The notes under the pieces: model-generated
Databases searched by the model: none
Seen by the model: only the letters and a program-made list of their open reading frames with translations
What the model was told of the DNA's origin: nothing
From: Synergistaceae bacterium
GTDB lineage: Bacteria; Synergistota; Synergistia; Synergistales; Aminobacteriaceae
Assembly (NCBI GenBank): GCA_017445405.1
Contig: JAFSUD010000017.1
Location: forward strand, 1-64,000
Direction of reading: 5' to 3'
DNA length: 64,000 bases
Shown: positions 1 to 64,000 of the stretch, piece after piece
Position numbering within the stretch: position 1 is the first letter of the stretch
Layout: each line of letters begins with the position of its first letter
Made by a program: the position numbers and the translations under genes

Positions 1-1
1 A

Positions 2-580
2 ATGCTTGAGGAGTTCAGGAGGCATTATGATGATGAGGGACTGACGCATGAGGATGTGTTCTGCTATGTGTACGGAGTGCTGAGTTCGCGGGAGTATGCA
101 TTGCGTTTCGGGAACGACACGAGGAGGGTGCTTGCGCGTGTTCCGATGGTGAAGGGGCGTGAGAGGTTCAGGAGGTTCTGTGAGGCCGGGCGTGAGCTTG
201 GGAGGCTGCATGTGAATTATGAGTCTGCGGAGATATACCCTGTGAGGCTTGAGGGGAGCACTGAGAATCTCACCATCACGAAGATGCGCATCATTGAGCG
301 CGGAGTGGAGAAGGTGATTCGGTACAACGATGGGCTGACGGTGAGCGGGATTCCGGGTGAGGCGTGGGAGTATGTGGTGAACGGGAGGAGTGCGCTAGGG
401 TGGATAGTGGAGAGGTATCGTGATGAGGTGGATGTGAAGAGCGGGCTGCGGAATGACTGTAATGCGTGGGGACGAGAGCGGGGGAATAAGGGGTATGTGT
501 TGGAGCTGATCGGGCGTGTAGTGAGTGTGAGTGTGAGGACGATGGAAATTTTGCGTGAGCTTCCTGAATTGGGAGTGTGA
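2..580 (+). CDS. Type ISP restriction-modification enzyme, C-terminal end (partial)
   Basis: These 192 residues look like the C-terminal target-recognition region of type ISP single-chain restriction-modification enzymes, which join nuclease, helicase, methyltransferase and DNA-recognition domains in one polypeptide. Supporting features are the segment VNGRSALGWIVERY followed by a conserved Asp/Asn stretch, and a C-terminal helix ending near RTMEILRELPELGV. The frame is open to the left edge, so the nuclease, helicase and methyltransferase parts lie outside the window, and the first ATG at position 2 is unlikely to be the real start. A decayed copy of its last codons lies at 911-975. The family call is by recognition, not by search. 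Confidence 0.75.
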   Translation: MLEEFRRHYDDEGLTHEDVFCYVYGVLSSREYALRFGNDTRRVLARVPMVKGRERFRRFCEAGRELGRLHVNYESAEIYPVRLEGSTENLTITKMRIIERGVEKVIRYNDGLTVSGIPGEAWEYVVNGRSALGWIVERYRDEVDVKSGLRNDCNAWGRERGNKGYVLELIGRVVSVSVRTMEILRELPELGV

Positions 581-585
581 TATGT

Positions 586-622
586 GGTAAAATAGGGTCA
601 AGGTCGAGGGGAAACCTTAACC
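586..622 (-). terminator. Rho-independent terminator of small ORF A
   Basis: On the minus strand a 9-bp stem (GGTTAAGGT with ACCTTGACC, one G-T pair) with a 9-base loop is followed by CTATTTTAC. It lies just past the stop of the small ORF at 647-850. It overlaps the downstream side of the type ISP gene but lacks a T run in that direction. Confidence 0.6.
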
Positions 623-646
623 CCAAGTAGTAAATCAAGTTACCTG

Positions 647-850
647 TTACTGATTGAACCTATCCCATAAGAAGCAGATAAGGCGTACCAGCACAGATGC
701 GAGTGAGGCGAGATAATACACAGTTCGGAGTGTGTCCCGCCTCTGTTTTTTGTCGGTGCGCTTGCGGCCTTTGCCTTTCTTGGTAGCCACGCTAACACCC
801 CCTTTCCACAGGGCGGATCTCCGTTTGATGCACGAGCCCCTGTAACTCAC
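647..850 (-). CDS. Small basic/hydrophobic protein A (unknown)
   Basis: Unrecognised 67-residue ORF. A Lys/Arg-rich front half (ATKKGKGRKRT) is followed by one hydrophobic helix of about 20 residues (YYLASLASVLVRLICFLW), so it could sit in the inner membrane with a positive tail inside. The GTG start at 850 follows GAGGGG and a TATAAT element with only a short leader. An internal GTG at 790 has its own GGGGG-type ribosome site and would give 47 residues. A paralogue at 1034-1240 shares the first half almost exactly and keeps the hydrophobic character of the second half despite sequence divergence, which argues that the frame is real. A type I toxin or immunity-type peptide is possible; nothing proves it. 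Confidence 0.5.
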   Translation of the reverse strand: MSYRGSCIKRRSALWKGGVSVATKKGKGRKRTDKKQRRDTLRTVYYLASLASVLVRLICFLWDRFNQ

Positions 851-872
851 TCGGAGCCCCTCATTGCGCGAT

Positions 873-881
873 ATTATAGCA
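873..881 (-). promoter_or_regulatory. Extended -10 promoter of small ORF A
   Basis: Minus-strand TGCTATAAT is a perfect extended -10 element. Transcription would begin near 866, about 16 nt before the GTG start at 850. No clear -35 box is visible. The same element precedes copy B. Confidence 0.55.
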
Positions 882-910
882 GAAAAAGTTAGTGGCCTTG
901 TGTGAAGGCT

Positions 911-975
911 GTGTGTGTTAGAGCTAAGACAATGGAGATTTTTGGGAGCGATGCCAGAATTGGGAGTGTAATGTG
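911..975 (+). pseudogene. Relic of the type ISP gene 3' end
   Basis: This stretch repeats the last codons of the restriction-modification gene (motif ACAATGGAGATTTT against ACGATGGAAATTTT, then GAATTGGGAGTGT) but is out of frame and lacks the original stop. It is the upstream edge of the second tandem copy. Confidence 0.7.
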
Positions 976-1011
976 ATAAAATAGGGTCAAGGTCGAGGGG
1001 AAACCGTAACC
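976..1011 (-). terminator. Terminator of small ORF B
   Basis: Same hairpin as at 586-622 with one stem mismatch (GGTTACGGT with ACCTTGACC), followed on the minus strand by CTATTTTATC. Confidence 0.5.
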
Positions 1012-1033
1012 CCAATTGCTAACGATGAAACTA

Positions 1034-1240
1034 TCAGCTATTTGTGAAATCTATCCCATAGGAAAAGGCTAGTTTCAACAACGAAGAAATTATAGAGGCG
1101 AGGTAACTCAATAGGCGGAGAGTATCTCGCTTCTGTGTTGTCTTGGTGCGCTTGCGGCCTTTGCCTTTCTTGGTAGCCACGCTAACACCCCCTTTCCACA
1201 GGGCGGATCTCCGTTTGATGCACGAGCCCATGTAACTCAC
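1034..1240 (-). CDS. Small basic/hydrophobic protein B (paralogue of A)
   Basis: Unrecognised 68-residue ORF, tandem paralogue of the one at 647-850. The N-terminal region (MSYMGSCIKRRSALWKGG, then ATKKGKGRKRT) is nearly identical. The C-terminal part (LLSYLASIISSLLKLAF) differs in sequence but is again one hydrophobic helix. The GTG at 1240 follows GAGGGG; an internal GTG at 1180 is an alternative start with a stronger ribosome site. It is convergent with the type ISP gene and next to folK. Function unknown. Confidence 0.5.
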   Translation of the reverse strand: MSYMGSCIKRRSALWKGGVSVATKKGKGRKRTKTTQKRDTLRLLSYLASIISSLLKLAFSYGIDFTNS

Positions 1241-1262
1241 TCGAAGCCCCTCATTGCGAAGT

Positions 1263-1271
1263 ATTATAGCA
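1263..1271 (-). promoter_or_regulatory. Extended -10 promoter of small ORF B
   Basis: Minus-strand TGCTATAAT, identical to the element before copy A, about 23 nt before the GTG start at 1240. Confidence 0.55.
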
Positions 1272-1277
1272 GAATGT

Positions 1278-1772
1278 TCACAGCTCCCCCCTCATCACAG
1301 GCCAAGCCTCACCCTCAAGAGCAGTTATCATTTCCTGCACAGTTTTTCCGTTCACAGGATGCCTCCAGCCTTCAGGTAATATATCCTTCAGCGGTACAAG
1401 CACAAATAATCTCTCAGGTATCCTTATGTGCGGAATATCAAGCTCATCAGAGTGATACACTTCATCATCAATCAATAATATATCTATATCAATCTTCCTT
1501 GCTCCCCACCGAATAGAAGGCTCACGGCCAAGTTCATGCTCAAAAGTTTTCACAACACTCAAAAGTTCAGGAGGACTCACTTTTTCCTCACACTCAACCT
1601 TCACACAGGCATTCAGGTAATCGGGCTGCGGAACTCCTCCCCATGCAGGAGTCTCATAGACTTTGCTGACACGCTCAATATTTCCCAGAGTACTTAGCTT
1701 GCTTAATGCATCACGCAGATTCTGAAGCCTATCTCCTAAGTTTGAACCTAATCCGAAATATACATTGCTCAT
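1278..1772 (-). CDS. folK: 2-amino-4-hydroxy-6-hydroxymethyldihydropteridine pyrophosphokinase
   Basis: Transfers pyrophosphate from ATP to the pterin alcohol in folate synthesis, in the cytoplasm. The 164 residues match the usual FolK length. The N-terminus carries the substrate-binding GLGSNLGDR, and the signature LGREPSIRWGARKIDIDILL holds the ATP- and Mg-binding Arg and Asp residues. The ATG start is close to the gene head of the divergent threonine aldolase. No other folate gene is adjacent. The family assignment is firm. Confidence 0.95.
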   Translation of the reverse strand: MSNVYFGLGSNLGDRLQNLRDALSKLSTLGNIERVSKVYETPAWGGVPQPDYLNACVKVECEEKVSPPELLSVVKTFEHELGREPSIRWGARKIDIDILLIDDEVYHSDELDIPHIRIPERLFVLVPLKDILPEGWRHPVNGKTVQEMITALEGEAWPVMRGEL

Positions 1773-1850
1773 AATTTTTCACACTCTCTTATTCTGTAAT
1801 ATAATTCCTGCATTCTACAGCAATAATCATAATAAGGAGCTGAAGTAATC

Positions 1851-2891
1851 ATTATCAGGTTTGAAACAGATTATCAGGAAGGCTGCCATCCTAGAATACT
1901 TGAGAGGTTATCCCTCACGAATTATGAGCAGACATCAGGCTACGGCGAGGATACTCACACCGAGCACGCAAAGCATCTCATCCGGGATGCACTGGGCATC
2001 AATAACGCTGAGGTGTTCTTCATGACCGGAGGCACACAGACTAACGCAGCAGTCATCAAATTTCTGCTGTCGCCCTGTGAAGGAGTGATAGCGGTATCAT
2101 CAGGACACATCAACGTCCACGAGTCGGGAGCAATTGAGGCAACAGGCCATAAAGTTATCGCGCTTCCCGGACACAACGGCCTTCTTCAGCCGGAGACTCT
2201 TAGTGAGTACCTCGCAGACTTTCACGCTGATCCCACACGCGAACACATGGTACAGCCCGGCATGGTCTATGTGTCCTACTCGTCGGAGCTTGGGACGCTC
2301 TACACTAAAGCTATGCTTCAGGAAATCAGAGCTGTGTGCGATGAGTACGGCATCAAGTTATTCATTGACGGCGCAAGATTAGGTGTCGGCCTCACGTCAG
2401 AAGAGTCTGACATGACGATTAAGGACATTGCGGAGTTGAGCGACGTGTTCTACATCGGAGGCACTAAGACCGGAGCATTATTCGGCGAGGCTGTGGTGTT
2501 CCCTCATCCTGAACGTTTCAGGCTTGGCCAGTTCAGGACGCTCATAAAGCAGCAAGGGGGCTTATTGGCAAAAGGCAGGCTTCTCGGGATTCAGTTTGAG
2601 GCACTTTTTGAGGATAATTTGTACTTTGAGAACGCACGGCACGCCAACATTCAGGCAATGAAGATAAAGAAGGCTTTTGCGGATAAGGGCATAAAGTTCC
2701 TGATAGATTCGCCGACTAATCAGCAGTTCCCTATCCTCACTTCAGACTGGGACGAGGCACTGCGTGAGAACTTCAGCTATGAGCTTTGGCAGCCATTGCC
2801 TGACGGAAACGCAGCAGTGAGGTTCTGCACGAGCTGGGCAACGACTGATGAAGCGGTTGATGATTTAGTGAAGGCTGTGAAGTCTCTGTGA
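1851..2891 (+). CDS. ltaE: Low-specificity threonine aldolase, apparent ATT start
   Basis: PLP enzyme that cleaves threonine or allo-threonine to glycine and acetaldehyde. The frame encodes the whole family fold, from an N-terminal IRFETDYQEGCHPRILERL through TSGYGEDTHTEHA to the PLP region FIDGARLGVGL and IGGTKTGALFGE. The usual first residues of the family are encoded at 1851, where the codon is ATT (alternatively ATC at 1848). There is no ATG, GTG or TTG between the upstream in-frame stop at 1833 and a GTG at 2013, and starting at 2013 would delete about 54 conserved residues. AAGGAG at 1834-1839 is well placed for 1848-1851. From 1851 the product is 346 residues, the normal length. Either ATT initiates, or a start codon has been lost. 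Confidence 0.85.
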   Translation: MIRFETDYQEGCHPRILERLSLTNYEQTSGYGEDTHTEHAKHLIRDALGINNAEVFFMTGGTQTNAAVIKFLLSPCEGVIAVSSGHINVHESGAIEATGHKVIALPGHNGLLQPETLSEYLADFHADPTREHMVQPGMVYVSYSSELGTLYTKAMLQEIRAVCDEYGIKLFIDGARLGVGLTSEESDMTIKDIAELSDVFYIGGTKTGALFGEAVVFPHPERFRLGQFRTLIKQQGGLLAKGRLLGIQFEALFEDNLYFENARHANIQAMKIKKAFADKGIKFLIDSPTNQQFPILTSDWDEALRENFSYELWQPLPDGNAAVRFCTSWATTDEAVDDLVKAVKSL

Positions 2892-3032
2892 TTACGCAGC
2901 TTTGGCAAAGTGGATATTGGCGGCAGCGATAAGTTCTATCACACAGTGATGTCCGCTCGGTATACCGTCGCGTCCATCATCCCGCCCACCCACCCCAAAA
3001 CCGACAGTAAATTTTGAGAAAGAAGGATAATA

Positions 3033-5780
3033 TTGACTACACGGAAGCGTAACAGAAATTTAGACAAGAATTATTCACCCGACAGCATCGAGCAGAAATG
3101 GTATTCGCGCTGGCTTGAGGCCGGACTCTTCAACGCAGAGATTAACCCCGAAGCTAAAGCATTCTCGATAGTTATTCCACCGCCTAACGTAACAGGCTCG
3201 CTCCATGTCGGACACGCGTTCGACCACACATTTCAGGACATCATGTGCAGAACTAAGCGAATGGAGGGCTACAGCGTCCTGTGGCTTCCCGGCACTGACC
3301 ACGCGGGCATAGCGACTCAGAACGTCGTAGAGAAGGCATTAGCGAAACAGGGCATCTCGCGCTACGACTTAGGGCGTGAGGAGTTCGTGAAGAGAGTCTG
3401 GGAGTGGAAAGCAGAGTACGGCTCACGCATCATCAACCAGATGAAGAGACTCGGCAACTCCTGCGACTGGAGACGTGAACGCTTCACACTTGACGAGGGA
3501 CTCTCAAAGGCTGTGCGTGCGGTGTTCGTCCGTCTCTACAACAAAGGCCTCATCTACAGGGGAAAATACATCGTCAACTGGTGTCCGCGATGTGCTACGG
3601 CAATATCTGACCTCGAAGTCGAATACTCAGACCAAGAGGGCAGCTTCTACTACGTGCAGTACCCGTTAGTGGAGACGGAGGCAAACGACCCTACCCCTGC
3701 CTCCCCTTACGCAGGGGAGGAGAAAAACGATGAGTCCCGCCCTGACAAGGGGGGATTAGGGGGGTACATTCTTGTTGCGACGACACGTCCCGAGACCATC
3801 ATCGGCGACGTAGCAATTGCTGTTCACCCGCGCTCCGAGAAATACAGACACCTCATCGGCAAGCATGTACGTGTTCCGCTGACCGACAGAATCATTCCCA
3901 TCATTGAGGACAACATGGTAGACCCGGAATTTGGGACGGGCTGCGTGAAGATTACTCCTGCACATGACCCTAACGACTTCCTCGTGGGACTGAACCACAA
4001 CCTCGAGCAGATTCAGGTCATCGACTCTCGCGGCATCATGAACGAGAACGCAGGGAAGTATCAGGGCATGACCATTGAGCAGGCACGCAAGGAGTCAGCA
4101 AAGGACTTAGAGTCTCTCGGCCTCTTGGTGAAGACGGAGAAGATTACTCACTCTGTGGGACATTGCCAGCGTTGCGGGACAACTGTCGAGCCTTATTTGT
4201 CGGAGCAGTGGTTCGTGAAGACTAAGCCGCTTGCAGAAAGAGGAGTGCAGGCAGTGAAGGACGGCCGGATTAAGTGGGTGCCTGAGCAGTGGGAGAAAAC
4301 ATACTTTAACTGGATGGAGAACATCAGGGACTGGTGCATCTCTCGCCAGCTTTGGTGGGGACACAGAATCCCGGCGTGGGAGTGCAAGGACTGCGGGCAC
4401 ATCACAGTAGCAGAAGTTGACCCGACGGAGTGCGAACATTGCCACAGCAAGAATATCGAGCAGGAGAGCGACGTCCTCGATACGTGGTTCAGCAGTGCAC
4501 TGTGGCCTTTCTCGACTATGGGCTGGCCTGATAAGACACCGGAACTCTCTTACTTCTACCCTACGTCGTTAATGGTTACCGGCTTCGACATCATATTTTT
4601 CTGGGTCGCAAGAATGATAATGATGGGGCTTGAGTTCATGGACGATGTACCCTTCAGGGATGTGTATATTCACTCGCTGATACGCGACGAGCACGGCAAG
4701 AAAATGAGCAAGACTAAGGGCAACGTGATAGACCCTCTCGTCATGATTGAGCAGTACGGAGCAGACGCACTCAGGATGACTCTTGCGGCACTGTCAGTTC
4801 AGGGCAGGGATATTCTGCTGTCGTCAACGCGAATTGAGACGTACCGTTTCTTCATGAACAAGCTGTGGAACGCCTCACGTTTCGCGCTCATGAATCTTGA
4901 TGATGAAGTCAGAGATATTGACGTGAACAATCTGCACCTTCACGACAAGTTCATACTCACGCGTACTCAGGAAGTGGCCAAGAGAACGAGAGAGCTTATC
5001 GACAGCTACGACATAGGCACGGCAGCAAGGGGACTCTACGACTTTGTGTGGGGCGATCTGTGCGACTGGTACGTGGAGATGTCGAAGCCAGCATTACGCG
5101 GCGACGAGGGAGAGGCCCGCAAGGCTACGACTCAGGGAGTGCTCGAGCATGTGTTCAGGACAGTGTTGCCCCTTCTGCACCCGTTTATCCCGTTCGTTAC
5201 TGAAGAGCTGTGGGAGGCGTTCGGCTTCAATGAGGACTACATCATGCGTTCGTCTTGGCCGGAAGCGAGGAGCGAATACATGTTCGAGGGCGTGATTGAG
5301 GAGATGAGCACACTTCAGGACGTTGTGAGGTCGTTGCGCAACCTGAGGGCAGAAGCTCACGTGCCGCCTCAGCAGAAGTTGGCTCATGCGGTGATTCGTG
5401 TTGCCGGAGAGTCGAGGTCTGCGGAGATTCTGAGAGCGTCGCTGAATCAGGTGTGCAGCCTCTGCAGAGTCGAGGACGTTGCGATTGAGAGTCCTGCTGA
5501 TGAATGGAGGCACGGGCCTTCACTGTCAGGGATGAGCGGAGACGTTGAGGTGAGACTCCCGGTCGGCGATGTGCTCGACGTGCCGAAGGAGATAGCGAGG
5601 CTTCAGGGGGAGATTGCGAACATCGAGAAGGCGGTTGCGTCGAGTCAGGCGAGGCTGGATAAACCGAGCTTTGTGGAGCGTGCCCCCGCTGAGGTTGTGG
5701 AGAAGGAGCGCGGCAAGGTAACGGAAGGCCAGGCGCAGATTGAGAGACTGAAGGGCAACCTCGAGAGTCTCAGCAAGTAA
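3033..5780 (+). CDS. valS: Valyl-tRNA synthetase with an in-frame repeat insertion
   Basis: Class I synthetase that charges tRNA-Val. It shows PNVTGSLHVGHA (HIGH motif), the editing-domain ATTRPETIIGD, the KMSKTKGN catalytic loop and a C-terminal coiled coil rich in EIARLQGEI-type repeats. The 915 residues are slightly long. The start is TTG at 3033, with AAGGA five bases upstream. Between VETEAN and YILVATTRPET there is an extra stretch of roughly 25 residues encoded by a GC-rich palindromic repeat (3693-3766) that has a relative at 30257-30322. The insertion sits in a surface loop leading into the editing domain and keeps the frame, so the enzyme is presumably active. Confidence 0.97.
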   Translation: MTTRKRNRNLDKNYSPDSIEQKWYSRWLEAGLFNAEINPEAKAFSIVIPPPNVTGSLHVGHAFDHTFQDIMCRTKRMEGYSVLWLPGTDHAGIATQNVVEKALAKQGISRYDLGREEFVKRVWEWKAEYGSRIINQMKRLGNSCDWRRERFTLDEGLSKAVRAVFVRLYNKGLIYRGKYIVNWCPRCATAISDLEVEYSDQEGSFYYVQYPLVETEANDPTPASPYAGEEKNDESRPDKGGLGGYILVATTRPETIIGDVAIAVHPRSEKYRHLIGKHVRVPLTDRIIPIIEDNMVDPEFGTGCVKITPAHDPNDFLVGLNHNLEQIQVIDSRGIMNENAGKYQGMTIEQARKESAKDLESLGLLVKTEKITHSVGHCQRCGTTVEPYLSEQWFVKTKPLAERGVQAVKDGRIKWVPEQWEKTYFNWMENIRDWCISRQLWWGHRIPAWECKDCGHITVAEVDPTECEHCHSKNIEQESDVLDTWFSSALWPFSTMGWPDKTPELSYFYPTSLMVTGFDIIFFWVARMIMMGLEFMDDVPFRDVYIHSLIRDEHGKKMSKTKGNVIDPLVMIEQYGADALRMTLAALSVQGRDILLSSTRIETYRFFMNKLWNASRFALMNLDDEVRDIDVNNLHLHDKFILTRTQEVAKRTRELIDSYDIGTAARGLYDFVWGDLCDWYVEMSKPALRGDEGEARKATTQGVLEHVFRTVLPLLHPFIPFVTEELWEAFGFNEDYIMRSSWPEARSEYMFEGVIEEMSTLQDVVRSLRNLRAEAHVPPQQKLAHAVIRVAGESRSAEILRASLNQVCSLCRVEDVAIESPADEWRHGPSLSGMSGDVEVRLPVGDVLDVPKEIARLQGEIANIEKAVASSQARLDKPSFVERAPAEVVEKERGKVTEGQAQIERLKGNLESLSK
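3693..3766 (+). repeat. Palindromic repeat element inside valS
   Basis: Nested palindrome: outer arms ACCCCT and AGGGGGGT, with an inner hairpin CCTCCCCT-TACGC-AGGGGAGG. The same inner hairpin and similar outer arms occur in inverse orientation at 30257-30322 between two genes. Inside valS it is translated in frame as a Pro/Gly/Asp-rich loop (TPASPYAGEE, then PDKGGLGG). Confidence 0.75.
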
Positions 5781-5791
5781 CACACCAACTT

Positions 5792-5816
5792 TCCCCCGGT
5801 GTTCATGCTGGGGGAA
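5792..5816 (+). terminator. Possible hairpin after valS
   Basis: TTCCCCC and GGGGGAA can pair around a 12-base loop just downstream of the valS stop. No T run follows, so termination is uncertain. Confidence 0.3.
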
Positions 5817-5846
5817 TAACTATATCAATGAAGGGAGATAATCACA

Positions 5847-7032
5847 TTGTCAGGAAAAATTGCCCTCGCATTAGGCGACTATGCGAACAATTACGGAACA
5901 GTCCTTCAGGCCTTCGCAACATTCCAGAAGGTCAGGGACTTGGGCTATGACGCAGAAGCAATAGACTTCACCAACCTCAAGAAGTCCATACGCAACCGGA
6001 AATTACGCTACTTTGCCGGAAAGCTCTTCGATGCATCAGTCATCAAGGAGAAGGGAGCATTAGCCCTCAAGAAATTTCACAAGCTCATTCACGCAGACTT
6101 CAAGCGCGGCAACTCTCGCAGGGATAAGCTCTTCACGCAGTTCCGCAAGAACATCAAGCGTTCACGTCCCTTCACGGGCTGGGAAGATTTATCGAGTTCA
6201 TGTCATGAGTACTCTGCTGTCCTTGTCGGGAGCGATCAGGTGTGGCTGCCCTCACAGATAGCCGGAGACTTCTTCACGCTGAACTTTGTCCCCGATGACG
6301 TGAAGCGAATCTCCTACGCGTCGAGTTTCGGGGTATCCTACTACGAGAAAGCTCAGGCAGAGAAAGCACGGCACTTCCTCTCACGCATAAACTACTTGTC
6401 CGTGCGCGAGCAGTCCGGCCAAGAGATCATCAAGGCACTAACAGGACGCGATGCAGAATTAGTGTGCGACCCTACGCTTCTTCTCACGGCTGATGAATGG
6501 GATACTCTATGTGTCAACAGTAATTCTACGCAACAGGGGGGGGGCAGGAAATTACGTATTGTGTTACTTCTTGGGGCTGAACAAATGGCATCGTGATTTC
6601 GCCCGCAGGTTCGCAGACACAGCAGGCCTCAAACTCTTAGCACTTCCACACCTCGACCACTACACCCCCTACGACGAAGGATACGCAGACGAATTACTCT
6701 ACGACGTATCGCCCGAAGACTTCATCAATCTCATCAAGAACGCAAGCTACGTACTCACCGACTCATTTCACGGGACAATGTTCTCGGTGAACTACAGCAA
6801 ACAGTTCTTCACGTTCAGGAGATTCTCCGGCAGCTCCGCAATGTCGACCAACACACGCATTGAGTCATTAGCTGCACGTCTCGGCATACACTCCCGCCTC
6901 GTCAGCGAGACAGATACCCCCGAAGACCTCCTCTCCCGGAAGCTCGACACTGAGGCTCTCGCGCAGAGGGCTGCGGACTTCAGGGCATCATCGCTCGCTT
7001 TCCTAGCTCACGCACTGGAGGCCAAGTCATGA
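5847..7032 (+). pseudogene. Polysaccharide pyruvyl transferase, frameshifted at a poly-G tract
   Basis: Polysaccharide pyruvyl transferase family: transfers pyruvate from phosphoenolpyruvate onto sugars of surface glycans. The first frame runs from TTG at 5847 (AAGGGAG nine bases upstream) to a stop at 6596 and carries the N-terminal half, including SCHEYSAVLVGSDQVW. The second half, with LTDSFHGTMFSVNY, is in the +1 frame through 7032. The break coincides with nine consecutive G at 6536-6544. Removing one G joins the halves into about 394 residues, the normal family length. This may be a phase-variable off state, an assembly error or a true mutation. The stop overlaps the next gene's ATG by 4 bp. 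Confidence 0.8.
6536..6544. repeat. Poly-G tract (9 G) at the frameshift
   Basis: A run of nine G lies exactly where the pyruvyl transferase frame is lost. Eight or eleven G would restore it. Such mononucleotide runs are classic slippage sites in surface-glycan genes. Confidence 0.8.
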
Positions 7033-8249
7033 TCACCATCACCGACAAAGAGAAATGCTGCGGGTGCTCTGCCTGCATGAGCATCTGCCCGGTGAACGCA
7101 ATCACCATGACCCCGGACTCTCAGGGCTTCCTCTACCCTGCTGTGAACTCTCAGACGTGCATTAACTGCGGAAAGTGTGAGGCCGTCTGCCCGATACTCT
7201 CTCCTACGCCGGAACGTGAACACGAACAGGAGGCGTATTTGCTCCAGCACAAGGACTCGGAGATTCTCAGGGACAGCACATCAGGGGGAGCATTCACGGC
7301 CATAGCGAAAAGCATTCTCGACAAGGGAGGCGTTGTGTTCGGCGCGGGGTATGATGAGGGCTTCAGGGTGATACACAAATACGCTGAGGACTACGAATCG
7401 CTTCATGCGTTCAGGAACAGCAAGTACGTCCAGAGCGACAAGAGGGAATGCTTCAGCGAGGTGAAAGGGTTTCTTGAAGAAGGAAGGTATGTGTTGTTCA
7501 GCGGGACACCCTGCGAAGCTGAGGGGCTTGTGAATTTTCTGGGGGAATTGAGCGGGGCAGAACACCTCCTGATTTCAGACATAGTCTGTCATGCTACACC
7601 TTCTCCGGCTGTTTGGCAAGCGTACATTAACTTGCAGATGAAGAAAAACGAGCACAGTATACTTGACTTCAGGTTCAGGGACAAGGCCAAGTTCGGCTAT
7701 CTGTACTCACAGTTTGCGGTGGTCCGGGACAAAAATTCACTTTACGAGGGGATAGAGACTAACATGTTTCTGCGTGCATTCTTCTCGAACGTGTGCGACC
7801 GTCCGTCGTGTTACTCCTGCAAGTTCAGGAAGCGTTATCGTGTCTGCGACTTCACCCTCTGGGACTGCTGGGACGCTTCGCAGTTCACTCATGACAGCCG
7901 GAAGTTTGACCCCAACGCCGGGATCACGAGAATGCTCGTGCACTCAGAGAGAGGCCGGAAGATTCTGCCCGATGTCCTCACGCAGTGCACGTACACCAGA
8001 ATCAGCCCCGATGACGCAGTGAAGTACTCCTCTCGCGAGATGTTCTGCCCTGTGCCCAAAGATGAGGAACGTTACAGGAAGTTCTGGGAGTCGTTCAGCG
8101 ATGACCCTGAAGGGACACTGAGGCGGTTTTTCCCGAAGACGGCCAAGACCAGGATCGAGGCACTGCTGAGACGAATAGCCTTCAGGACGGGGATGTATTC
8201 TTTCGTGAGGGGAATGTACAAGAAATTTTTCGGTGAGCGCAAACGCTAA
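7029..8249 (+). CDS. 4Fe-4S / FrhB-like oxidoreductase of a glycan locus
   Basis: The 406-residue protein has two N-terminal 4Fe-4S motifs (CCGCSACMSICP and CINCGKCEAVCP) and then a coenzyme F420 hydrogenase/dehydrogenase beta-subunit type domain with TSGGAFTAIA, FSGTPCEAEG and a Cys pair in CYSCKFRKRYRVCDFTLWD. Relatives commonly sit beside polysaccharide pyruvyl transferases in exopolysaccharide loci, and this one overlaps such a gene by 4 bp, so translational coupling is likely. The electron donor and substrate are unknown; F420 use cannot be deduced from sequence alone. Confidence 0.85.
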   Translation: MITITDKEKCCGCSACMSICPVNAITMTPDSQGFLYPAVNSQTCINCGKCEAVCPILSPTPEREHEQEAYLLQHKDSEILRDSTSGGAFTAIAKSILDKGGVVFGAGYDEGFRVIHKYAEDYESLHAFRNSKYVQSDKRECFSEVKGFLEEGRYVLFSGTPCEAEGLVNFLGELSGAEHLLISDIVCHATPSPAVWQAYINLQMKKNEHSILDFRFRDKAKFGYLYSQFAVVRDKNSLYEGIETNMFLRAFFSNVCDRPSCYSCKFRKRYRVCDFTLWDCWDASQFTHDSRKFDPNAGITRMLVHSERGRKILPDVLTQCTYTRISPDDAVKYSSREMFCPVPKDEERYRKFWESFSDDPEGTLRRFFPKTAKTRIEALLRRIAFRTGMYSFVRGMYKKFFGERKR

Positions 8250-8255
8250 AACAAA

Positions 8256-8282
8256 TCCCCCGGTTCACACTTGGCCGGGGGA
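8256..8282 (-). terminator. Terminator between convergent genes
   Basis: CCCCCGG and CCGGGGG form a strong stem around an 11-base loop. On the minus strand it is followed by ATTTGTTTT, so it best terminates larC. It may also block readthrough from the plus-strand gene. Confidence 0.65.
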
Positions 8283-8292
8283 AACTCTCTCA

Positions 8293-9531
8293 CTATATCT
8301 CTCTGAGTATCACGTTCCGTATCTCGTGCATGGATTTTCCGTGATGCTCTGCAAGTGCCTTCACGTCCTCGTACTCAGGAATACGCCTCAGCGTCTCTCC
8401 GTCAAGCTCCGTCGTCTTCACGTGAATCACCCCGAGACTCGTGCTAACTTCCTCAAGCCTCCAGTTCAGCCTCAGACGGTCAAACTCCCTCAGCCTCACT
8501 CCCTGCGAGGTCGTGTCCTCAAGCACTGCCCTGCACAGCTTCTCCGCATCACCATTCCTGCACAGGCAGCACAGCTTCACTCCCGGGCGGCTCTTCTTCA
8601 TGGCGATGTTCTCCGTCCACACGTCAAGCCCTCCCTCAGCAAACAGCCTCTCAATCACCGGCTCGTAGTCTTGCGGGTTCATGTCGTCGATGTTGCACTC
8701 AATCAGCGTTACGCGCTCATGAACGAGGCCGTCCTTCTCGTGAGCGTTCCCCGCATCCATCAGGAGCACTCGCAGCACGTTGGGCATGTCCTCACTCTCA
8801 CGGTTGCCTAATCCGAAGCCCGACGCAATGATTTTCCCCGCAGGTATCGCGCCGAAGCCGTCAGCGAGCATCTTCACGAGCAGCGCACCAGTAGGCGTTG
8901 TCCTCTCCATCGGCGAGCCAGCAGAGTACACGGGCATTCCGTGAAGCAGGTGCTCAGTTGCAGGAGCGGGCACAGGCAAAATCCCGTGAGCACACTTCAC
9001 CGTTCCCGAGCCGACGTTGATATTCGAGCATAGGACTCTCGGCCAGCCCAGCGCGTCAATCAGAATGAACGAGCCTACTATATCGATAATCGAGTCCACA
9101 GCTCCGACCTCGTGGAAGTGAATCTTGTCGGGTGTAGTCCCGTGAACATGTGCCTCCGCCTCCGCAAGAACCGAGAATGCCCGGAGTGAGGCGACCTTCA
9201 CGCGCTCGGGAAGAGTGCTCGAGGTAATCATCGCCTCAATGTCGGCCAAGTGCCGGTGATGATGGTGATGATATTCATGTTCGTGATCCTCGTGTTCGTG
9301 GTGCGGCTCGTCGTGATGATGCTCATGCGTAAGGTGAACGTCAAAGTTTATCCCTGCTATCCCGTTCTTCGTCGCGTGCTCAATCACAAGCTCGTATTCT
9401 TCAGGGTCAAGCGCAGTGATTTTCCTGATGCCGTCAGTGAGTATCTTTTGGTCGGGTACTAAGTTCAGCAATGCTCCGATGAACATATCGCCAGCAATCC
9501 CAGCAAAGCAGTCTATGTATAACGTCTTCAT
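8293..9531 (-). CDS. larC: Nickel pincer cofactor cyclometallase LarC
   Basis: LarC inserts nickel, using CTP, into the thiolated pyridinium mononucleotide to complete the nickel-pincer cofactor of lactate racemase-type enzymes. The 412-residue protein starts with YIDCFAGIAGDMFIGALL, shows SGTVKCAHGILPVPAPAT in the middle and has a His-rich segment at residues 66-94 (blocks such as HEHHHD and HHHHHRH) that probably binds nickel. It is one uninterrupted frame, not split into LarC1 and LarC2. No larA, larB or larE is nearby. comB begins its stop-to-start neighbourhood only 3 bp upstream, suggesting one transcript with comB and proS. Confidence 0.93.
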   Translation of the reverse strand: MKTLYIDCFAGIAGDMFIGALLNLVPDQKILTDGIRKITALDPEEYELVIEHATKNGIAGINFDVHLTHEHHHDEPHHEHEDHEHEYHHHHHRHLADIEAMITSSTLPERVKVASLRAFSVLAEAEAHVHGTTPDKIHFHEVGAVDSIIDIVGSFILIDALGWPRVLCSNINVGSGTVKCAHGILPVPAPATEHLLHGMPVYSAGSPMERTTPTGALLVKMLADGFGAIPAGKIIASGFGLGNRESEDMPNVLRVLLMDAGNAHEKDGLVHERVTLIECNIDDMNPQDYEPVIERLFAEGGLDVWTENIAMKKSRPGVKLCCLCRNGDAEKLCRAVLEDTTSQGVRLREFDRLRLNWRLEEVSTSLGVIHVKTTELDGETLRRIPEYEDVKALAEHHGKSMHEIRNVILREI

Positions 9532-9534
9532 TTA

Positions 9535-10407
9535 TCAGTCCTTCTTTCTCGTGTAGCTCAATAACTCCTCGAACGGGTCAGGCTTCTTCACAGGCTCGGG
9601 AGGCGTGATTCTCTGAGGCGTAACCTCCTGCGCTTTGGGGTATGGCCGTGCGCTTCCTGAGACACTCCGCAGAATATCGTTCCCGTTCTCCCTCACGAGC
9701 ATAGGCACAACTGTAGATGCGTCCAGCTTGCAGCAAAATATTATGTCGTCGTCAAAGCCTATTTGCGAGAGATACTGAGCATGATTTGACTTCATGATGC
9801 ACTCCAGAAAATCAGCCTCCCTGTTGCGCCAAATATCAAGTGCAATTTTCGCGCTGTCTGTCATGTAGACCTCGCCTCTCGACGAGAACTCCTCGAGGAT
9901 TGCTCCCGCACACAATGTATCCTCCCATGAGGGGCGGCTCTTGCGTCCCGAACACAGAAGGCCTACACGGCTTCCGAGAGTCAGCGCATAGTCAAGACAC
10001 GCCGAGTAATTCCGCAGGCTCGCGGCCAAGACAGGGACTCCTGAAGATGCCGCCTGACACAGTGCGACCGTGCCGTTGGTCGTGGACATGACTCCGCAGT
10101 AGTGCTCCTGAATCAGCCCGTAGTTCAGCTCGACCGGAGAATTGCCCAAGTCGAAGCCCTCAGGAGGAAGTCCGTTTACCTCGCCCATGAGGAGCGGAGA
10201 AGATCCCCTAGCCTTGAGCACCTTCACGAGCATTCTTGCGTCGTCGGGAGTCTTGACGGGGTAAAGCTCAATTCCTCCAAGCTCGAACCAGCGCGTCATC
10301 ACTGTAGTAGCTCTGAGAACGTCAATAACTATCCACACGTCAACTTCCGGCAGATAGTTATCTTCTCCGCACGAGAACACTACATCAGATTCGTAACGTT
10401 CAGGCAT
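9535..10407 (-). CDS. comB: 2-phosphosulfolactate phosphatase family protein
   Basis: ComB removes phosphate from 2-phosphosulfolactate in coenzyme M synthesis. Homologues are widespread in bacteria that make no coenzyme M, so the bacterial substrate is uncertain. Family features are VWIVIDVLRATTVMTRWFELG near the start (first 20 residues: VWIVIDVLRATTVMTRWFEL), MSTTNGTVAL, and GLLCSGRKSRPSWEDTLCAG with acidic metal ligands. The protein has 290 residues with a charged C-terminal tail. It lies 3 bp from both larC and proS in a tight minus-strand run. Confidence 0.85.
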   Translation of the reverse strand: MPERYESDVVFSCGEDNYLPEVDVWIVIDVLRATTVMTRWFELGGIELYPVKTPDDARMLVKVLKARGSSPLLMGEVNGLPPEGFDLGNSPVELNYGLIQEHYCGVMSTTNGTVALCQAASSGVPVLAASLRNYSACLDYALTLGSRVGLLCSGRKSRPSWEDTLCAGAILEEFSSRGEVYMTDSAKIALDIWRNREADFLECIMKSNHAQYLSQIGFDDDIIFCCKLDASTVVPMLVRENGNDILRSVSGSARPYPKAQEVTPQRITPPEPVKKPDPFEELLSYTRKKD

Positions 10408-10410
10408 GAG

Positions 10411-11847
10411 CTAATACGCCTTCGCAAAGATTGTGAGCCTTGCGTTGTCCTGGCCTGTGATGATGCACTTGCCCCTGTTGTCGCCGGGGAGTATGCATCT
10501 CGGGGTCGCGCCTGTCTCCTCACGTATGCGTGTCTCGTCTTCAGGTGTCCCGCCGAAATACGCCCTCACAAATCCGCCCTTCTCCTCAATAATCGCCTTG
10601 AGTTCGTCATAGCTTCCTGCGTCGTGAGTGTTGGCTTCACGGAAGGCTTTTGCGCGCTCGAACATGTTTGCCTGTATGTCGTCGAGGAGCTTCTTCACCG
10701 TTGGGATGACGGCCTCATTCTTCACGTCGAGCTTTTCTCCGGTGTCGCGCCGGACGATCCTCACTGTACCTGTAGCTATGTCCTTCTCGCCTAACTCTAA
10801 CCTCAATGGGACTCCGCGCTGAAGGTGCGCAAAGAATCTGTCGCCCGGCCTCGCGTGAAAATCTGTGTCTACCTTCGTGAACATGCCGCCCAATTCTTCA
10901 TCAAGTTTCGCGGATAACTCTTTAGCTTTCGGGAGGATGTCGTTTGCTGCGACTGACTCGTCTTTCGAGATTGGGAGTATGGCTGCCTTGACGGGAGCTA
11001 TTCTCGGAGGAACAATGAGTCCGTCGTCATCAGAGTGAACCATGATTAACGCACCGATGAGTCGTGTAGACACTCCCCAGCTTGTCGTCCAGCAGTAAGC
11101 TAATTCGCCCTCTCTGTTCTGGTACTGAATCTCGAACGCCTTCGCAAAGTTCTGCCCGAAGAAGTGGCTCGTCCCTGCCTGAAGTGCGCGTGTGTCGCTC
11201 ATCATTGCCTCGCACGTGTATGTAGCAACTGCTCCGGGGAATCTCTCGCCTGCTGTCTTCTCACCTGCCGTTACGGGGATAGCCAGCTCGTTCTCAATTG
11301 TCCGCCGGTAGACTTCGAGCATCCGTAGAGTCTCTTCATGTGCTTCCTGCTCGGTCTCGTGTGCGGTGTGCCCTTCCTGCCAGAGAAATTCTGACGTTCG
11401 GAGGAACAGACGAGGACGCTTCTCCCAGCGCATGACGTTAGCCCACTGGTTGATGAGGACGGGGAGATCTCTCCACGAGTGAATCCACTTGCTGTACATG
11501 TAGCCGATGACTGTCTCAGATGTCGGGCGGACGGCGTAGGGTTCTTCCAGCTCCTCACCGCCTGCGTGAGTAACAGTCGCGCACTCGGGAGCAAAGCCCT
11601 CTACGTGTTCGGCTTCCTTGCGAAGGAACGAGTACGGAATGAGCAGCGGGAAATATGCGTTGACGTGGCCGGTCTTCTTGAACTCTGCATCAAACTTGGC
11701 CTGTACGTTTTCCCAGATTGAGTAGCCTGTGGGACGGATTACCATGCAGCCGCGCACGGGGGCATAATCTGCTAATTCTGCTGCCTTGATTACATCTAAG
11801 TACCACTGTGAATAATTTTCTTTTCTCGGTGTTATATTTCTTGCCAA
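10411..11847 (-). CDS. proS: Prolyl-tRNA synthetase, short archaeal/eukaryotic type
   Basis: Class II synthetase that charges tRNA-Pro. The 478-residue length, without the bacterial editing insertion, marks the archaeal-type form also found in several bacterial phyla. Class II motif 2 appears as VMRWEKRPRLFLRTSEFLWQ and the ATP region as LIGALIMVHSDDDGLIVPP; the protein ends in a conserved KAY-type tail (TIFAKAY). It heads the proS-comB-larC run and follows a PIN toxin gene by 6 bp. The identity is firm. Confidence 0.96.
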   Translation of the reverse strand: MARNITPRKENYSQWYLDVIKAAELADYAPVRGCMVIRPTGYSIWENVQAKFDAEFKKTGHVNAYFPLLIPYSFLRKEAEHVEGFAPECATVTHAGGEELEEPYAVRPTSETVIGYMYSKWIHSWRDLPVLINQWANVMRWEKRPRLFLRTSEFLWQEGHTAHETEQEAHEETLRMLEVYRRTIENELAIPVTAGEKTAGERFPGAVATYTCEAMMSDTRALQAGTSHFFGQNFAKAFEIQYQNREGELAYCWTTSWGVSTRLIGALIMVHSDDDGLIVPPRIAPVKAAILPISKDESVAANDILPKAKELSAKLDEELGGMFTKVDTDFHARPGDRFFAHLQRGVPLRLELGEKDIATGTVRIVRRDTGEKLDVKNEAVIPTVKKLLDDIQANMFERAKAFREANTHDAGSYDELKAIIEEKGGFVRAYFGGTPEDETRIREETGATPRCILPGDNRGKCIITGQDNARLTIFAKAY

Positions 11848-11853
11848 TTTATA

Positions 11854-12255
11854 TTAGTCCTCCTTTGTTGTCTGCCAGAGCGTTTTGACTTCCTCATACT
11901 GAGCGATTTTACCGTCATTGGTTATAAGAGTGAGTTTCTCCTCTATTGCCGTTGCAATAATCACTCTGTCGAACGGGTCGCGGTGTATCAGCGGAAGTTT
12001 CTTGATGCGTTCAAAGTATGGCAGCTCCAGCGGAAGTATAGCAATCTTGTTCTCTGCACACTTGGCTTCAAGCTCGCTCATTGTTATTTCAAGGTCTAGT
12101 TTGCCTGTGCTCTGCTTTATCGCTATCTCCCAGAATGTGGCTATACTGACATACATATGCTCCTCAGTATCTATCAGTTCCCTGATTTCTTCCGGCAGCC
12201 TGTCGCTGGTCTCTATGTACCAGATGAATGCGCAGCTGTCGAGCATGTAATTCAT
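11854..12255 (-). CDS. vapC: PIN-domain ribonuclease toxin (VapC type)
   Basis: VapC toxins are Mg-dependent ribonucleases. The 133-residue protein has the PIN acidic residues in the right order: MLDSCAFIWYI (first Asp), TFWEIAIK (Glu), DPFDRVIIATAI and LITND (C-terminal Asp residues). The start overlaps the upstream antitoxin gene by 4 bp, the usual co-translated arrangement. The RNA target cannot be predicted. Confidence 0.85.
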   Translation of the reverse strand: MNYMLDSCAFIWYIETSDRLPEEIRELIDTEEHMYVSIATFWEIAIKQSTGKLDLEITMSELEAKCAENKIAILPLELPYFERIKKLPLIHRDPFDRVIIATAIEEKLTLITNDGKIAQYEEVKTLWQTTKED

Positions 12256-12557
12256 ACTGCTTCCTCCTGCAATTCCGGCTTCTCCCTGCGCACCTGCTTA
12301 TGTGCCCTCATTGCCTCAAGCACCCGCATTTCTTCTTCTGATACATATTCCAGCGTGTCGTTGAAGTCTTCCGACATCCTGACCTCACCCTTTATCCATC
12401 CTCCCTGACGAATAGGCTTCTTGGCCTTCTTGGTCTTCCCTGATGCTAATTCCTCCTCATATGAACTCCTCAGAAAACGCGCAAACTTTATCAGTTCGGG
12501 AAGGTTTCCAATAGGCACATTTTCTACAGCTTTCTGCACTTCTTCGCGTAACGTCAT
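12252..12557 (-). CDS. vapB: Antitoxin of the PIN-domain module (VapB-like)
   Basis: 101 residues, acidic overall, with an N-terminal helical segment (EEVQKAVENVPIGNLPELIK) resembling DUF2281-type antitoxins and a C-terminal tail (EEEMRVLEAMRAHKQ) that would bind the toxin. The position directly before the PIN gene with a 4-bp overlap supports the call more than the sequence does. Such antitoxins usually repress their own promoter with the toxin. Confidence 0.7.
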   Translation of the reverse strand: MTLREEVQKAVENVPIGNLPELIKFARFLRSSYEEELASGKTKKAKKPIRQGGWIKGEVRMSEDFNDTLEYVSEEEMRVLEAMRAHKQVRREKPELQEEAV

Positions 12558-12578
12558 GATTATTCCTCCTTAATGTCT

Positions 12579-14669
12579 TTACGGCAGAGGGAAGTGATCC
12601 CATATCGGAACGCCGATAAAGAACCCGGCCTTGAACTCGTCAGAGCCATACATCACAGCAAACTTCATGTCGACTAGATTATTCGGGAAGTTCACAGCAA
12701 GCCCTACTTCCCAAGGAGCATCTATCTTGTGCCATTCTTTATCCATCGCATAGCCCCAGCTTGCAAACAATTCGCCCGCAATTACTCCCATCGCTGTCCT
12801 GTTGATGATCCGCCTGAACGCCAAGTTAGTCCAGAACATACGCTCGGCCTCGATAGGGTTACGCGCCACTGAGTACAGCTCCTCCGCTGCTCCCAAATAC
12901 ACAGCATGACTCCTCCGGTTCATGTCCCCCTCCGCAAATCCCGCACGGAAATACGTCCTCCAGTTCTCTGACACTTCCAGCGGCTTAAAGTAGCTCAGCC
13001 TGTAATTTATCTCGTCGAAGTCCGGCCACCATGCATTTATCTTCCACGCATGACCCTTCGTAGGATCGCTCGGCATGTCCAGCGTGTCATACTCCGCCAG
13101 GAACGTAATACCTCCTGAGTCCGTGTCGTCGTTGTCTGACAGCGCATCTCCCTCTATGTGCTCATACGCATAGCCTATCCCTACATTCACATCTCCCCAC
13201 GTGAACAGCTTGCTTATTCCGGCTGCGTACCTGTCCCAATCGCGTATCTTGTCATTCTCTCCGGCGGGTTTCCAGTTCTGCGCACTCAGAGTAAACTGCC
13301 ACGCATCCATAGGCTGGGGAGCTGTCTGGTAGGTCAGATCTATTCCCCACTGGTCGCCGATCTTCGCAACCCCGATTAGTGAGTCATATTCCGAGAAAAT
13401 GCCTCTCGCTTCTCCCTTGAGGTACATCCATCTGTTGGGGTGAATGTTCGTCGTGTAGCCTGATACTCCGACCTTCGTCTCCGGAGACTGCCTCACGTCT
13501 ATTCGCACAAGTACATCACCTGACGCTGTACGGCCAAGCTGATAATCTGCAAGCTCAATTCCTGCTGCCTCAGAGAGCTTCTCCATCATCGCATCAATCT
13601 CTTTAGCGTCTGCCTTCTTCCCGACAAGACGCAATCCTCTCCGCCTCACTAGCTCCTCAAGTTTCGGGGGCAGTCCGTGAACTTCTACGTCGCCGATTAT
13701 GTCGCTAAGATGTCTTTCTTCCTGAAGAGTGAAGAGTGCAGGGCCTTGCGCTGAGAGTGCCTTTATCTCCTCTATCTTCTCCATTGCTGCATCAGCTCCG
13801 AGCGCAATTATCTTCTCTGGGTCGCTGGTGTCGAGCATCCCCAGACCTTCAGTTTTCGGTTGAAGAAGTATATCTGCCGCTGCTCCTTCCTCGTCAGTTG
13901 CTTTCCTCATCAGGATAGTTAATGCCTGATTTACTACATCCATGTAGGAATTTATGCCGTTGAGCATTGTGTCAGAAATATCAACTGCAACTATGGGAAT
14001 GCCCGGGAAAAGTTCGCGCGCTGTGTAGACCGGAAGGTTAGATGTTACTCCTCCGTCAACAAGAAGATGATCATCAATCTGCCACGGCTCGAACAGCATC
14101 GGGATAGACATAGAGGCTCTCATAGCTGCAGCCAGGTTGCCGTACTTGAGGACGACTTTTTCTCCCGTCTTGATGTCCGTAGCTACTGCGGCGTAAGGGA
14201 TGGGCAGGTGATAAAAATCTGTCTCTGTTACGTGGCGCATGAGCTGAGAGAAATATTGATAGAGCTTGTCTCCGGTGAGAATGCCTTTAGGCCCACGCTG
14301 TCCGTCCTGCTTCTTCCATGTAAGGGCAGGAATCGTGCTCGTCTTTGCGCGCCTGTCGTTGCCAGTGAACACGAACATCGGGCCGGTGTTCTCGCTCAGA
14401 AGGCTCGGCAGGTCTAGCTCCTTCAGGATTCTGTGCATGTCCTGAGCCGAATAGCCGGATGCCCTCAGTGCTCCCATGAGTGCTCCCATGCTCGTGCCGA
14501 CTATGCCGACTATGGGGACTCCGTTCAGCTCGAGAGTCTCGATGACTCCCAAGTGCGCAAAACCTTTCGTGCCGCCTCCTGAGAGAACGAGAACTACTCC
14601 TGCTTCTCCGGCAAACGGGCTTAACGCAAACATACATGCTGCCAGTAATGCGCATAATATTTTCTTCAT
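12579..14669 (-). CDS. Patatin-like phospholipase with outer-membrane barrel (PlpD/type Vd-like)
   Basis: A signal peptide covers about residues 1-24. A patatin domain follows, with the oxyanion loop SGGGTKGFAHLG, nucleophile Ser60 in GTSMG and Asp205 in VDGGVTSNLP; both members of the Ser-Asp dyad are present. Residues from about 310 resemble a POTRA-like segment, and the last 300 residues alternate like an Omp85/FhaC-type beta barrel, ending in aromatic residues. In characterised relatives the barrel places the lipase at the outer membrane surface. The 696-residue length fits. The protein implies a diderm envelope. Confidence 0.88.
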   Translation of the reverse strand: MKKILCALLAACMFALSPFAGEAGVVLVLSGGGTKGFAHLGVIETLELNGVPIVGIVGTSMGALMGALRASGYSAQDMHRILKELDLPSLLSENTGPMFVFTGNDRRAKTSTIPALTWKKQDGQRGPKGILTGDKLYQYFSQLMRHVTETDFYHLPIPYAAVATDIKTGEKVVLKYGNLAAAMRASMSIPMLFEPWQIDDHLLVDGGVTSNLPVYTARELFPGIPIVAVDISDTMLNGINSYMDVVNQALTILMRKATDEEGAAADILLQPKTEGLGMLDTSDPEKIIALGADAAMEKIEEIKALSAQGPALFTLQEERHLSDIIGDVEVHGLPPKLEELVRRRGLRLVGKKADAKEIDAMMEKLSEAAGIELADYQLGRTASGDVLVRIDVRQSPETKVGVSGYTTNIHPNRWMYLKGEARGIFSEYDSLIGVAKIGDQWGIDLTYQTAPQPMDAWQFTLSAQNWKPAGENDKIRDWDRYAAGISKLFTWGDVNVGIGYAYEHIEGDALSDNDDTDSGGITFLAEYDTLDMPSDPTKGHAWKINAWWPDFDEINYRLSYFKPLEVSENWRTYFRAGFAEGDMNRRSHAVYLGAAEELYSVARNPIEAERMFWTNLAFRRIINRTAMGVIAGELFASWGYAMDKEWHKIDAPWEVGLAVNFPNNLVDMKFAVMYGSDEFKAGFFIGVPIWDHFPLP

Positions 14670-14692
14670 GAATACTGCTCCTCTCCGTAATG

Positions 14693-14729
14693 TGAAAAAC
14701 GGCTCCGGCCCATTCAGACCAGAACCGTT
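14693..14729 (-). terminator. Terminator after cheX
   Basis: Minus strand: AACGGTTCTGG pairs with CCGGAGCCGTT (one G-T and one mismatch-type pair) around a 10-base loop, followed by TTTTTC. It lies downstream of cheX. Confidence 0.75.
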
Positions 14730-14763
14730 ATATTTTACTAAGTATCAATGTGTGATTTACAGG

Positions 14764-15255
14764 CTAGTCAATCTTGAACGACAGCACAAGATATAATCCT
14801 CCTGAAGGCTGAAGCTCGAACGGCAAAGTAAAGCTCTTCATGCCGTTATCTTCATTCGTTACGTTCTTGATATTCTCTCCGATTATGAGCTGAGGCGGGG
14901 TTACGTCAACTGTCCCTAATGAGCTTTGCACTAGTGCGCGGCCTCCTATCATGTTCGACAATTCGCCGATTACACTCATAGAGACATCTTCACCCAGAAC
15001 CGGAGCAATCATACCGCCTGACATTGCAGAGATGATATTCTCAAAGCCTGCTTTATCGAGCATGATATTTACTGTTCCGCGTGAACCCACACCTACAACA
15101 CCAATCAAGGCAGTTGTGCAGATATTGCCTACTTTGATGCCCTGAGAGACTTTTGACTTATTGAGGGTGATATTCAGCCCTACCTCCCGCCCGACGGACA
15201 GCACTGCCGATGCAAAACTATTCACCAGAGCGACAAGTTTATCCATTCCGGCCAT
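14764..15255 (-). CDS. cheX: CheX/CheC-type chemotaxis phosphatase
   Basis: CheX dephosphorylates CheY-P to reset the flagellar motor signal. The 163-residue protein shows the Glu-x-x-Asn active-site motif in IGELSNMIGGRAL, flanked by the usual hydrophobic beta strands. A stop is soon followed by a clear terminator. A GGAGG site lies upstream of the ATG. Nearby YvyF-like and prepilin peptidase genes also relate to motility or pili, although they are on the other strand. Confidence 0.8.
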   Translation of the reverse strand: MAGMDKLVALVNSFASAVLSVGREVGLNITLNKSKVSQGIKVGNICTTALIGVVGVGSRGTVNIMLDKAGFENIISAMSGGMIAPVLGEDVSMSVIGELSNMIGGRALVQSSLGTVDVTPPQLIIGENIKNVTNEDNGMKSFTLPFELQPSGGLYLVLSFKID

Positions 15256-15320
15256 AAAATACTAATCTCCCTCCTGTAAAATTATGTTTGTGTATTGAGC
15301 TTGCTGTGAAATTTAGCATA

Positions 15321-15782
15321 TTATAACTTATTCCGGCTTATATCTCTATATTTTTTGAGTCCCCTGAGTGCTATTGACCATGCAGCGAGGTCATCAAGTA
15401 CTCTCGCAGGAACTCTCAGCCCCTCAGGAATAAGCCTCATCCAGAAACTTGGCCGATGCAGCTTCCAGTAAAGGCTGCGTGCCTCAAGAGTCGTGTTTCT
15501 CTCGTCAACGCTCACAATATCGATTCCTGGCTTCATGCTCCTCACGCGCTCAGTGAATGCCTTGCTGTGCGTGCCGTCGCCTATGAATATGACCCTGACG
15601 CGGGAGAACATATTACTCTCTGCTTTGCCCTCAAGAGTGAAGGCCGAAGTATCCTCAAAAAATTTGTCCAGCTCGTCAGTACCGAATATCCCCGATAGAA
15701 TCAGGCTGCCTCCCTCATCAGCAAACGCAAAGCCTGTTTTGTCTCTTCCCGGATCTAGTCCGAGAGCTATATCTGTGTGCAT
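15321..15782 (-). CDS. RNase H-fold protein, RuvX/YqgF-like
   Basis: 153 residues with the YqgF/RuvC-type RNase H fold: ALGLDPGRDKTGFAFAD gives the first catalytic Asp, VRVIFIGDGTHS the middle strand and DIVSVDERNTTLEA the second acidic strand, with another Asp in VLDDLAAWSIA. YqgF proteins process the 16S rRNA precursor or resolve recombination intermediates. This one is not a close match to the standard YqgF, so its role is open. Its 5' end, including GGAGA and ATGCACA, is partly repeated just upstream (15783-15892). Confidence 0.6.
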   Translation of the reverse strand: MHTDIALGLDPGRDKTGFAFADEGGSLILSGIFGTDELDKFFEDTSAFTLEGKAESNMFSRVRVIFIGDGTHSKAFTERVRSMKPGIDIVSVDERNTTLEARSLYWKLHRPSFWMRLIPEGLRVPARVLDDLAAWSIALRGLKKYRDISRNKL

Positions 15783-15892
15783 GTCATCATCTCCTCACAG
15801 AATGCCTCATGAACGCAAAGCCTGTGTTGCCACATGTGTGCCTGTCATTCCTCGCGAACGCAAAGCCTGATTTGTGCATGTCGTCGTCTCCT
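15783..15892 (-). repeat. Repeated 5'-end fragments upstream of the RNase H-fold gene
   Basis: On the minus strand GGAGACGACGACATGCACA resembles the ribosome site and start of the gene below (GGAGATGATGACATGCACA), and the phrase CAGGCTTTGCGTT occurs twice here and once inside the gene. The fragment encodes a 30-residue ORF from 15878 that is probably meaningless. It looks like a deleted, decayed duplication of the gene head. Confidence 0.55.
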
Positions 15893-15896
15893 TACG

Positions 15897-16760
15897 CTAA
15901 ACATTCTTTCCGAGTGTCGATTCCCATCTGTCCATCAGCCATAACCATAATTCCGGCCTCTCCCGAATCCATTCGCCTATAACGTCATTACACACCTTCA
16001 GGCTCTCCGTCATGTCATCGCCGAATCCCGGCCTGTCGTTCAGTATCTCCGGCATCTCCACCACATGATGAGCAGGGTTATTCTTGTCCCTCACATAATG
16101 CACAGGAACTATAGCACTCCCGAACTTCCGGGCCAGTTTCACTATTCCGTCATGCGTGCTCGCAGGAAGCCCCAGAAACTCGCTCATTACTCCCTCTCTG
16201 CGTGCGTCTAAGTCCTGCATAATCACAACTATTCCGTTCGCCTTGAGTACCCTGAAGATTTCGCGCATAACTTTATCGCTGTCTATCACGTACATTCCGA
16301 AACTGTTTCTCACGTCTAGGATGAGTTCATTGACCTCCTGCTCCCTCTGGGACGTGAATACTGCATGAAGCGGAAATCCTGCATGTATCACCCTAGCTGC
16401 TGCCATCTCCCAGTTCGCCATGTGCGAGGTCATGAGAAGCACGCCTTTTTCCCGAGACAACGCCGAACGCAGAACTCTCTGACTCTCTTCAGGAAAGCTC
16501 ATCAGCTCCTCAATCTTCCCAAGCATCACTGGCAGCCTCACGAACTCCACAGCAGACATCCCCAGATTCAGGAACGACTCCCTCACTATCTCCCGCGCAA
16601 GAGTTACCCCGACTCCGAGTGCCTTCACGCACTTGGCCTCGCACCTGTCTACTTTCTTCCACAAAACCAGATGCAGAATCCTGCCGATAATCCGGCCAAG
16701 ACAGAGAGCCATTCTGTGAGGCATAATGCGCAGTAACTTCACCAGAATATTAATCGTCAT
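15897..16760 (-). CDS. Lipid A-type lauroyl/lysophospholipid acyltransferase (LpxL/HtrB family)
   Basis: Transfers acyl chains to lipid A or related lipids at the inner membrane. The catalytic H-x4-E motif is seen in TSHMANWEMAA, and the later blocks IVVIMQDLDARREGV and AIVPVHYVRD match the family. An N-terminal amphipathic/transmembrane stretch is present. The ATG at 16760 is chosen because CAGGAGG lies seven bases upstream; an ATG at 16796 has no such site. The product is about 287 residues. It supports a diderm envelope with lipid A. Confidence 0.88.
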   Translation of the reverse strand: MTINILVKLLRIMPHRMALCLGRIIGRILHLVLWKKVDRCEAKCVKALGVGVTLAREIVRESFLNLGMSAVEFVRLPVMLGKIEELMSFPEESQRVLRSALSREKGVLLMTSHMANWEMAAARVIHAGFPLHAVFTSQREQEVNELILDVRNSFGMYVIDSDKVMREIFRVLKANGIVVIMQDLDARREGVMSEFLGLPASTHDGIVKLARKFGSAIVPVHYVRDKNNPAHHVVEMPEILNDRPGFGDDMTESLKVCNDVIGEWIRERPELWLWLMDRWESTLGKNV

Positions 16761-16820
16761 CAATTCCTCCTGTATATCGTGTAAAATTATCATCACAATT
16801 TTTCATAGGAGTGATTATAT

Positions 16821-17216
16821 TTGTATTCGTTATCCATATGCAAACTATGCGGGAAAATTTTTGACCCCTTCTCCGTTACCGTAGACAGAGGCGCGTGTTC
16901 AGAGTGCCTAGCCAAGCTCGAGGACATGTACGCAAAAGTTCACAGCTACATCCGCGACAGTGATGACGAAGACAGGTTCAGTCCTGCCAAAATCGCAGAA
17001 GTTACTATGCTCAGTCTTGACAACATCAAGCTGTTATTCAGCATGGGATACATTGAGCGGGACATGCAGACCTGGCACAGCAAGCCTTCAGAACGTGCGG
17101 AGCTTGCAAAAGAGTTCAAGCGTGAGGTCGATCACATGATAGAGAAATACAAGCTCACGACATACGGCGGGAAAGTCTATAAGCGTAAAAGTACTTACGG
17201 GGGGGGGGGGCTATAA
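16821..17216 (+). CDS. YvyF-like zinc-ribbon protein with poly-G 3' end
   Basis: 131 residues from TTG (AGGAG about nine bases upstream). CKLCGKIFDP and CSECLAKLEDMY form a four-Cys zinc ribbon, followed by a helix-turn-helix-like part (SPAKIAEVTMLSLDNIKLLF) and a basic tail. This order resembles the YvyF/TIGR03826 proteins of flagellar operons. A paralogue follows at 17272. The last codons contain twelve consecutive G, so the encoded tail (TYGGGGL) depends on tract length and would change frame with slippage. The role is inferred only from similarity. Confidence 0.65.
   Translation: MYSLSICKLCGKIFDPFSVTVDRGACSECLAKLEDMYAKVHSYIRDSDDEDRFSPAKIAEVTMLSLDNIKLLFSMGYIERDMQTWHSKPSERAELAKEFKREVDHMIEKYKLTTYGGKVYKRKSTYGGGGL
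17199..17210. repeat. Poly-G tract (12 G)
   Basis: Twelve consecutive G in the last codons of the YvyF-like gene. Slippage by one base would extend the C-terminus in another frame. Confidence 0.85.
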
Positions 17217-17271
17217 CACTTTGACGCATTCCGGCTTAACTACTTTGTAACGTTTAGAGGAGGAATTATTG

Positions 17272-17664
17272 ATGTCATTCACGAAATGCAGGCTTTGCAG
17301 ACGGGTTTTCACAGAAGGAGGAAGAAAGAGCATCTGTCCGTCATGCATAAGAAGGCTTGATGAACTATACGGCTCTATTCATGAATACATGCGGGATCAT
17401 GAAGATGAAGAGTTCGATATACACAATCTTGCTGAAGAAACAGATGCCAACCCTGCCGACATACAGGCACTTGTTGACTTGGGATATATAGAGCGTGATA
17501 TTGCCCTTTACGGGAAAAAAGATACTGACCGCAGCAGACTGGCAAATGCCTTCAGCCGTGAGCTTGACAAGATGAGCAGGAACAGGCTGACGACTTACGG
17601 AGGCGACATTTACGCCCGGAGCTATGACCGTGAAGAGGGAGTGAGGACGGTGCGGAAACGTTGA
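17272..17664 (+). CDS. YvyF-like zinc-ribbon protein, second paralogue
   Basis: 130 residues, with the ATG at 17272 placed after GAGGAGG. It repeats the layout of its neighbour: CRLCRRVFTEGG and CPSCIRRLDELYGSIHEYM, then an HTH-like segment (IHNLAEETDANPADIQALV) and a shared tail (KLTTYGG-like: RNRLTTYGGDIYAR). Its stop overlaps the TTG of the prepilin peptidase gene by 4 bp, so the two are probably made together. A regulatory role in motility or pilus expression is possible. Confidence 0.65.
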   Translation: MSFTKCRLCRRVFTEGGRKSICPSCIRRLDELYGSIHEYMRDHEDEEFDIHNLAEETDANPADIQALVDLGYIERDIALYGKKDTDRSRLANAFSRELDKMSRNRLTTYGGDIYARSYDREEGVRTVRKR

Positions 17665-18461
17665 ACGCAGAGTACCTCATCATTGCTGGAATGTTGGGTG
17701 CGTGTCTCGGCTCGTTCCTGAACGTCGCAGCGCATAGATCTCTTCTTGGCCGGTCATGGTGGGGCAATGAACGCTCGGTGTGTGAGTCATGCGGACACAC
17801 TCTATCAGCACTCGAGCTGATACCCATAATCTCGTGGCTGATGCTTCGGGGACGCTGCAGGGTATGCGGGGCGAAAATTTCTGTGCGCTACATTCTCGTT
17901 GAGATGGTCTGTGCTGCCCTGGCCGTGATGATTCTCGCACGGTGGGGATTCTCGTGGACGAGTCTTCTTGTTGCTGCGGGGACTTGCGGACTCGTCGTGA
18001 ACTCCTTGACCGACATGGAGTCCGGAGAAGTCCTTGACGTGTTCGCTATAGTGCCGGGAGTTCTCGCTCTAGCGATCCGCATTGCCGGAGGAAAGTGGGC
18101 AGTGCTTGACGGATTGGCGGGAGCGTTCGCGGGATGGAGTATCTTTGCAGCGATAATCTTTCTCTCGCGGGGAGGGATGGGCTGGGGAGATGCTGTCTTC
18201 ATGGGAGGAATGGGAGCGGTCTTAGGCTGGAGGTTTACATTGCTGGCGTTCTACTTGGGAATCATGGTCGGGGGAGCTTGGGCGATAATGCTTCTGCTGA
18301 TTGGGCGCGTCAAGTGGGGGAGGCATGACTCGCTGCCTCTTGTGCCGTTCCTTGCTGCGGGATGCTTCATGACTATGATTTACGGGCCTGAAATTTTTGT
18401 GTGGCTCACTGAGAGGATGAGATATGAAGTGTTCATTACATCTTGGCCGTTTACGCTATGA
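17661..18461 (+). CDS. Prepilin peptidase / N-methyltransferase (A24 family)
   Basis: Inner-membrane aspartyl protease that cleaves and methylates type IV prepilins. 266 residues, TTG start overlapping the upstream gene. The N-terminal GACLGSFLNV leads into the four-Cys zinc site (CESCGHTLSALELIP and GRCRVCG), then about seven hydrophobic helices. The catalytic Asp residues lie in LTDMESGEVLD and GMGWGDAVFMGG. No pilin genes are in view, so its substrates lie elsewhere. Confidence 0.92.
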   Translation: MNAEYLIIAGMLGACLGSFLNVAAHRSLLGRSWWGNERSVCESCGHTLSALELIPIISWLMLRGRCRVCGAKISVRYILVEMVCAALAVMILARWGFSWTSLLVAAGTCGLVVNSLTDMESGEVLDVFAIVPGVLALAIRIAGGKWAVLDGLAGAFAGWSIFAAIIFLSRGGMGWGDAVFMGGMGAVLGWRFTLLAFYLGIMVGGAWAIMLLLIGRVKWGRHDSLPLVPFLAAGCFMTMIYGPEIFVWLTERMRYEVFITSWPFTL

Positions 18462-18542
18462 CGCGTGAGTGCTGAGGGAGGGCGGGCGGGACTGTTGGAC
18501 GCGCAGGCAAGACAAGCGGACAACACCGCACCCCCCTAATGT

Positions 18543-18676
18543 CCAGCGTTCACTGAGTACAACCCTTCCTGACTGCACAGAATAAGTCGCCACACTTTAC
18601 CACTTCATTGCATCTAGCGTTCACAGAGTACAACCCTTCCTCACTGCCCGAGCGAGTCAGCAGCACTTCACGGCAT
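18543..18676 (-). repeat. Two extra decayed copies of the cysE 3' end
   Basis: Downstream of cysE on the minus strand, its last codons (core GTGCAGTCGGGAAGGGT, then TGAACGCTAG) recur twice at offsets of 64 and 70 bp, giving three copies with the gene itself. The copies have substitutions and small indels. Confidence 0.8.
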
Positions 18677-19480
18677 CTAGCGTTCACTGAGCACTACCCT
18701 TCCCGACTGCACAGAATGAGTTAGCCACACATTACCGCCGATAACGCAATGATCCCCGATTACTGTCTGCCCTCCAAGTATCGTAGCCCCCGCGTAAATC
18801 ACTACGTCATTGCCTATGTCAGGATGCCTCTTGATGCCCTTCACGAGCGAGCCGTCCGGAGCAACATCAAAACTCTTTGCACCGATCGTAACGTTCTGGT
18901 AAATCTTCACGCGGTTACCTATTGTCGAGGTCTCGCCTATCACGACTCCAGTCCCGTGATCTATGAAGAAGTATTCCCCTATCGTCGCGCCTGGGTGAAT
19001 ATCTATCCCCGTGAGCCTGTGAGCATACTCGGTAATTATTCTCGGGATAAGCGGCACGTTCATGATGTAGAGTTCATGAGCCACGCGGTAAGCACTAATC
19101 GCCGTGAATGCAGGATAAGCTAACACTATCTCGTCCGGAGTCTTGGCTGCCGGGTCTCCCTGATACGCAGCAATAATATCCGTCCACAGCACGCGCCTTA
19201 TCTCCGGAAGTTTTCCCACAAGCCTAATCACATGCTCTTCTGCATTGCCCTCGCCGTGAAGGACTCTCGTAATGACTCCCTCCAGCTTCTCAGCTCCGTA
19301 CCTCAGACTCTCAGTCATGCTCATTCTTGCGGGGTTGGCGTGCTTCGGGAACATTGCAGACAGAAGAGACCTGAAGGCAGATTCTGTGTCTTCCTTCAGG
19401 CCGTTGTAGTCTATATTGTCCTGAGCACTCAGAGCCGACAATCCGGACTCGCAGTTCCTCAGAGCTTCATCAATATTCAT
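18677..19480 (-). CDS. cysE: Serine O-acetyltransferase
   Basis: Makes O-acetylserine from serine and acetyl-CoA. The 267-residue protein has an all-helical N-terminal part, then a left-handed beta helix of hexapeptide repeats with the active-site region HPGATIGEYFFIDHGTGVVI and a second His-containing block (KRHPDIGNDVVIYAG). It ends with a short tail, HSVQSGRVVLSER. cysK lies 6 bp upstream on the same strand, making the two-step cysteine pathway one operon. Its terminal codons are repeated downstream. Confidence 0.95.
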   Translation of the reverse strand: MNIDEALRNCESGLSALSAQDNIDYNGLKEDTESAFRSLLSAMFPKHANPARMSMTESLRYGAEKLEGVITRVLHGEGNAEEHVIRLVGKLPEIRRVLWTDIIAAYQGDPAAKTPDEIVLAYPAFTAISAYRVAHELYIMNVPLIPRIITEYAHRLTGIDIHPGATIGEYFFIDHGTGVVIGETSTIGNRVKIYQNVTIGAKSFDVAPDGSLVKGIKRHPDIGNDVVIYAGATILGGQTVIGDHCVIGGNVWLTHSVQSGRVVLSER

Positions 19481-19486
19481 GAGCTG

Positions 19487-20416
19487 CTATGCGAAAAGTG
19501 CCGTCGATAAATATCGTTCTCCTGTGTCCGGAAGAATAACGGCTATGTTCTTGCCCTCGTTCTCCGGGCGTTTCGCGAGCTGAACCGCTGCCCATGCTGC
19601 AGCACCAGAAGATATGCCAACGAGGAAGCCCTCAGTTTTGCCGATGAGCCTTCCTGTACTGAGTGCGTCGTCGTCATTAACGGTGATTATCTCGTCATAG
19701 ATTCTCGTGTTCAGAACGTCCGGCACAAAGCCCGGCCCTATGCCCTGAATCTTGTGGCTTCCTGCTCTTCCTGCAGAGAGTACCGGAGACCCCGAAGGCT
19801 CGACAGCTACGACCTTGATGCTTGGCTTGCGCGATTTCAGATACTCGCCTGTTCCTGTGAGAGTCCCTCCTGTGCCCACGCCGGCAACGAGAAAATCAAC
19901 ATGTCCGTCTGTGTCCTGCCAGATTTCCGGGCCTGTAGTCTCTCTGTGAATCTTGGGGTTAGACGGATTCACGAACTGCCCGGCGATGAAGCTGTTCGGT
20001 GTGGCTTCCGCAAGTTCTGATGCCTTCTCGATTGCTCCGCGCATTCCCTTTGTGCCTTCTGTGAGGACGAGTTCCGCTCCGTAGGCCTGCATGAGCTTTC
20101 TGCGTTCAATGGACATAGTCTCTGGCATCACGATAATGATTCTGTAGCCTCTTGCTGCTGCGACTGACGAGAGGCCGATTCCTGTGTTCCCGCTCGTCGG
20201 CTCAATGATTACGCTGCCGGGCTTGAGATGTCCTGCTGCTTCTGCGTCGTCGATCATGGCTTTCGCGATCCTGTCCTTGACGCTTCCGGCGGGGTTGAAG
20301 TACTCGAGCTTGGCCAAGATGTGAGCCTTTAAGCCGAAGTGCTCCTGAATCTTCGTGAGTTCAAGCAGAGGTGTGCGTCCGATTAACTGGTCAATTGACG
20401 TGTAGACTCTTGACAT
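19487..20416 (-). CDS. cysK: Cysteine synthase A
   Basis: PLP enzyme that replaces the acetyl group of O-acetylserine with sulfide. 309 residues. The PLP lysine is in [14 protein letters not shown], the substrate loop in [11 protein letters not shown], and the phosphate cup in [14 protein letters not shown]. It precedes cysE. The long non-coding stretch upstream probably holds its promoter, but no known riboswitch or operator was recognised. Confidence 0.96.
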
Positions 20417-20808
20417 AATAATTTCTCCTTTGTGTGTGTGAATATACTAGCCTGAAAGTGTCTCAGGTTCAGCGGAAAATCTTAGTGTGTGCGCGAAATA
20501 ATGAGTGTGTTGAAGAATCAGAGTGTACAGAGGGGACAACAGAAGCATACTGCCTCAGAACGGGCTGCGTAAGAAAGATTGTTATGCATACTGTTTCACC
20601 TCATGTGTTAAGAATTAGAATGCTGTGAATTATGCCATGAATGCCCCACTAAATCAATAGGCAAATTATGTACTCAGTTTATGACTCTGTATAGCATTAT
20701 TGATGTCATGGAGGCCATACAAGCATAAATGAACGCCAATAATATTTTGTCAATTCTGTTAGTTAGCGATAACATGACAATTCATCATACATGAGAGGAG
20801 TATTGATT
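20417..20808. other. Intergenic region between divergent cysK and ATP-grasp operons
   Basis: About 390 bp, A+T-richer than its surroundings, without a convincing ORF or RNA structure. It must contain two divergent promoters; a good candidate for the rightward one is at 20747-20775. Confidence 0.5.
20747..20775 (+). promoter_or_regulatory. Candidate sigma-70 promoter of the ATP-grasp operon
   Basis: TTGTCA, 17-base spacer, TAACAT, ending 33 bp before the ATG at 20809. Each hexamer is one or two bases from consensus. Confidence 0.4.
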
Positions 20809-22134
20809 ATGGCATTGACGGCAGAAGAGCTTTGCAGTTACTCAGACAATGTGAATGAGCAGCTTGCACGTTACGGCGTAAAGTTCGGCATCTACAAGAA
20901 CGGAGAGTTTCATGAACAGTTGTTCCCGTTCGACGTTATCCCGAGAGTGATTAGTCATGATGAGTTCGCATATCTTGAGCGGGGGCTGAAGCAGAGAGTC
21001 TCGGCACTGAATGAGTTTCTCCGGGACATCTATTCGCGCAGAAGAATCATCGCTGACGGCGTGGTCGCTGAGGAGTTCGTCTATTCAGGAAGCGGATACC
21101 TTGTGCCGTGCGACGGAGTCTCTCCGCCGGGTGGAATCTATTCTCACATCTCAGGAATAGATCTCGTGCAGGGCAGGGACGGGAGCTGGTACGTTCTCGA
21201 GGACAACCTCCGGATTCCTTCTGGAGCATCATATCCATTGATTGCGCGTGAACTTTGCAGGCGTACTATCCCCGATGCGTTCACCGGACGGGCTTTAGAG
21301 GATAACAGCAATTACGCGGAATTACTGCGCCGGACAATGGATCATGTGAACACCGGAGGGCATCCCGTAATACTCACTCCCGGAAGGTTCAACGCAGCAT
21401 ACTTTGAGCACTCATACTTGGCCGAGCAGACAGGAGCAAGATTAGTTACGTGCGATGATTTGGTGGTCGAGAATGACAGGCTCTATTTCACGGACTACTC
21501 TGGCAGGAAAGAGCAGGTCGGAGCAGTCTACCGGAGAATCTCTGACGAATACCTCGACCCCGTGAACTTCTGCAGCGAGTCTCTGATCGGAGTCCCTCAC
21601 ATCTTCGACATCTACCGCAAGGGCAACGTGGCAATCATCAACGCTCCCGGCAACGGTGCAGCAGACGACAAGGGAATTTACTATTTCGTGCCCAAGATGA
21701 TACGCTACTATCTTCATGAAGAGCCGATATTACACAACGCGCCGACATATCTTCCGTACTATGAGCAGGACATGAGCTATGTGCTCGCAAACTTTGACCG
21801 CTTGGTCTTGAAAGACGTTGCAGAAGCCGGAGGGTATGGAGTAGTTTTTGGGAGCAAGTTATCACATGAGCAGAAAGAAGAGTTTATCAGGATGATGAAG
21901 GCCGAGCCGAGAAGGTTCATAGCGCAGGAAGTAATAGACTTTCAGGACATAGACATTTACGAGGATGGAGTCCGAGTCCCGAGAAAAGCAGACCTGAGAG
22001 CGTTTGTCTTGATGAGCGATGAAGCTGCTGTGTGGAAGTGCGGGCTGACAAGATTTTCACGCAATCCCGACTCGTTCATTGTGAACTCCTCACAGGGCGG
22101 AGGCTTCAAGGATACGTGGGTAATGTCAGAGTGA
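20809..22134 (+). CDS. Circularly permuted ATP-grasp ligase
   Basis: 441 residues from the ATG at 20809, which follows GAGAGGAG; an ATG at 20791 would overlap that site. The block order FPFDVIPRVISHDEFAYLERG, LNEFLRDIYSRRRII, WYVLEDNLRIPSGASYPL and LVLKDVAEAGGYGVVFG is that of circularly permuted ATP-grasp type 2 proteins (first motif trimmed: FPFDVIPRVISHDEFAYLE). These form a conserved trio with alpha-E and transglutaminase proteins, suggested in comparative genomics to make or remodel small peptides; the substrate is unknown. The next gene follows after 13 bp. Confidence 0.88.
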   Translation: MALTAEELCSYSDNVNEQLARYGVKFGIYKNGEFHEQLFPFDVIPRVISHDEFAYLERGLKQRVSALNEFLRDIYSRRRIIADGVVAEEFVYSGSGYLVPCDGVSPPGGIYSHISGIDLVQGRDGSWYVLEDNLRIPSGASYPLIARELCRRTIPDAFTGRALEDNSNYAELLRRTMDHVNTGGHPVILTPGRFNAAYFEHSYLAEQTGARLVTCDDLVVENDRLYFTDYSGRKEQVGAVYRRISDEYLDPVNFCSESLIGVPHIFDIYRKGNVAIINAPGNGAADDKGIYYFVPKMIRYYLHEEPILHNAPTYLPYYEQDMSYVLANFDRLVLKDVAEAGGYGVVFGSKLSHEQKEEFIRMMKAEPRRFIAQEVIDFQDIDIYEDGVRVPRKADLRAFVLMSDEAAVWKCGLTRFSRNPDSFIVNSSQGGGFKDTWVMSE

Positions 22135-22147
22135 AGAGGTGCAGATA

Positions 22148-22738
22148 ATGGCGATACTATCATTAGGGAACAGCGAGCGGTTATTCTGGCTTGGCCGTTA
22201 CAGCGAGAGAGTGTTTACGGGGATAAAATTTCTGCTTGCCCGGCCGTCATGGAACGGGTCATGCTTTGACGAGAATAATTCGGAGTCTGTGCATTTCTCC
22301 TTGATGCGGGCATACGATAACGCAATAGTTCTCAGAGACGAGATCGGGAGCGACACGTTCAGCTATGTGCAGCTCGCAGTCTACGAGATGAAGAACGCAT
22401 CACGCTCGAGGACTCCGCTAGTGGGACTCCAGAAGGTGAACGATAACATTGCTGCTTTCTGGGGGATGGCGGATGACAGCATCAGTGATGAACACGTCAG
22501 GGGAATTATCAAGCTCGGGAAGAGAGTAGAGCGTGTAGACCTTTACGCGAGGAATAATGCAGACAGCGAGGACATCAGGCGGGAAATCCATAGGCTGATT
22601 TACAGGATAGCTAAAACAGGCCTGCACTATGACGGAGCGAGACTCTCAGCACTAAATGCCCTTGCCGGTGGTGAGAGCATTAACCGCCCAGAAGTAGTAA
22701 GGGAAGTCGAGAGCCTGATTAACTTTTCCGGGACATGA
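22148..22738 (+). CDS. Alpha-E domain protein
   Basis: 196 residues from the ATG at 22148 (GAAGAGG upstream), beginning SLGNSERLFWLGRYSERVF as in alpha-E (DUF403) proteins. It is all-helical, with many acidic and basic residues and no known catalytic motif. It sits between the ATP-grasp and transglutaminase genes, overlapping the latter by 4 bp, the standard order for this trio. Its biochemical role is not established. Confidence 0.88.
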   Translation: MAILSLGNSERLFWLGRYSERVFTGIKFLLARPSWNGSCFDENNSESVHFSLMRAYDNAIVLRDEIGSDTFSYVQLAVYEMKNASRSRTPLVGLQKVNDNIAAFWGMADDSISDEHVRGIIKLGKRVERVDLYARNNADSEDIRREIHRLIYRIAKTGLHYDGARLSALNALAGGESINRPEVVREVESLINFSGT

Positions 22739-23520
22739 CTACACTTCGTTTCAGTTACCACATGAGGCTTAATTTTGAGCTGCCTGTGAGGGAGCATCAC
22801 TTCAAGCTGCGGTGCTTCCCGTCAAGCGACGATAGGCAGAGAATTTCCTATGAACGTGTAGAGATTTACCCTGTTCACTTCAGGACGGAGGAGCGGGATT
22901 CTTTCGGGAACATGTGCATTTACGGGACAGCTAGGCAGATTCACGATCACTTTACTGTTGACGTTGAGGGGACAGCCGAGACGGACATTAACGCAAAGCT
23001 CAGAGCCGAGCCGCACAAGACGGGACTCTTCAAGTACGATACTGCGCTGACGAAAGCAGGAGAGAGCATCAGAGAATTTCACCTGAGCCTTGACCCTATG
23101 AACTGGATGACGGAGTACGAGCGTGCAGTATACATGATGAATGAGCTTTACGAGGAGTTCACCTATACTCCCGGAGTTACAGGAATAATGACGACGGCAG
23201 AAGAAGCCTTTAGCATGAGGCACGGAGTGTGTCAGGATTACGCGCATATATTTCTGGCACTTTGCAGGCTGGAGAGGATTCCGTGCCGTTACGTTGCAGG
23301 GATGATTCCCGGAGAGGGAGCTACTCATGCATGGGCTGAAGTACTTGACGGGGAAGCGTGGAGGCCTGTTGACCCGACGCATAACAGGGTGTGCGACGAT
23401 ACGTATATCAAGATTTCGTGCGGGCGTGATGCGCAGGACTGTGCGATAAATCAGGGAGTGTTTTATGGAGGCGGGAAACAGACTCAGGAAGTGCGAGTCA
23501 TCGTAAAGCGTAAGCGTTGA
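22735..23520 (+). CDS. Transglutaminase-like cysteine protease
   Basis: 261 residues. An N-terminal immunoglobulin-like domain (LRFSYHMRLNFELPV) precedes a transglutaminase core with the catalytic triad intact: Cys in RHGVCQDYAHIFLAL, His in GEGATHAWAEVL and Asp in WRPVDPTHNR. It is probably a peptidase or amidase acting with the ATP-grasp and alpha-E proteins. The last 120 bp are present again at 23570-23689. Confidence 0.9.
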   Translation: MTTLRFSYHMRLNFELPVREHHFKLRCFPSSDDRQRISYERVEIYPVHFRTEERDSFGNMCIYGTARQIHDHFTVDVEGTAETDINAKLRAEPHKTGLFKYDTALTKAGESIREFHLSLDPMNWMTEYERAVYMMNELYEEFTYTPGVTGIMTTAEEAFSMRHGVCQDYAHIFLALCRLERIPCRYVAGMIPGEGATHAWAEVLDGEAWRPVDPTHNRVCDDTYIKISCGRDAQDCAINQGVFYGGGKQTQEVRVIVKRKR

Positions 23521-23569
23521 CGCTGCGTATAACTGTGAATGCGATGGCCGCAGAGCAAGCCGGAGGCAT

Positions 23570-23689
23570 ACCTACATCAAGCTATCATGCGGACGTGATG
23601 CGCAGGATTGTGCGATAAATCAGGGAGTATTTTATGGGGGCGGAAGGCAGACTCAGGAAGTGCGGGTTATCGTGAATTATATTCATTGA
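23570..23689 (+). pseudogene. Duplicated 3' end of the transglutaminase gene
   Basis: The final codons of the gene above recur 169 bp downstream, for example GATGCGCAGGATTGTGCGAT against GATGCGCAGGACTGTGCGAT, ending in their own TGA. Several substitutions separate the copies, including a different last five codons. There is no ribosome site or start codon, so it is a fragment. Confidence 0.85.
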
Positions 23690-23759
23690 CATCACACAAT
23701 CAGGGCTGTAAAATCTCACGCATTGTAACACTTAAGATTACAGGAGGAGATCATAACTC

Positions 23760-24389
23760 ATGAAGATAGCAGTAGTATGTGCAAACGGCAAAGCAGGCAG
23801 CCTCATAGCAGACGAAGCATTATCGCGGGGGCTTGACGTTACGGCAGTAGTCAGAGGCAGCAACAAGACCAAAGCTCCCCATGCACTCATCAAGGACGTG
23901 CTCGCTCTCACAGCAGAAGACCTCAAGGGCTTTGACGCAGTAATTGACGCTTTCGGAGCATGGACTCCCGAGACGCTCCCTCTGCACAGCGAGACTCTCA
24001 AGACTCTGTGTGATGCTCTCTCGGGAACGAACACACGTCTTCTCGTCGTCGGCGGAGCAGGGAGTCTCTACGTCAACCCAGAACACACAACGCAGCTCTA
24101 TCAGACTCCGGACTTCCCCGAGATGTTCAAGCCCCTCGCTATGGCTCAGGCTAAAGCTCTCGATGAACTCCGCAAACGTGATGATGTCAGATGGACTTTC
24201 GTGAGTCCCGCTGCGGACTTTCAGGCGGACGGAGCAAGGACAGGCAGATACATTCTTGCGGGCGAGGAGCTGACTCCCAACGCGAAGGGCGAGAGCGTCA
24301 TTAGTTACGCAGATTACGCAGTTGCAATGATTGACGAGGCAGTGAAGGGAAATCACATCAGGCAGAGAATATCAGTCGTAAAGGAGTAA
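23760..24389 (+). CDS. NAD(P)-binding Rossmann-fold protein (NmrA/SDR-a type)
   Basis: 209 residues beginning MKIAVVCANGKAGSLIADEA, a glycine-poor variant of the dinucleotide-binding loop, then AVIDAFGAW and LLVVGGAGSLY. It resembles atypical short-chain dehydrogenases such as YwnB-like NAD(P)H-binding proteins. No catalytic Tyr-x3-Lys is evident. GGAGGAG precedes the ATG, and the next gene starts 5 bp after its stop. Substrate unknown. Confidence 0.75.
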   Translation: MKIAVVCANGKAGSLIADEALSRGLDVTAVVRGSNKTKAPHALIKDVLALTAEDLKGFDAVIDAFGAWTPETLPLHSETLKTLCDALSGTNTRLLVVGGAGSLYVNPEHTTQLYQTPDFPEMFKPLAMAQAKALDELRKRDDVRWTFVSPAADFQADGARTGRYILAGEELTPNAKGESVISYADYAVAMIDEAVKGNHIRQRISVVKE

Positions 24390-24394
24390 TCATC

Positions 24395-25231
24395 ATGAAG
24401 AAAATATTTGTGGCATTATTGGCGGTTATGGTGCTTGCGTCGGCAGGCTTCGGCGAGGTTATCGACGTTACGAGCTTCGGAGACGGCGTAAAGCTCCACG
24501 CTTTCGGGACAGGAGACAACATGAACGATTACTGCTACATAGTTGAGACTCCTGAAGGCCTCGTGCTCATCGAGTCGACAGCCTACAAAGCAGACGTTGA
24601 AGCGGTCAGCAAGTACATCAAGACTCTGGAGAAGCCATTAGCCGGAGCATTGCTCTCTTACCATCCGAACGGCTATAAATCCTACGGAGACGTGAAAGTC
24701 TACGCAACAGAGGGTGCGCTCAAGAGCTGGCAGGAAGGCGGAAGTGTCTGGGGACTCACGCAGTCGTTCATTCAGGCATTAGGCGATGCTGTGGCTGAAG
24801 ATTTGCCGGATAGTGCAGAGATAATTTCTGAGGGAGATACCCTGAAGCTCGCAGGACTCGACTTCGTGATCCTCCACGAGTCCGATGGCGAGGACTACGG
24901 CATAGCTATTCCTGCCATCAACGCAGTGTACAGGCACATGATGGGGTCAAAGACGCACAATATTCTTCCTGCAGTGCCCTACATTGAGGCGGAGATTGCA
25001 GAACTCAAAGGCTATCAGGAGAAAGGCTATGCGCTCATTCTCACGTCGCATCATGCTCCCGAAGGCAAAGAGGCCGTTGCTGAGAAAATTGCGTATCTTG
25101 AGAAGGTGTTAGACCTGGCCAAGACCAGCAGGACTCGCGAGGAGTTCGTGAATGCAGTGAAGGCAGAATTTCCTGACTATGCAGGAGAGGCATATCTCGG
25201 TATGAGTGCAGGAGCATTATTCGCAGAGTAA
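24395..25231 (+). CDS. Secreted metallo-beta-lactamase-fold protein, metal site degenerate
   Basis: 278 residues with an N-terminal signal peptide (KKIFVALLAVMVLASAGFG). The strand pattern NDYCYIVETPEGLVLIE resembles metallo-beta-lactamase hydrolases, but the place of the metal motif HxHxDH reads SYHPNGYKSYG, and later ligands are also unusual (LHESDGEDYG). It may be a non-metal or altered-metal member, perhaps a binding protein. It is likely co-transcribed with the Rossmann-fold gene 5 bp upstream and is followed by a clear terminator. Confidence 0.6.
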   Translation: MKKIFVALLAVMVLASAGFGEVIDVTSFGDGVKLHAFGTGDNMNDYCYIVETPEGLVLIESTAYKADVEAVSKYIKTLEKPLAGALLSYHPNGYKSYGDVKVYATEGALKSWQEGGSVWGLTQSFIQALGDAVAEDLPDSAEIISEGDTLKLAGLDFVILHESDGEDYGIAIPAINAVYRHMMGSKTHNILPAVPYIEAEIAELKGYQEKGYALILTSHHAPEGKEAVAEKIAYLEKVLDLAKTSRTREEFVNAVKAEFPDYAGEAYLGMSAGALFAE

Positions 25232-25249
25232 CGTGAAGCGGGAAATATG

Positions 25250-25279
25250 CAGGCTGGCGGAAAGTGTCAGCCTGTTTTT
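25250..25279 (+). terminator. Terminator after the secreted protein gene
   Basis: Perfect 7-bp stem CAGGCTG/CAGCCTG with an 11-base loop followed by TTTTT. Confidence 0.85.
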
Positions 25280-25287
25280 GCTGAAGA

Positions 25288-26841
25288 TTACTCGCTGGCC
25301 TGTGTATCATCTTCAGTCTTGTGCTTGTGTCTTCGGAAATATGCGGGCTGATCGAAACTACTGCGTCCCACAAAATCCTGCTCTATCTCCGCAGACCAGT
25401 CCTCTTCAACACGTTTTGCGCTCCTCATGCTGAACATAGCCCTTCCTACGCTTGTGAAAACTGCATCTGTCCCCCTGCTGTCAGACCTGTAATTTACGGC
25501 TCTGTCCCTGCTGATGCCTATATTTCCGGCCGCAGCTATTGCGTCAATGTTCGCTCCGATGAACAGAAATTCCCAGCCCTGTTTTGCCTTCTTCTCCTCT
25601 ACAAGTTTCTTGATTCGCGAACCGGAATATTTCTCGCTCGCGTTCTCCATGCCGTCAGTGATTATCACAAACATAGTGTTTTCCGGGACATTATCAGCAG
25701 GAAGATTCTTGTGCACTCCTGAAATGTGCTTTATTGCGTCCCCGATTGCGTCGAGAAGTGCAGTGCAGCCCATTGTGCGGTACTCTCTGTGCGTCATTGC
25801 CGGAACGTCAGCAAGTTTCAGGCGGTCATGAATAACGCTACTTTTGTCGCTGAAGAGTACTGTTGACACATAAGCCTCGCCGGGTTCTGCTTTCTGCTTG
25901 TCAATGAGGGAGTTGAAGTTCCCGATTGTGTCGTCCTCTAGGCCGTGCATTGAACCGCTCCGGTCAAGAATAAACACCATTTCCGTGATGCCGTTCTTCA
26001 CTCGTTCCGTGTTCTCTTCGGGCTTGCCTTCAGCAGCGACAGCCTCGTTCCAGTTCTCTATCTCAGAGAGCATGAACTCATCGAGCACCGGCCTCACCAT
26101 GTCCTCAATATCCTCTGGCACTCCCCACATTCCTTCTGCGATTGCTCCGGTGATGCAAGCTATGGTGTCTGAGTCGCCCCCGAGAGATACGGCATTGCGT
26201 ACTGCATCCTCGAAGTCTTTTCCGTCAAGGAACGCGATTATTGCCTCCGGAACAGTTCCCTGACATGATTCATCAAGCTCATAATCCGGGCGTATCTCAT
26301 CACATGTTCTGTTCAGGTCGTAGCCGTAGCGTATGGATATGTAGCTCCTGATGTCGTCCTTGCTTTTGCCTGTGCGCGCGAGAAATATTGCTGTTGCTGT
26401 GGCCTGTGCTCCCTTGATGCCTTCAGGGTGATTGTGTGTTACGCGTGCGGAGAGTTCCGCGAATCTCTCGACCGTCTGGAGATCGTCAAAGTACCACGCG
26501 ACAGGGGAGACTCTCATTGCCGAGCCGTTGCCCCAGCTTCCGTAGGGCTGAGGATTCCTGTCGTGAAGCCATCGCTTGAATGCTCCGCCGTAGCCTAGCT
26601 TAGGGTATTTCTTCGCGAACTCCTGCATCGAGTCAATGACTGCGTGCTCAAATTCTGAGCCGTCAATCTCTGAGCCTTTAGGCCATTTCATGAGGGCATG
26701 AGCAATTGCCATAGTCATTAATGAATCGCTGGAGAAACGCGAGGTTTCAGAGACTAGGGGAAAATCTTTACTCTTGAGGTTCTGGACTTCGATGGAGCTG
26801 CCGATTACGTTGCCGATTACTGCGCCGGGTATCATGTTCAT
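25288..26841 (-). CDS. ADP-ribosylglycohydrolase fused to a von Willebrand A domain
   Basis: 517 residues. Residues 1 to about 260 match the ADP-ribosylglycohydrolase (DraG/ARH) fold: PGAVIGNVIGSSIE at the start, SSDSLMTMAIAHAL where TDDT is usual, GSWGNGSAMRVSP, and the metal loop SLGGDSDTIACITGAIAEG. Residues from about 283 form a VWA domain with a complete MIDAS: ILDRSGSMHG, a Thr in GCTALLDAI and ITDGMEN. Such a protein could remove ADP-ribose from a partner bound through the VWA domain. No ADP-ribosyltransferase is nearby. The ADP-ribose pocket is slightly altered, so activity should not be assumed. Confidence 0.85.
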   Translation of the reverse strand: MNMIPGAVIGNVIGSSIEVQNLKSKDFPLVSETSRFSSDSLMTMAIAHALMKWPKGSEIDGSEFEHAVIDSMQEFAKKYPKLGYGGAFKRWLHDRNPQPYGSWGNGSAMRVSPVAWYFDDLQTVERFAELSARVTHNHPEGIKGAQATATAIFLARTGKSKDDIRSYISIRYGYDLNRTCDEIRPDYELDESCQGTVPEAIIAFLDGKDFEDAVRNAVSLGGDSDTIACITGAIAEGMWGVPEDIEDMVRPVLDEFMLSEIENWNEAVAAEGKPEENTERVKNGITEMVFILDRSGSMHGLEDDTIGNFNSLIDKQKAEPGEAYVSTVLFSDKSSVIHDRLKLADVPAMTHREYRTMGCTALLDAIGDAIKHISGVHKNLPADNVPENTMFVIITDGMENASEKYSGSRIKKLVEEKKAKQGWEFLFIGANIDAIAAAGNIGISRDRAVNYRSDSRGTDAVFTSVGRAMFSMRSAKRVEEDWSAEIEQDFVGRSSFDQPAYFRRHKHKTEDDTQASE

Positions 26842-26913
26842 TTCATCTCCCTATGTGTGCTGTGAAGATTGTAGCATGTATAATTTCCGCATACTTTGAG
26901 GGAGGCTGATATT

Positions 26914-27333
26914 ATGCAGATTTCTAGCAGGTTCACGATAGCTGTACACATACTGACATGCACAGACTACTTTTCAGGGAAGTGCGCAGTAACGAGTGAA
27001 TTTCTGGCCGGAAGCATAGGCGTGAATGCAGTGATAGTGAGGAGGATAATTCTTCAGCTTAAGGCGGCAGGAATGATTGACACTTCGCACGGCAAAAACG
27101 GGGTGTGCCTTCTGCGCCCGCTTGAGGATATTACGCTCTATGATGTGTACTCTGCTGTTGAGGCGGTGAGCACTGAGGGGCTGTTTCACTTTCATGAGAA
27201 CCCGAATCCCGATTGCCCGGTTGGAAGGAATATACACGCAGCACTTGATGAGAGCCTGGCCGAGATTCAGGAAGTTCTAGAAGACAAGCTGAGGGGAATG
27301 ACTGTGAAGGATATAGCAGACAGGATAACGTGA
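26914..27333 (+). CDS. Rrf2-family transcriptional regulator
   Basis: 139 residues from the ATG at 26914, which follows GGGAGGC; a TTG further upstream is less likely. MQISSRFTIAVHIL and an HTH with SEFLAGSIGVNAVIVRRII identify Rrf2, and the wing carries the typical LRPLEDITLYDVYSAVE. Only one Cys (PDCPVG) is in the loop where Fe-S members have three, so it resembles YwnA-like members without a cluster. Target genes unknown. Confidence 0.88.
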   Translation: MQISSRFTIAVHILTCTDYFSGKCAVTSEFLAGSIGVNAVIVRRIILQLKAAGMIDTSHGKNGVCLLRPLEDITLYDVYSAVEAVSTEGLFHFHENPNPDCPVGRNIHAALDESLAEIQEVLEDKLRGMTVKDIADRIT

Positions 27334-27524
27334 ACACAGATAAATCATGCATAAATGAGTACACGGCTAGCCGAAAGCGGACAGCAAAATTTTTAACTGT
27401 CAATCATTCACACTAATACCAGTAAAATTATGTTTGCATTCTGGAATTTCCGTGAATAAAATAAAGTTCATTAAGTTATTCCCATTTTTCACACAAAATT
27501 CTATATGTCAGGAGCGTTAATAGT
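27334..27524. other. A+T-rich intergenic region before the organic-acid cluster
   Basis: About 190 bp, very A+T-rich, with no ORF or clear hairpin. It probably holds the promoter of the gene run that begins at 27525. Confidence 0.4.
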
Positions 27525-28397
27525 ATGCAGATAGACATCAACAGCAGACTTATCGCACTAATCGGAACGCCTCTGAGTCAGTCATTCGCCGCAAGAATGC
27601 AGAACTCAGCGTACCAGGCCGCAGGTTTCAACATGGTGTACTGTTACTGTGAGGCAGACAGCACCCACCTCAAGGAAATCATCGACGGCATCCGCTACAT
27701 GCCCACGTTCTTAGGGTGTGCAGTTACGAAGCCCAACAAGGAAAACGTCATGCAGTACCTCGACGACCTCGATCCCCTCTGCAAGAAAATCGGCAGCTCG
27801 AACACCGTCGTCAAGACCGAGAGCGGCAGACTCGTCGGCTACAACACTGACGGCTACGGAGCACTCCGCGACATCAAGGAGCACGGCTGCGTCATCAAGG
27901 GCAACACCATGTTCTCATTCGGTGCCGGCGGAACTGGCAGGAGCGTATGCCTTGAGCTTGCAGAAGAGGGCGCAAAGAAAATCTACATCTCCTCGCGTTC
28001 AGAGAAGTGCGAGACTCTCAGCGAAGAGATCAACAAGTTCTACCCCGGCGTATGCGTACCCGTAAGAGCAGCAGATGAGGCAGGAATCAAGGCAGCCCTC
28101 GACGAGACGGATATTATCCTCAACCTCTCCGGACTCGGAATGCGCGGCAAAGAAGAGTACACCTGCGTTGATAAGAAATTCCTCAAGCCCGAGCACATTT
28201 GCTTCGACGCAACCTATAACCCCGCAGAGACCCGCTTCCTGAAAGAGGCAAAGGAAGTTGGCTGCAAGATGATCATCAACGGACTCGGAATGTCGCTCTA
28301 TCAGGGGCTCCGTCAGATTCAGCTCTGGACGGGCGGAAAAGCTGTTCCGCTGGATGTCATGCGCCAGACTCTGATGGACATTCTCGCGGGCAAGTAG
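27525..28397 (+). CDS. Shikimate/quinate dehydrogenase-like protein
   Basis: 290 residues of the AroE family: substrate Ser pair in GTPLSQSF, catalytic Lys in AVTKPNKENVM, Asn/Asp in GYNTDGYGALRDI and the NADP loop SFGAGGTGRSV. It reduces or oxidises shikimate-like hydroxy acids. It heads a cluster with transport, lyase and reductase genes, which points to catabolism of a hydroxylated acid rather than aromatic biosynthesis. Exact substrate unknown. Confidence 0.85.
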   Translation: MQIDINSRLIALIGTPLSQSFAARMQNSAYQAAGFNMVYCYCEADSTHLKEIIDGIRYMPTFLGCAVTKPNKENVMQYLDDLDPLCKKIGSSNTVVKTESGRLVGYNTDGYGALRDIKEHGCVIKGNTMFSFGAGGTGRSVCLELAEEGAKKIYISSRSEKCETLSEEINKFYPGVCVPVRAADEAGIKAALDETDIILNLSGLGMRGKEEYTCVDKKFLKPEHICFDATYNPAETRFLKEAKEVGCKMIINGLGMSLYQGLRQIQLWTGGKAVPLDVMRQTLMDILAGK

Positions 28398-28465
28398 TCA
28401 TCATGAAATTATGCCGTCGCTGACACAGGGCGGCTCTGTTCATTCACACGAAGGGAGTAAACACT

Positions 28466-29323
28466 ATGGCACGTAAATTTTCGTTAGCGTATCTCACAAT
28501 CCCCGGCGTAAACCCGATGGATCAGATCAAGATCGCAAAAGAAGCAGGCTATGATTTCGTGAGCCTCCGCACAATCCCGATGCACCTTCCCGGAGAGCCC
28601 GAGTTCCTGCCCCAGAAAGACCCGAAACTCTTCGCCGACATTCAGGCCGCGCTCAAAGAGTACGATATGCCTTTGATGGACATTGAGCTTGCAAGAATCC
28701 GCAAAGACCTCGACATCAACGAGTACGAGCCTGCATTTGAGGCAGCAGCAAAGTTAGGCGCAACTGACGTTCTCGGCAGCGTTTGGACGAGAGACCGCGC
28801 ATGGTACACAGAGACCGCAGGAAAAGTCGCGGGCATGGCCAAGAAATACGGCCTGAAGTTCAACATCGAGTTCCTGCCTTGGGCAGGTGTCAGAAACCTT
28901 CAGGAGGATATTACCCTCGTTGATGACCTCAATGCGGCAGGTCATGACAACGTCTTCGTCATGGTCGACACACTCCATGCAGGACGTGCGGGCGTAACAG
29001 GCTCAGAGCTTGCAAGGACACCTCGCAAGTACTTCAACTTCATTCACCTCTGCGACGGACCCGCCCCGAAGGGTGCAGAGTGCAATGATACGGTGCTCGA
29101 CAACATCAAGGATGACCTTATGCTCTACACAGCACGCGAGGCGAGGTTCTATCCCGGCGAGGGCGACTGCAAAATCGCTGACATGGTTAAGGCAATGCCC
29201 AATATCCCGCTGTCGATTGAGCTTCCCAACCTGAAGGAGATTCAGGCACGCGGACAGGCCGGACATGCTGCGAGATGCCTTGAAGTAGCCAAAGCGTACT
29301 TTGCTGCTAACGGTGTGGACTAA
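28466..29323 (+). CDS. Sugar phosphate isomerase/epimerase-like TIM barrel
   Basis: 285 residues of the xylose isomerase-like TIM-barrel superfamily. Metal-binding acids are placed in FNIEFLPWAGV, VFVMVDTLHAGR and FIHLCDGPAP, with a terminal Glu in IPLSIELPN. The superfamily includes isomerases and dehydroshikimate dehydratases; next to an AroE-like gene the latter is worth testing. A strong ribosome site (GAAGGGAG) precedes the ATG, and the stop overlaps the next start by one base. Confidence 0.8.
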   Translation: MARKFSLAYLTIPGVNPMDQIKIAKEAGYDFVSLRTIPMHLPGEPEFLPQKDPKLFADIQAALKEYDMPLMDIELARIRKDLDINEYEPAFEAAAKLGATDVLGSVWTRDRAWYTETAGKVAGMAKKYGLKFNIEFLPWAGVRNLQEDITLVDDLNAAGHDNVFVMVDTLHAGRAGVTGSELARTPRKYFNFIHLCDGPAPKGAECNDTVLDNIKDDLMLYTAREARFYPGEGDCKIADMVKAMPNIPLSIELPNLKEIQARGQAGHAARCLEVAKAYFAANGVD

Positions 29324-30252
29324 TGATGAATCTACCCAGCAAGGTATCAATCTGCGAAGTCGGACTCAGGGACGGCGTACAGAACGAAAAGGTCTGGCCC
29401 AACACTGACCAGAAAGTAGAAATCCTGCGCGGGTTCATCGACGCGGGCTATAAGGTTATCGAGGTCGGATCGTTCATGCACCCGAAGAGAGTCCCCCAGA
29501 TGGCAGATACTGATGAAGTCTTCAAGCGCATTGGAGAAGTTCCGGCAGATGTTCAGCTCCGAGCACTCATCCCCAACACACGCGGTGTACAGCGCGCAAT
29601 AGATTGCGGGTGCAAAAAGGTAAAGCTCAACGTCTCAGCGAGCAGAATGCACAACCTCAAGAATCTCAACAGGACTCCAGAAGAGAGTGTTGCAGGTTTT
29701 GCAGACTGCGTGAAGATGGCAAACGAGAACAACATCGAGATTTCCGGCTCTATCTCTATGCCCTTCGCCTCACCTTGGGAGGGCAGAACTCCGGTCGAGG
29801 ACGTTGACGCAATCATCGAGGCTTACCTGAAAGTAGGGATTAACGAAATTTCGTTGTCTGACGCATCAGGGCAGGCAGTCCCGAATCAGGTCTACGATCT
29901 GTGCAAGCACGTCCGCGAAAAATACCCTCAGGCGACATGGTGGCTTCACTTCCACAACACCAGAGGCGCGGCAATCGCTAACATCGTCTCCGCAATGCAG
30001 GCGGGCATGACTCAGTTCGACTCATCGTTCGGAGGACTCGGAGGCTGTCCGTTCGTTCCCGGAGCTGCGGGCAACATCTCATCTGAGGACGTTATTAACA
30101 TGCTCGACGAAATGGGCATTGAAACAGGAGTCGACGTGTTAAAGGTTATGGCACTCTCCCGCAAAATAGGCGAGATCGTAGGTCATGGCCTCGACAGTTA
30201 CGTACTGAGAGCGGGAAGGTCTAAGGATCTCATCGCGTCTCAGGCAGAATAA
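29323..30252 (+). CDS. HMG-CoA lyase-like acyl-CoA lyase
   Basis: 309 residues of the DRE-TIM lyase group: SICEVGLRDGVQNE at the start, HFHNTRGAA for metal binding, and the Cys loop GGLGGCPFVPGAAGNISSED as in hydroxymethylglutaryl-CoA lyase (core GLGGCPFVPGAAGN). It should cleave HMG-CoA or a related hydroxyacyl-CoA such as citramalyl-CoA. Two ATG codons (29323, 29326) are possible starts. It overlaps the TIM-barrel gene by one base. Confidence 0.85.
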   Translation: MMNLPSKVSICEVGLRDGVQNEKVWPNTDQKVEILRGFIDAGYKVIEVGSFMHPKRVPQMADTDEVFKRIGEVPADVQLRALIPNTRGVQRAIDCGCKKVKLNVSASRMHNLKNLNRTPEESVAGFADCVKMANENNIEISGSISMPFASPWEGRTPVEDVDAIIEAYLKVGINEISLSDASGQAVPNQVYDLCKHVREKYPQATWWLHFHNTRGAAIANIVSAMQAGMTQFDSSFGGLGGCPFVPGAAGNISSEDVINMLDEMGIETGVDVLKVMALSRKIGEIVGHGLDSYVLRAGRSKDLIASQAE

Positions 30253-30256
30253 CGGA

Positions 30257-30322
30257 TTACCCCCCTCGTTCCCCCCTTCACAGGAGGGAGGCCTCCCCTG
30301 CGTAAGGGGAGGTTCGGAGGGG
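30257..30322 (-). repeat. Palindromic repeat element, intergenic copy
   Basis: GC-rich nested palindrome related to the one in valS, in opposite orientation. The inner hairpin CCTCCCCT-TACGC-AGGGGAGG is the same and the outer arms are similar. It lies between the lyase and TRAP genes. Confidence 0.75.
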
Positions 30323-30360
30323 TTGTTACACACATTTTTACAGTCAGGAGGATTCATTAC

Positions 30361-30933
30361 ATGTTCAAATGGCTTGATGAACACTTTGAAGAGGTTCTAA
30401 TGGTCATATTCCTTATCCTGATAGCATGCGTCATGATGCTTCAGGTCGTCGTGCGCAAGATACCCTTCATCCAGTCTCTCACTTGGGCAGAAGAGTTCTC
30501 GCGCTTCATGTGGATCATGAGCGTGTTCATCTCCCTTCCCTACACCATCAGGAAAGGAAACATGCTCAGGGTCAGCGTCGTGCTTGACCTTCTCCCCCAG
30601 AAACTCCGCAAGATAATCAACCTCTGCGTTGATGTCATCGTCGCGGCATGCATGGCTCTTCTCGCTTACCACTCCGTAGAGTGCCTCAAGTGGTCGGCAG
30701 GAGAAATGCTCGAGGGCGCAAAGGCTGAAACTTCTCCCGCAATGAACTGGCCTATGTGGTGGCTCTATGCGTGCGGGCTGTTCGGTTTCTGCCTCGCAAC
30801 TCTCAGGGCAGTTCAGATGTTCTTCGTTCACCTTGCAAACTTCAACGTCAAGGAACTCACCACGCTTGAGCAGACGCAGTTAGACGCAAAAGCAGAACTT
30901 GAAGCAGCACAGGCAGCAGAGGGGGCAAAGTAA
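30361..30933 (+). CDS. dctQ: TRAP transporter small permease (DctQ)
   Basis: 190 residues with four predicted hydrophobic helices and the family motif WAEEFSRFMWIMSVFISLP in the second (19 residues). It pairs with the large permease, which starts 3 bp later, to import carboxylates with sodium or proton gradients. The C-terminal tail is Ala/Glu-rich and cytoplasmic. Confidence 0.9.
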   Translation: MFKWLDEHFEEVLMVIFLILIACVMMLQVVVRKIPFIQSLTWAEEFSRFMWIMSVFISLPYTIRKGNMLRVSVVLDLLPQKLRKIINLCVDVIVAACMALLAYHSVECLKWSAGEMLEGAKAETSPAMNWPMWWLYACGLFGFCLATLRAVQMFFVHLANFNVKELTTLEQTQLDAKAELEAAQAAEGAK

Positions 30934-30936
30934 GCT

Positions 30937-32226
30937 ATGGCAGCATTATTAGTGTTCGTAGTATTCCTTGTAGCAATTATTCTCTCGATACCTATCGGGG
31001 TAAGCATGATTCTCGGCTCGGTCGCTCCTATCCTCATGATGGCACGCGGCGGAGTCATTCCGCAGATCGTTGACAACACATTATCCGGCGCAAACTCTAC
31101 GCCTATTCTTGCCGTCCCGCTGTTCATTCTCGGCGGAGTCATCATGGCTGAAGGCGGAATCTCAAAGAAGCTCTTCAACTTCTTCTCCTACTTCGTCGGC
31201 AGATTCACGGGCGGAGTTCCCTGCGCAGTCGTTCTCACCTGCTTGTTCTACGGAGCAATCTCCGGCTCAGGCCCAGCAACTACCGCAGCAGTCGGCGCAA
31301 TGTGCGTTCCGTTCATGGTTGACTTGGGCTACAACAAGACATGGGCAGCAGGATTAATCGCAGTCGCTGGAGGCTTAGGAGTCATCATTCCTCCTTCGAT
31401 ACCGTTCGTTCTGTACTCACTGGCTACGGGCGTATCAACAGGAAAATTATTTTTGGGAGGAGTTTTCCCGGGCATCCTTATCGGACTTTTCCTGATGGCC
31501 TATGCAGTGTTCTACTGCGCAACTAAGGGCGAGGACAAAGCAAAGATTAAGGCGCGTCTTGACGAGATAAGCAAAGACGGATTCTGGCCGCTGTTCAAGG
31601 ATTCGTTCTGGGCGTTGATGTGCCCGATCATCATTCTCGGCGGAATCTACACCGGATTCTTCACGCCTACAGAAGCAGCCGTTGTGTCAGTGTTCTACGC
31701 AATCATCGTGTGCCTGTTCATCGAGCGCACAATCAGCTTCAGCGAGCTTCCCGGCTTCCTCATCAGCTCAGTGAAGACCTACGGCGGACTCGCGTTCGTG
31801 CTTGCGTTCGCTACGGCGTTCGGCAGAGTGTTATCACTGACTCACGCGACCTCAGCAGTTCAGGACTTCATCGTCAACAACTTCCACAGCTCAGTAGCAG
31901 TCCTCAGCGTCTGCACGATCATCTTCCTGATTCTGGGTATGATCATGGACACAGGCCCCGCAATCATCATCCTTGCTCCTGTGCTTCTGCCTGCGGTTAA
32001 GCTGCTCGGCGTTGATGAAGTTCACTTCGGCGTTGTGCTCGTCTGCTGCCTGTCAATCGGACTCGCGACTCCTCCGTTCGGACTCGACCTCTTCGTCGCC
32101 GGCAATATCTCTCAGGATAACCCTATGGATGTTGCAGCCCGCGCGTTCCCGTTCATCGTTGCGTTCCTGCTGTCGCTGGCTCTGATCGTCTACCTGCCTG
32201 CAATCAGCACGTGGCTTGTGTATTAG
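30937..32226 (+). CDS. dctM: TRAP transporter large permease (DctM)
   Basis: 429 residues, about twelve hydrophobic helices. Typical blocks are SGSGPATTAAVGAMCVP, IPPSIPFVLYSLATGVSTG, GFFTPTEAAVVSVFYA and ATPPFGLDLFVAG. It is the ion-coupled translocating subunit, with DctQ upstream and DctP downstream. Confidence 0.95.
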   Translation: MAALLVFVVFLVAIILSIPIGVSMILGSVAPILMMARGGVIPQIVDNTLSGANSTPILAVPLFILGGVIMAEGGISKKLFNFFSYFVGRFTGGVPCAVVLTCLFYGAISGSGPATTAAVGAMCVPFMVDLGYNKTWAAGLIAVAGGLGVIIPPSIPFVLYSLATGVSTGKLFLGGVFPGILIGLFLMAYAVFYCATKGEDKAKIKARLDEISKDGFWPLFKDSFWALMCPIIILGGIYTGFFTPTEAAVVSVFYAIIVCLFIERTISFSELPGFLISSVKTYGGLAFVLAFATAFGRVLSLTHATSAVQDFIVNNFHSSVAVLSVCTIIFLILGMIMDTGPAIIILAPVLLPAVKLLGVDEVHFGVVLVCCLSIGLATPPFGLDLFVAGNISQDNPMDVAARAFPFIVAFLLSLALIVYLPAISTWLVY

Positions 32227-32239
32227 GAGGGTGAAGACT

Positions 32240-33322
32240 ATGAAGAAATTTATCATTGCCCTGTTAGTGTGCGTTATGGCTCTGAGTTCCTGCGCTTTCG
32301 GAGCTTCAGAGTTTGAGGAAACTTGGCTCGTTACCGCTGACACCACAGCTAAGGGAGCTGCAGGACAGGTATTCGTCCAGCTCGTGCAGGAGAAAGTCAA
32401 GGCTGCTAATTCCGGACTCGTCATCGACTACTTCCCGAACGGCGAGCTTGGAGGCGACGCAGACCTTCTCCGTCAGGCACAGAAGGGCTACATTGCTATC
32501 ATGCTCTGCCAGACTGCTCCGGTCGTGTCATTCATTCCTGAAGTCGCAGTGTTCGACCTGCCGATGGTGTTCGCACGCTATGACGGCGATACTATCGATA
32601 AAGTTCTCAACGGAGATTCTATGTTCCATCAGAAGATGGCAGAGGCATACGAGAAGGCAGGGCTTCATCTGCTCGGCTTCATGCAGAATGCTACCTACAG
32701 GCTTACGACAGCAAACAGAGACCTTCAGACTTTGACGGACTTCAAAGGCCTTCAGGTTCGTACAATGGAGAACAAGAACCACATGGATTTCTGGATGGCA
32801 ATCGGAGCAGAGCCTACACCGCTTCCTTGGGCAGAGCTTTACATTTCCCTGCAGAACGGAACGGTCAACGCTCAGGAGAATGCGGCTGATACATGCGTCG
32901 GAGCACACTTTGAGGAAGTCCAGAATTTCTTGGCCTGCACGAATCACATTCTCTACTGCAACCAGATATGCATCAACGACAAGCTCTACAAGGCACTTAA
33001 GCCCGAGCACAGAGCAGTACTTGATAAGGCTGTAGCTGAGGCATTGCAGGAGATGCGCCCGAGACTTGAGGAGATCGACAAGAGCAACAAGGAGATTCTC
33101 ATCAAGGGCAACATGAAGATGATCGAGTACGATAACTCATTCTTCAGTGATGTGCTTGACATTCAGGGTGTGAAAGACCTCTACAAGAGAATAGACACAG
33201 CCACAAACGGACTCGCTAACGTTCTGGTAGACAGTCTTGCGGCGGCGGCCAGACAGTCAGCACCGGCAGAAGCTCCTGCACCTGCTGAGACACCGGCAGA
33301 AGCTACCACAGCAGCAGAATAG
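32240..33322 (+). CDS. dctP: TRAP transporter periplasmic substrate-binding protein (DctP)
   Basis: 360 residues from the ATG at 32240 (GGAGGG upstream). The N-terminal signal peptide includes IIALLVCVMALSSCAFG; its Cys resembles a lipobox, so it may be lipid-anchored. YFPNGELGGDADLLRQAQKG and FKGLQVRTMENKNHMDFW are classic DctP blocks, the latter holding the Arg that binds the carboxylate. The C-terminal tail is Pro/Ala/Glu-rich. Substrate not predictable. Confidence 0.92.
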   Translation: MKKFIIALLVCVMALSSCAFGASEFEETWLVTADTTAKGAAGQVFVQLVQEKVKAANSGLVIDYFPNGELGGDADLLRQAQKGYIAIMLCQTAPVVSFIPEVAVFDLPMVFARYDGDTIDKVLNGDSMFHQKMAEAYEKAGLHLLGFMQNATYRLTTANRDLQTLTDFKGLQVRTMENKNHMDFWMAIGAEPTPLPWAELYISLQNGTVNAQENAADTCVGAHFEEVQNFLACTNHILYCNQICINDKLYKALKPEHRAVLDKAVAEALQEMRPRLEEIDKSNKEILIKGNMKMIEYDNSFFSDVLDIQGVKDLYKRIDTATNGLANVLVDSLAAAARQSAPAEAPAPAETPAEATTAAE

Positions 33323-33342
33323 TTAATTACGAATCAGAAATT

Positions 33343-33378
33343 ACCCGGTCGTGCCCCAAAACATGGCCGGGCTTTATC
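33343..33378 (+). terminator. Hairpin between dctP and the flavin reductase
   Basis: 7-bp stem CCCGGTC/GGCCGGG with a T-G pair, followed by CTTTATC. It may terminate or dampen readthrough from the transporter genes. Confidence 0.55.
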
Positions 33379-33394
33379 ATAAGGAGGCGTAAAC

Positions 33395-35443
33395 ATGAAG
33401 AAAATATTAGCTGCAGCATTAGTAATGATTATGGCGTTATGTTTCTCCGCTGAGGCCTACACACCGGGCACGTATTCAGCGAAGGCAACAGGCAACAATG
33501 TAAACGTTCCCATTGAAGTAGAAGTTACGTTTGACGCGGACAAGATTACGGACGTTAAGGTCGTCAGGCATGAGGAAACTCCCGGACTCGGGGATAAGGC
33601 GTTCGAGAAGATGATTCCCGCAATCCTTGAGGCACAGAGCACAAAAGTTGACGGCATGACCGGAGCGACGATGTCCTCAAACGCGCTGAGAGAGGCAGTA
33701 GATTCATGCATAGCTCAGGCATCAGGAGCAAAGGCCGAAGTTGTCAGCACCTTCAAGCCCGGAACGTACACAGCGACAGTAACCGGACACAACGGCCCGC
33801 TTACGGTAACTATGACGTTCACGGAGGACAAGATAACTGACCTTAAGGCCGACAACATCGAGTCTCCCGGAATCGGCACGGCAGCGATCGAGATTCTGAC
33901 GAAGGAGATTCTCGGGAATCAGTCCCTTGCGTGCGATGCGGTCAGCGGTGCGACAGTTACGAGCGGAGCATTCCTCGCAGCAGTGCGCGAGTGCATCAAG
34001 CAGACTGGCATAACTGCATCAGTCCTTGAGGCGCGCGAGATAGCTTACCCTGCAAAGAGCGATAAGCCCATCGAGATGGAGGCTGACGTAATCATCATAG
34101 GTGCAGGCGGAGCAGGATTCGCAGCAGCAACAGAAGCCCTCGAGAACGGCGCAACAGTGATTATCCTTGAGAAGAACGAGATGATAGGCGGAAACACAGC
34201 GCGTGCAGGCGGAACACTCAACGCTCCCGACCCTGAGCGTCAGAGCAAGATGAATCCTCCTGTTGAGGACAGCGTCGAACTCTTCATCAAGAACACCCTA
34301 GAGGCCGGAGACTTCAAGGCTGATCCTGAACTCGTGCGTGTACTCTGCAGTCATGCGCTCGAGGCGAGACACTGGCTCACGGATCACGGCACGAAGTGGA
34401 CTGAGATGGTCTACCAGACGATAGGCGGACTGTGGCCGAGAAGCCTCGATGAGAAGGACAAGATAGCCTACAACGGCTTCATTGCTCCGTTAGCTAAGAG
34501 AGTTAATGAGCTGGGCGGAAAAGTTGTGCTGAACTGCAAGGCCGAGAGCCTCATAGCGAACGATGCAGGACGCGTGAATCAGGTTGCCGCGGTTGACACG
34601 AAGAACGGCCAGGAGTACAAGTTCACGGCGAAGAAGGCAGTGATTCTTGCTACGGGTGGCTATGCTGCGAGTGCGGAACTCGTCAAGAAGTATAACGGGC
34701 TTTCAGGACTCCCGACATCTAACGCTCCGACATCGACCGGCGACGGCATCACTATGGGCGTGAAGGCTGGAGCTGCACTTGAGGGCATGGACTATATACA
34801 GATTCATCCGCACGGCAACCCTGTAACCGGAGGACTGCAGAGCCACTTTGCCGGCGTGATAAAGAACTCAATCTACGTGAACAAGGAAGGCAAACGCTTT
34901 GTTGAGGAGAGCGGACGCAGGGACGTAATCTCGAACGCTACGATTGCGCAGACCGGGCAGATAATGTACTCGATTTTCGACAGCGAGGGCGGATTCTACG
35001 CGGGCGTTAAGGAGCTTCCTCCTGCAGAGCTTGCAAACCTCACGAGCAAAGGCTACCTGTACGTGGGCGACTCGCTCGAGGACTTGGCCAAGAAGGCAGG
35101 AATTGACCCTGAAGGCCTGAAGGCGACAGTTGCGCGCTACAACGAGCTTGTTGCTGCAGGCAAGGATACGGACTTTGAGAAGGACGAGGTCGAGCTTCCG
35201 ATAGGCAAAGCACCTTTCTACTGCGTGCCGTTATCCCCGACGCTTCATCACACTATGGGCGGACTGAAGATAAACACGGAGGCTCAGGTGCTAAGAGAGG
35301 ACGGCTCGGTGATTCCGGGACTGTACGCGGCTGGCGAGGTTACCGGAGGCATTCACGGGTCAAACAGAGTCGGCGGAAATGCATTGACTGACGGAGTGGT
35401 CTTCGGACGCATCGCAGGAAAGAACGCCGCAATGGGCAAGTAA
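33395..35443 (+). CDS. Secreted flavin reductase with two FMN-binding domains (fumarate/urocanate reductase type)
   Basis: 682 residues. A signal peptide (LAAALVMIMALCFSAEA) is followed by two FMN-binding domains with the covalent-attachment motif: DGMTGATMSS near residue 90 and DAVSGATVTS near 190. The rest is a flavoprotein reductase like flavocytochrome c fumarate reductase: ADVIIIGAGGAGFAAATEAL, EGKRFVEESGRRD with the expected Arg, LHHTMGGLKIN, and HGSNRVGGNALTDG. Such exported enzymes use fumarate, urocanate, cinnamates or similar unsaturated acids as electron acceptors. No heme motif (CxxCH) is visible. The adjacent TRAP genes suggest a linked substrate. Confidence 0.88.
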   Translation: MKKILAAALVMIMALCFSAEAYTPGTYSAKATGNNVNVPIEVEVTFDADKITDVKVVRHEETPGLGDKAFEKMIPAILEAQSTKVDGMTGATMSSNALREAVDSCIAQASGAKAEVVSTFKPGTYTATVTGHNGPLTVTMTFTEDKITDLKADNIESPGIGTAAIEILTKEILGNQSLACDAVSGATVTSGAFLAAVRECIKQTGITASVLEAREIAYPAKSDKPIEMEADVIIIGAGGAGFAAATEALENGATVIILEKNEMIGGNTARAGGTLNAPDPERQSKMNPPVEDSVELFIKNTLEAGDFKADPELVRVLCSHALEARHWLTDHGTKWTEMVYQTIGGLWPRSLDEKDKIAYNGFIAPLAKRVNELGGKVVLNCKAESLIANDAGRVNQVAAVDTKNGQEYKFTAKKAVILATGGYAASAELVKKYNGLSGLPTSNAPTSTGDGITMGVKAGAALEGMDYIQIHPHGNPVTGGLQSHFAGVIKNSIYVNKEGKRFVEESGRRDVISNATIAQTGQIMYSIFDSEGGFYAGVKELPPAELANLTSKGYLYVGDSLEDLAKKAGIDPEGLKATVARYNELVAAGKDTDFEKDEVELPIGKAPFYCVPLSPTLHHTMGGLKINTEAQVLREDGSVIPGLYAAGEVTGGIHGSNRVGGNALTDGVVFGRIAGKNAAMGK

Positions 35444-35456
35444 GAATTTATAGATA

Positions 35457-35494
35457 ATCCCGGCTTCTGTGAATCCTCCTGAGCCGGGATTTTT
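35457..35494 (+). terminator. Bidirectional terminator after the flavin reductase
   Basis: Stem ATCCCGGCT/GAGCCGGGAT followed by TTTTT on the plus strand, between the convergent flavin reductase and lysR genes. Confidence 0.85.
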
Positions 35495-36456
35495 CATGAG
35501 TAATGCTTCGTGATTGAGTGCGCATAATTCCTGAATACGCGTTCTGTGCTGTTAATGAAGTCATTCACGTAGTTCGGCAGGTTGTAGTCCGACCTGTACA
35601 CAAGATACGTCTCGTTCGTGTCGATGTCCTCAAGCAGCGGAAACGTGCAGAGCTTCTCACCGTCAGGCAACGTATCATTGCGGTGCTGGTAAAGCGTTAT
35701 CGGTGAGAGCAGCCCGACCCCGAGTCCAGTCTTCGCAGTGTCATAAATTAATCCCTGTTCATCACATTCAAGGATGTAGTACGGCTTCTTTCTGTGCGCA
35801 AGGAATCTATCGAGGGACTCGCGCAGCCTGTTTCCCTGCCTGAGGGTAATTACCGGCATGTTAGTTATCTTCATGATGTCTGCTCCTCCAGCAAACGACT
35901 TCAGGACTTCAGCGTAATCATTGGGGTAGCATTCACGTATCAGCCCCTCCGTGAAGCAGCAATGAAGGTTCTCCGTAGCGAGCAGAGTCTTGTGCTGGTT
36001 TAGGCTGTTCGGAACGTCTATGCCAACATAGAGGTCTATCTTGCCGTCCATCAACAGCTCATCAAGATAGCTGCTCTTGCCGTCGACAAGCTCAATCGAT
36101 ATGTTAGGGTGCGACGGCTTGAACAGTCCCCATATCAGCGGGAAGAATACGCTGCTCCTCAAGCGGGAGATGCCGAAATTCAGGGTAGCTTTTGCATTAA
36201 CGGTGATGTCAGAGAATGCTGAACGTATCGCTGCTTCTGCCTCCATTATCTGCCTGCCGTAAAACACTAACTGCTTCCCTGCGTCTGTGAGTCTGAACGA
36301 CGGCCTCCTGTCGAAGAGCTGGACGCTGTACTCCTCCTCAAGCCGCCTTATGTGTCCGCTGAGTGCCTGCTGGCTGATGTGCAGGTGCTCGGCCGTGCGG
36401 GTAATATTCATCTCTTCAGCTACCGCCAAAAAGTACTCTATGCTCTTAAGATTCAT
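35494..36456 (-). CDS. LysR-family transcriptional regulator
   Basis: 320 residues: N-terminal winged HTH (MNLKSIEYFLAVAEEMNITR, LHISQQALSGHIRRLEEEY), then a periplasmic-binding-protein-like effector domain. It is divergent from the aldolase operon at 36600 and convergent with the flavin reductase, so it probably controls the organic-acid genes. Two TTGTGAT half-sites lie in the divergent region. Confidence 0.92.
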   Translation of the reverse strand: MNLKSIEYFLAVAEEMNITRTAEHLHISQQALSGHIRRLEEEYSVQLFDRRPSFRLTDAGKQLVFYGRQIMEAEAAIRSAFSDITVNAKATLNFGISRLRSSVFFPLIWGLFKPSHPNISIELVDGKSSYLDELLMDGKIDLYVGIDVPNSLNQHKTLLATENLHCCFTEGLIRECYPNDYAEVLKSFAGGADIMKITNMPVITLRQGNRLRESLDRFLAHRKKPYYILECDEQGLIYDTAKTGLGVGLLSPITLYQHRNDTLPDGEKLCTFPLLEDIDTNETYLVYRSDYNLPNYVNDFINSTERVFRNYAHSITKHYS

Positions 36457-36469
36457 ACATATACCTCAC

Positions 36470-36546
36470 TTGTGATACACAATAATTTTGTTGTCGGTAC
36501 GTGAAAACTTAAACTGTTTGTGATTGTCATTGACGTAGATTATAGT
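36470..36546 (+). promoter_or_regulatory. LysR operator candidate and promoter of the aldolase operon
   Basis: A perfect 13-bp palindrome TTGTGATACACAA lies at 36470-36482. A second TTGTGAT occurs at 36518, where TTGTGA (36518-36523), a 17-base spacer and TATAGT (36541-36546) form a promoter-like pair. Overlap of the second half-site with the -35 box fits LysR control, but this is inference. Confidence 0.45.
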
Positions 36547-36599
36547 ACACCTATCCACAGAACATACAGCATATTTTACGGAAAAGGTGATGACTCTTT

Positions 36600-37601
36600 A
36601 TGGGCGTTACGTTAATGGACTGCACCCTCAGAGACGGCGCAAACATCGTCGGGAAAGGGTTTGACGCGGAAATTACGGATATGGTACTTGACGGCCTTAC
36701 TTTGTGCAATGTGCCGGTTATCGAGTTCGGGAATGCCGGAGGTATCGGCGCGTATGAGGTCGCAGGGTTCACTCAGGCACTCACTGACAGCGAGTATCTC
36801 AGCATCGCGCAGAAATACTTAACACGCGGCTCTGAGCTGGGAATGTTCCTCAACGCGAAACGTTACCGTGAGGACTATGTAGCACTCGCCAGAGAGAACG
36901 GACTCTCGTTCCTGAGAGTGGGCGCGGACGCAGGAGAGCTTGAAATCTCCATAGCTCCCATCAAGTGCGTGAAGAAGTACGGCCTCAAAGCCTTTTACTC
37001 ATTGATGAAGGCGTATATCCTCAGTGCTGACGAACTCGCCGAAGAAGCAAAGGCTCTTGAGGATGCCGGACTCGACCAGATTACCATCATGGACTCCGCA
37101 GGGACGATGTTTCCCGATCAGGTCGCGGAGTACACCAGCAAGCTCGTGAATGCCGTATCAATTCCTGTAGCTTTCCACTGCCACAATAATTTGGGTCTGT
37201 CGTCAGCTAATGCTCTCGCTGCATGGCAGAACGGCGCAAAGATTCTCGACTGCGGGCTAATGGGCATGGCAAGAAGCGCGGGCAACCTCCCCACCGAAGT
37301 ATGCGTGGGAATGATGCAGCGTTACGGAGAGATGAAGAGTATCGACCTCTACAAGATGCTTGACTTCATCGAAAAGCGGTTGATGCCAGCAATGGAGAAA
37401 CACAGCTATCACAACTCAATCACGCCTCTTGACCTCACGCTCGGAATCTCCGGCTGCCACTCGAGTTTCGTGAAGACGTTCAAGACCGTAGCTCAGGAAA
37501 AGAATGTGAATCTCTTCCGGCTGATTGTCGAGGTCTCAGCGCAGAACCGCAAGAACCCTTCAGAGTCGCTCATCCGTGAAGTCGCAGAGAGGTTAGCATG
37601 A
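36600..37601 (+). CDS. 4-hydroxy-2-oxovalerate aldolase-like DRE-TIM lyase
   Basis: 333 residues. The start MDCTLRDGANIVGKGF holds the Asp-Arg motif, and FHCHNNLGLSSANA the metal-binding His pair of DRE-TIM enzymes. Length and C-terminal helices resemble 4-hydroxy-2-oxovalerate aldolase, which splits a hydroxy-keto acid into pyruvate and an aldehyde. No partner acetaldehyde dehydrogenase is adjacent. The stop overlaps the next ATG by 4 bp. Confidence 0.8.
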   Translation: MGVTLMDCTLRDGANIVGKGFDAEITDMVLDGLTLCNVPVIEFGNAGGIGAYEVAGFTQALTDSEYLSIAQKYLTRGSELGMFLNAKRYREDYVALARENGLSFLRVGADAGELEISIAPIKCVKKYGLKAFYSLMKAYILSADELAEEAKALEDAGLDQITIMDSAGTMFPDQVAEYTSKLVNAVSIPVAFHCHNNLGLSSANALAAWQNGAKILDCGLMGMARSAGNLPTEVCVGMMQRYGEMKSIDLYKMLDFIEKRLMPAMEKHSYHNSITPLDLTLGISGCHSSFVKTFKTVAQEKNVNLFRLIVEVSAQNRKNPSESLIREVAERLA

Positions 37602-38563
37602 TGAAGATTACTCTTGCAGGGAAATATCCCGCTCACACTTTCGAGAAGCTGAGAGAGATTCTTCCGGCCGACAGGTTCCCGCTCGTCGAGGTGAATACGC
37701 AGGAAGCATACGACGCAATGACAGACGCAGAAGTGATGATACTGCGCATCTTCAAAGCTCCCCGCGAAGTCATCGAGCGCAACAAGAACCTCAAGATGAT
37801 AATGCGCTGGGGTGCGGGCTTCGACTCTGTAGACATTGAGGCAGCGGGCGAACATGGAGTCCTTGTAACCAACACTCCGGGCGCGAATGCCGGTGCGGTG
37901 TCCGAACTTGCTGTGCTCCTGATGCTAGCGGTCGGCAGAAAGCTGCTGTGCCATGAGGACAGCCTGAGACGCGGAGAGTGGAGCAAGAACACGTACATCA
38001 ACAGCTCCTACACGCTCAACAACAAGGTAGTCGGCATCGTGGGAGCAGGGAACATCGGGAGGCAGGTTGCGCGGAAAGTTCAGGCCTTCGGAGCAGCGAC
38101 TCAGTACTACGACCCCTACAGGCTCAAGCCGGAGATGGAGGAGAAATTTGCGCTGACGTTCCGGCCTCTCGACGAGGTGCTGAAGACTTCGGACATCATT
38201 ACGCTTCATGTGCCGCTGACTGATGAGAACTATCACATGATTGACGCAGAGAGAATCAAGGGCATGAAGGACGGAGCAATCATTATCAACACTGCACGCG
38301 GCGGGCTGATTGATGATCACGCACTGTGCGAGGCTGTGAGGAGCGGCAAGCTGTCAGGTGCAGGACTCGACGGTGTAGAGCATGAGCCTCTGGCATCAGA
38401 TGATGAACTCCTCAGCACGCCGAACATCATCGTTACACCCCACGTAGGGGGCGGGACAGCGGACATCGGCGACGTGATTATCCCGATGCTTGCGAAGGAC
38501 ATCACCGACTTTGCAGACGGAAAAGACGTTCAGCATGTCGTGAACAAACAGTACATGAAGTAA
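37598..38563 (+). CDS. D-2-hydroxyacid dehydrogenase
   Basis: 321 residues of the D-isomer-specific hydroxyacid dehydrogenase family: NAD loop GIVGAGNIGRQVA, catalytic Arg/Glu region IINTARGGLIDDHAL and His in VTPHVGGGTAD. It would interconvert a 2-keto and D-2-hydroxy acid, plausibly acting on a product of the aldolase with which it is co-translated. ATG at 37598 or 37601. Confidence 0.9.
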   Translation: MMKITLAGKYPAHTFEKLREILPADRFPLVEVNTQEAYDAMTDAEVMILRIFKAPREVIERNKNLKMIMRWGAGFDSVDIEAAGEHGVLVTNTPGANAGAVSELAVLLMLAVGRKLLCHEDSLRRGEWSKNTYINSSYTLNNKVVGIVGAGNIGRQVARKVQAFGAATQYYDPYRLKPEMEEKFALTFRPLDEVLKTSDIITLHVPLTDENYHMIDAERIKGMKDGAIIINTARGGLIDDHALCEAVRSGKLSGAGLDGVEHEPLASDDELLSTPNIIVTPHVGGGTADIGDVIIPMLAKDITDFADGKDVQHVVNKQYMK

Positions 38564-38583
38564 CTCAAAAGGGGGAGAAAATT

Positions 38584-39906
38584 ATGACGGTAGCAAGTTT
38601 TATCAGTGATACGCTCGTTATTGCGGTGTTCATGTTGGCGGGGTTCTTTATCCGCGAGATCGTGAAGCCGGTGCAGAGGCTGTTTCTTCCGTCGTCGTTA
38701 ATCGGCGGACTCGTGCTGCTCATTCTTGGGCCTCAGCTGTTGAACTGGGTAGAAGTTCCTGCGAGCTGCGGAAAACTTCCCAACGTGCTAATAGATATAG
38801 TTATGGCCTCGCTGGTCTTCGGCGTGAACTTCGACAAGGACAAGATAATGTCGTACCTCGACTACGTGTGCGTGCCGATGCCAATCTACGGAATCCAGAT
38901 GGCACTAGGCGTATGGCTCGGGTACATACTCCAGCAGACTTGGCCCGGACTTCCTACAGGCTGGGGAGTAATGGGAGTGTTCTCGTTCCACGGCGGACAC
39001 GGTACGGCTGCCGCTGCTGCGTCGACATTTGAGAAGCTCGGCGTTGCGGGCAACATGTCGGTCGGAATGGTTCTCTCGACTGTGGGACTGATTGTCGCAA
39101 TGGCTGTAGGTATGGTCATCGTCAACGTCGGAGTCAGAAGAGGATGGGCATCATACGTGAAGGAACCCAAAGCCCAGCCGCCCTACTTCTACGGAGGCGT
39201 TCTTCCTGAAGAGAAACGCGCATCAATCGGTCGGACAGTTACAACGAGCATCAGCATCAATCATCTTGCGCTTCAGGCTGCGTGGCTGCTCTCTGCACTG
39301 TATTTAGGGCGCGTGCTGTTCAAGACTGTGGGAGCATATATCCCGTTTGTTGCGACACTGCCCAGCGTCCTGCGCGGAGTTTTCGGCGGTGCAGTCCTCT
39401 GGAAGCTGATACAGATATTCAAGCTCGAAAAGTATGTTGACCTGAAGACGATACATCTTATCAGCGGTTTCCTGCTTGAGGTCGTAGTCTTTACGGCGAT
39501 GGCGACTCTGGATATAGACTTCATCTCGTCGTACATCATCCCGATAATCATTTACTCGGTCGTCATGGTGGCGGTAACTGTGCCTACGGTGCTTTTCTGC
39601 GCAAAGAGGTTCTGCCGGAGCGAGTGGTTCGAGAAGGCGGTTATGGCGTTCGGAGCAGCGACGGGCAACACCTCGACGGGACTCGCTCTTGTGCGTGCAG
39701 TTGACCCCGAGTCGCAGTCGTCGGCGGGAGACACTCACGGAGTTTACACGACGCTGACTGCGTGGAAGGACGCGTTTGTGGGATTTGCTCCTGCGTGGCT
39801 GATGAGCGGAATTGCGGTTACTGTCGGGACGGGAGCGGCAATATGTGTAGCTTTCCTTGTGCTGGGATTCTTATTCTTCGACACCAAGCGCAGGAAGTCC
39901 GCATAA
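38584..39906 (+). CDS. Sodium:glutamate symporter (GltS) family carrier
   Basis: 440 residues with about ten hydrophobic helices in two repeats, each with a reentrant GHGTA/GNTST-like loop: FHGGHGTAAAAASTF and GAATGNTSTGLAL. GltS imports glutamate with sodium. In this cluster a related carboxylate is possible. A purine-rich ribosome site (AAAGGGGGAG) precedes the ATG. Confidence 0.88.
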   Translation: MTVASFISDTLVIAVFMLAGFFIREIVKPVQRLFLPSSLIGGLVLLILGPQLLNWVEVPASCGKLPNVLIDIVMASLVFGVNFDKDKIMSYLDYVCVPMPIYGIQMALGVWLGYILQQTWPGLPTGWGVMGVFSFHGGHGTAAAAASTFEKLGVAGNMSVGMVLSTVGLIVAMAVGMVIVNVGVRRGWASYVKEPKAQPPYFYGGVLPEEKRASIGRTVTTSISINHLALQAAWLLSALYLGRVLFKTVGAYIPFVATLPSVLRGVFGGAVLWKLIQIFKLEKYVDLKTIHLISGFLLEVVVFTAMATLDIDFISSYIIPIIIYSVVMVAVTVPTVLFCAKRFCRSEWFEKAVMAFGAATGNTSTGLALVRAVDPESQSSAGDTHGVYTTLTAWKDAFVGFAPAWLMSGIAVTVGTGAAICVAFLVLGFLFFDTKRRKSA

Positions 39907-39920
39907 CGGAAGAAAATACA

Positions 39921-39949
39921 TCCCGGTCGGTTCATGGCCGGGAATTTTT
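39921..39949 (+). terminator. Bidirectional terminator after the GltS-like gene
   Basis: Stem TCCCGGTC/GGCCGGGA with a T-G pair and a loop of about seven bases, then ATTTTT on the plus strand, between convergent genes. Confidence 0.8.
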
Positions 39950-39953
39950 GTGT

Positions 39954-40577
39954 CTACTTTTTGGCAGTGATGACAAGCCACGAGTGAGAAGGATGATGCT
40001 CAGTGTGTATCTCGCTGAAGCCCGCAGAAGCAAGCGCGGACTCGATGTCGTCGGCGGTGTAGGTCTTCATCTCGTCGATCACGCTCTCGAACCACAGGCT
40101 CGGTTTGTCCCTTCCGTCTGACTCGCTCACGATCACGAAGTATCCTCCTGCCTTGAGGACTCTTCTGACCTCAGCAAAGCACTTCACTAGTCCCGGCCAG
40201 AAATATATTGTCTCGAATGCCGTCGCAAGGTCAAATTTTCCGTCCTCAAACTTTAACGCAGACACATCACCTTCAACTACTTCACATCTTCCTGAAGCTA
40301 TCATGTCCTTGTTATAGGCACGTGCTTTCTCAAGAGATAACGGCGAATAGTCAACTCCTGTAACGTGTGAGTGAGGATACTTCATCAGCAAATCCCGTAT
40401 ATTTTTGCCTCCTCCGCAGCCCAGTTCTGCAATCTCCAGCGGTTCAGGAATATTCATGCGCGACATTCCCCAATGAGCAACTTTAGCGTGAAAGATATTC
40501 ATTCCAGCAATCATGACCTTGCCAAGAAAGCCGGAAGGTTTTGCGGCATTGCTGAAGAATTTTTTTGCCAGTCCCAT
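39954..40577 (-). CDS. Class I SAM-dependent methyltransferase
   Basis: 207 residues with the SAM-binding signature EIAELGCGGGKNIRDLL, an acidic second strand (HVTGVDYSPLSLEKA) and a UbiE-like FDLATAFETIYFWP. AGGAGG lies about ten bases before the ATG. The N-terminal segment (GLAKKFFSNAAKPSG) is typical of a clade in anaerobes with unknown substrate. Confidence 0.85.
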   Translation of the reverse strand: MGLAKKFFSNAAKPSGFLGKVMIAGMNIFHAKVAHWGMSRMNIPEPLEIAELGCGGGKNIRDLLMKYPHSHVTGVDYSPLSLEKARAYNKDMIASGRCEVVEGDVSALKFEDGKFDLATAFETIYFWPGLVKCFAEVRRVLKAGGYFVIVSESDGRDKPSLWFESVIDEMKTYTADDIESALASAGFSEIHTEHHPSHSWLVITAKK

Positions 40578-40631
40578 TTTGATGCATACCTCCTAAAAAG
40601 TTTTGTGCACCAAATTATAGCAGAGAAAGAA

Positions 40632-41573
40632 TCACATCATCCCCAAGCTATGAAGCCCGAACGTCCATATGAATATCGTGAACACTGATAATATCGTCGT
40701 TACGCAAACTAGCTGACCTGCGAGCTGGCCATCCGCACCCATAGCTACAGCCATCGGGTAAGACGCAACAGCAGACGGAGCAGCGAACACTACCATCATT
40801 GCGCAGAGGCTCTGTTCACGGAATCCGACCAAGACAGATAACGGCATGAACACCAGAGGCACTATTACCATACGCAGGAACACTCCCCAGAGCAGTAATC
40901 TTTTGTCATTAAGAGCCTGTGCCATGTCCAGCCCTACACCTAGAGATATGAAGCTGATTGTCGTTGTGGAGTTAGCTATATTCCTGATGACGTACCAGAC
41001 AGGAGCAGGAATAGTTACCCCTAAGCCCTTGACTATGAAGCCCATAATCGCGCCTATAATCATTGGGTTCTTGAAGATGGCAAGAAATAGCTGCAGAATA
41101 TTAGCCTGTTTTGACCTTCCGGCCTCAAGAATTATTGCTGAGAATATATTTATTGCAGGAATCACAAGCACCCCGAGCATCACGACCATTCCAGTATTGC
41201 CTTCACCGTAAAGTGCCTCACACACCGCTATTCCGAAAAGTATATAATTGCCCCTCACAGTAGCCTGGCCGATAACAGAATACTTTCTGCCGTCCTTAGT
41301 GAGCAGCTTCGGAAAAGTCATGCTGAACGCAAAATTTATCATCAGACACACAGCCACAAAGATTAATTCTTTCCATGCGAGGCCGTGTGAATAATCCATG
41401 TCATAAATATTCTTGAACAGCAGCACGGGCATGAATACTTTGAAGATTATGCGGTCGTATGTCTTCATTGTCGGGCGGTCAATCCATTTTCTGACTCTTG
41501 AGAACCAGCCGACAGCCATTAACAGCATGAGGGGTGTAACAACTCTTACAGCAGCATAAAAACTTTCACTCAT
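40632..41573 (-). CDS. AEC-family transporter
   Basis: 313 residues and about ten hydrophobic helices in the auxin efflux carrier/malate permease family, with LFKNIYDMDYSHG near the front and FAAPSAVASYPMAVAMGADG near the end. Members export or import organic acids such as malate. The upstream region contains a decayed copy of the neighbouring gene's 3' end. Confidence 0.85.
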   Translation of the reverse strand: MSESFYAAVRVVTPLMLLMAVGWFSRVRKWIDRPTMKTYDRIIFKVFMPVLLFKNIYDMDYSHGLAWKELIFVAVCLMINFAFSMTFPKLLTKDGRKYSVIGQATVRGNYILFGIAVCEALYGEGNTGMVVMLGVLVIPAINIFSAIILEAGRSKQANILQLFLAIFKNPMIIGAIMGFIVKGLGVTIPAPVWYVIRNIANSTTTISFISLGVGLDMAQALNDKRLLLWGVFLRMVIVPLVFMPLSVLVGFREQSLCAMMVVFAAPSAVASYPMAVAMGADGQLAGQLVCVTTILSVFTIFIWTFGLHSLGMM

Positions 41574-41586
41574 AATAATTACTCCT

Positions 41587-41785
41587 TGTGTATAACTTCA
41601 TGTGCTTTGCGGGCAATTGGGAATGATAAATTATACTTCACTGGCAGCTCTTCAGGCGTGAGCTTCTCCGCCTCGTCAATGGGAATGTATGTTATGTCGT
41701 TGTCTTCATGCACTCTTCATGACGCACTCCCACTCGCAAGCCTTCAGCCTCCCGTCCTTGCTCATGCCTACGAACCTCTCAGAAA
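41587..41785 (-). pseudogene. Decayed duplicate of the 3' end of the unknown membrane gene
   Basis: About 190 bp corresponding to the last third of the gene at 41786-42361 are repeated directly downstream. Shared blocks include GGAGAAGCTCACGCCTGAAG and ACGACATAACATACAT on the minus strand. An internal deletion and several substitutions break the frame. Confidence 0.85.
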
Positions 41786-42361
41786 CTACCTGACATTGTG
41801 CATAACTTCATATGCCTTGCTGGCAATAGGAGGAAGTAAATTATGCTTCATGGCCAGCTCTTCAGGCGTGAGCTTCTCCGCCTCGTCAATGAGAATGTAT
41901 GTTATGTCGTTGTCTTCATACTTCTTAGGCGCACTCTTCATGACGCACTCCCACGCACAGGCCTTCAGCCTCCCGTCCTCACTCATGCCCTCAAGATTCC
42001 TGCGCACCTTCAGAATCTCCCTGACCTTCCCGGCAATTCCCGAGACTCCCACGAACACAGCCATCGGCCCAATCACTCGCAGAGCACTCATCACATCACG
42101 CAGACTCAGAGTCAGAGTCATCACAAGCCCGGCCAAGACCAGTCCCCCGAATCCCGAACAAGCCCGCAGTATTCTTCCTGCAGGAAAAAGTGAAGCCCGC
42201 ATCTCCTCAGAGACACAGGCCGCACAAACGCTCAATACTTTTTCTTCACCCAACGCCTGAATCAGCTTCTCGCCGTCAAAGTCCCTCACATGAAGGGTGT
42301 GAACTTCAAGCACTCTGAAGCTGTACTCAGGATCAGGTCTATCACAGCATAAGCACTTCAC
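41786..42361 (-). CDS. Unknown membrane protein with N-terminal Cys pairs
   Basis: Not recognised. 191 residues: MKCLCCDRP and SVCAACVSEE give two Cys pairs that could bind zinc, followed by two hydrophobic helices (GGLVLAGLVMTLTLSL and VIGPMAVFVGVSGIAG) and an acidic C-terminal region (YILIDEAEKLTPEEL). It starts 1 bp after the 2HCT carrier stop, so they share a transcript. Its 3' end is duplicated downstream. Confidence 0.6.
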   Translation of the reverse strand: MKCLCCDRPDPEYSFRVLEVHTLHVRDFDGEKLIQALGEEKVLSVCAACVSEEMRASLFPAGRILRACSGFGGLVLAGLVMTLTLSLRDVMSALRVIGPMAVFVGVSGIAGKVREILKVRRNLEGMSEDGRLKACAWECVMKSAPKKYEDNDITYILIDEAEKLTPEELAMKHNLLPPIASKAYEVMHNVR

Positions 42362-42362
42362 T

Positions 42363-43742
42363 CTACAGCATACTTCCTAACGTTGAGAGCATTAACGATC
42401 CCATGATGAGAATGATTGCTCCGCCGAGACGTGAAGAAATCTGCGCAAACGGCATAAGCTCCATCCTGTGTGCCGCAGACAGAACCGCAACGTCGCCTGT
42501 ACCGCCCATGTTCGACATGCATAATCCTGCAGTGATGCCCGCCTCGACAGGGTAGAACCCCACGAACGCGCCTACAAGCCCCGCACCGATGAATGCTCCG
42601 ATGCATGCCAAGAAGCACATCAACAGGTACATCAGCGAGAAGCTCTCTATGACGACATCAAGGCTCAGGTAGCACAGGCCTATTCCGACCATGAGCATTG
42701 AGGTGAGGTTCTTCATGACGAACTGGAACCACTGGTAGCAGTTGACCTCGATAAATTCCGGCAGAAGGTTGAAGATTTTGCAGATAGCCACCGAGATAAT
42801 CATCCATGCATAGGCGTGAATATTGACCGACGGCACTAACTTAATCCACACGCCCGCAACGATATATCCCCATGCGAAGAATGACGTAGAGACGAGAAGC
42901 CCTATGCCCAAATTCGTAACAGTAACCTTGTCGCGCTTGGCCTGCATCTCCGGTGAAATCTCGAACTCCGAAGGGTCATCACCTGCTCCGGCCTTCATGA
43001 GTGCTCCCTGACCGTTGAGGAACTTTCCGACGAGAATTTTTGTGAGGATGCCCGCGAGGACTATTGACGTTGCGTTGCCTATAGCGACTGCAGGGTTCAT
43101 GATTGAGATTGCCTGTTCAGCGGTCATTGTGCCCGACGACTCGAAAATCTTGCTCAGAGGGACAGCTCCCGCCCCCATGCCTCCGCCCATGATAGGCAGT
43201 GCAATTAACAAGATGGCCTTCACGACTCCGAAACCGCTCATCTGTCCTGCGATGGCTACAAGTCCGAACGATACGGCGATTGCTCCGAAGATTGCTGGGA
43301 AGTAGCGTGCAGCAGCCTTCACGAGTAACTTTCTGTTCATGCCGAGGATTGAGCCGGTGATGAGTGCAGCGATGTAGAAGTCGAGGAACGCTCCGGTCGG
43401 CTTGAAGAATGTATCAATATTCTTCATGAGGGTAGCTGTGAAGCCCGGCTTGGCGATGAGTCCCGAGATCACGTCGAAGACTCCGAAGAAGTTCATGTAG
43501 CGCAGGTAGCCCATCCCGAAGATGATTACGACAGGCCCGCCTCCCAAGAACGTGTTGACGATGGGCAGGTGGTCGCCGAGTTCCTGAAGGATAGCTCCGC
43601 ACACGATCATGAATGCGAAGCAGCCGGCCATACCTGCAGGAAGTACTCCGAGCATTGCGGACAGAAGGACTATAACCGCAAACGCAATGAAGTACTTCGG
43701 GGGCATGCTGAAGATTCTGAATCCCTTGTACTCTTCTGACAT
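42363..43742 (-). CDS. 2-hydroxycarboxylate transporter (2HCT/CitS family)
   Basis: 459 residues. The family reentrant-loop motifs are PIMGGGMGAGAVPLS and SNMGGTGDVAVLSA. 2HCT carriers move malate, citrate or lactate with sodium or by exchange. The malic enzyme gene upstream on the same strand suggests malate uptake followed by decarboxylation to pyruvate. Confidence 0.93.
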   Translation of the reverse strand: MSEEYKGFRIFSMPPKYFIAFAVIVLLSAMLGVLPAGMAGCFAFMIVCGAILQELGDHLPIVNTFLGGGPVVIIFGMGYLRYMNFFGVFDVISGLIAKPGFTATLMKNIDTFFKPTGAFLDFYIAALITGSILGMNRKLLVKAAARYFPAIFGAIAVSFGLVAIAGQMSGFGVVKAILLIALPIMGGGMGAGAVPLSKIFESSGTMTAEQAISIMNPAVAIGNATSIVLAGILTKILVGKFLNGQGALMKAGAGDDPSEFEISPEMQAKRDKVTVTNLGIGLLVSTSFFAWGYIVAGVWIKLVPSVNIHAYAWMIISVAICKIFNLLPEFIEVNCYQWFQFVMKNLTSMLMVGIGLCYLSLDVVIESFSLMYLLMCFLACIGAFIGAGLVGAFVGFYPVEAGITAGLCMSNMGGTGDVAVLSAAHRMELMPFAQISSRLGGAIILIMGSLMLSTLGSML

Positions 43743-43759
43743 TGTGAATTTTTCCTCCT

Positions 43760-43924
43760 TTAAGTGGTGGGGGTACAGTTTAGCAGTGCCATGCTGAGAA
43801 ATTTTTGCTTTGCTCTATGGGCTTCTTCGCGGGTGGCGTAAATTATCTCCTGTCCGTTGTGATAGACAGTCCGGAAGCGTAAGTCCATCAGCCTGACTAC
43901 TTCGTCAACTTCGTCGGTGTTCAT
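43760..43924 (-). CDS. Small hypothetical protein between malic enzyme and carrier
   Basis: A 54-residue frame from ATG at 43924 (MNTDEVDEVVRLMDLRFR...ATREEAHRAKQKF). It is acidic then basic, with no membrane segment. The ribosome site is weak (GAGAG directly before ATG). It fills the gap between two genes of the same strand and has sensible codon use. Function unknown, and it may not be translated. Confidence 0.4.
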   Translation of the reverse strand: MNTDEVDEVVRLMDLRFRTVYHNGQEIIYATREEAHRAKQKFLSMALLNCTPTT

Positions 43925-43963
43925 CTCTCGTTAATGGCACTGCAAGAATAATCCAGCCTCAGC

Positions 43964-45139
43964 TTAGAGTCTCGCTACTCCTGACTTCCTCGCTGCCTCA
44001 GCAACTGCCTTTGAGACTGCCGGTCCGACTCTCGGGTCAAACGCTGCAGGAATGATGTAGTCGGGGCTGAGTTTGTCAGGCTCTACCAATGAGGCGAGTG
44101 CGTTAGATGCAGCAACCTTCATTGCCTCGTTGATGTCGCTTGCTCTCACGTCAAACGTTCCTCTGAAGATGCCCGGGAAAGCTAACACGTTGTTGATCTG
44201 GTTCGGGAAATCGCTTCTGCCTGTGGAGATGACTTTTGCTCCTGCTGCCTTTGCCTCATCAGGGAAGATTTCCGGTGTCGGGTTGGCGCAAGCAAAGATG
44301 ATGGGATCTTTCGCCATGCTCTTGACCATGTCCTGAGTAACTGAGCCGGGAGCTGATACTCCGATGAAGACATCTGCGCCCTTCATTGCGTCCGCTAGCG
44401 AACCCTTGAGGCCTTCGGGGTTAGTTACTTCGGCCATCTCGGACTTGATCCAGTTCATGCCCTTTTCGCGTCCCTTGTAGACTATGCCTGTCCTGTCGCA
44501 GAGGGTTACGTTCTTCACGCCAGCGGAGATTAACAGCTTAGTGATGGCGATTGCTGCTGCACCTGCACCGTTTACGGCAATCTTGATCTTGTTGATGTCC
44601 TTGCCTACAACCTTGAGGGCGTTAATCATTCCTGCGAGGGTGATTACTGCTGTTCCGTGCTGGTCATCGTGGAAAATAGGGATGTCGCAGCGTTCCTTGA
44701 GCTTCTTCTCGATCTCGAAGCAGCGGGGGGCGGCAATGTCCTCGAGGTTGATTCCGCCGAATGAGCCGGAAATGTTGTAGACGGTCTCGACGAATGCATC
44801 AACGTCTTTAGTCTTGACGCACAGAGGGAACGCGTCGACTCCGCCGAACGCCTTGAACAGGACGCACTTGCCTTCCATGACGGGCATACCTGCTTCAGGG
44901 CCGATGTCCCCGAGTCCGAGGACTGCGCTGCCGTCTGTTACGACGAGGCAGAGATTGTGGCGGCGTGTGAGGTCGTAGCTCCTGCCGATGTCCTTCTGGA
45001 TGGCGAGGCAAGGCTCGGCGACTCCGGGTGTGTACGCGAGCGAGAGATCGTCCTTAGTGGCGACGGGGACGGTGGCTATGACCTCGATCTTGCCCTTCCA
45101 CTGCTCATGAAGCCTGAGTGATTCTTTTGCGTAATCCAT
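43964..45139 (-). CDS. Malic enzyme (NAD(P)-dependent, short form)
   Basis: Oxidative decarboxylation of malate to pyruvate. 391 residues, without the phosphotransacetylase-like extension of Mae[36 protein letters not shown] and the NAD loop [16 protein letters not shown] are diagnostic, and [11 protein letters not shown] follows. Cofactor preference cannot be read reliably. Confidence 0.94.
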
Positions 45140-45682
45140 AAATAGATTTACCGTTACAGAAGACTTATAAAAAGTTGTTCGCTTTTCTGCTCCCTTCCTC
45201 GTTCACTGCGTCCGCTTTCACGATATTACTGCTACTTGCGTTTGGTGTAACGCTCCGGAGGCTTGGCTGCATAGCGCGCGCAGCTTTTCCCGGCTAACGT
45301 ACCGGTACATAGTTTTCTCTACGCATCGATAAGGCTGGATATTTTACAGGCAGAACCACAATACAGCTTGTCTCTCGCTTCTTTTTTCTCTGCCCAACCC
45401 GCAAATATACAGTTCTCAATGAGACACCAATCAGCGCGGATATATCACATGTCAGCCAGAAATCTCTTAATCCTTCTGTAACGGCATACCTCCTTCCTAT
45501 AAGATAATTAAGATTGTTATAGCAATTTACAGCTTATTACTAGCTGTTGCTTTGCCTCCTCATGAAACTTGTATATCAACCGCGGCACAGCGATCAGTGC
45601 CGTTAAGTCCTTAATGGTAAATATTTGTGGTACTTATGAAAAATTATTTGTGAATGAGGTAATTATACAGGCTGACTCATGA
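45140..45682. other. Intergenic region with a possible HTH gene relic
   Basis: About 540 bp without a standard gene. On the minus strand a frame open from 45533 to 45294 (79 codons, no early ATG, GTG or TTG) encodes CDISALIGVSLRTVYLRVGQ and then a basic run, which resembles a helix-turn-helix. This may be the remnant of a DNA-binding or transposase gene. The rest contains no recognised RNA or repeat. Confidence 0.35.
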
Positions 45683-46843
45683 TTATTGCAACGTTAAAGC
45701 GTCCCTCAGTGCCTCAAGATATGCATACCCGTAACGTTCATCAGGCTCAAGATATGCACCTTCTCCCCATTCATTCCAAGCGTTGATGAATATGTAAGGG
45801 CTTGAGTATTCCTGCCTCACTTTTTGGATTAGTCTGCGCATGTAAATCTTGAATTTTCCGGGAGTCGCTCCTGACATTACGCTGCTTCCTTTCTTCTTTC
45901 TCGGAGTGTTATCAAAGTCTACAAATGCACCTGCGATTATTCTCTTATCTTCAACGTGTGATGATAAAATTTCTTCCCAGATCGCATCATAATCATCAAT
46001 ACTGCAGCCGGTCTTTAGGCTCTCGACATTCGATTTGATTTTCTTAGCAAACCTAACCAGACTGAATTTATAAGATAATAAACTTATCAATGTTTCTCTA
46101 AGTTTGAACATGAGCTTTTGCAAGAAAGAAGAGTGGCTTACGCTGTAGCTCATTCTGCCGAAATTAGGTTCATACTGAATATAAGCATCAGCTCCGAAGT
46201 CCTGACATTTCCCCGAAATAAAATCGAACCATGCGGTGTGCTGCGCGTAAATTAAGATGCCCGGAAAACCGTTAGCTTTTACCCTCTCACGCACATATTG
46301 AAACCTTTCATTAACACGCGGGATGATATTAGGATTATATACTATGAAAATAGGTTTGCCGTCTTCTTTCATGTAACGTGAATCAGCAAAGAATTCGCAC
46401 AAGTAATCATGCCGGTCAAGATTCTCTTTATCCGAAAAATCCTGAGATGCTATTATTTCGTTGCTTCCCTTCCCGGCGTCCCAAAATTTTTTCGACCATT
46501 CGTGGTTATCCCAAGATAAGCAGAACGGTATATCAATATTAGGATTTTTCAGCATACGTTCTAGGGGCTGCTCAAGCAATTTTTTGCCTTTAGCGAACCA
46601 GTAATGATAGTAGCAGAAACCGTAAACACCGTATGTCTTGGCCATTTCCGCCTGAACCTCCATAACTCCATCGTCAAGCAGACAGTAATAATTTCCGTTA
46701 AGCGGTACTCTTGGCTGATAGTGCCCCTCAAACAGCGGGACAGCCTTCTTGACATTTGTCCATTCGGTGAAGCCCTCGCCCCATGCTTTATCGTTTTCAG
46801 GGATAGTGTGAAATTGCGGAAGATAATACGCTATTACTTTAAC
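45683..46843 (-). CDS. WbsX-like glycosyltransferase/glycoside hydrolase 99-like protein, start codon unclear
   Basis: WbsX-type proteins occur in surface polysaccharide loci. The conserved front end is encoded from about 46843: IAYYLPQFHTIPENDKAWGE, then GFTEWTNVKKA, YGVYGFCYYHYWF, and INAWNEWGEGAYLEPD near the end. An in-frame stop lies at 46879, and between it and the conserved start there is no ATG, GTG or TTG; an ATG at 46663 would drop the first conserved motif. A near-consensus promoter is just upstream. Either a non-standard codon (GTT, GTA or ATA around 46832-46843) initiates, or the start is mutated. End coordinate approximate. Confidence 0.7.
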   Translation of the reverse strand, partial: VKVIAYYLPQFHTIPENDKAWGEGFTEWTNVKKAVPLFEGHYQPRVPLNGNYYCLLDDGVMEVQAEMAKTYGVYGFCYYHYWFAKGKKLLEQPLERMLKNPNIDIPFCLSWDNHEWSKKFWDAGKGSNEIIASQDFSDKENLDRHDYLCEFFADSRYMKEDGKPIFIVYNPNIIPRVNERFQYVRERVKANGFPGILIYAQHTAWFDFISGKCQDFGADAYIQYEPNFGRMSYSVSHSSFLQKLMFKLRETLISLLSYKFSLVRFAKKIKSNVESLKTGCSIDDYDAIWEEILSSHVEDKRIIAGAFVDFDNTPRKKKGSSVMSGATPGKFKIYMRRLIQKVRQEYSSPYIFINAWNEWGEGAYLEPDERYGYAYLEALRDALTLQ

Positions 46844-46875
46844 GTCCGAAGTGCGTGAATGACTGTGAGCTGTGA

Positions 46876-46905
46876 ATTATACGCAGATTTTGCTGACATT
46901 GTCAA
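46876..46905 (-). promoter_or_regulatory. Near-consensus sigma-70 promoter
   Basis: Minus-strand TTGACA at 46900-46905, an 18-base spacer and TATAAT at 46876-46881. Both hexamers are perfect. Transcription would start near 46869, giving a leader of under 40 nt before the WbsX-like frame. Confidence 0.75.
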
Positions 46906-46928
46906 CGTCCCTTTCATGTAAATTTGTC

Positions 46929-47792
46929 CTAACCTCCGTAATACTTGATGAGCGTTTGTGTTCCGTTCTCGCTGAAACCGTTTTTCGCAAGATTATTGCA
47001 GTGATTCATGACTGTAGCCAGAACGTCAAGATTCAGGTGCTCTTTCTGTGCCTCGTCAATGGCCAGAAGCATATCTTTCACGAAATGCTTTATGCTGAAG
47101 CCCGCCGTAAAATCCCGGTCGAGAATCTTCGGCCCTGCACTGTCGAGCTGTTTTGACCCTGCTCCTCCTGTAGAGACCGCCCGCAGAAACTTCATCATGT
47201 CCAAGCCGTGATTTCTGGCGTAAGTCATGCCCTCGCACACTCCTGCAAGAGTACCGGCAATGATTATCTGGTTCGCAAGTTTAGTGTGTTGGCCCATTCC
47301 TGCTTCTCCCATGTAATTTATGTTCGCAGCTATTGCCCTGAAAAGCGGAAGGCATGCACGGTAATCATCTTCATCACCGCCGACCATGATAGAGAGTTTA
47401 GCGTCCTTTGCTGCCTTCTCCCCTCCAGAGACTGGGGCATCTAGGACGTGCAGTCCTCTTCGAACGCCTTCTGTGTAAATAATTTTTGCCTGAGCCGGAC
47501 TCGTCGTGGTCATGTCAATAACATACGAGCCTTCCTGCGCGCTTTCCAGTATTTTGCCCGAACCGAAATACACTTCTTCAACGTCTTTCGGGAAGCCCAC
47601 CATAGTTATTATTACTTCGCAATCCTTCACGCAGTCATTTATAGTGTTATGGAATCTTGCTCCGTTGCTGATAATGTCATAGACTTTCATTATTGAGCGG
47701 GCGTAAACATGAACATCAAAGCCTAATTTCACTAAGTTTCGGATTATAGGCTTACCCATTCTGCCTGCACCTATAAAAGCTATTTTCTTCAT
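46929..47792 (-). CDS. 3-hydroxyisobutyrate/2-hydroxy-3-oxopropionate reductase family dehydrogenase
   Basis: 287 residues: NAD(P) loop AFIGAGRMGKPIIRNL, substrate motif DAPVSGGEKAA and catalytic Lys in GMGQHTKLANQIIIAG. Beta-hydroxyacid dehydrogenases of this type act on tartronate semialdehyde or similar acids. It is divergent from the alpha/beta hydrolase gene and shows no obvious operon partner. Confidence 0.9.
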   Translation of the reverse strand: MKKIAFIGAGRMGKPIIRNLVKLGFDVHVYARSIMKVYDIISNGARFHNTINDCVKDCEVIITMVGFPKDVEEVYFGSGKILESAQEGSYVIDMTTTSPAQAKIIYTEGVRRGLHVLDAPVSGGEKAAKDAKLSIMVGGDEDDYRACLPLFRAIAANINYMGEAGMGQHTKLANQIIIAGTLAGVCEGMTYARNHGLDMMKFLRAVSTGGAGSKQLDSAGPKILDRDFTAGFSIKHFVKDMLLAIDEAQKEHLNLDVLATVMNHCNNLAKNGFSENGTQTLIKYYGG

Positions 47793-47901
47793 GAACTAAA
47801 ATTCTGCCTTCCTGCGTTGGATTATTGCGGAATTATACCAGAATGCAAGCCTACATGTTGAGCTATAATCTGCTCATTCTTAAGCAAAGGAGCGCACATT
47901 C

Positions 47902-48738
47902 ATGAAGTACAGCAAGGTTAATGTGTCAGGAATAAATATCTTTTACCGTGAAACTGGCACTGCAGACAAACCGGCAATGCTTCTCTTTCACGGCTTCCCC
48001 TCAGCTAGCCACATGTTCAGAGACCTGATGCCCATGCTCGCGGACAAATTCCGCCTCATAGCTCCGGATTATCCCGGATTCGGGCAGTCGGACATTCCTT
48101 CACGCAGGGACTTCACTTACTCCTTCGATAATATCGCCGAAGTGATAGACGGCTTCATCTCTGCACTTGGCCTCACGAAATTTTACATGTATGTGTTTGA
48201 CTACGGAGCACCGATAGGCTTCCGCATTGCAATGAAGCATCCTGACTCTGTGCTCGGTATAGTGAGCCAGAACGGCAACGTCTACTCTGAAGGCTTAGGC
48301 AAGAAGTGGGAAGCCCGAGCAGAATACTGGAGACATCCTACGCCCGAACTTCGGGAGAGCTACAAGTCAGCATTTGCACCGGAGACCATCATCGGCCAGT
48401 ACACTTTCGGCACAGCACCCGGCAGCGTCTCACCGGACGGCTACACTCTTGACATTCACTACACGCAGCGTTCCGAATACGCAGAGATTCAGTCAGACCT
48501 GATATTTGACTACCAGAATAACGTGAAGCTCTACCCTGCCTTTCAGGAATACTTGAGGAAGTATCAGCCCAAACTGTTAGCTGTGTGGGGGAAAAACGAC
48601 CCTTCATTTGTTCCTGCAGGAGCGGAGGCCTTCAGGCGGGATCTGGCAGATGCGGAGATTCACTTAGTTGACAGCGGGCATTTTGCATTGGAGTCCTGCT
48701 GTGAGGAGATAGCCTCATTAATCCGCAAAGTATTCTGA
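47902..48738 (+). CDS. Alpha/beta hydrolase
   Basis: 278 residues with LLFHGFPSASHMFRDL and APDYPGFGQSDIPS as in haloalkane dehalogenase/epoxide hydrolase-like proteins. The nucleophile elbow reads YVFDYGAPIGFR, so the nucleophile would be Asp, and the late His is in LVDSGHFALES. An Asp nucleophile fits dehalogenase or epoxide hydrolase chemistry. Strong ribosome site (AAAGGAG). Confidence 0.85.
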   Translation: MKYSKVNVSGINIFYRETGTADKPAMLLFHGFPSASHMFRDLMPMLADKFRLIAPDYPGFGQSDIPSRRDFTYSFDNIAEVIDGFISALGLTKFYMYVFDYGAPIGFRIAMKHPDSVLGIVSQNGNVYSEGLGKKWEARAEYWRHPTPELRESYKSAFAPETIIGQYTFGTAPGSVSPDGYTLDIHYTQRSEYAEIQSDLIFDYQNNVKLYPAFQEYLRKYQPKLLAVWGKNDPSFVPAGAEAFRRDLADAEIHLVDSGHFALESCCEEIASLIRKVF

Positions 48739-48786
48739 GTCTGTATAATAGGCCTCACTATGACTAAGAGAGAAGGATAAACATCA

Positions 48787-50067
48787 TTGATTAATCTTTT
48801 TCCTGCGGGAATGTGCCTGTACCGTTCCTGCGTAAATACATTCTTTGCATTGGGAGGCCTAAGTTTTCTGAAGCGCAAGTATTCTGACATCACAGAACGC
48901 GCCGGCCAAGTCTCAGACGTTCCGGAAAATGCATTATGGATTCATGCTGTCTCAGTTGGAGAAGTGCAGTCAGCAAGCTCATTGATTCGGCGCATAAAGA
49001 GCCGGAGTCCCTACCCGTGCATACTCTCAACGGTAACGCCTACAGGCCGTGATATGGCTCATAATTTGCTGGACGGCCTCGTTGACAAGATGATCTACAG
49101 CCCGTTTGATTCGCGAAAATATGTCTGCCGAGCACTGGACGCAATCAAGCCCGCAGCGTATATAGCTATGGAGACGGAGTTATGGCCCGAGATGCTGGCC
49201 CAGCTCAAGGCACGGAAAATCCCTGCATTTTTGGCTAACGGCAGGATTTCAGATAAGAGTTTCCGGCGCATGAGACGCACAAAATATTTCTGGCACGGAG
49301 TCTTTGACTGCATAGATAGATTTATGGTGCGCTTTGAGAACGACCGCGATAAATTCCTTGCACTGGGAGTTCCAGAAGATAAACTGATAATAACGGGAGA
49401 TTGTAAGGTAGATGCTCTTCTTGACCGCCGGAAGAACACCAGCCCTGAAAAATGGCAGTGGCTCAAGAACGGCGATGCTCCGTTAATAGCGGCAGGGAGC
49501 ACGCATCCCGGCGAGGACGACATAGTGATTTCTGCGTTTCGCCTTCTGCGTGAGGACTGCCCGAATGCAAGGCTGGTTATTGTCCCCCGTCATCCTGAAC
49601 GTGCATTGATGACGATAGCCTCAGCCCTGCCGTACCCTGAGCTTCATGCGGAGCTTCTCTCTCATGTTGACCGCGACAGCGTAAATGCAGATATTATTGT
49701 GGTTGACAGGATAGGCGTATTGTTTGAGCTGTATGCTGCGTGTGATGCTGTATTCATCGGCGGGAGTCTTATTGACAAGGGAGGGCAGAATCCGTTCGAG
49801 CCTGCATTGTTCGGACTGCCTGCGATACACGGGCCGAGCATGACAGATTTTCCGGACACTCCCCGCATGGACTCAATGGGAGCAGCGGAGAACGTGAACA
49901 GTGCTTCAGATCTTGCGCGTGCATGGAGGGAATCGCTGAAGCCTTCTGCGCGGAAGAAGGCGTTGAAGGATTGCAGTGCATATTTTGCGACGCTTGGAGG
50001 AGCAGCGGAGCGGACATGGGCAGAAATAGAGTCGTACATGCTTGACAGAAAAAGGGGTAAAGAGTAA
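48787..50067 (+). CDS. waaA: 3-deoxy-D-manno-octulosonic acid (Kdo) transferase
   Basis: Adds Kdo to lipid A at the inner membrane. 426 residues from TTG at 48787 (AAGGA upstream). WIHAVSVGEVQSASSLI holds the catalytic Glu, followed by LSTVTPTGRDMA, AAGSTHPGEDDIVISAF, and the donor-site region FIGGSLIDKGGQNPFEPAL (19 residues). Strong evidence for lipopolysaccharide or a truncated lipo-oligosaccharide. Confidence 0.94.
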   Translation: MINLFPAGMCLYRSCVNTFFALGGLSFLKRKYSDITERAGQVSDVPENALWIHAVSVGEVQSASSLIRRIKSRSPYPCILSTVTPTGRDMAHNLLDGLVDKMIYSPFDSRKYVCRALDAIKPAAYIAMETELWPEMLAQLKARKIPAFLANGRISDKSFRRMRRTKYFWHGVFDCIDRFMVRFENDRDKFLALGVPEDKLIITGDCKVDALLDRRKNTSPEKWQWLKNGDAPLIAAGSTHPGEDDIVISAFRLLREDCPNARLVIVPRHPERALMTIASALPYPELHAELLSHVDRDSVNADIIVVDRIGVLFELYAACDAVFIGGSLIDKGGQNPFEPALFGLPAIHGPSMTDFPDTPRMDSMGAAENVNSASDLARAWRESLKPSARKKALKDCSAYFATLGGAAERTWAEIESYMLDRKRGKE

Positions 50068-50088
50068 AATTTCTTTCGTTGTTTCGCA

Positions 50089-50163
50089 GGGCGGATAGTT
50101 CAGCGGTAGAACACCTGCTTTACACGCAGGGGGTCGTAGGTTCGAACCCTGCTTCGCCCACCA
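50089..50163 (+). tRNA. tRNA-Val (anticodon UAC)
   Basis: Complete cloverleaf with acceptor GGGCGGA/TTCGCCC, anticodon stem CCTGC/GCAGG and loop TTTACAC, T-arm GGTTCGAACC, encoded CCA. First of four clustered tRNAs. Confidence 0.95.
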
Positions 50164-50180
50164 GAGATTTAGACCAATGC

Positions 50181-50258
50181 GGGGTCGTAGCTCAGTCGGT
50201 TTAGAGTGTCGGCCTGTCACGCCGAAGGTCGCGAGTTCAAGTCTCGTCGGCCCCGCCA
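50181..50258 (+). tRNA. tRNA-Asp (anticodon GUC)
   Basis: Acceptor GGGGTCG/CGGCCCC, anticodon loop CTGTCAC, T-loop GTTCAAGTC, discriminator G and encoded CCA. Confidence 0.95.
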
Positions 50259-50286
50259 TTAGTAAAATCGCTGGTGAAAGCAAAGA

Positions 50287-50362
50287 GGCGGGATAGCTCA
50301 GATGGTAGAGCAATGGACTGAAAATCCATGTGTCCCCGGTTCGATTCTGGGTCCCGCCACCA
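50287..50362 (+). tRNA. tRNA-Phe (anticodon GAA)
   Basis: Acceptor GGCGGGA/TCCCGCC, anticodon stem ATGGA/TCCAT with loop CTGAAAA, T-loop GTTCGATTC, discriminator A and encoded CCA. Confidence 0.95.
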
Positions 50363-50379
50363 GTAATAAGAAGATAAAT

Positions 50380-50454
50380 GCGGAAGTAGCTCAGGGGTAG
50401 AGCACAACCTTGCCAAGGTTGGGGTCGCGGGTTCAAATCCCGTCTTCCGCTCCA
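50380..50454 (+). tRNA. tRNA-Gly (anticodon GCC)
   Basis: Acceptor GCGGAAG/CTTCCGC, anticodon stem CAACC/GGTTG with loop TTGCCAA, T-loop GTTCAAATC, discriminator T and encoded CCA. Confidence 0.95.
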
Positions 50455-50470
50455 ATAATGACAATAGCAG

Positions 50471-50500
50471 GCCTTAAGGTTAAATCCTTGAGGCTTTATT
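50471..50500 (+). terminator. Terminator of the tRNA cluster
   Basis: 9-bp stem GCCTTAAGG/CCTTGAGGC with a 6-base loop, followed by TTTATT. Confidence 0.75.
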
Positions 50501-50520
50501 CATAGCAAAGGGTGAGTGTT

Positions 50521-51096
50521 ATGCGCAAATTAATGAGTATATGGCTTCTGGTGATGGTGATGTGCGCTGCAGTGTGCTTGTCCGGAGGATGCGGAGGGAG
50601 CGCGGACTCGTCGGACACCAGCGGAGACACGAGCATTCCCAATGATGAGCCGGATACGTATAACACTCAGAACGTCCTCAACGGAACATGGGTAGTAATA
50701 GATCAGGAAGAGATAAGCATTACCGTTGACTACGGAGAGAATACCCTCGATATGCTGCTGGTTACCGCGAGCATGACTTTCTCAAACACGAACATTGAAG
50801 GCTCAAGCGGAGTAGGCTTCATAACAAGCCACGAGACTTGGCACGCATTCCTCAACTCAGGCACAAGGTCTTATCTGGGAATCAAGACACTCAATATTGA
50901 CGATCAGGTCATGAGCATGAAACAGAGCGGAGCGGATCAATGGAGGTGCGAGCTTTACGACCAGTACAGGACTGTAATGTACATCACAGTGCTATCACAG
51001 AATATCATTCAGGTATCCGAGCACAGAATAGCCGACATTGATGATAACGCAGGGATTGATTATGAAGTTACGTTTACTATGAAGAAGCAGAATTAG
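50521..51096 (+). CDS. Putative lipoprotein, unknown function
   Basis: 191 residues from the ATG at 50521, eight bases after AAGGGTGA. The signal peptide ends at a lipobox, LSGGC, so Cys24 is probably lipidated. A Ser/Asp/Thr-rich linker is followed by a beta-rich domain starting NVLNGTWVVIDQEEISITV, reminiscent of lipocalin-like bacterial lipoproteins. Not otherwise recognised. It stands alone after the tRNA cluster. Confidence 0.65.
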   Translation: MRKLMSIWLLVMVMCAAVCLSGGCGGSADSSDTSGDTSIPNDEPDTYNTQNVLNGTWVVIDQEEISITVDYGENTLDMLLVTASMTFSNTNIEGSSGVGFITSHETWHAFLNSGTRSYLGIKTLNIDDQVMSMKQSGADQWRCELYDQYRTVMYITVLSQNIIQVSEHRIADIDDNAGIDYEVTFTMKKQN

Positions 51097-51110
51097 AGCG
51101 TCTTTAAACG

Positions 51111-51458
51111 CCGTTCACTTTTCGTAGAGATATATTAATGCTTCATCGGCAGGTATCACGTCCTGCACGCTGTCAGGTGATGTTATGTAAGGCAGCTCTG
51201 CAGGGATAGTCGGATTCTCAAGTAGGAATAAGGCAGTCTGCAAACTCATCAAACATATTCTCAAGCGGTGAAGCAGGAAGCAAGCCGTTCACTTTTCGTA
51301 TAGTTCTATCAATGCTTCGTCGGAAGGTATCACGTCCTGCACGCTGTCAGGTAATGTTACGTAAGGCAGCTCTGCAGGGATAGCCGGATTCTCAAGTAGG
51401 AATAAAGCAGTTCGCAAACTCATCAAACATACTCTCAAGCGGTGAAGCAGGAAGCAAG
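51111..51458 (-). repeat. Two extra copies of the helicase 3' end, 174-bp unit
   Basis: The last roughly 112 bp of the helicase-nuclease gene, with its stop, recur at 51111 and 51285 (gene copy at 51459), exactly 174 bp apart each time. Each extra copy carries the same linker of about 62 bp (containing GATGAGTTTGC on the minus strand) in place of the upstream coding sequence. The two right-hand copies differ at four of about 112 positions; the leftmost differs more. Confidence 0.9.
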
Positions 51459-51462
51459 CCGT

Positions 51463-54400
51463 TCACTTTTCGTATAGTTCTATCAATGCTTCGTCGGAAG
51501 GTATCACGTCCTGCACGCTGTCAGGTGATGTTATGTAAGGCAGCTCTGCAGGAATCGCCGGATTCTCAAGGCTGCACCAATATCTGAATACACACTCTCC
51601 GCATGCCTCTAAATCTCCCGTCCTGTGCTCAAAGTCTATTTCCTGAATCTTGCTCACTACAGCATCAAAGCCCTTCACTACTTCTTCAGCCCTGCTCTCG
51701 TCATAGGGATACACTATCTCAGGAACATTCCACTCTTCGCCCGTGTAGTACAGCTTCATCCTCGCAACCTTAAGCCCCAGTGCATGAACAGCCAGATACG
51801 CATACACGTTTACCTGCCTCCTGCAGTTCTCCAGCCTCTCGCGGTCGCTGCTGATGTTCATATTGGGCTTCGTCCCGCTCTTGAAGTCTATTATCTCCGT
51901 CTCGCCGTCCCTGATTCTCACAAGGTCTATTTTCCCCTCAAGGATATATTCATCGCGCACAAGATTCACTTCTGCTTCTGCCATCGCTATTCCAGACCAG
52001 TCATTGCCCTGAAGGTGCACGTAATGCATCACCTGACTAAACGCCGTCTTCCTTGAGGCCTCGCTCAAATAGGCTAGGTCAGTACGCGAGAGCTTCTCAT
52101 AGTTCGCCGCAAACCACTCCGCAATGTTAGGCTCGGTGATATTGTGCTCCTCGTGATTAATCGCTGCACGGTGAATGTCCTCAATCGTCGTGTGCACAAG
52201 TTTTCCCAAAAATGTAGTCTGCGATAACCCCATAGGGAACTCAAGCTCACGGAAGAACTTATACTGCATAGGGCATGTCTCGTAAGTCAGTATGTGCGAC
52301 GTGAAGGAGTACGTTTTCCGCAGCCCCGAGTCTCTGGGCGCATCAAGTTCAACCTCTGAGGGCGCAAATATGTCGTCCGTGTCCTCGAGCGTGTTATATG
52401 CTGCCTCGAGATACTTGCTCGGAGTCTTGGCGTTCTCGTTGCATGTCAGCACCAGCATATTCTGCGCACGCGTGAACGCAACGTAATACATCCTCCAGAA
52501 ATCGAACAGCTTTATTGATTCACGAGGCTCAAACTCAGGACGGCGTGAGTGCTTCTCCGTGATGCTGCTTATAAGCTCATTGTTCCAGTCCTGACGCAGT
52601 GCCGGATCCGGTTCCGCCCACAGCGAGTCAACGAACACTACCGGAAACTCCCTGCCCTTCGCCTGATGAATCGTCATGAACGCTACATGCCCTGAAGGTA
52701 TGCTCTCGTAATCGCTCTCGTACTCGTCGAGGCCTTCATCAATCCTGAAGCGCAGGTAGATATTCATCATCATCTCAAACTGTTTCGGCAGGTTGTCAGC
52801 CTTGATGTTGTTGATGCCGTAGCTCCGCTCGTAGTCCCTGAAGACCTGCACAAGCCGGGCAAGATTTCTGGACGGCCGAAGCTCCTTCACGCCTCCGTCA
52901 ATGCGGACGCTCAGTGCATGAGAGAAAGGCTCGTAAGCGAACAGCTCATAAAGCAAATCCGTATATATGTAGTGCGTGTATCCGGCCTTGAGGCTTCCGT
53001 GATATCTGCGTCTCCTGAGCAGGTGCTTCTTCAGCCCGGCAAAGTTCGGCCTGCTGATGTACCTCGCTACAACCTGAAGGCAGCCTTTGTAGTAGTCTAT
53101 TGCGTCATTGTCCCTGAACGATCCGGACTCTAAGTCCTTCAGGTACGAGGGGAACATTGAGATGAGGCAGCCCACCGCAAAACGTATCTCCATTCTTGTG
53201 AAGAACAGGTTAGAGCGCGGAGAGTAAACGTTGATGCTGTTTGCCTCGAGGAAGTGAGCGAGTTTCTGCACGCCTTCAGCACGCACCGACCTGAAGAGAA
53301 ATGCTATCTGGCTGTAGTCCTTCAGAGTCCCAGAGTCGCGCAGTGAATTGATGAACGATAATATCTTCTCGCGCCAGCCCTCCTCGTCGCCGATACCTGC
53401 GAGCCTCATCACTGAAGGATATTTACTCGCAGGCCTGAAGGCTTCGAGCTTCTTCGCGTGCCTGAAGTTCTCCCACGAGAAGAACTCGTCCGTACTGTCC
53501 ATCCACCGTGAGGCAAAGTTCAGTATTTCCGGAGATGACCTGTAGTTCAGCATGAGCCGGACTATCTTGCACTCGCTCTTTCCCCACTTGTCAGGAAACT
53601 CGAGAATATTTCTCACTGTCGCACCCCTGAACCTGTAGAGACTCTGGTCATCATCGCCTACTACGCATATATTTCTGCTCTCCGCACCTATCAGGAAGAC
53701 TAACTGCTCCTGAACATAATTTGTGTCCTGGTACTCATCAATCATGATGTAGTTAATCTTGCGCTGGAGGCTCTCCAGAATCTCCGGGTTGTCGCGCAAT
53801 AGCCTGTACGTCTCAACAAGCAATGATGAGTAGCTCATGCAGTTTCTCTCCTTGAGGAGCTTTGCGTGTACCTGCATTGCCTGACCGAGTGCTGACGCTG
53901 CAGGGTCGGGATCGCGGACGAGTTCCTCCGGGTCGGTGAGTTCTTCAGAGAGCTTGCTGATGTAGTCGCGGAGTTCGCATGACCGCCTCCACTTGCCGGG
54001 AAACCTGAAGACTCCTTCAATGCCGGGAATTACCGAAAAACGCTTGAAGTACTGCATAATCATGTTGGCATGTCCGAACTCGTCAAGTATCCTGAAAGTC
54101 TTTCCGAGTCCTGTGAACTCTGAATATTCCCTGAGAATACGCGAGCATATTACGTGAAAAGTCCCTGCATACATTGAGCCGGTGTCAGCAAGAATATTCC
54201 GTGATGATAGTGCTTCGGATATGCGGGTGATGAGTTCCTGCGCTGCCTTGTCCGTGAACGTCGCCATCATGATGCTTGAGGGCTTCACGCGCTTCTTCTG
54301 AATCAGGAACACCGCACGCTGAACAAGAGTGTACGTCTTGCCTGTGCCCGGTCCCGCAATTATCAGCATCGGGCCGTTCGACGCTGTGATGGCTTCCTTC

Positions 54401-55740
54401 TGTGCCTCGTTCGCTGTCCCGAAATCGAAATCCGAGAAATCTTCCGCCTTCAGTTCTTCGGGCTGGGGCTGTTCAGGCTGGGATGAGTACTTCTCCTCTT
54501 GGCCGAGATACTCGAGCATGTAGTCTTTGGGCTTCTTGGCCGAGCAGAATTTCACGATGGACTTATCAGCAGCTAGGAGGTCTTTTCGGGAGACGAGGAT
54601 AACGCATTCAGACTTTGAGCCGTCGAGTCCTGCAGGAGCAATCTCTTCTGAGTAAGCGGCCAGATTCTCGGGAAGGTCATAGTGAATCACGAAGCGTATA
54701 TCCTTGCGCGTTATCTGACGGTGAAGGCGTGAAGGGAGTATCTCTATGTAATCGTCAAGATTCGGGTAATCACGCAGAATTTCCCGGAGTCTCCAGACTG
54801 ATTCAGGAGTCGAGCAGTAGATAACTCCGTGCTGTCCTGTCTTGTCTGCGAGCAAGTCCTGAAGTGCGGAAGCCCGGTTGTCTGTGCGCAGTATCTTCAT
54901 TGAGGCATCGGGTTTGATGAAGCCGGAGACGATTCTGACCGGAGACCGCAGGTATTTGTAGGCCTCCTGACGGTCTGCCGGACTCGTGGAGTGCACAAAG
55001 ATTCCCCTAGCTATGCGCTTCCTGCTGAGGGACTCGAGAAATGCCGTGCAGCCTTTGAGGGAACTCGTGAGCATGACGGCAAAAGACACCTCGCACTTGC
55101 CGAGTGATGCTCTCGTGTCGTCCTGTGAGAGCAGATCCAGAGCAGCATAGAGTACCTTGACGATTCCCCCCTTGACCTTGCGGAAGAGTTCACGCTTCTT
55201 TGCGGGAGTCGCTGATGCAGAGAGAGCCTCCGAGTGAGAGTCAATCTCCGGGTAATCATGTTCCGAGTCTGTGATGACGAGAGTAACTCCGGGCATGAGC
55301 AGGGCAGAAAGCCGGAAACATATGCTGCTCCCTGAGTGTCCGGGCATTGAGCAGAAGACATCACGTCCCGAGAGGATCGCCTCGACGATCTCCTCCTGGC
55401 CGGGCATGAACGAGTCGAGTCCGAAGTGCTGGCGCAGGAGCGAGACGAGGTAGCTGGGCTTCTGGGGCTTGGGAGTCTCGGGCTGAGGGAGCGGAGAAGG
55501 CAGCATGACAGGAGCAGGCTCGGGGCGGGACTTGAGGCCGTCGATTTCTGCCTGAAGCGATGCGGTGAGCTTTTGGGCTTCGCCGAGCTGAGTCCGTAAG
55601 GAGGCTAACTCTTGTTCCTTGCCTGCGAGCTGCGCATTAAGAGACGCGAGCTGTTCATCCTGCTGTGCGATCCGCTCGTTCAGCAGCTTAGTCCTTAAAT
55701 TCAGTATGTCCTGTACCTGTTTCTGCTCTTCTGGTGTCAA
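51463..55740 (-). CDS. Multidomain helicase-nuclease: degenerate RecQ, UvrD helicase, Fe-S PD-(D/E)XK nuclease
   Basis: 1425 residues. Residues 10-75 form a coiled coil and 76-96 a Pro-rich linker. Residues 97-412 follow RecQ (FGLDSFMPGQEEIVEAILSG), but Walker A reads MPGHSGSSICF, losing its Lys, no DEAH box is visible, and motif VI reads EEIAPAGLDG, losing both Arg. From about 440 an intact UvrD/PcrA helicase follows: AGPGTGKTYTLVQRA, MIDEYQDTNYVQEQ, VGDDDQSLYRFRGA, MTIHQAKGREFPVVF, YVAFTRAQNML. The C-terminus is a PD-(D/E)XK nuclease (LEGKIDLVRI, EIIDFKSGTKP, QVNVYAYLA) with Cys in YETCPMQYKFF and CGECVFRYWC, as in AddB/Cas4 iron-sulfur nucleases. It probably processes DNA ends or foreign DNA. 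Confidence 0.88.
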   Translation of the reverse strand: MTPEEQKQVQDILNLRTKLLNERIAQQDEQLASLNAQLAGKEQELASLRTQLGEAQKLTASLQAEIDGLKSRPEPAPVMLPSPLPQPETPKPQKPSYLVSLLRQHFGLDSFMPGQEEIVEAILSGRDVFCSMPGHSGSSICFRLSALLMPGVTLVITDSEHDYPEIDSHSEALSASATPAKKRELFRKVKGGIVKVLYAALDLLSQDDTRASLGKCEVSFAVMLTSSLKGCTAFLESLSRKRIARGIFVHSTSPADRQEAYKYLRSPVRIVSGFIKPDASMKILRTDNRASALQDLLADKTGQHGVIYCSTPESVWRLREILRDYPNLDDYIEILPSRLHRQITRKDIRFVIHYDLPENLAAYSEEIAPAGLDGSKSECVILVSRKDLLAADKSIVKFCSAKKPKDYMLEYLGQEEKYSSQPEQPQPEELKAEDFSDFDFGTANEAQKEAITASNGPMLIIAGPGTGKTYTLVQRAVFLIQKKRVKPSSIMMATFTDKAAQELITRISEALSSRNILADTGSMYAGTFHVICSRILREYSEFTGLGKTFRILDEFGHANMIMQYFKRFSVIPGIEGVFRFPGKWRRSCELRDYISKLSEELTDPEELVRDPDPAASALGQAMQVHAKLLKERNCMSYSSLLVETYRLLRDNPEILESLQRKINYIMIDEYQDTNYVQEQLVFLIGAESRNICVVGDDDQSLYRFRGATVRNILEFPDKWGKSECKIVRLMLNYRSSPEILNFASRWMDSTDEFFSWENFRHAKKLEAFRPASKYPSVMRLAGIGDEEGWREKILSFINSLRDSGTLKDYSQIAFLFRSVRAEGVQKLAHFLEANSINVYSPRSNLFFTRMEIRFAVGCLISMFPSYLKDLESGSFRDNDAIDYYKGCLQVVARYISRPNFAGLKKHLLRRRRYHGSLKAGYTHYIYTDLLYELFAYEPFSHALSVRIDGGVKELRPSRNLARLVQVFRDYERSYGINNIKADNLPKQFEMMMNIYLRFRIDEGLDEYESDYESIPSGHVAFMTIHQAKGREFPVVFVDSLWAEPDPALRQDWNNELISSITEKHSRRPEFEPRESIKLFDFWRMYYVAFTRAQNMLVLTCNENAKTPSKYLEAAYNTLEDTDDIFAPSEVELDAPRDSGLRKTYSFTSHILTYETCPMQYKFFRELEFPMGLSQTTFLGKLVHTTIEDIHRAAINHEEHNITEPNIAEWFAANYEKLSRTDLAYLSEASRKTAFSQVMHYVHLQGNDWSGIAMAEAEVNLVRDEYILEGKIDLVRIRDGETEIIDFKSGTKPNMNISSDRERLENCRRQVNVYAYLAVHALGLKVARMKLYYTGEEWNVPEIVYPYDESRAEEVVKGFDAVVSKIQEIDFEHRTGDLEACGECVFRYWCSLENPAIPAELPYITSPDSVQDVIPSDEALIELYEK

Positions 55741-55767
55741 TGTACCCTGTCCTCTCCGCGCAATTTA

Positions 55768-56748
55768 TCACTTCACTAACGGCTTCCACCAATCTTCATT
55801 CTTGAGATACCACGCTATAGTTTTCTTTATTCCCTCTGCAAACCTCGTCTCAGGCAGCCACCCCAGACGCAGATATATCTTTGTCGGATCAATAGCGTAG
55901 CGCAGATCATGGCCTTTCCTGTCAGTAACAAAATTAATCAGGCTCTCGGGCTTGCCGAGTTCGCGGCATATCAGCTTCACAATGTCAATATTCCTCATCT
56001 CGTTATGCCCGCCTATGTTGTAGATTTCCCCCGCAGAGTCAGCGTCGTGAATAATCATGTCTATTGCTCTGCAGTGATCCTCAACATACAGCCAGTCCCG
56101 CACATTAATTCCTTCGCCGTAAACTGGCAGCGGCTTATCATGAAGTGCATTGATGATCATTAACGGAATTAGCTTCTCGGGGAAATGATAAGGCCCGTAA
56201 TTATTCGAGCAGCGGGAGATACTCACAGGAAGGTTATACGTTCTGTGATACGCGAGCACAAGCATATCTGCTCCTGCCTTTGATGCAGAATAAGGCGATG
56301 ATGTGCGTATAGGCGTTGTCTCCGTGAAGAACATATCCGGACGGTCGAGGGGCAAATCTCCGTAAACTTCATCAGTGCTGACCTGATGATAACGCGTTAT
56401 GCCGAACTTCACGCACGCATCTAGCAATACGCCAGTTCCCAGAGTGTTGGTGAAGAGAAATATTCCCGGGTCGTTGATGGAGCGGTCAACATGGGACTCA
56501 GCTGCAAAGTTCACCACAACGTCAGGCTTCTCACGTTCAAACAATGCATATACTCTCTCCCTGTCGCATATATCCATGTGGAAGAACGATATTTTGTCCT
56601 GCGCAATGATGTCCTTCAAGGTGTTGATGTTCCCGGCATAAGTGAGCTTGTCGATGCATATTATTCTGTCTTCCGGATGAGCCTTCAGCATGTGAAATAT
56701 AAAGTTGCTCCCGATAAAGCCGGCTCCCCCTGTAACGATTATCTTCAT
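55768..56748 (-). CDS. rfbB: dTDP-glucose 4,6-dehydratase
   Basis: Second step of dTDP-L-rhamnose synthesis. 326 residues: TGGAGFIGSNFIFHML for NAD, HQVSTDEVYGDLP with the Thr-Asp-Glu catalytic residues, and YSASKAGADML with the Tyr-x3-Lys pair. It overlaps rfbC by 4 bp and ends the operon rfbA-rfbD-rfbC-rfbB. Confidence 0.96.
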   Translation of the reverse strand: MKIIVTGGAGFIGSNFIFHMLKAHPEDRIICIDKLTYAGNINTLKDIIAQDKISFFHMDICDRERVYALFEREKPDVVVNFAAESHVDRSINDPGIFLFTNTLGTGVLLDACVKFGITRYHQVSTDEVYGDLPLDRPDMFFTETTPIRTSSPYSASKAGADMLVLAYHRTYNLPVSISRCSNNYGPYHFPEKLIPLMIINALHDKPLPVYGEGINVRDWLYVEDHCRAIDMIIHDADSAGEIYNIGGHNEMRNIDIVKLICRELGKPESLINFVTDRKGHDLRYAIDPTKIYLRLGWLPETRFAEGIKKTIAWYLKNEDWWKPLVK

Positions 56749-57302
56749 GGAAGTACAGCCTCCTTCAGTGATGGCAGCTTCGAGTCCTTGTCCGAGAGAT
56801 TCAGCGGTGCATCAACTTTCGGCCAAGCAATGTTGATGTCGGGGTCGTTCCAGATAATTCCGCCCTCGTCGTTGGGATGCCAGAAATCATCGCACTTGTA
56901 GCAGAACTCCGCAAAGTCTGACAGCACAATAAATCCGTGTGCGAATCCTCTCGGAATCAATAGCTGCCTGTGATTCTCCTCAGTCAGAATGACTCCGTGA
57001 TACTTCCCGAAAGTCGGGCTGCCTCTGCGAATGTCAACAGCGACATCATAGACTGCTCCGCGAATCACCCTCACTAACTTAGCCTGCGGATAATTTATCT
57101 GATAGTGAAGTCCCCGCAGGACTCCTTTAGTGCTGCTGCTCTGGTTGTCCTGAACAAACACGATGTCTATTCCCGCTTCCTGCATGTCGCGCAAGTTATA
57201 CGTCTCGGAAAAATACCCCCGCTTGTCGCCGTGAACCGCAGGAGTGATTACGCAGAGTCCGGAAATTCCCCCTGCGTTGTGCTCAACCTTAATTTGTCCC
57301 AT
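56745..57302 (-). CDS. rfbC: dTDP-4-dehydrorhamnose 3,5-epimerase
   Basis: 185 residues with the cupin-type epimerase features: GVLRGLHYQINYPQAKLVRV with the catalytic His, DVAVDIRRGSPTFGK, and IPRGFAHGFIVLSD with the partner His. Its first 36 codons are present again at 57389-57517. Translation was probably once coupled to rfbD, whose stop overlaps the duplicated start. Confidence 0.95.
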   Translation of the reverse strand: MGQIKVEHNAGGISGLCVITPAVHGDKRGYFSETYNLRDMQEAGIDIVFVQDNQSSSTKGVLRGLHYQINYPQAKLVRVIRGAVYDVAVDIRRGSPTFGKYHGVILTEENHRQLLIPRGFAHGFIVLSDFAEFCYKCDDFWHPNDEGGIIWNDPDINIAWPKVDAPLNLSDKDSKLPSLKEAVLP

Positions 57303-57517
57303 TAGCTAAATACCTCCTCAATGCGTCTCTCCAGTCAGGCAAGGGAGTGAAGCCCGCTGTGATGAGTTTTCTCTTGTCCAGCCGTGAGTTACCGGGCCGT
57401 CTGGCTAAGGTTATACGTCTCGGAAAAATACCCCCGCTTGTCGCCGTGAACCGCAGGAGTGATGACGCAGAGTCCTGAAATTCCCCCTGCGTCGTGCTCA
57501 ACCTTAATTTGTCCCAT
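57289..57517 (-). repeat. Tandem duplication of the rfbD/rfbC junction, 215 bp
   Basis: The last roughly 100 bp of rfbD and the first roughly 110 bp of rfbC occur a second time between the intact genes. The two rfbC starts are 215 bp apart (57302 and 57517). The extra rfbC head runs 42 codons from 57517 to a stop at 57389. The extra rfbD tail continues to a stop at 57289 inside intact rfbC. The copies differ by scattered substitutions, so the event is not recent. Confidence 0.9.
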
Positions 57518-58403
57518 TAGCTAAATACCTCCTCAGTGCGTCTCTCCAGTCAGGCAAGGGAGTGAAGCCCGCTGTGATGAGCTTGCTCTTGTCTAGGCGC
57601 GAGTTGCCGGGGCGTTTGGCCTTCGAGAGTCCGTACTCCGCTGTAGTAACAGGAATCACGTTTACGTTCACGCCTGCCTGAGAGAATATCTCACGTGCGA
57701 AATCATACCAGCTTATGAAGCCTCCCTCGTTCGTCGCGTGATAGATGCCGAACTTCTCCGTCGCGTTCATGTCCGCAAGAAGCCGTGATAAATCCGGCGT
57801 GTAGGTCGGCGTGCCTATCTGGTCATTGACAACGCGGAGTGTGTCATGAGTCTTTGCGAGCTTGAGCATTGTGCGGACAAAGTTATTCCCGTTAGCTCCG
57901 AACACCCACGCAATACGTACTATGAAGTAATCACGCAAATACTTCTTCACGGCTAACTCTCCCTGCAGCTTGGTGAAGCCGTAATAGTTCAAGGGTGAGT
58001 AATTCTCGTCGTCAGGCTGCCACGCCCGAGTCCCTGTGCCGTCAAAAATGTAGTCCGTGCTTATGTATGTCATCACCGCATTTATCTCTGCACATGCCTT
58101 CGCAATGTTCTCTGTACCTGTAACGTTCACGGCGTAAACTTTCTCACGGTTAGCCTCGTCTTCGGCGGAGTCTACTGCTGTCCACGCTGCACAGTGTATG
58201 ACTCTGCCGGGCCTCGCTGACGAGAGAGCTGCATTCACAGCTTCAGAGTTTGTGATGTCGAGCTGGAGATATTCGCACTGTTCATCACCTGCATACTTTT
58301 CCTGAATGTCTGACGCAATGCACTGAACGCCCCGTGATGTGAGTTCATGCATCAAGTCCCGGCCAAGCTGACCGTTTGCTCCTGTGATTAATACTTTATG
58401 CAT
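57504..58403 (-). CDS. rfbD: dTDP-4-dehydrorhamnose reductase
   Basis: Last step of dTDP-L-rhamnose synthesis. 299 residues: [16 protein letters not shown] for [17 protein letters not shown], and [13 protein letters not shown] with the Tyr-x3-Lys pair. It overlaps rfbA by a few bases. Its TAA lies within the duplicated rfbC start. Confidence 0.96.
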
Positions 58404-59286
58404 CTATGTACTTCCCTTCCAGAACGTCGCGCAGATACTGCCCGTATTGATTCTTGCTGAGTTTCTCTGCTGTGTTCATGACCTGTTCACGTGATACCCA
58501 GCCGTTAAGATACGCTATTTCCTCAAGGCACGCAATCTTTCTGTGCTGGTGTGTCTCGAGAGTCCGGACAAAGTTAGTAGCGTCTGCGAGGCTCTCATGA
58601 GTCCCGGTGTCCAGCCATGAGAATCCCTGCCCCAGAAGCTCGACGTTAAGCTCTCCGCGTTCAAGGTAGATTCTGTTGAGGTCGGTAATCTCGAGTTCAC
58701 CGCGCTTTGAGGGCCTGAGTCCTTCAGCGAACTTCACGACTCTGTTGTCGTAGAAATAGAGGCCGGTTACGCAGTAGTTGCTCTTGGGGTGCTCGGGCTT
58801 TTCCTCGATGGAGACAGCATGGCCGTGTGAGTCGAACTCGACGATGCCGAAGCGTTCCGGGTCATCGACGTAGTAGCCGAAGATAGTTGCTCCTTTGCCG
58901 GTGAGTGCGTTAGTTGTGGCCTCGCGGAGTCGCTTTACGAGTCCGTGTCCCGCAAAAATGTTGTCGCCGAGAATCATCGCGACCGAGTCGTCAGCAATAA
59001 ACTCTTTGCCGATGATGAAGGCTTGTGCGAGTCCGTCAGGCGAAGGCTGCTCTGCGTAGGAGAACTTCACGCCGAACTGCGATCCCGAGCTGAGCAGTTT
59101 TTCGAATCGCGGGAGATCATCAGGCGTTGAGATAATGAGTATGTCCTGAATCTTGGCCTGCATGAGGATAGATACAGGGTAGTAAATCATCGGCTTATCA
59201 TAGACCGGCAGTAACTGTTTAGATGTAACCAGAGTCAGAGGGTAAAGACGTGTCCCGCTGCCTCCTGCAAGAACTATACCCTTCAT
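58396..59286 (-). CDS. rfbA: Glucose-1-phosphate thymidylyltransferase
   Basis: First step of dTDP-rhamnose synthesis, joining dTTP and glucose-1-phosphate. 296 residues: [35 protein letters not shown] and [12 protein letters not shown] with the metal Asp. It starts the operon, just after tRNA-Leu, with no strong terminator visible between them. Confidence 0.97.
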
Positions 59287-59339
59287 GATTTATGTGTGTG
59301 TCCTCTCTTTATGTGTAATGGAATTGTTGGTGTGGTTTA

Positions 59340-59424
59340 TGGTGCGGAGGAGGGGACTTGAACCCCTATATCTTGCGATACCAGATCCTAAGTCTGGCGC
59401 GTCTGCCAATTCCGCCACCCCCGC
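59340..59424 (-). tRNA. tRNA-Leu (anticodon UAG)
   Basis: Minus-strand type II tRNA: acceptor GCGGGGG/CCTCCGC, anticodon stem CCAGA/TCTGG with loop CTTAGGA, extended variable arm, T-loop GTTCAAGTC, discriminator A and encoded CCA. Confidence 0.93.
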
Positions 59425-59474
59425 GAAATGTTCACTATTTTACCATGAACATTATTTTACTTGTACACTTTGCT

Positions 59475-59723
59475 TCAGTGTCCTATCTTCACGACTTCGA
59501 TAACCAGAACGTTATCATGAATGGAGCATATCAGCCGGTAATCTCCCACAGAATAACGCCACAGCCCGGAATACTGGCCTCTTAATGCCTTGCCTATGTC
59601 GCGCGGATTGGGGTAATCAGGCAGACGGTCAACGAACTGCTCAATGATTAATCGCACTGAGTTATCAAGTTTACGAAGCTGTTTTTCCGCCTGATGCGAA
59701 TACTTAACTTCCCACTGCTGCAA
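59475..59723 (-). CDS. RelE/ParE-family toxin
   Basis: About 82 residues of the RelE superfamily: WEVKYSHQAEKQLRKLDN, then ALRGQYSGLWRYSVGDYRLI with the catalytic basic and Tyr residues, and LVIEVVKIGH. RelE toxins cut mRNA at the ribosome. The start is a TTG at 59723 or 59732, inside the end of the antitoxin gene; AAGGAG favours 59723. Paired with the upstream antitoxin. Confidence 0.8.
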   Translation of the reverse strand: MQQWEVKYSHQAEKQLRKLDNSVRLIIEQFVDRLPDYPNPRDIGKALRGQYSGLWRYSVGDYRLICSIHDNVLVIEVVKIGH

Positions 59724-59934
59724 GTTCCTCAAGCTCCTTGTGTACTATGCTGGCTGGGGTTGTCCCCATCTTTCCTGCCTGAATGAGTGCCTCCAATCTG
59801 TCAGCATCATCACAGTCATCAAAGTATTCATCAAGCAGCTCAACAATAAGTTCTTCACCCGGTCTGCCGGATTTCACAGCCCAGTCATCTACTCTCGCCT
59901 CAAGCTCCGGGCTGAGTTTCAGCTCCATTCTCAC
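59704..59934 (-). CDS. Ribbon-helix-helix antitoxin (RelB-like)
   Basis: About 76 residues. RMELKLSPELEARVDDWAVK forms a ribbon-helix-helix DNA-binding front; the acidic C-terminal part (LLDEYFDDCDDADRL) would neutralise the toxin. GTG at 59934 is chosen, six bases after GGAGGTG; ATG at 59928 is an alternative. The start lies about 35 bases inside the end of purF, so the module may be read from the purine transcript. Confidence 0.75.
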   Translation of the reverse strand: MRMELKLSPELEARVDDWAVKSGRPGEELIVELLDEYFDDCDDADRLEALIQAGKMGTTPASIVHKELEELAAVGS

Positions 59935-61318
59935 GACGTTCACCTCCATTAACCGGGACTTCCATCGGGTAATTGCCGTCAAAGCACGCCTTGCAGTACA
60001 CATCCTCTCCGCAGACATCACGCAGACTCTCCTCGCTCAGGTACGTAACTGAATCAGCTCCTAAGTACTCGCATATCTCTTCACGGGACTTCTGCACAGC
60101 AATTAATTTCTCCCTGTGAGGCGTATCTATCCCGAAGTAGCACGAATACCTGACTTCAGGAGAGGCAGCACACACATGAATCTCTTTTGCGCCCTCATCA
60201 CGCAGGAGCTTCACTATTCTGCGTAACGTCGTCCCGCGAACGATCGAGTCGTCCACGAGCACGAGCCTCTTGCCTTCAATGTTGTGCTTTATCGTCGCGA
60301 GCTTGATTCGGACTGCTGCATCGCGCTGTTCCTGATCCGGCAGAATAAACGTCCTCCCCATGTACTTATTCTTGATGAGTCCTTCGCCATACGGAATCCC
60401 TGAAGCCTCAGCGTAACCTATTGCCGCAGGAATCCCAGAATCAGGGACAGCCATAACCACATCAGCATCTATCTTTCCCTGCTGTGCTAGCTTCATTCCG
60501 CAGCGTCTACGGAACTCATATACGCTCACTCCGTCAACTATGCTGTCAGGCCTTGCAAAGTACACCAGCTCGAACACGCACAGATTCTTTCTGCACCACC
60601 GGGACGGCTCTATGCTGTGCAGTCCTTCACGGTCAATAATCACGATCTCTCCGGGCAGAACGTCCCGCACAAACTCCGCGTCGAGTGCCTCAAGTGCGCA
60701 TGTCTCTGACGCAAGAACATAGCCCTCTTCATTCTTGAGGCTGCCTATACACATGGGGTGAAGGCCGTAGGGGTCGCGAACTCCTATCAGCTTATCCCCG
60801 ATCGTAATCACTAGCACGTATGCTCCCTTGATGAGGCTCATTGCGTTTTTGATGCCTGACTCGATTCCTCGTGTTCCGTGCTGGCAAATCAGGTTGAGTA
60901 TTGACTCCGAGTCCGTAGTCGAGTGGAAGATGACCCCCTCGTCAGTGAGCATCTCTCTCAGGCTGTCGGCATTGACTAAATTTCCGTTGTGGGCGAGCGC
61001 GAGTTCTCCGAGCCTGCAGATTCCCGCTAAGGGCTGGGCACTCCTGACGCTCTGGTCTCCGGCTGTCGAGTAGCGTACATGTCCGATCGCTATGTTGCCG
61101 TTAAGGCCGCCGAGCTTCTCAGTCCTGAAGACTTCCCCGACGAGTCCGAGTCCCTTCTTGAGAGTGATTGAGCCGTTATTGTTGCTGGCTATTCCTGCGG
61201 ATTCCTGGCCTCTGTGCTGCAATGCGTAAAGTCCATAATAAACGAGGGGAGCAGCATTTTTCCCCTCATCATTGCGGTAAATTCCTATCACTCCGCACTC
61301 CTCGTGTAGTTCAGACAT
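59900..61318 (-). CDS. purF: Amidophosphoribosyltransferase
   Basis: Commits PRPP to purine synthesis. 472 residues. A short propeptide precedes the nucleophile in CGVIGIYRNDEG; the glutaminase domain includes GHVRYSTAGDQSV, and the PRPP loop is VLVDDSIVRGTTLRRI. Cys residues near EICEYLGADS and VYCKACFDGNYPM resemble the Fe-S ligands of Bacillus-type PurF. The C-terminal tail overlaps the antitoxin gene. purC lies upstream, overlapping by one base. Confidence 0.97.
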   Translation of the reverse strand: MSELHEECGVIGIYRNDEGKNAAPLVYYGLYALQHRGQESAGIASNNNGSITLKKGLGLVGEVFRTEKLGGLNGNIAIGHVRYSTAGDQSVRSAQPLAGICRLGELALAHNGNLVNADSLREMLTDEGVIFHSTTDSESILNLICQHGTRGIESGIKNAMSLIKGAYVLVITIGDKLIGVRDPYGLHPMCIGSLKNEEGYVLASETCALEALDAEFVRDVLPGEIVIIDREGLHSIEPSRWCRKNLCVFELVYFARPDSIVDGVSVYEFRRRCGMKLAQQGKIDADVVMAVPDSGIPAAIGYAEASGIPYGEGLIKNKYMGRTFILPDQEQRDAAVRIKLATIKHNIEGKRLVLVDDSIVRGTTLRRIVKLLRDEGAKEIHVCAASPEVRYSCYFGIDTPHREKLIAVQKSREEICEYLGADSVTYLSEESLRDVCGEDVYCKACFDGNYPMEVPVNGGERRENGAETQPGA

Positions 61319-62037
61319 TACTTCTTGCCGGTGATGCGCCCGAATATTTCATGATAGGCCTCTTCAACGCGTCCCATGTCCCGGCGGAATCTGTCCTTGT
61401 CGAGCTTCTCGTTAGTCTTTGCGTCCCAGAAGCGGCACGTGTCAGGAGAGATCTCATCAGCAAGAATGATTGTTCCGTCGGGAAGTCTTCCGGCCTCGAT
61501 CTTGAAGTCTATCAGCTTCACTCCGATTGACGCGAAAAATTCCTTGAGAGCATCATTGACTCCGTAGGCGAGCTTGCGGATCTGCTCTAACTCTTTCTCC
61601 GTCGCAACACCTAACGCGATAATGTGGCTGTCATTGATGAGCGGGTCATTCAGTGCGTCATCCTTGAGGGAGAACTCGAGAGTCGGGCACTTCAGCTCTC
61701 TTCCTTCCTCGACACCGTAACGCTTTGAGAACGAGCCTGCTGCCACATTCCTGATGATGATTTCCAGCGGAACTATCTTTACTGCACGCACAACGGTCTC
61801 GCGGTCGCTTAACTCCTCGACAAAATGAGTCTTTATGCCCTTGCCCTCAAGCATCCGGAACATGATATTGCTCATCTTGTTGTTGATTACGCCCTTGCCG
61901 GTGATTGTGCCTTTCTTGAGGCCATTGAAGGCGGTCGCGTCGTCCTTGTATTCCACTATGTAATATGCAGGGTCAGATGTAGCGTAAACTTTCTTGGCCT
62001 TGCCCTCGTATATCTGGTTCAGCTTGGTGATGTTCAT
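61318..62037 (-). CDS. purC: SAICAR synthase
   Basis: Joins CAIR and aspartate in purine synthesis. 239 residues from ATG at 62037: [48 protein letters not shown] and [18 protein letters not shown] at 62046 is an alternative start. The frame remains open further upstream through duplicated DNA, but those residues are unrelated to PurC. Its leader is part of a three-copy tandem array. Confidence 0.96.
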
Positions 62038-62039
62038 GA

Positions 62040-62377
62040 AGTTCACTAAATCCTTTCGCGTGAAAATGTGCATATTATAGTTCAAGCAGGGATAATTTAC
62101 CCGTTTATGCCTTACTCCCGCTGTCGCCGTCATAGTCGAAGAAATCTTTGCGTTTCCAGTACCACAGGCCGAGAGCAGCACACAAATTCACTAAATCCTT
62201 TCGCGTGAGAATGTGCATAGTTCAGCAGGGATAATTTACCCGTTTATGACTTACTCCCGCTGTCGTCGTCATAGTCGAAGAAGTCTTTGCGTTTCCAGTA
62301 CCGCAGGCCGAGAGCAGCACACAAATTCACTAAATCCTTTCGCGTGAGAATGTGCATAGTTCAAACCCGTTTATGCC
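62040..62377 (-). repeat. Three-copy array of a gene 3' end joined to the purC leader
   Basis: On the minus strand each unit has the end of the small membrane gene (TGGAAACGCAAAGA, then TCGACTATGACG) and the purC leader (TTTCGCGTGA, AATGTGCATA). Unit landmarks are at 62101, 62240 and 62367, giving spacings of 139 and 127 bp. The coding tails are altered (DYDGDSGSK-like instead of DYDDDSAK). Confidence 0.85.
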
Positions 62378-62593
62378 TCACTTTGCGCTGTCATCGTCAT
62401 AGTCGAAGAAGTCTTTGCGTTTCCAGTACCACAGGCCTAGAGCAAGCCCGGCACACAAGAATCCTCCGGCAAGTCCGCCGATCACATAATCCATCTTTAC
62501 CGGATTGCCGAGAAGTGAAGTCCCGTAACCTGCCAGCGCATACCCGAAAGCTATCATGCTCAAGAGTGATAATGTCGTGATGAACAGTCTCAT
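62378..62593 (-). CDS. Small two-helix membrane protein, unknown
   Basis: 71 residues: one hydrophobic helix at the front (ITTLSLLSMIAFGYALAGYG), a second in the middle (VIGGLAGGFLCAGLALGLWY), and a charged tail [15 protein letters not shown]. Glycine-rich helices resemble AtpI-type or other small inner-membrane proteins, without firm identity. Its 3' end is repeated twice downstream, toward purC. Confidence 0.65.
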   Translation of the reverse strand: MRLFITTLSLLSMIAFGYALAGYGTSLLGNPVKMDYVIGGLAGGFLCAGLALGLWYWKRKDFFDYDDDSAK

Positions 62594-62704
62594 AAATTTT
62601 TCTGCCTCCTTAATAGACTTTGATGCATACTATAACAAATTGCAGCGTTTACGCCGATAATTATTTATTCACACAATCTTATTACACAAAGGAGCTGTTA
62701 AGTT

Positions 62705-64000
62705 ATGCGTAGGTTTTTCCTGCTTATGCTGCTTGCTGTCATTATGTCCGTGAGCTTCTATGCGCATCCTTCATATTCAGAAGATAATTACCTGCAGCCG
62801 GTATCTGCTGATTTACAGAAGGAACACTTGAACGGGAATAATGATAGTGCTTATGTCCGAGAGATTCCGGGAGCCGGGATTTCAAGGAACAAAGTTACCC
62901 CGTCTGATAGTTATTATGACATGAGGCAAGACCCGAACAGAGGAGGAGGAAATTTTGTTACGGGTGTCAAGAATCAGAACTCCTACAATACCAGCTGGGC
63001 ATTTGCAGCTATGGGAGCAATCGAGTCTAACTACCTCATTCAAAGCGGGAAAACTCTTGATCTCTCGGAAATGTATTTAGCGTACTTCTCGCTTCTGAAT
63101 CCTGACAAATCAAAAGCGTTTGCCAATGTCAGCTCATTTTCTGACGCGATGAATCACGGCGGAAATGCATTCTATGCTGCAGCACTATTCTCAAGGCTTG
63201 ACGGCCCGGTACTTGAGAGCGATTTTCCCTACAGCCAGACTGCACCCTCTAAGTCATCACCGGAAAGCTATAAACGAGTCCTGAGAGTGAGGGATGCGCT
63301 TTCACTGCGCGTTGCAACAACAACAGACGAGAATTTATTATATGGCTTCACAGTGAACGCCGGCGACTCGAGCCGCACATCGGCTAAGGCAAGAATACTT
63401 CAGTTCGGAGGAATTGTCGCAGCTTATTACGACGACGATAATGACTACAAGAAGACTGCCTCAAACGGGACATCTTTCTACAGCACTACCAGAAACTATA
63501 ACCCTGACGGCTCGCCTAATACTTCCAAGACACCTAACCGTGATGTACTGCTTGTAGGCTGGGACGATAATTATTCACGCACGAACTTCAAGACACAGCC
63601 TCCTATGGATGGTGCATGGCTCGCAAAGAACTCGCGCGGTACGTCTTGGGGAGATAACGGCTATTTCTGGATTTCCTACAATAACTATCTCAGGGACGGC
63701 ACATCATTTGTAGTTGAAGAAGTCAGCCCTGACATGAAGGCATATTATTATGATGCTTTGGGAGCATGTTCTGCTTGGGGCTGGCAGACTTTACCGCTTT
63801 ATGCCGCAAATGTCTTCAAGGCCGAACGGGGACGATGAAAAACTTGTTGAGATAGGCCTATACACTCTCGGCCAGGACGAACCGGAAATCACGATATATA
63901 CAGGTCTCGGGACATCAATGCCTGCTTCTCCTGCTGAAGGCACAAAAATACTCACTCAGTCATCAAATACCCGCGAAACCTATTATTCCACCATCTATTA
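62705..64000 (+). pseudogene. Papain-like (C1) family secreted protein, inactive site and frameshift (partial)
   Basis: Signal peptide (FFLLMLLAVIMSVSFYA), then a C1 peptidase fold: VKNQNSYNTSWAFAAMGAI, where papain has QGSCGSCW; the catalytic Cys is Ser97. The His motif NHAVLLVG reads NRDVLLVGWDDNY, so His is Arg279; Asn309 remains in WLAKNSRGTSWG. The protein is probably not a protease. The frame stops at 63838, but the next codons in another frame (DDEKLVEIGLYTL) continue the lectin-like C-terminal domain to the window edge; one missing G at 63828-63831 explains this. It may be a decaying gene or an indel error. Confidence 0.75.

Follow-up and report, generated by a model that had tools for sequence, protein, structure and literature searches.

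The gene at positions 51463..55740 on the minus strand of the 64,000-nucleotide stretch of Synergistaceae DNA analyzed here (the window) is a fusion gene encoding one chain of 1425 amino acid residues. It has a TTG start, and a G-rich stretch (ggagagg) lies a little 5′ of the start codon. An rmlB-like gene on the same strand (55768..56748), named by sequence as that of a dTDP-glucose dehydratase, is located 27 bp upstream. The chain contains, in order, an N-terminal coiled coil (residues 1-75; 55516..55740, minus strand), a RecQ-like region, a UvrD motor and a PD-(D/E)XK nuclease, the last two intact. A preliminary description of this locus had given the same order of RecQ-like, UvrD and nuclease parts, which is borne out by the reading frame and by 23 other full-length homologues that are collinear with the window protein at 38-66% identity. 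Residues 1-24 are strongly conserved (74% mean pairwise identity), and the C-tail past residue ~1390 is missing from most homologues. A tandem repeat of a 174-bp unit in 2.6 copies (51110..51570, strand not assigned) is the duplicated 3′ end of the gene and gives the window protein its C-tail. The draft genome to which the window belongs (G000) comprises 2.5 Mb; its relatives include the named Synergistaceae bacterium RGIG2313, from goat duodenum.

The RecQ-like region spans residues 97-412 (54505..55452, minus strand) and comprises two RecA-like folds. The N-terminal region of the window protein matched the RecQ model TIGR01389 (E=4e-33) and the PDB RecQ core of E. coli, 1oyw (E=2e-20); neither RQC nor HRDC was seen in residues 97-412. 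With this core and with canonical Synergistaceae RecQ it shares both RecA-like domains, in sequence and in predicted fold, as well as motif 0 (residues 111-116; 55393..55410, minus strand), in which F111, G114 and Q115 are invariant in 24/24 full-length homologues. Unlike RecQ, the fusion proteins have no DEAH, no motif VI arginines and no RQC or HRDC match, and they have often lost the Walker A Lys. In the window protein DEAH would be expected at residues 214-225 (55066..55101, minus strand). The motif VI remnant (residues 367-374; 54619..54642, minus strand) has P369 and L372 in place of the RAGR arginines, and the Walker A remnant GHSGSS (residues 134-139; 55324..55341, minus strand) is without Lys. 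When compared with canonical RecQ, all 30 members of the fusion family lack both DEAH and the motif VI arginines, and a still-active RecQ was rejected on that ground. Canonical Synergistaceae RecQ shows 150 conserved columns, of which 81 are almost entirely lost in the fusions and 23 are retained, many of the latter in motif 0 and around motif I. In a tree, the pseudo-RecQ parts group together in a single clade that adjoins canonical Synergistaceae RecQ. Judged from these profile and PDB matches and from the missing catalytic motifs, residues 97-412 are a RecQ-derived, ATPase-dead module, as the preliminary description had proposed.

Its claim that the Walker A Lys, DEAH and motif VI Arg had all been lost holds for the window protein but not for the family, since Lys138 is present in 13/24 full-length homologues and in 19/30 overall; the remaining homologues have S, M, R or L at this position. 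An intact Walker A Lys, which the preliminary description had named as evidence against its claim if found in the clade, therefore does occur there, yet the recent point loss that it was meant to reveal was rejected because no member has motif II or VI. The absence of DEAH and the motif VI arginines in all 30 indicates that loss of the RecQ ATPase is old and ancestral. The state of the Walker A Lys changes 6 times on the UvrD-nuclease tree; only its loss came later than that of motifs II and VI, and repeatedly.

An AlphaFold2 model built with 20 aligned homologues, mostly RecQ, reached a pLDDT of 86, and Foldseek with this RecQ-guided model ranked RecQ first, with a TM of 0.78 to 1oyw and 4tmu. 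The structural comparison suggested earlier for residues 97-412 thus came out in favor of RecQ, although the alignment behind the model was weighted toward RecQ and the match indicates compatibility with that fold rather than independent proof of it. AlphaFold2 from two sequences only gave a pLDDT of 34 and no usable fold.

Residues 438-1140 (52321..54429, minus strand) form a UvrD/PcrA-type SF1A helicase with intact motifs, and residues 1141-1390 (51571..52320, minus strand) a PD-(D/E)XK nuclease with a four-cysteine Fe-S signature. Pfam places UvrD-helicase at 443-716 (E=3e-68), UvrD_C, and PDDEXK_1 at 1147-1388. The Walker A of the motor is AGPGTGKT (residues 462-469; 54334..54357, minus strand) and its motif II is DEYQDT (residues 668-673; 53722..53739, minus strand). 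The key residues K468, D668-E669, Q699, R734, K1028 and R1091 of the helicase are all present, as are H1183, D1272, D1285, K1287, Q1309 and Y1313 of the nuclease and the signature cysteines C1156, C1380, C1383 and C1389, in agreement with the intact motifs described before. These residues are nearly invariant across the fusion homologues, and the UvrD motor is apparently active. The fusion of G055 (L031:1498-5961) carries the changes H1025R, Q1026N and K1287R; because of H1025R and K1287R, activity may not be universal among the fusions.

Homologues of residues 438-1390 occur as stand-alone genes in a mobile family of UvrD-PDDEXK helicase-nucleases, with ~40-50% identity to WP_121262361.1 of the Enterococcus plasmid pEC369 (operon at L080:12001-19244). 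The mobile proteins have the same motifs and cysteines as the fusion, and the fused clade nests within their family. In 25 of 30 high-scoring stand-alone loci, mod and res follow the UvrD-nuclease gene, so that the operon encodes the helicase-nuclease, a DNA methyltransferase and a Res-like helicase with a TnsA-like end. It was found on plasmids, phages and chromosomes, and the three genes are annotated on Enterococcus, Vibrio, Blastomonas and Tunicatimonas plasmids and in a phage. A Priestia plasmid has a stand-alone copy with divergent partners, and in G124 (L046:513-10971) a second methyltransferase and a HerA-like ATPase follow the three genes. PADLOC 2.0 has no model for the Res/TnsA-like protein and gave the fusion protein generic matches only, to GajB and RTasHel (UvrD part) and to DpdF (RecQ part). 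No name for the operon was found in the libraries and papers searched. Neither the operon nor the fusion was found described in open-licence papers, which is weak evidence of absence.

On the UvrD-nuclease tree, the fused copies group in a single clade (support 100), next to stand-alone copies from G033 and G124, from Lachnospiraceae and from a gut phage. The sequences show one fusion event, in which a coiled coil and two RecQ RecA-like folds were joined to a UvrD-Fe-S-nuclease. The fusion was found in 30/43 genomes of the genus, which belongs to Synergistaceae and consists of gut bacteria, 24 times at full length, the others being mostly broken at contig ends. In G037 (L077:7556-11314) the fusion frame ends early and resumes in another frame, through a frameshift or an assembly error. 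G033 has a stand-alone UvrD-nuclease instead of the fusion. Twelve of the 43 genomes have neither the fusion nor an intact stand-alone copy; since one of these is 100% complete, the fusion is not essential. The fusion-less G045 has a short stand-alone UvrD-nuclease remnant (L049:4869-5327). Outside the genus, no fusion was found among 188 searched genomes of the phylum, and the stand-alone form was found in one, G124. Searches of plasmids, phages, virus contigs and genome contigs gave stand-alone forms only among the matches listed, no pseudo-RecQ was found in viral contigs, and a single-protein scan of genome contigs gave no match. The same domain order, for which a search in other genomes had been proposed, is thus common within the genus and was not found beyond it.

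We slightly favor the reading that the fusion is a genus-specific, vertically inherited single-chain helicase-nuclease in which the dead RecQ recognizes, the UvrD motor moves and the nuclease cuts. By sequence, the ATPase motifs of the RecQ part were lost early, and this part remains under purifying selection. The UvrD motor, with the 3′-5′ polarity expected from its family, would unwind or translocate on DNA, the nuclease would trim it, and the dead RecQ, chiefly through its motif 0/I face, would bind a DNA structure or a partner and so govern substrate choice. From its conservation and by analogy with AddB and RecC, the dead RecQ probably serves to bind DNA or a partner. Its likely job would be the processing of chromosomal DNA ends or forks, beside AddAB. 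As for function, we infer most probably a domesticated, single-chain processor of DNA ends that relies on a RecQ pseudo-helicase for recognition.

The main competitor, to which we give about half that credence, is an orphan defence effector that breaks down foreign DNA, either by itself or together with methyltransferase and Res partners in trans. The preliminary description had also offered a defence enzyme, and this suits the closest relatives, which lie in plasmid- or phage-borne, restriction-modification-like operons with a DNA methyltransferase and a Res/TnsA-like protein. It suits the present gene less. The stand-alone mobile genes lack the RecQ part, and mod and res usually lie next to them, whereas the fusion is an orphan on the chromosome, with methyltransferase and Res/TnsA genes absent from beside the fusion loci. 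A Res partner was not found in 28/30 fusion genomes; the two carriers with Res are G046, in which it is broken, and G049, whose mod-res pair together with the fusion speaks for the defence reading. The gene is mostly found at a conserved chromosomal site next to rml genes and not in a defence island; the rml cluster adjoins it in many relatives, as does a conserved small convergent ORF. The fusion gene tree broadly agrees with the AddB tree; with the latter rooted by choice on G033/G045, the fusion changes between present and absent 4 times, as one gain and three losses could produce.

It is improbable that the RecQ region is simply carried along, as a remnant of the fusion that is decaying and has no more than a structural role. 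Domain 2 and the motif II and VI regions are variable (36-45% identity), and the zinc domain has been lost everywhere except in G055, the most divergent member, which retains the RecQ zinc-binding domain (PF16124, E=6e-6) but not the catalytic motifs; the zinc-domain cysteines are not in the window protein. In close species pairs, however, dN/dS is low in both folds (0.07-0.23 in RecA-like domain 1 and 0.10-0.19 in domain 2, compared with 0.08-0.13 in UvrD), and of all segments measured conservation is highest in residues 97-155, with 78.9% mean pairwise identity against 73.1% in UvrD motifs I-Ia. By these measures the RecQ region is under purifying selection and is not decaying.

Less probable still is a nucleotide sensor that binds ATP without hydrolysis and gates the UvrD motor. 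The invariant glutamine of motif 0 and the Lys kept by 19 of the 30 members would fit such a sensor, but the sixfold change of Lys state, the GHSGSS of the window protein and a Tyr within the P-loop even in Lys-retaining members argue against it.

The dead helicase domains of AddB and RecC recognize Chi (PMC4824097), and the fusion resembles AddAB/RecBCD in combining a dead helicase, a live SF1 motor and an Fe-S nuclease. Their dead domain is SF1 (PMC4824097) and sits in a separate subunit, whereas that of the fusion is SF2 RecQ in the same chain. The comparison with AddB made in the preliminary description thus stands as a functional analogy and not as kinship, separate AddA- and AddB-like proteins being present. 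The fusion protein scored far below the curated cut-offs for addA and did not match addB. Despite the shared ingredients, replacement of AddAB/RecBCD by the fusion as the genus's main processor of DNA breaks was rejected as very improbable, as AddB-like proteins occur in 42/43 genomes and the window genome has both an AddA-like (G000:C77) and an AddB-like gene (G000:C40). This also answers the earlier call for an addAB check, and because both genes are present AddAB of the window genome is probably intact.

We propose more tentatively, at somewhat under even chances, that an SF2 RecQ pseudo-helicase became a built-in recognition domain, so that an AddB/RecC-like plan arose independently through domestication of a gene from a mobile restriction-modification-like operon. 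If so, the plan in which a dead helicase reads, a live helicase moves and an Fe-S nuclease cuts would have had a second origin, starting from another helicase superfamily and within one chain, and could then be tested in a single protein. It would also link a widespread mobile helicase-nuclease/methyltransferase/Res operon to a chromosomal, possibly repair-related gene.

Canonical recQ was found in the genus only in G033 and G045. This distribution does not show that the fusion simply replaced canonical recQ: the carriers are without recQ, yet it is present in just 2/13 non-carriers. The window genome also encodes a RecQ-family helicase (G000:C37; L175:4531-6675) with intact motifs, which looks active and has a ComF/phosphoribosyltransferase-like C-terminus, and similar RecQ-type ORFs occur in G022, G059 and G061.
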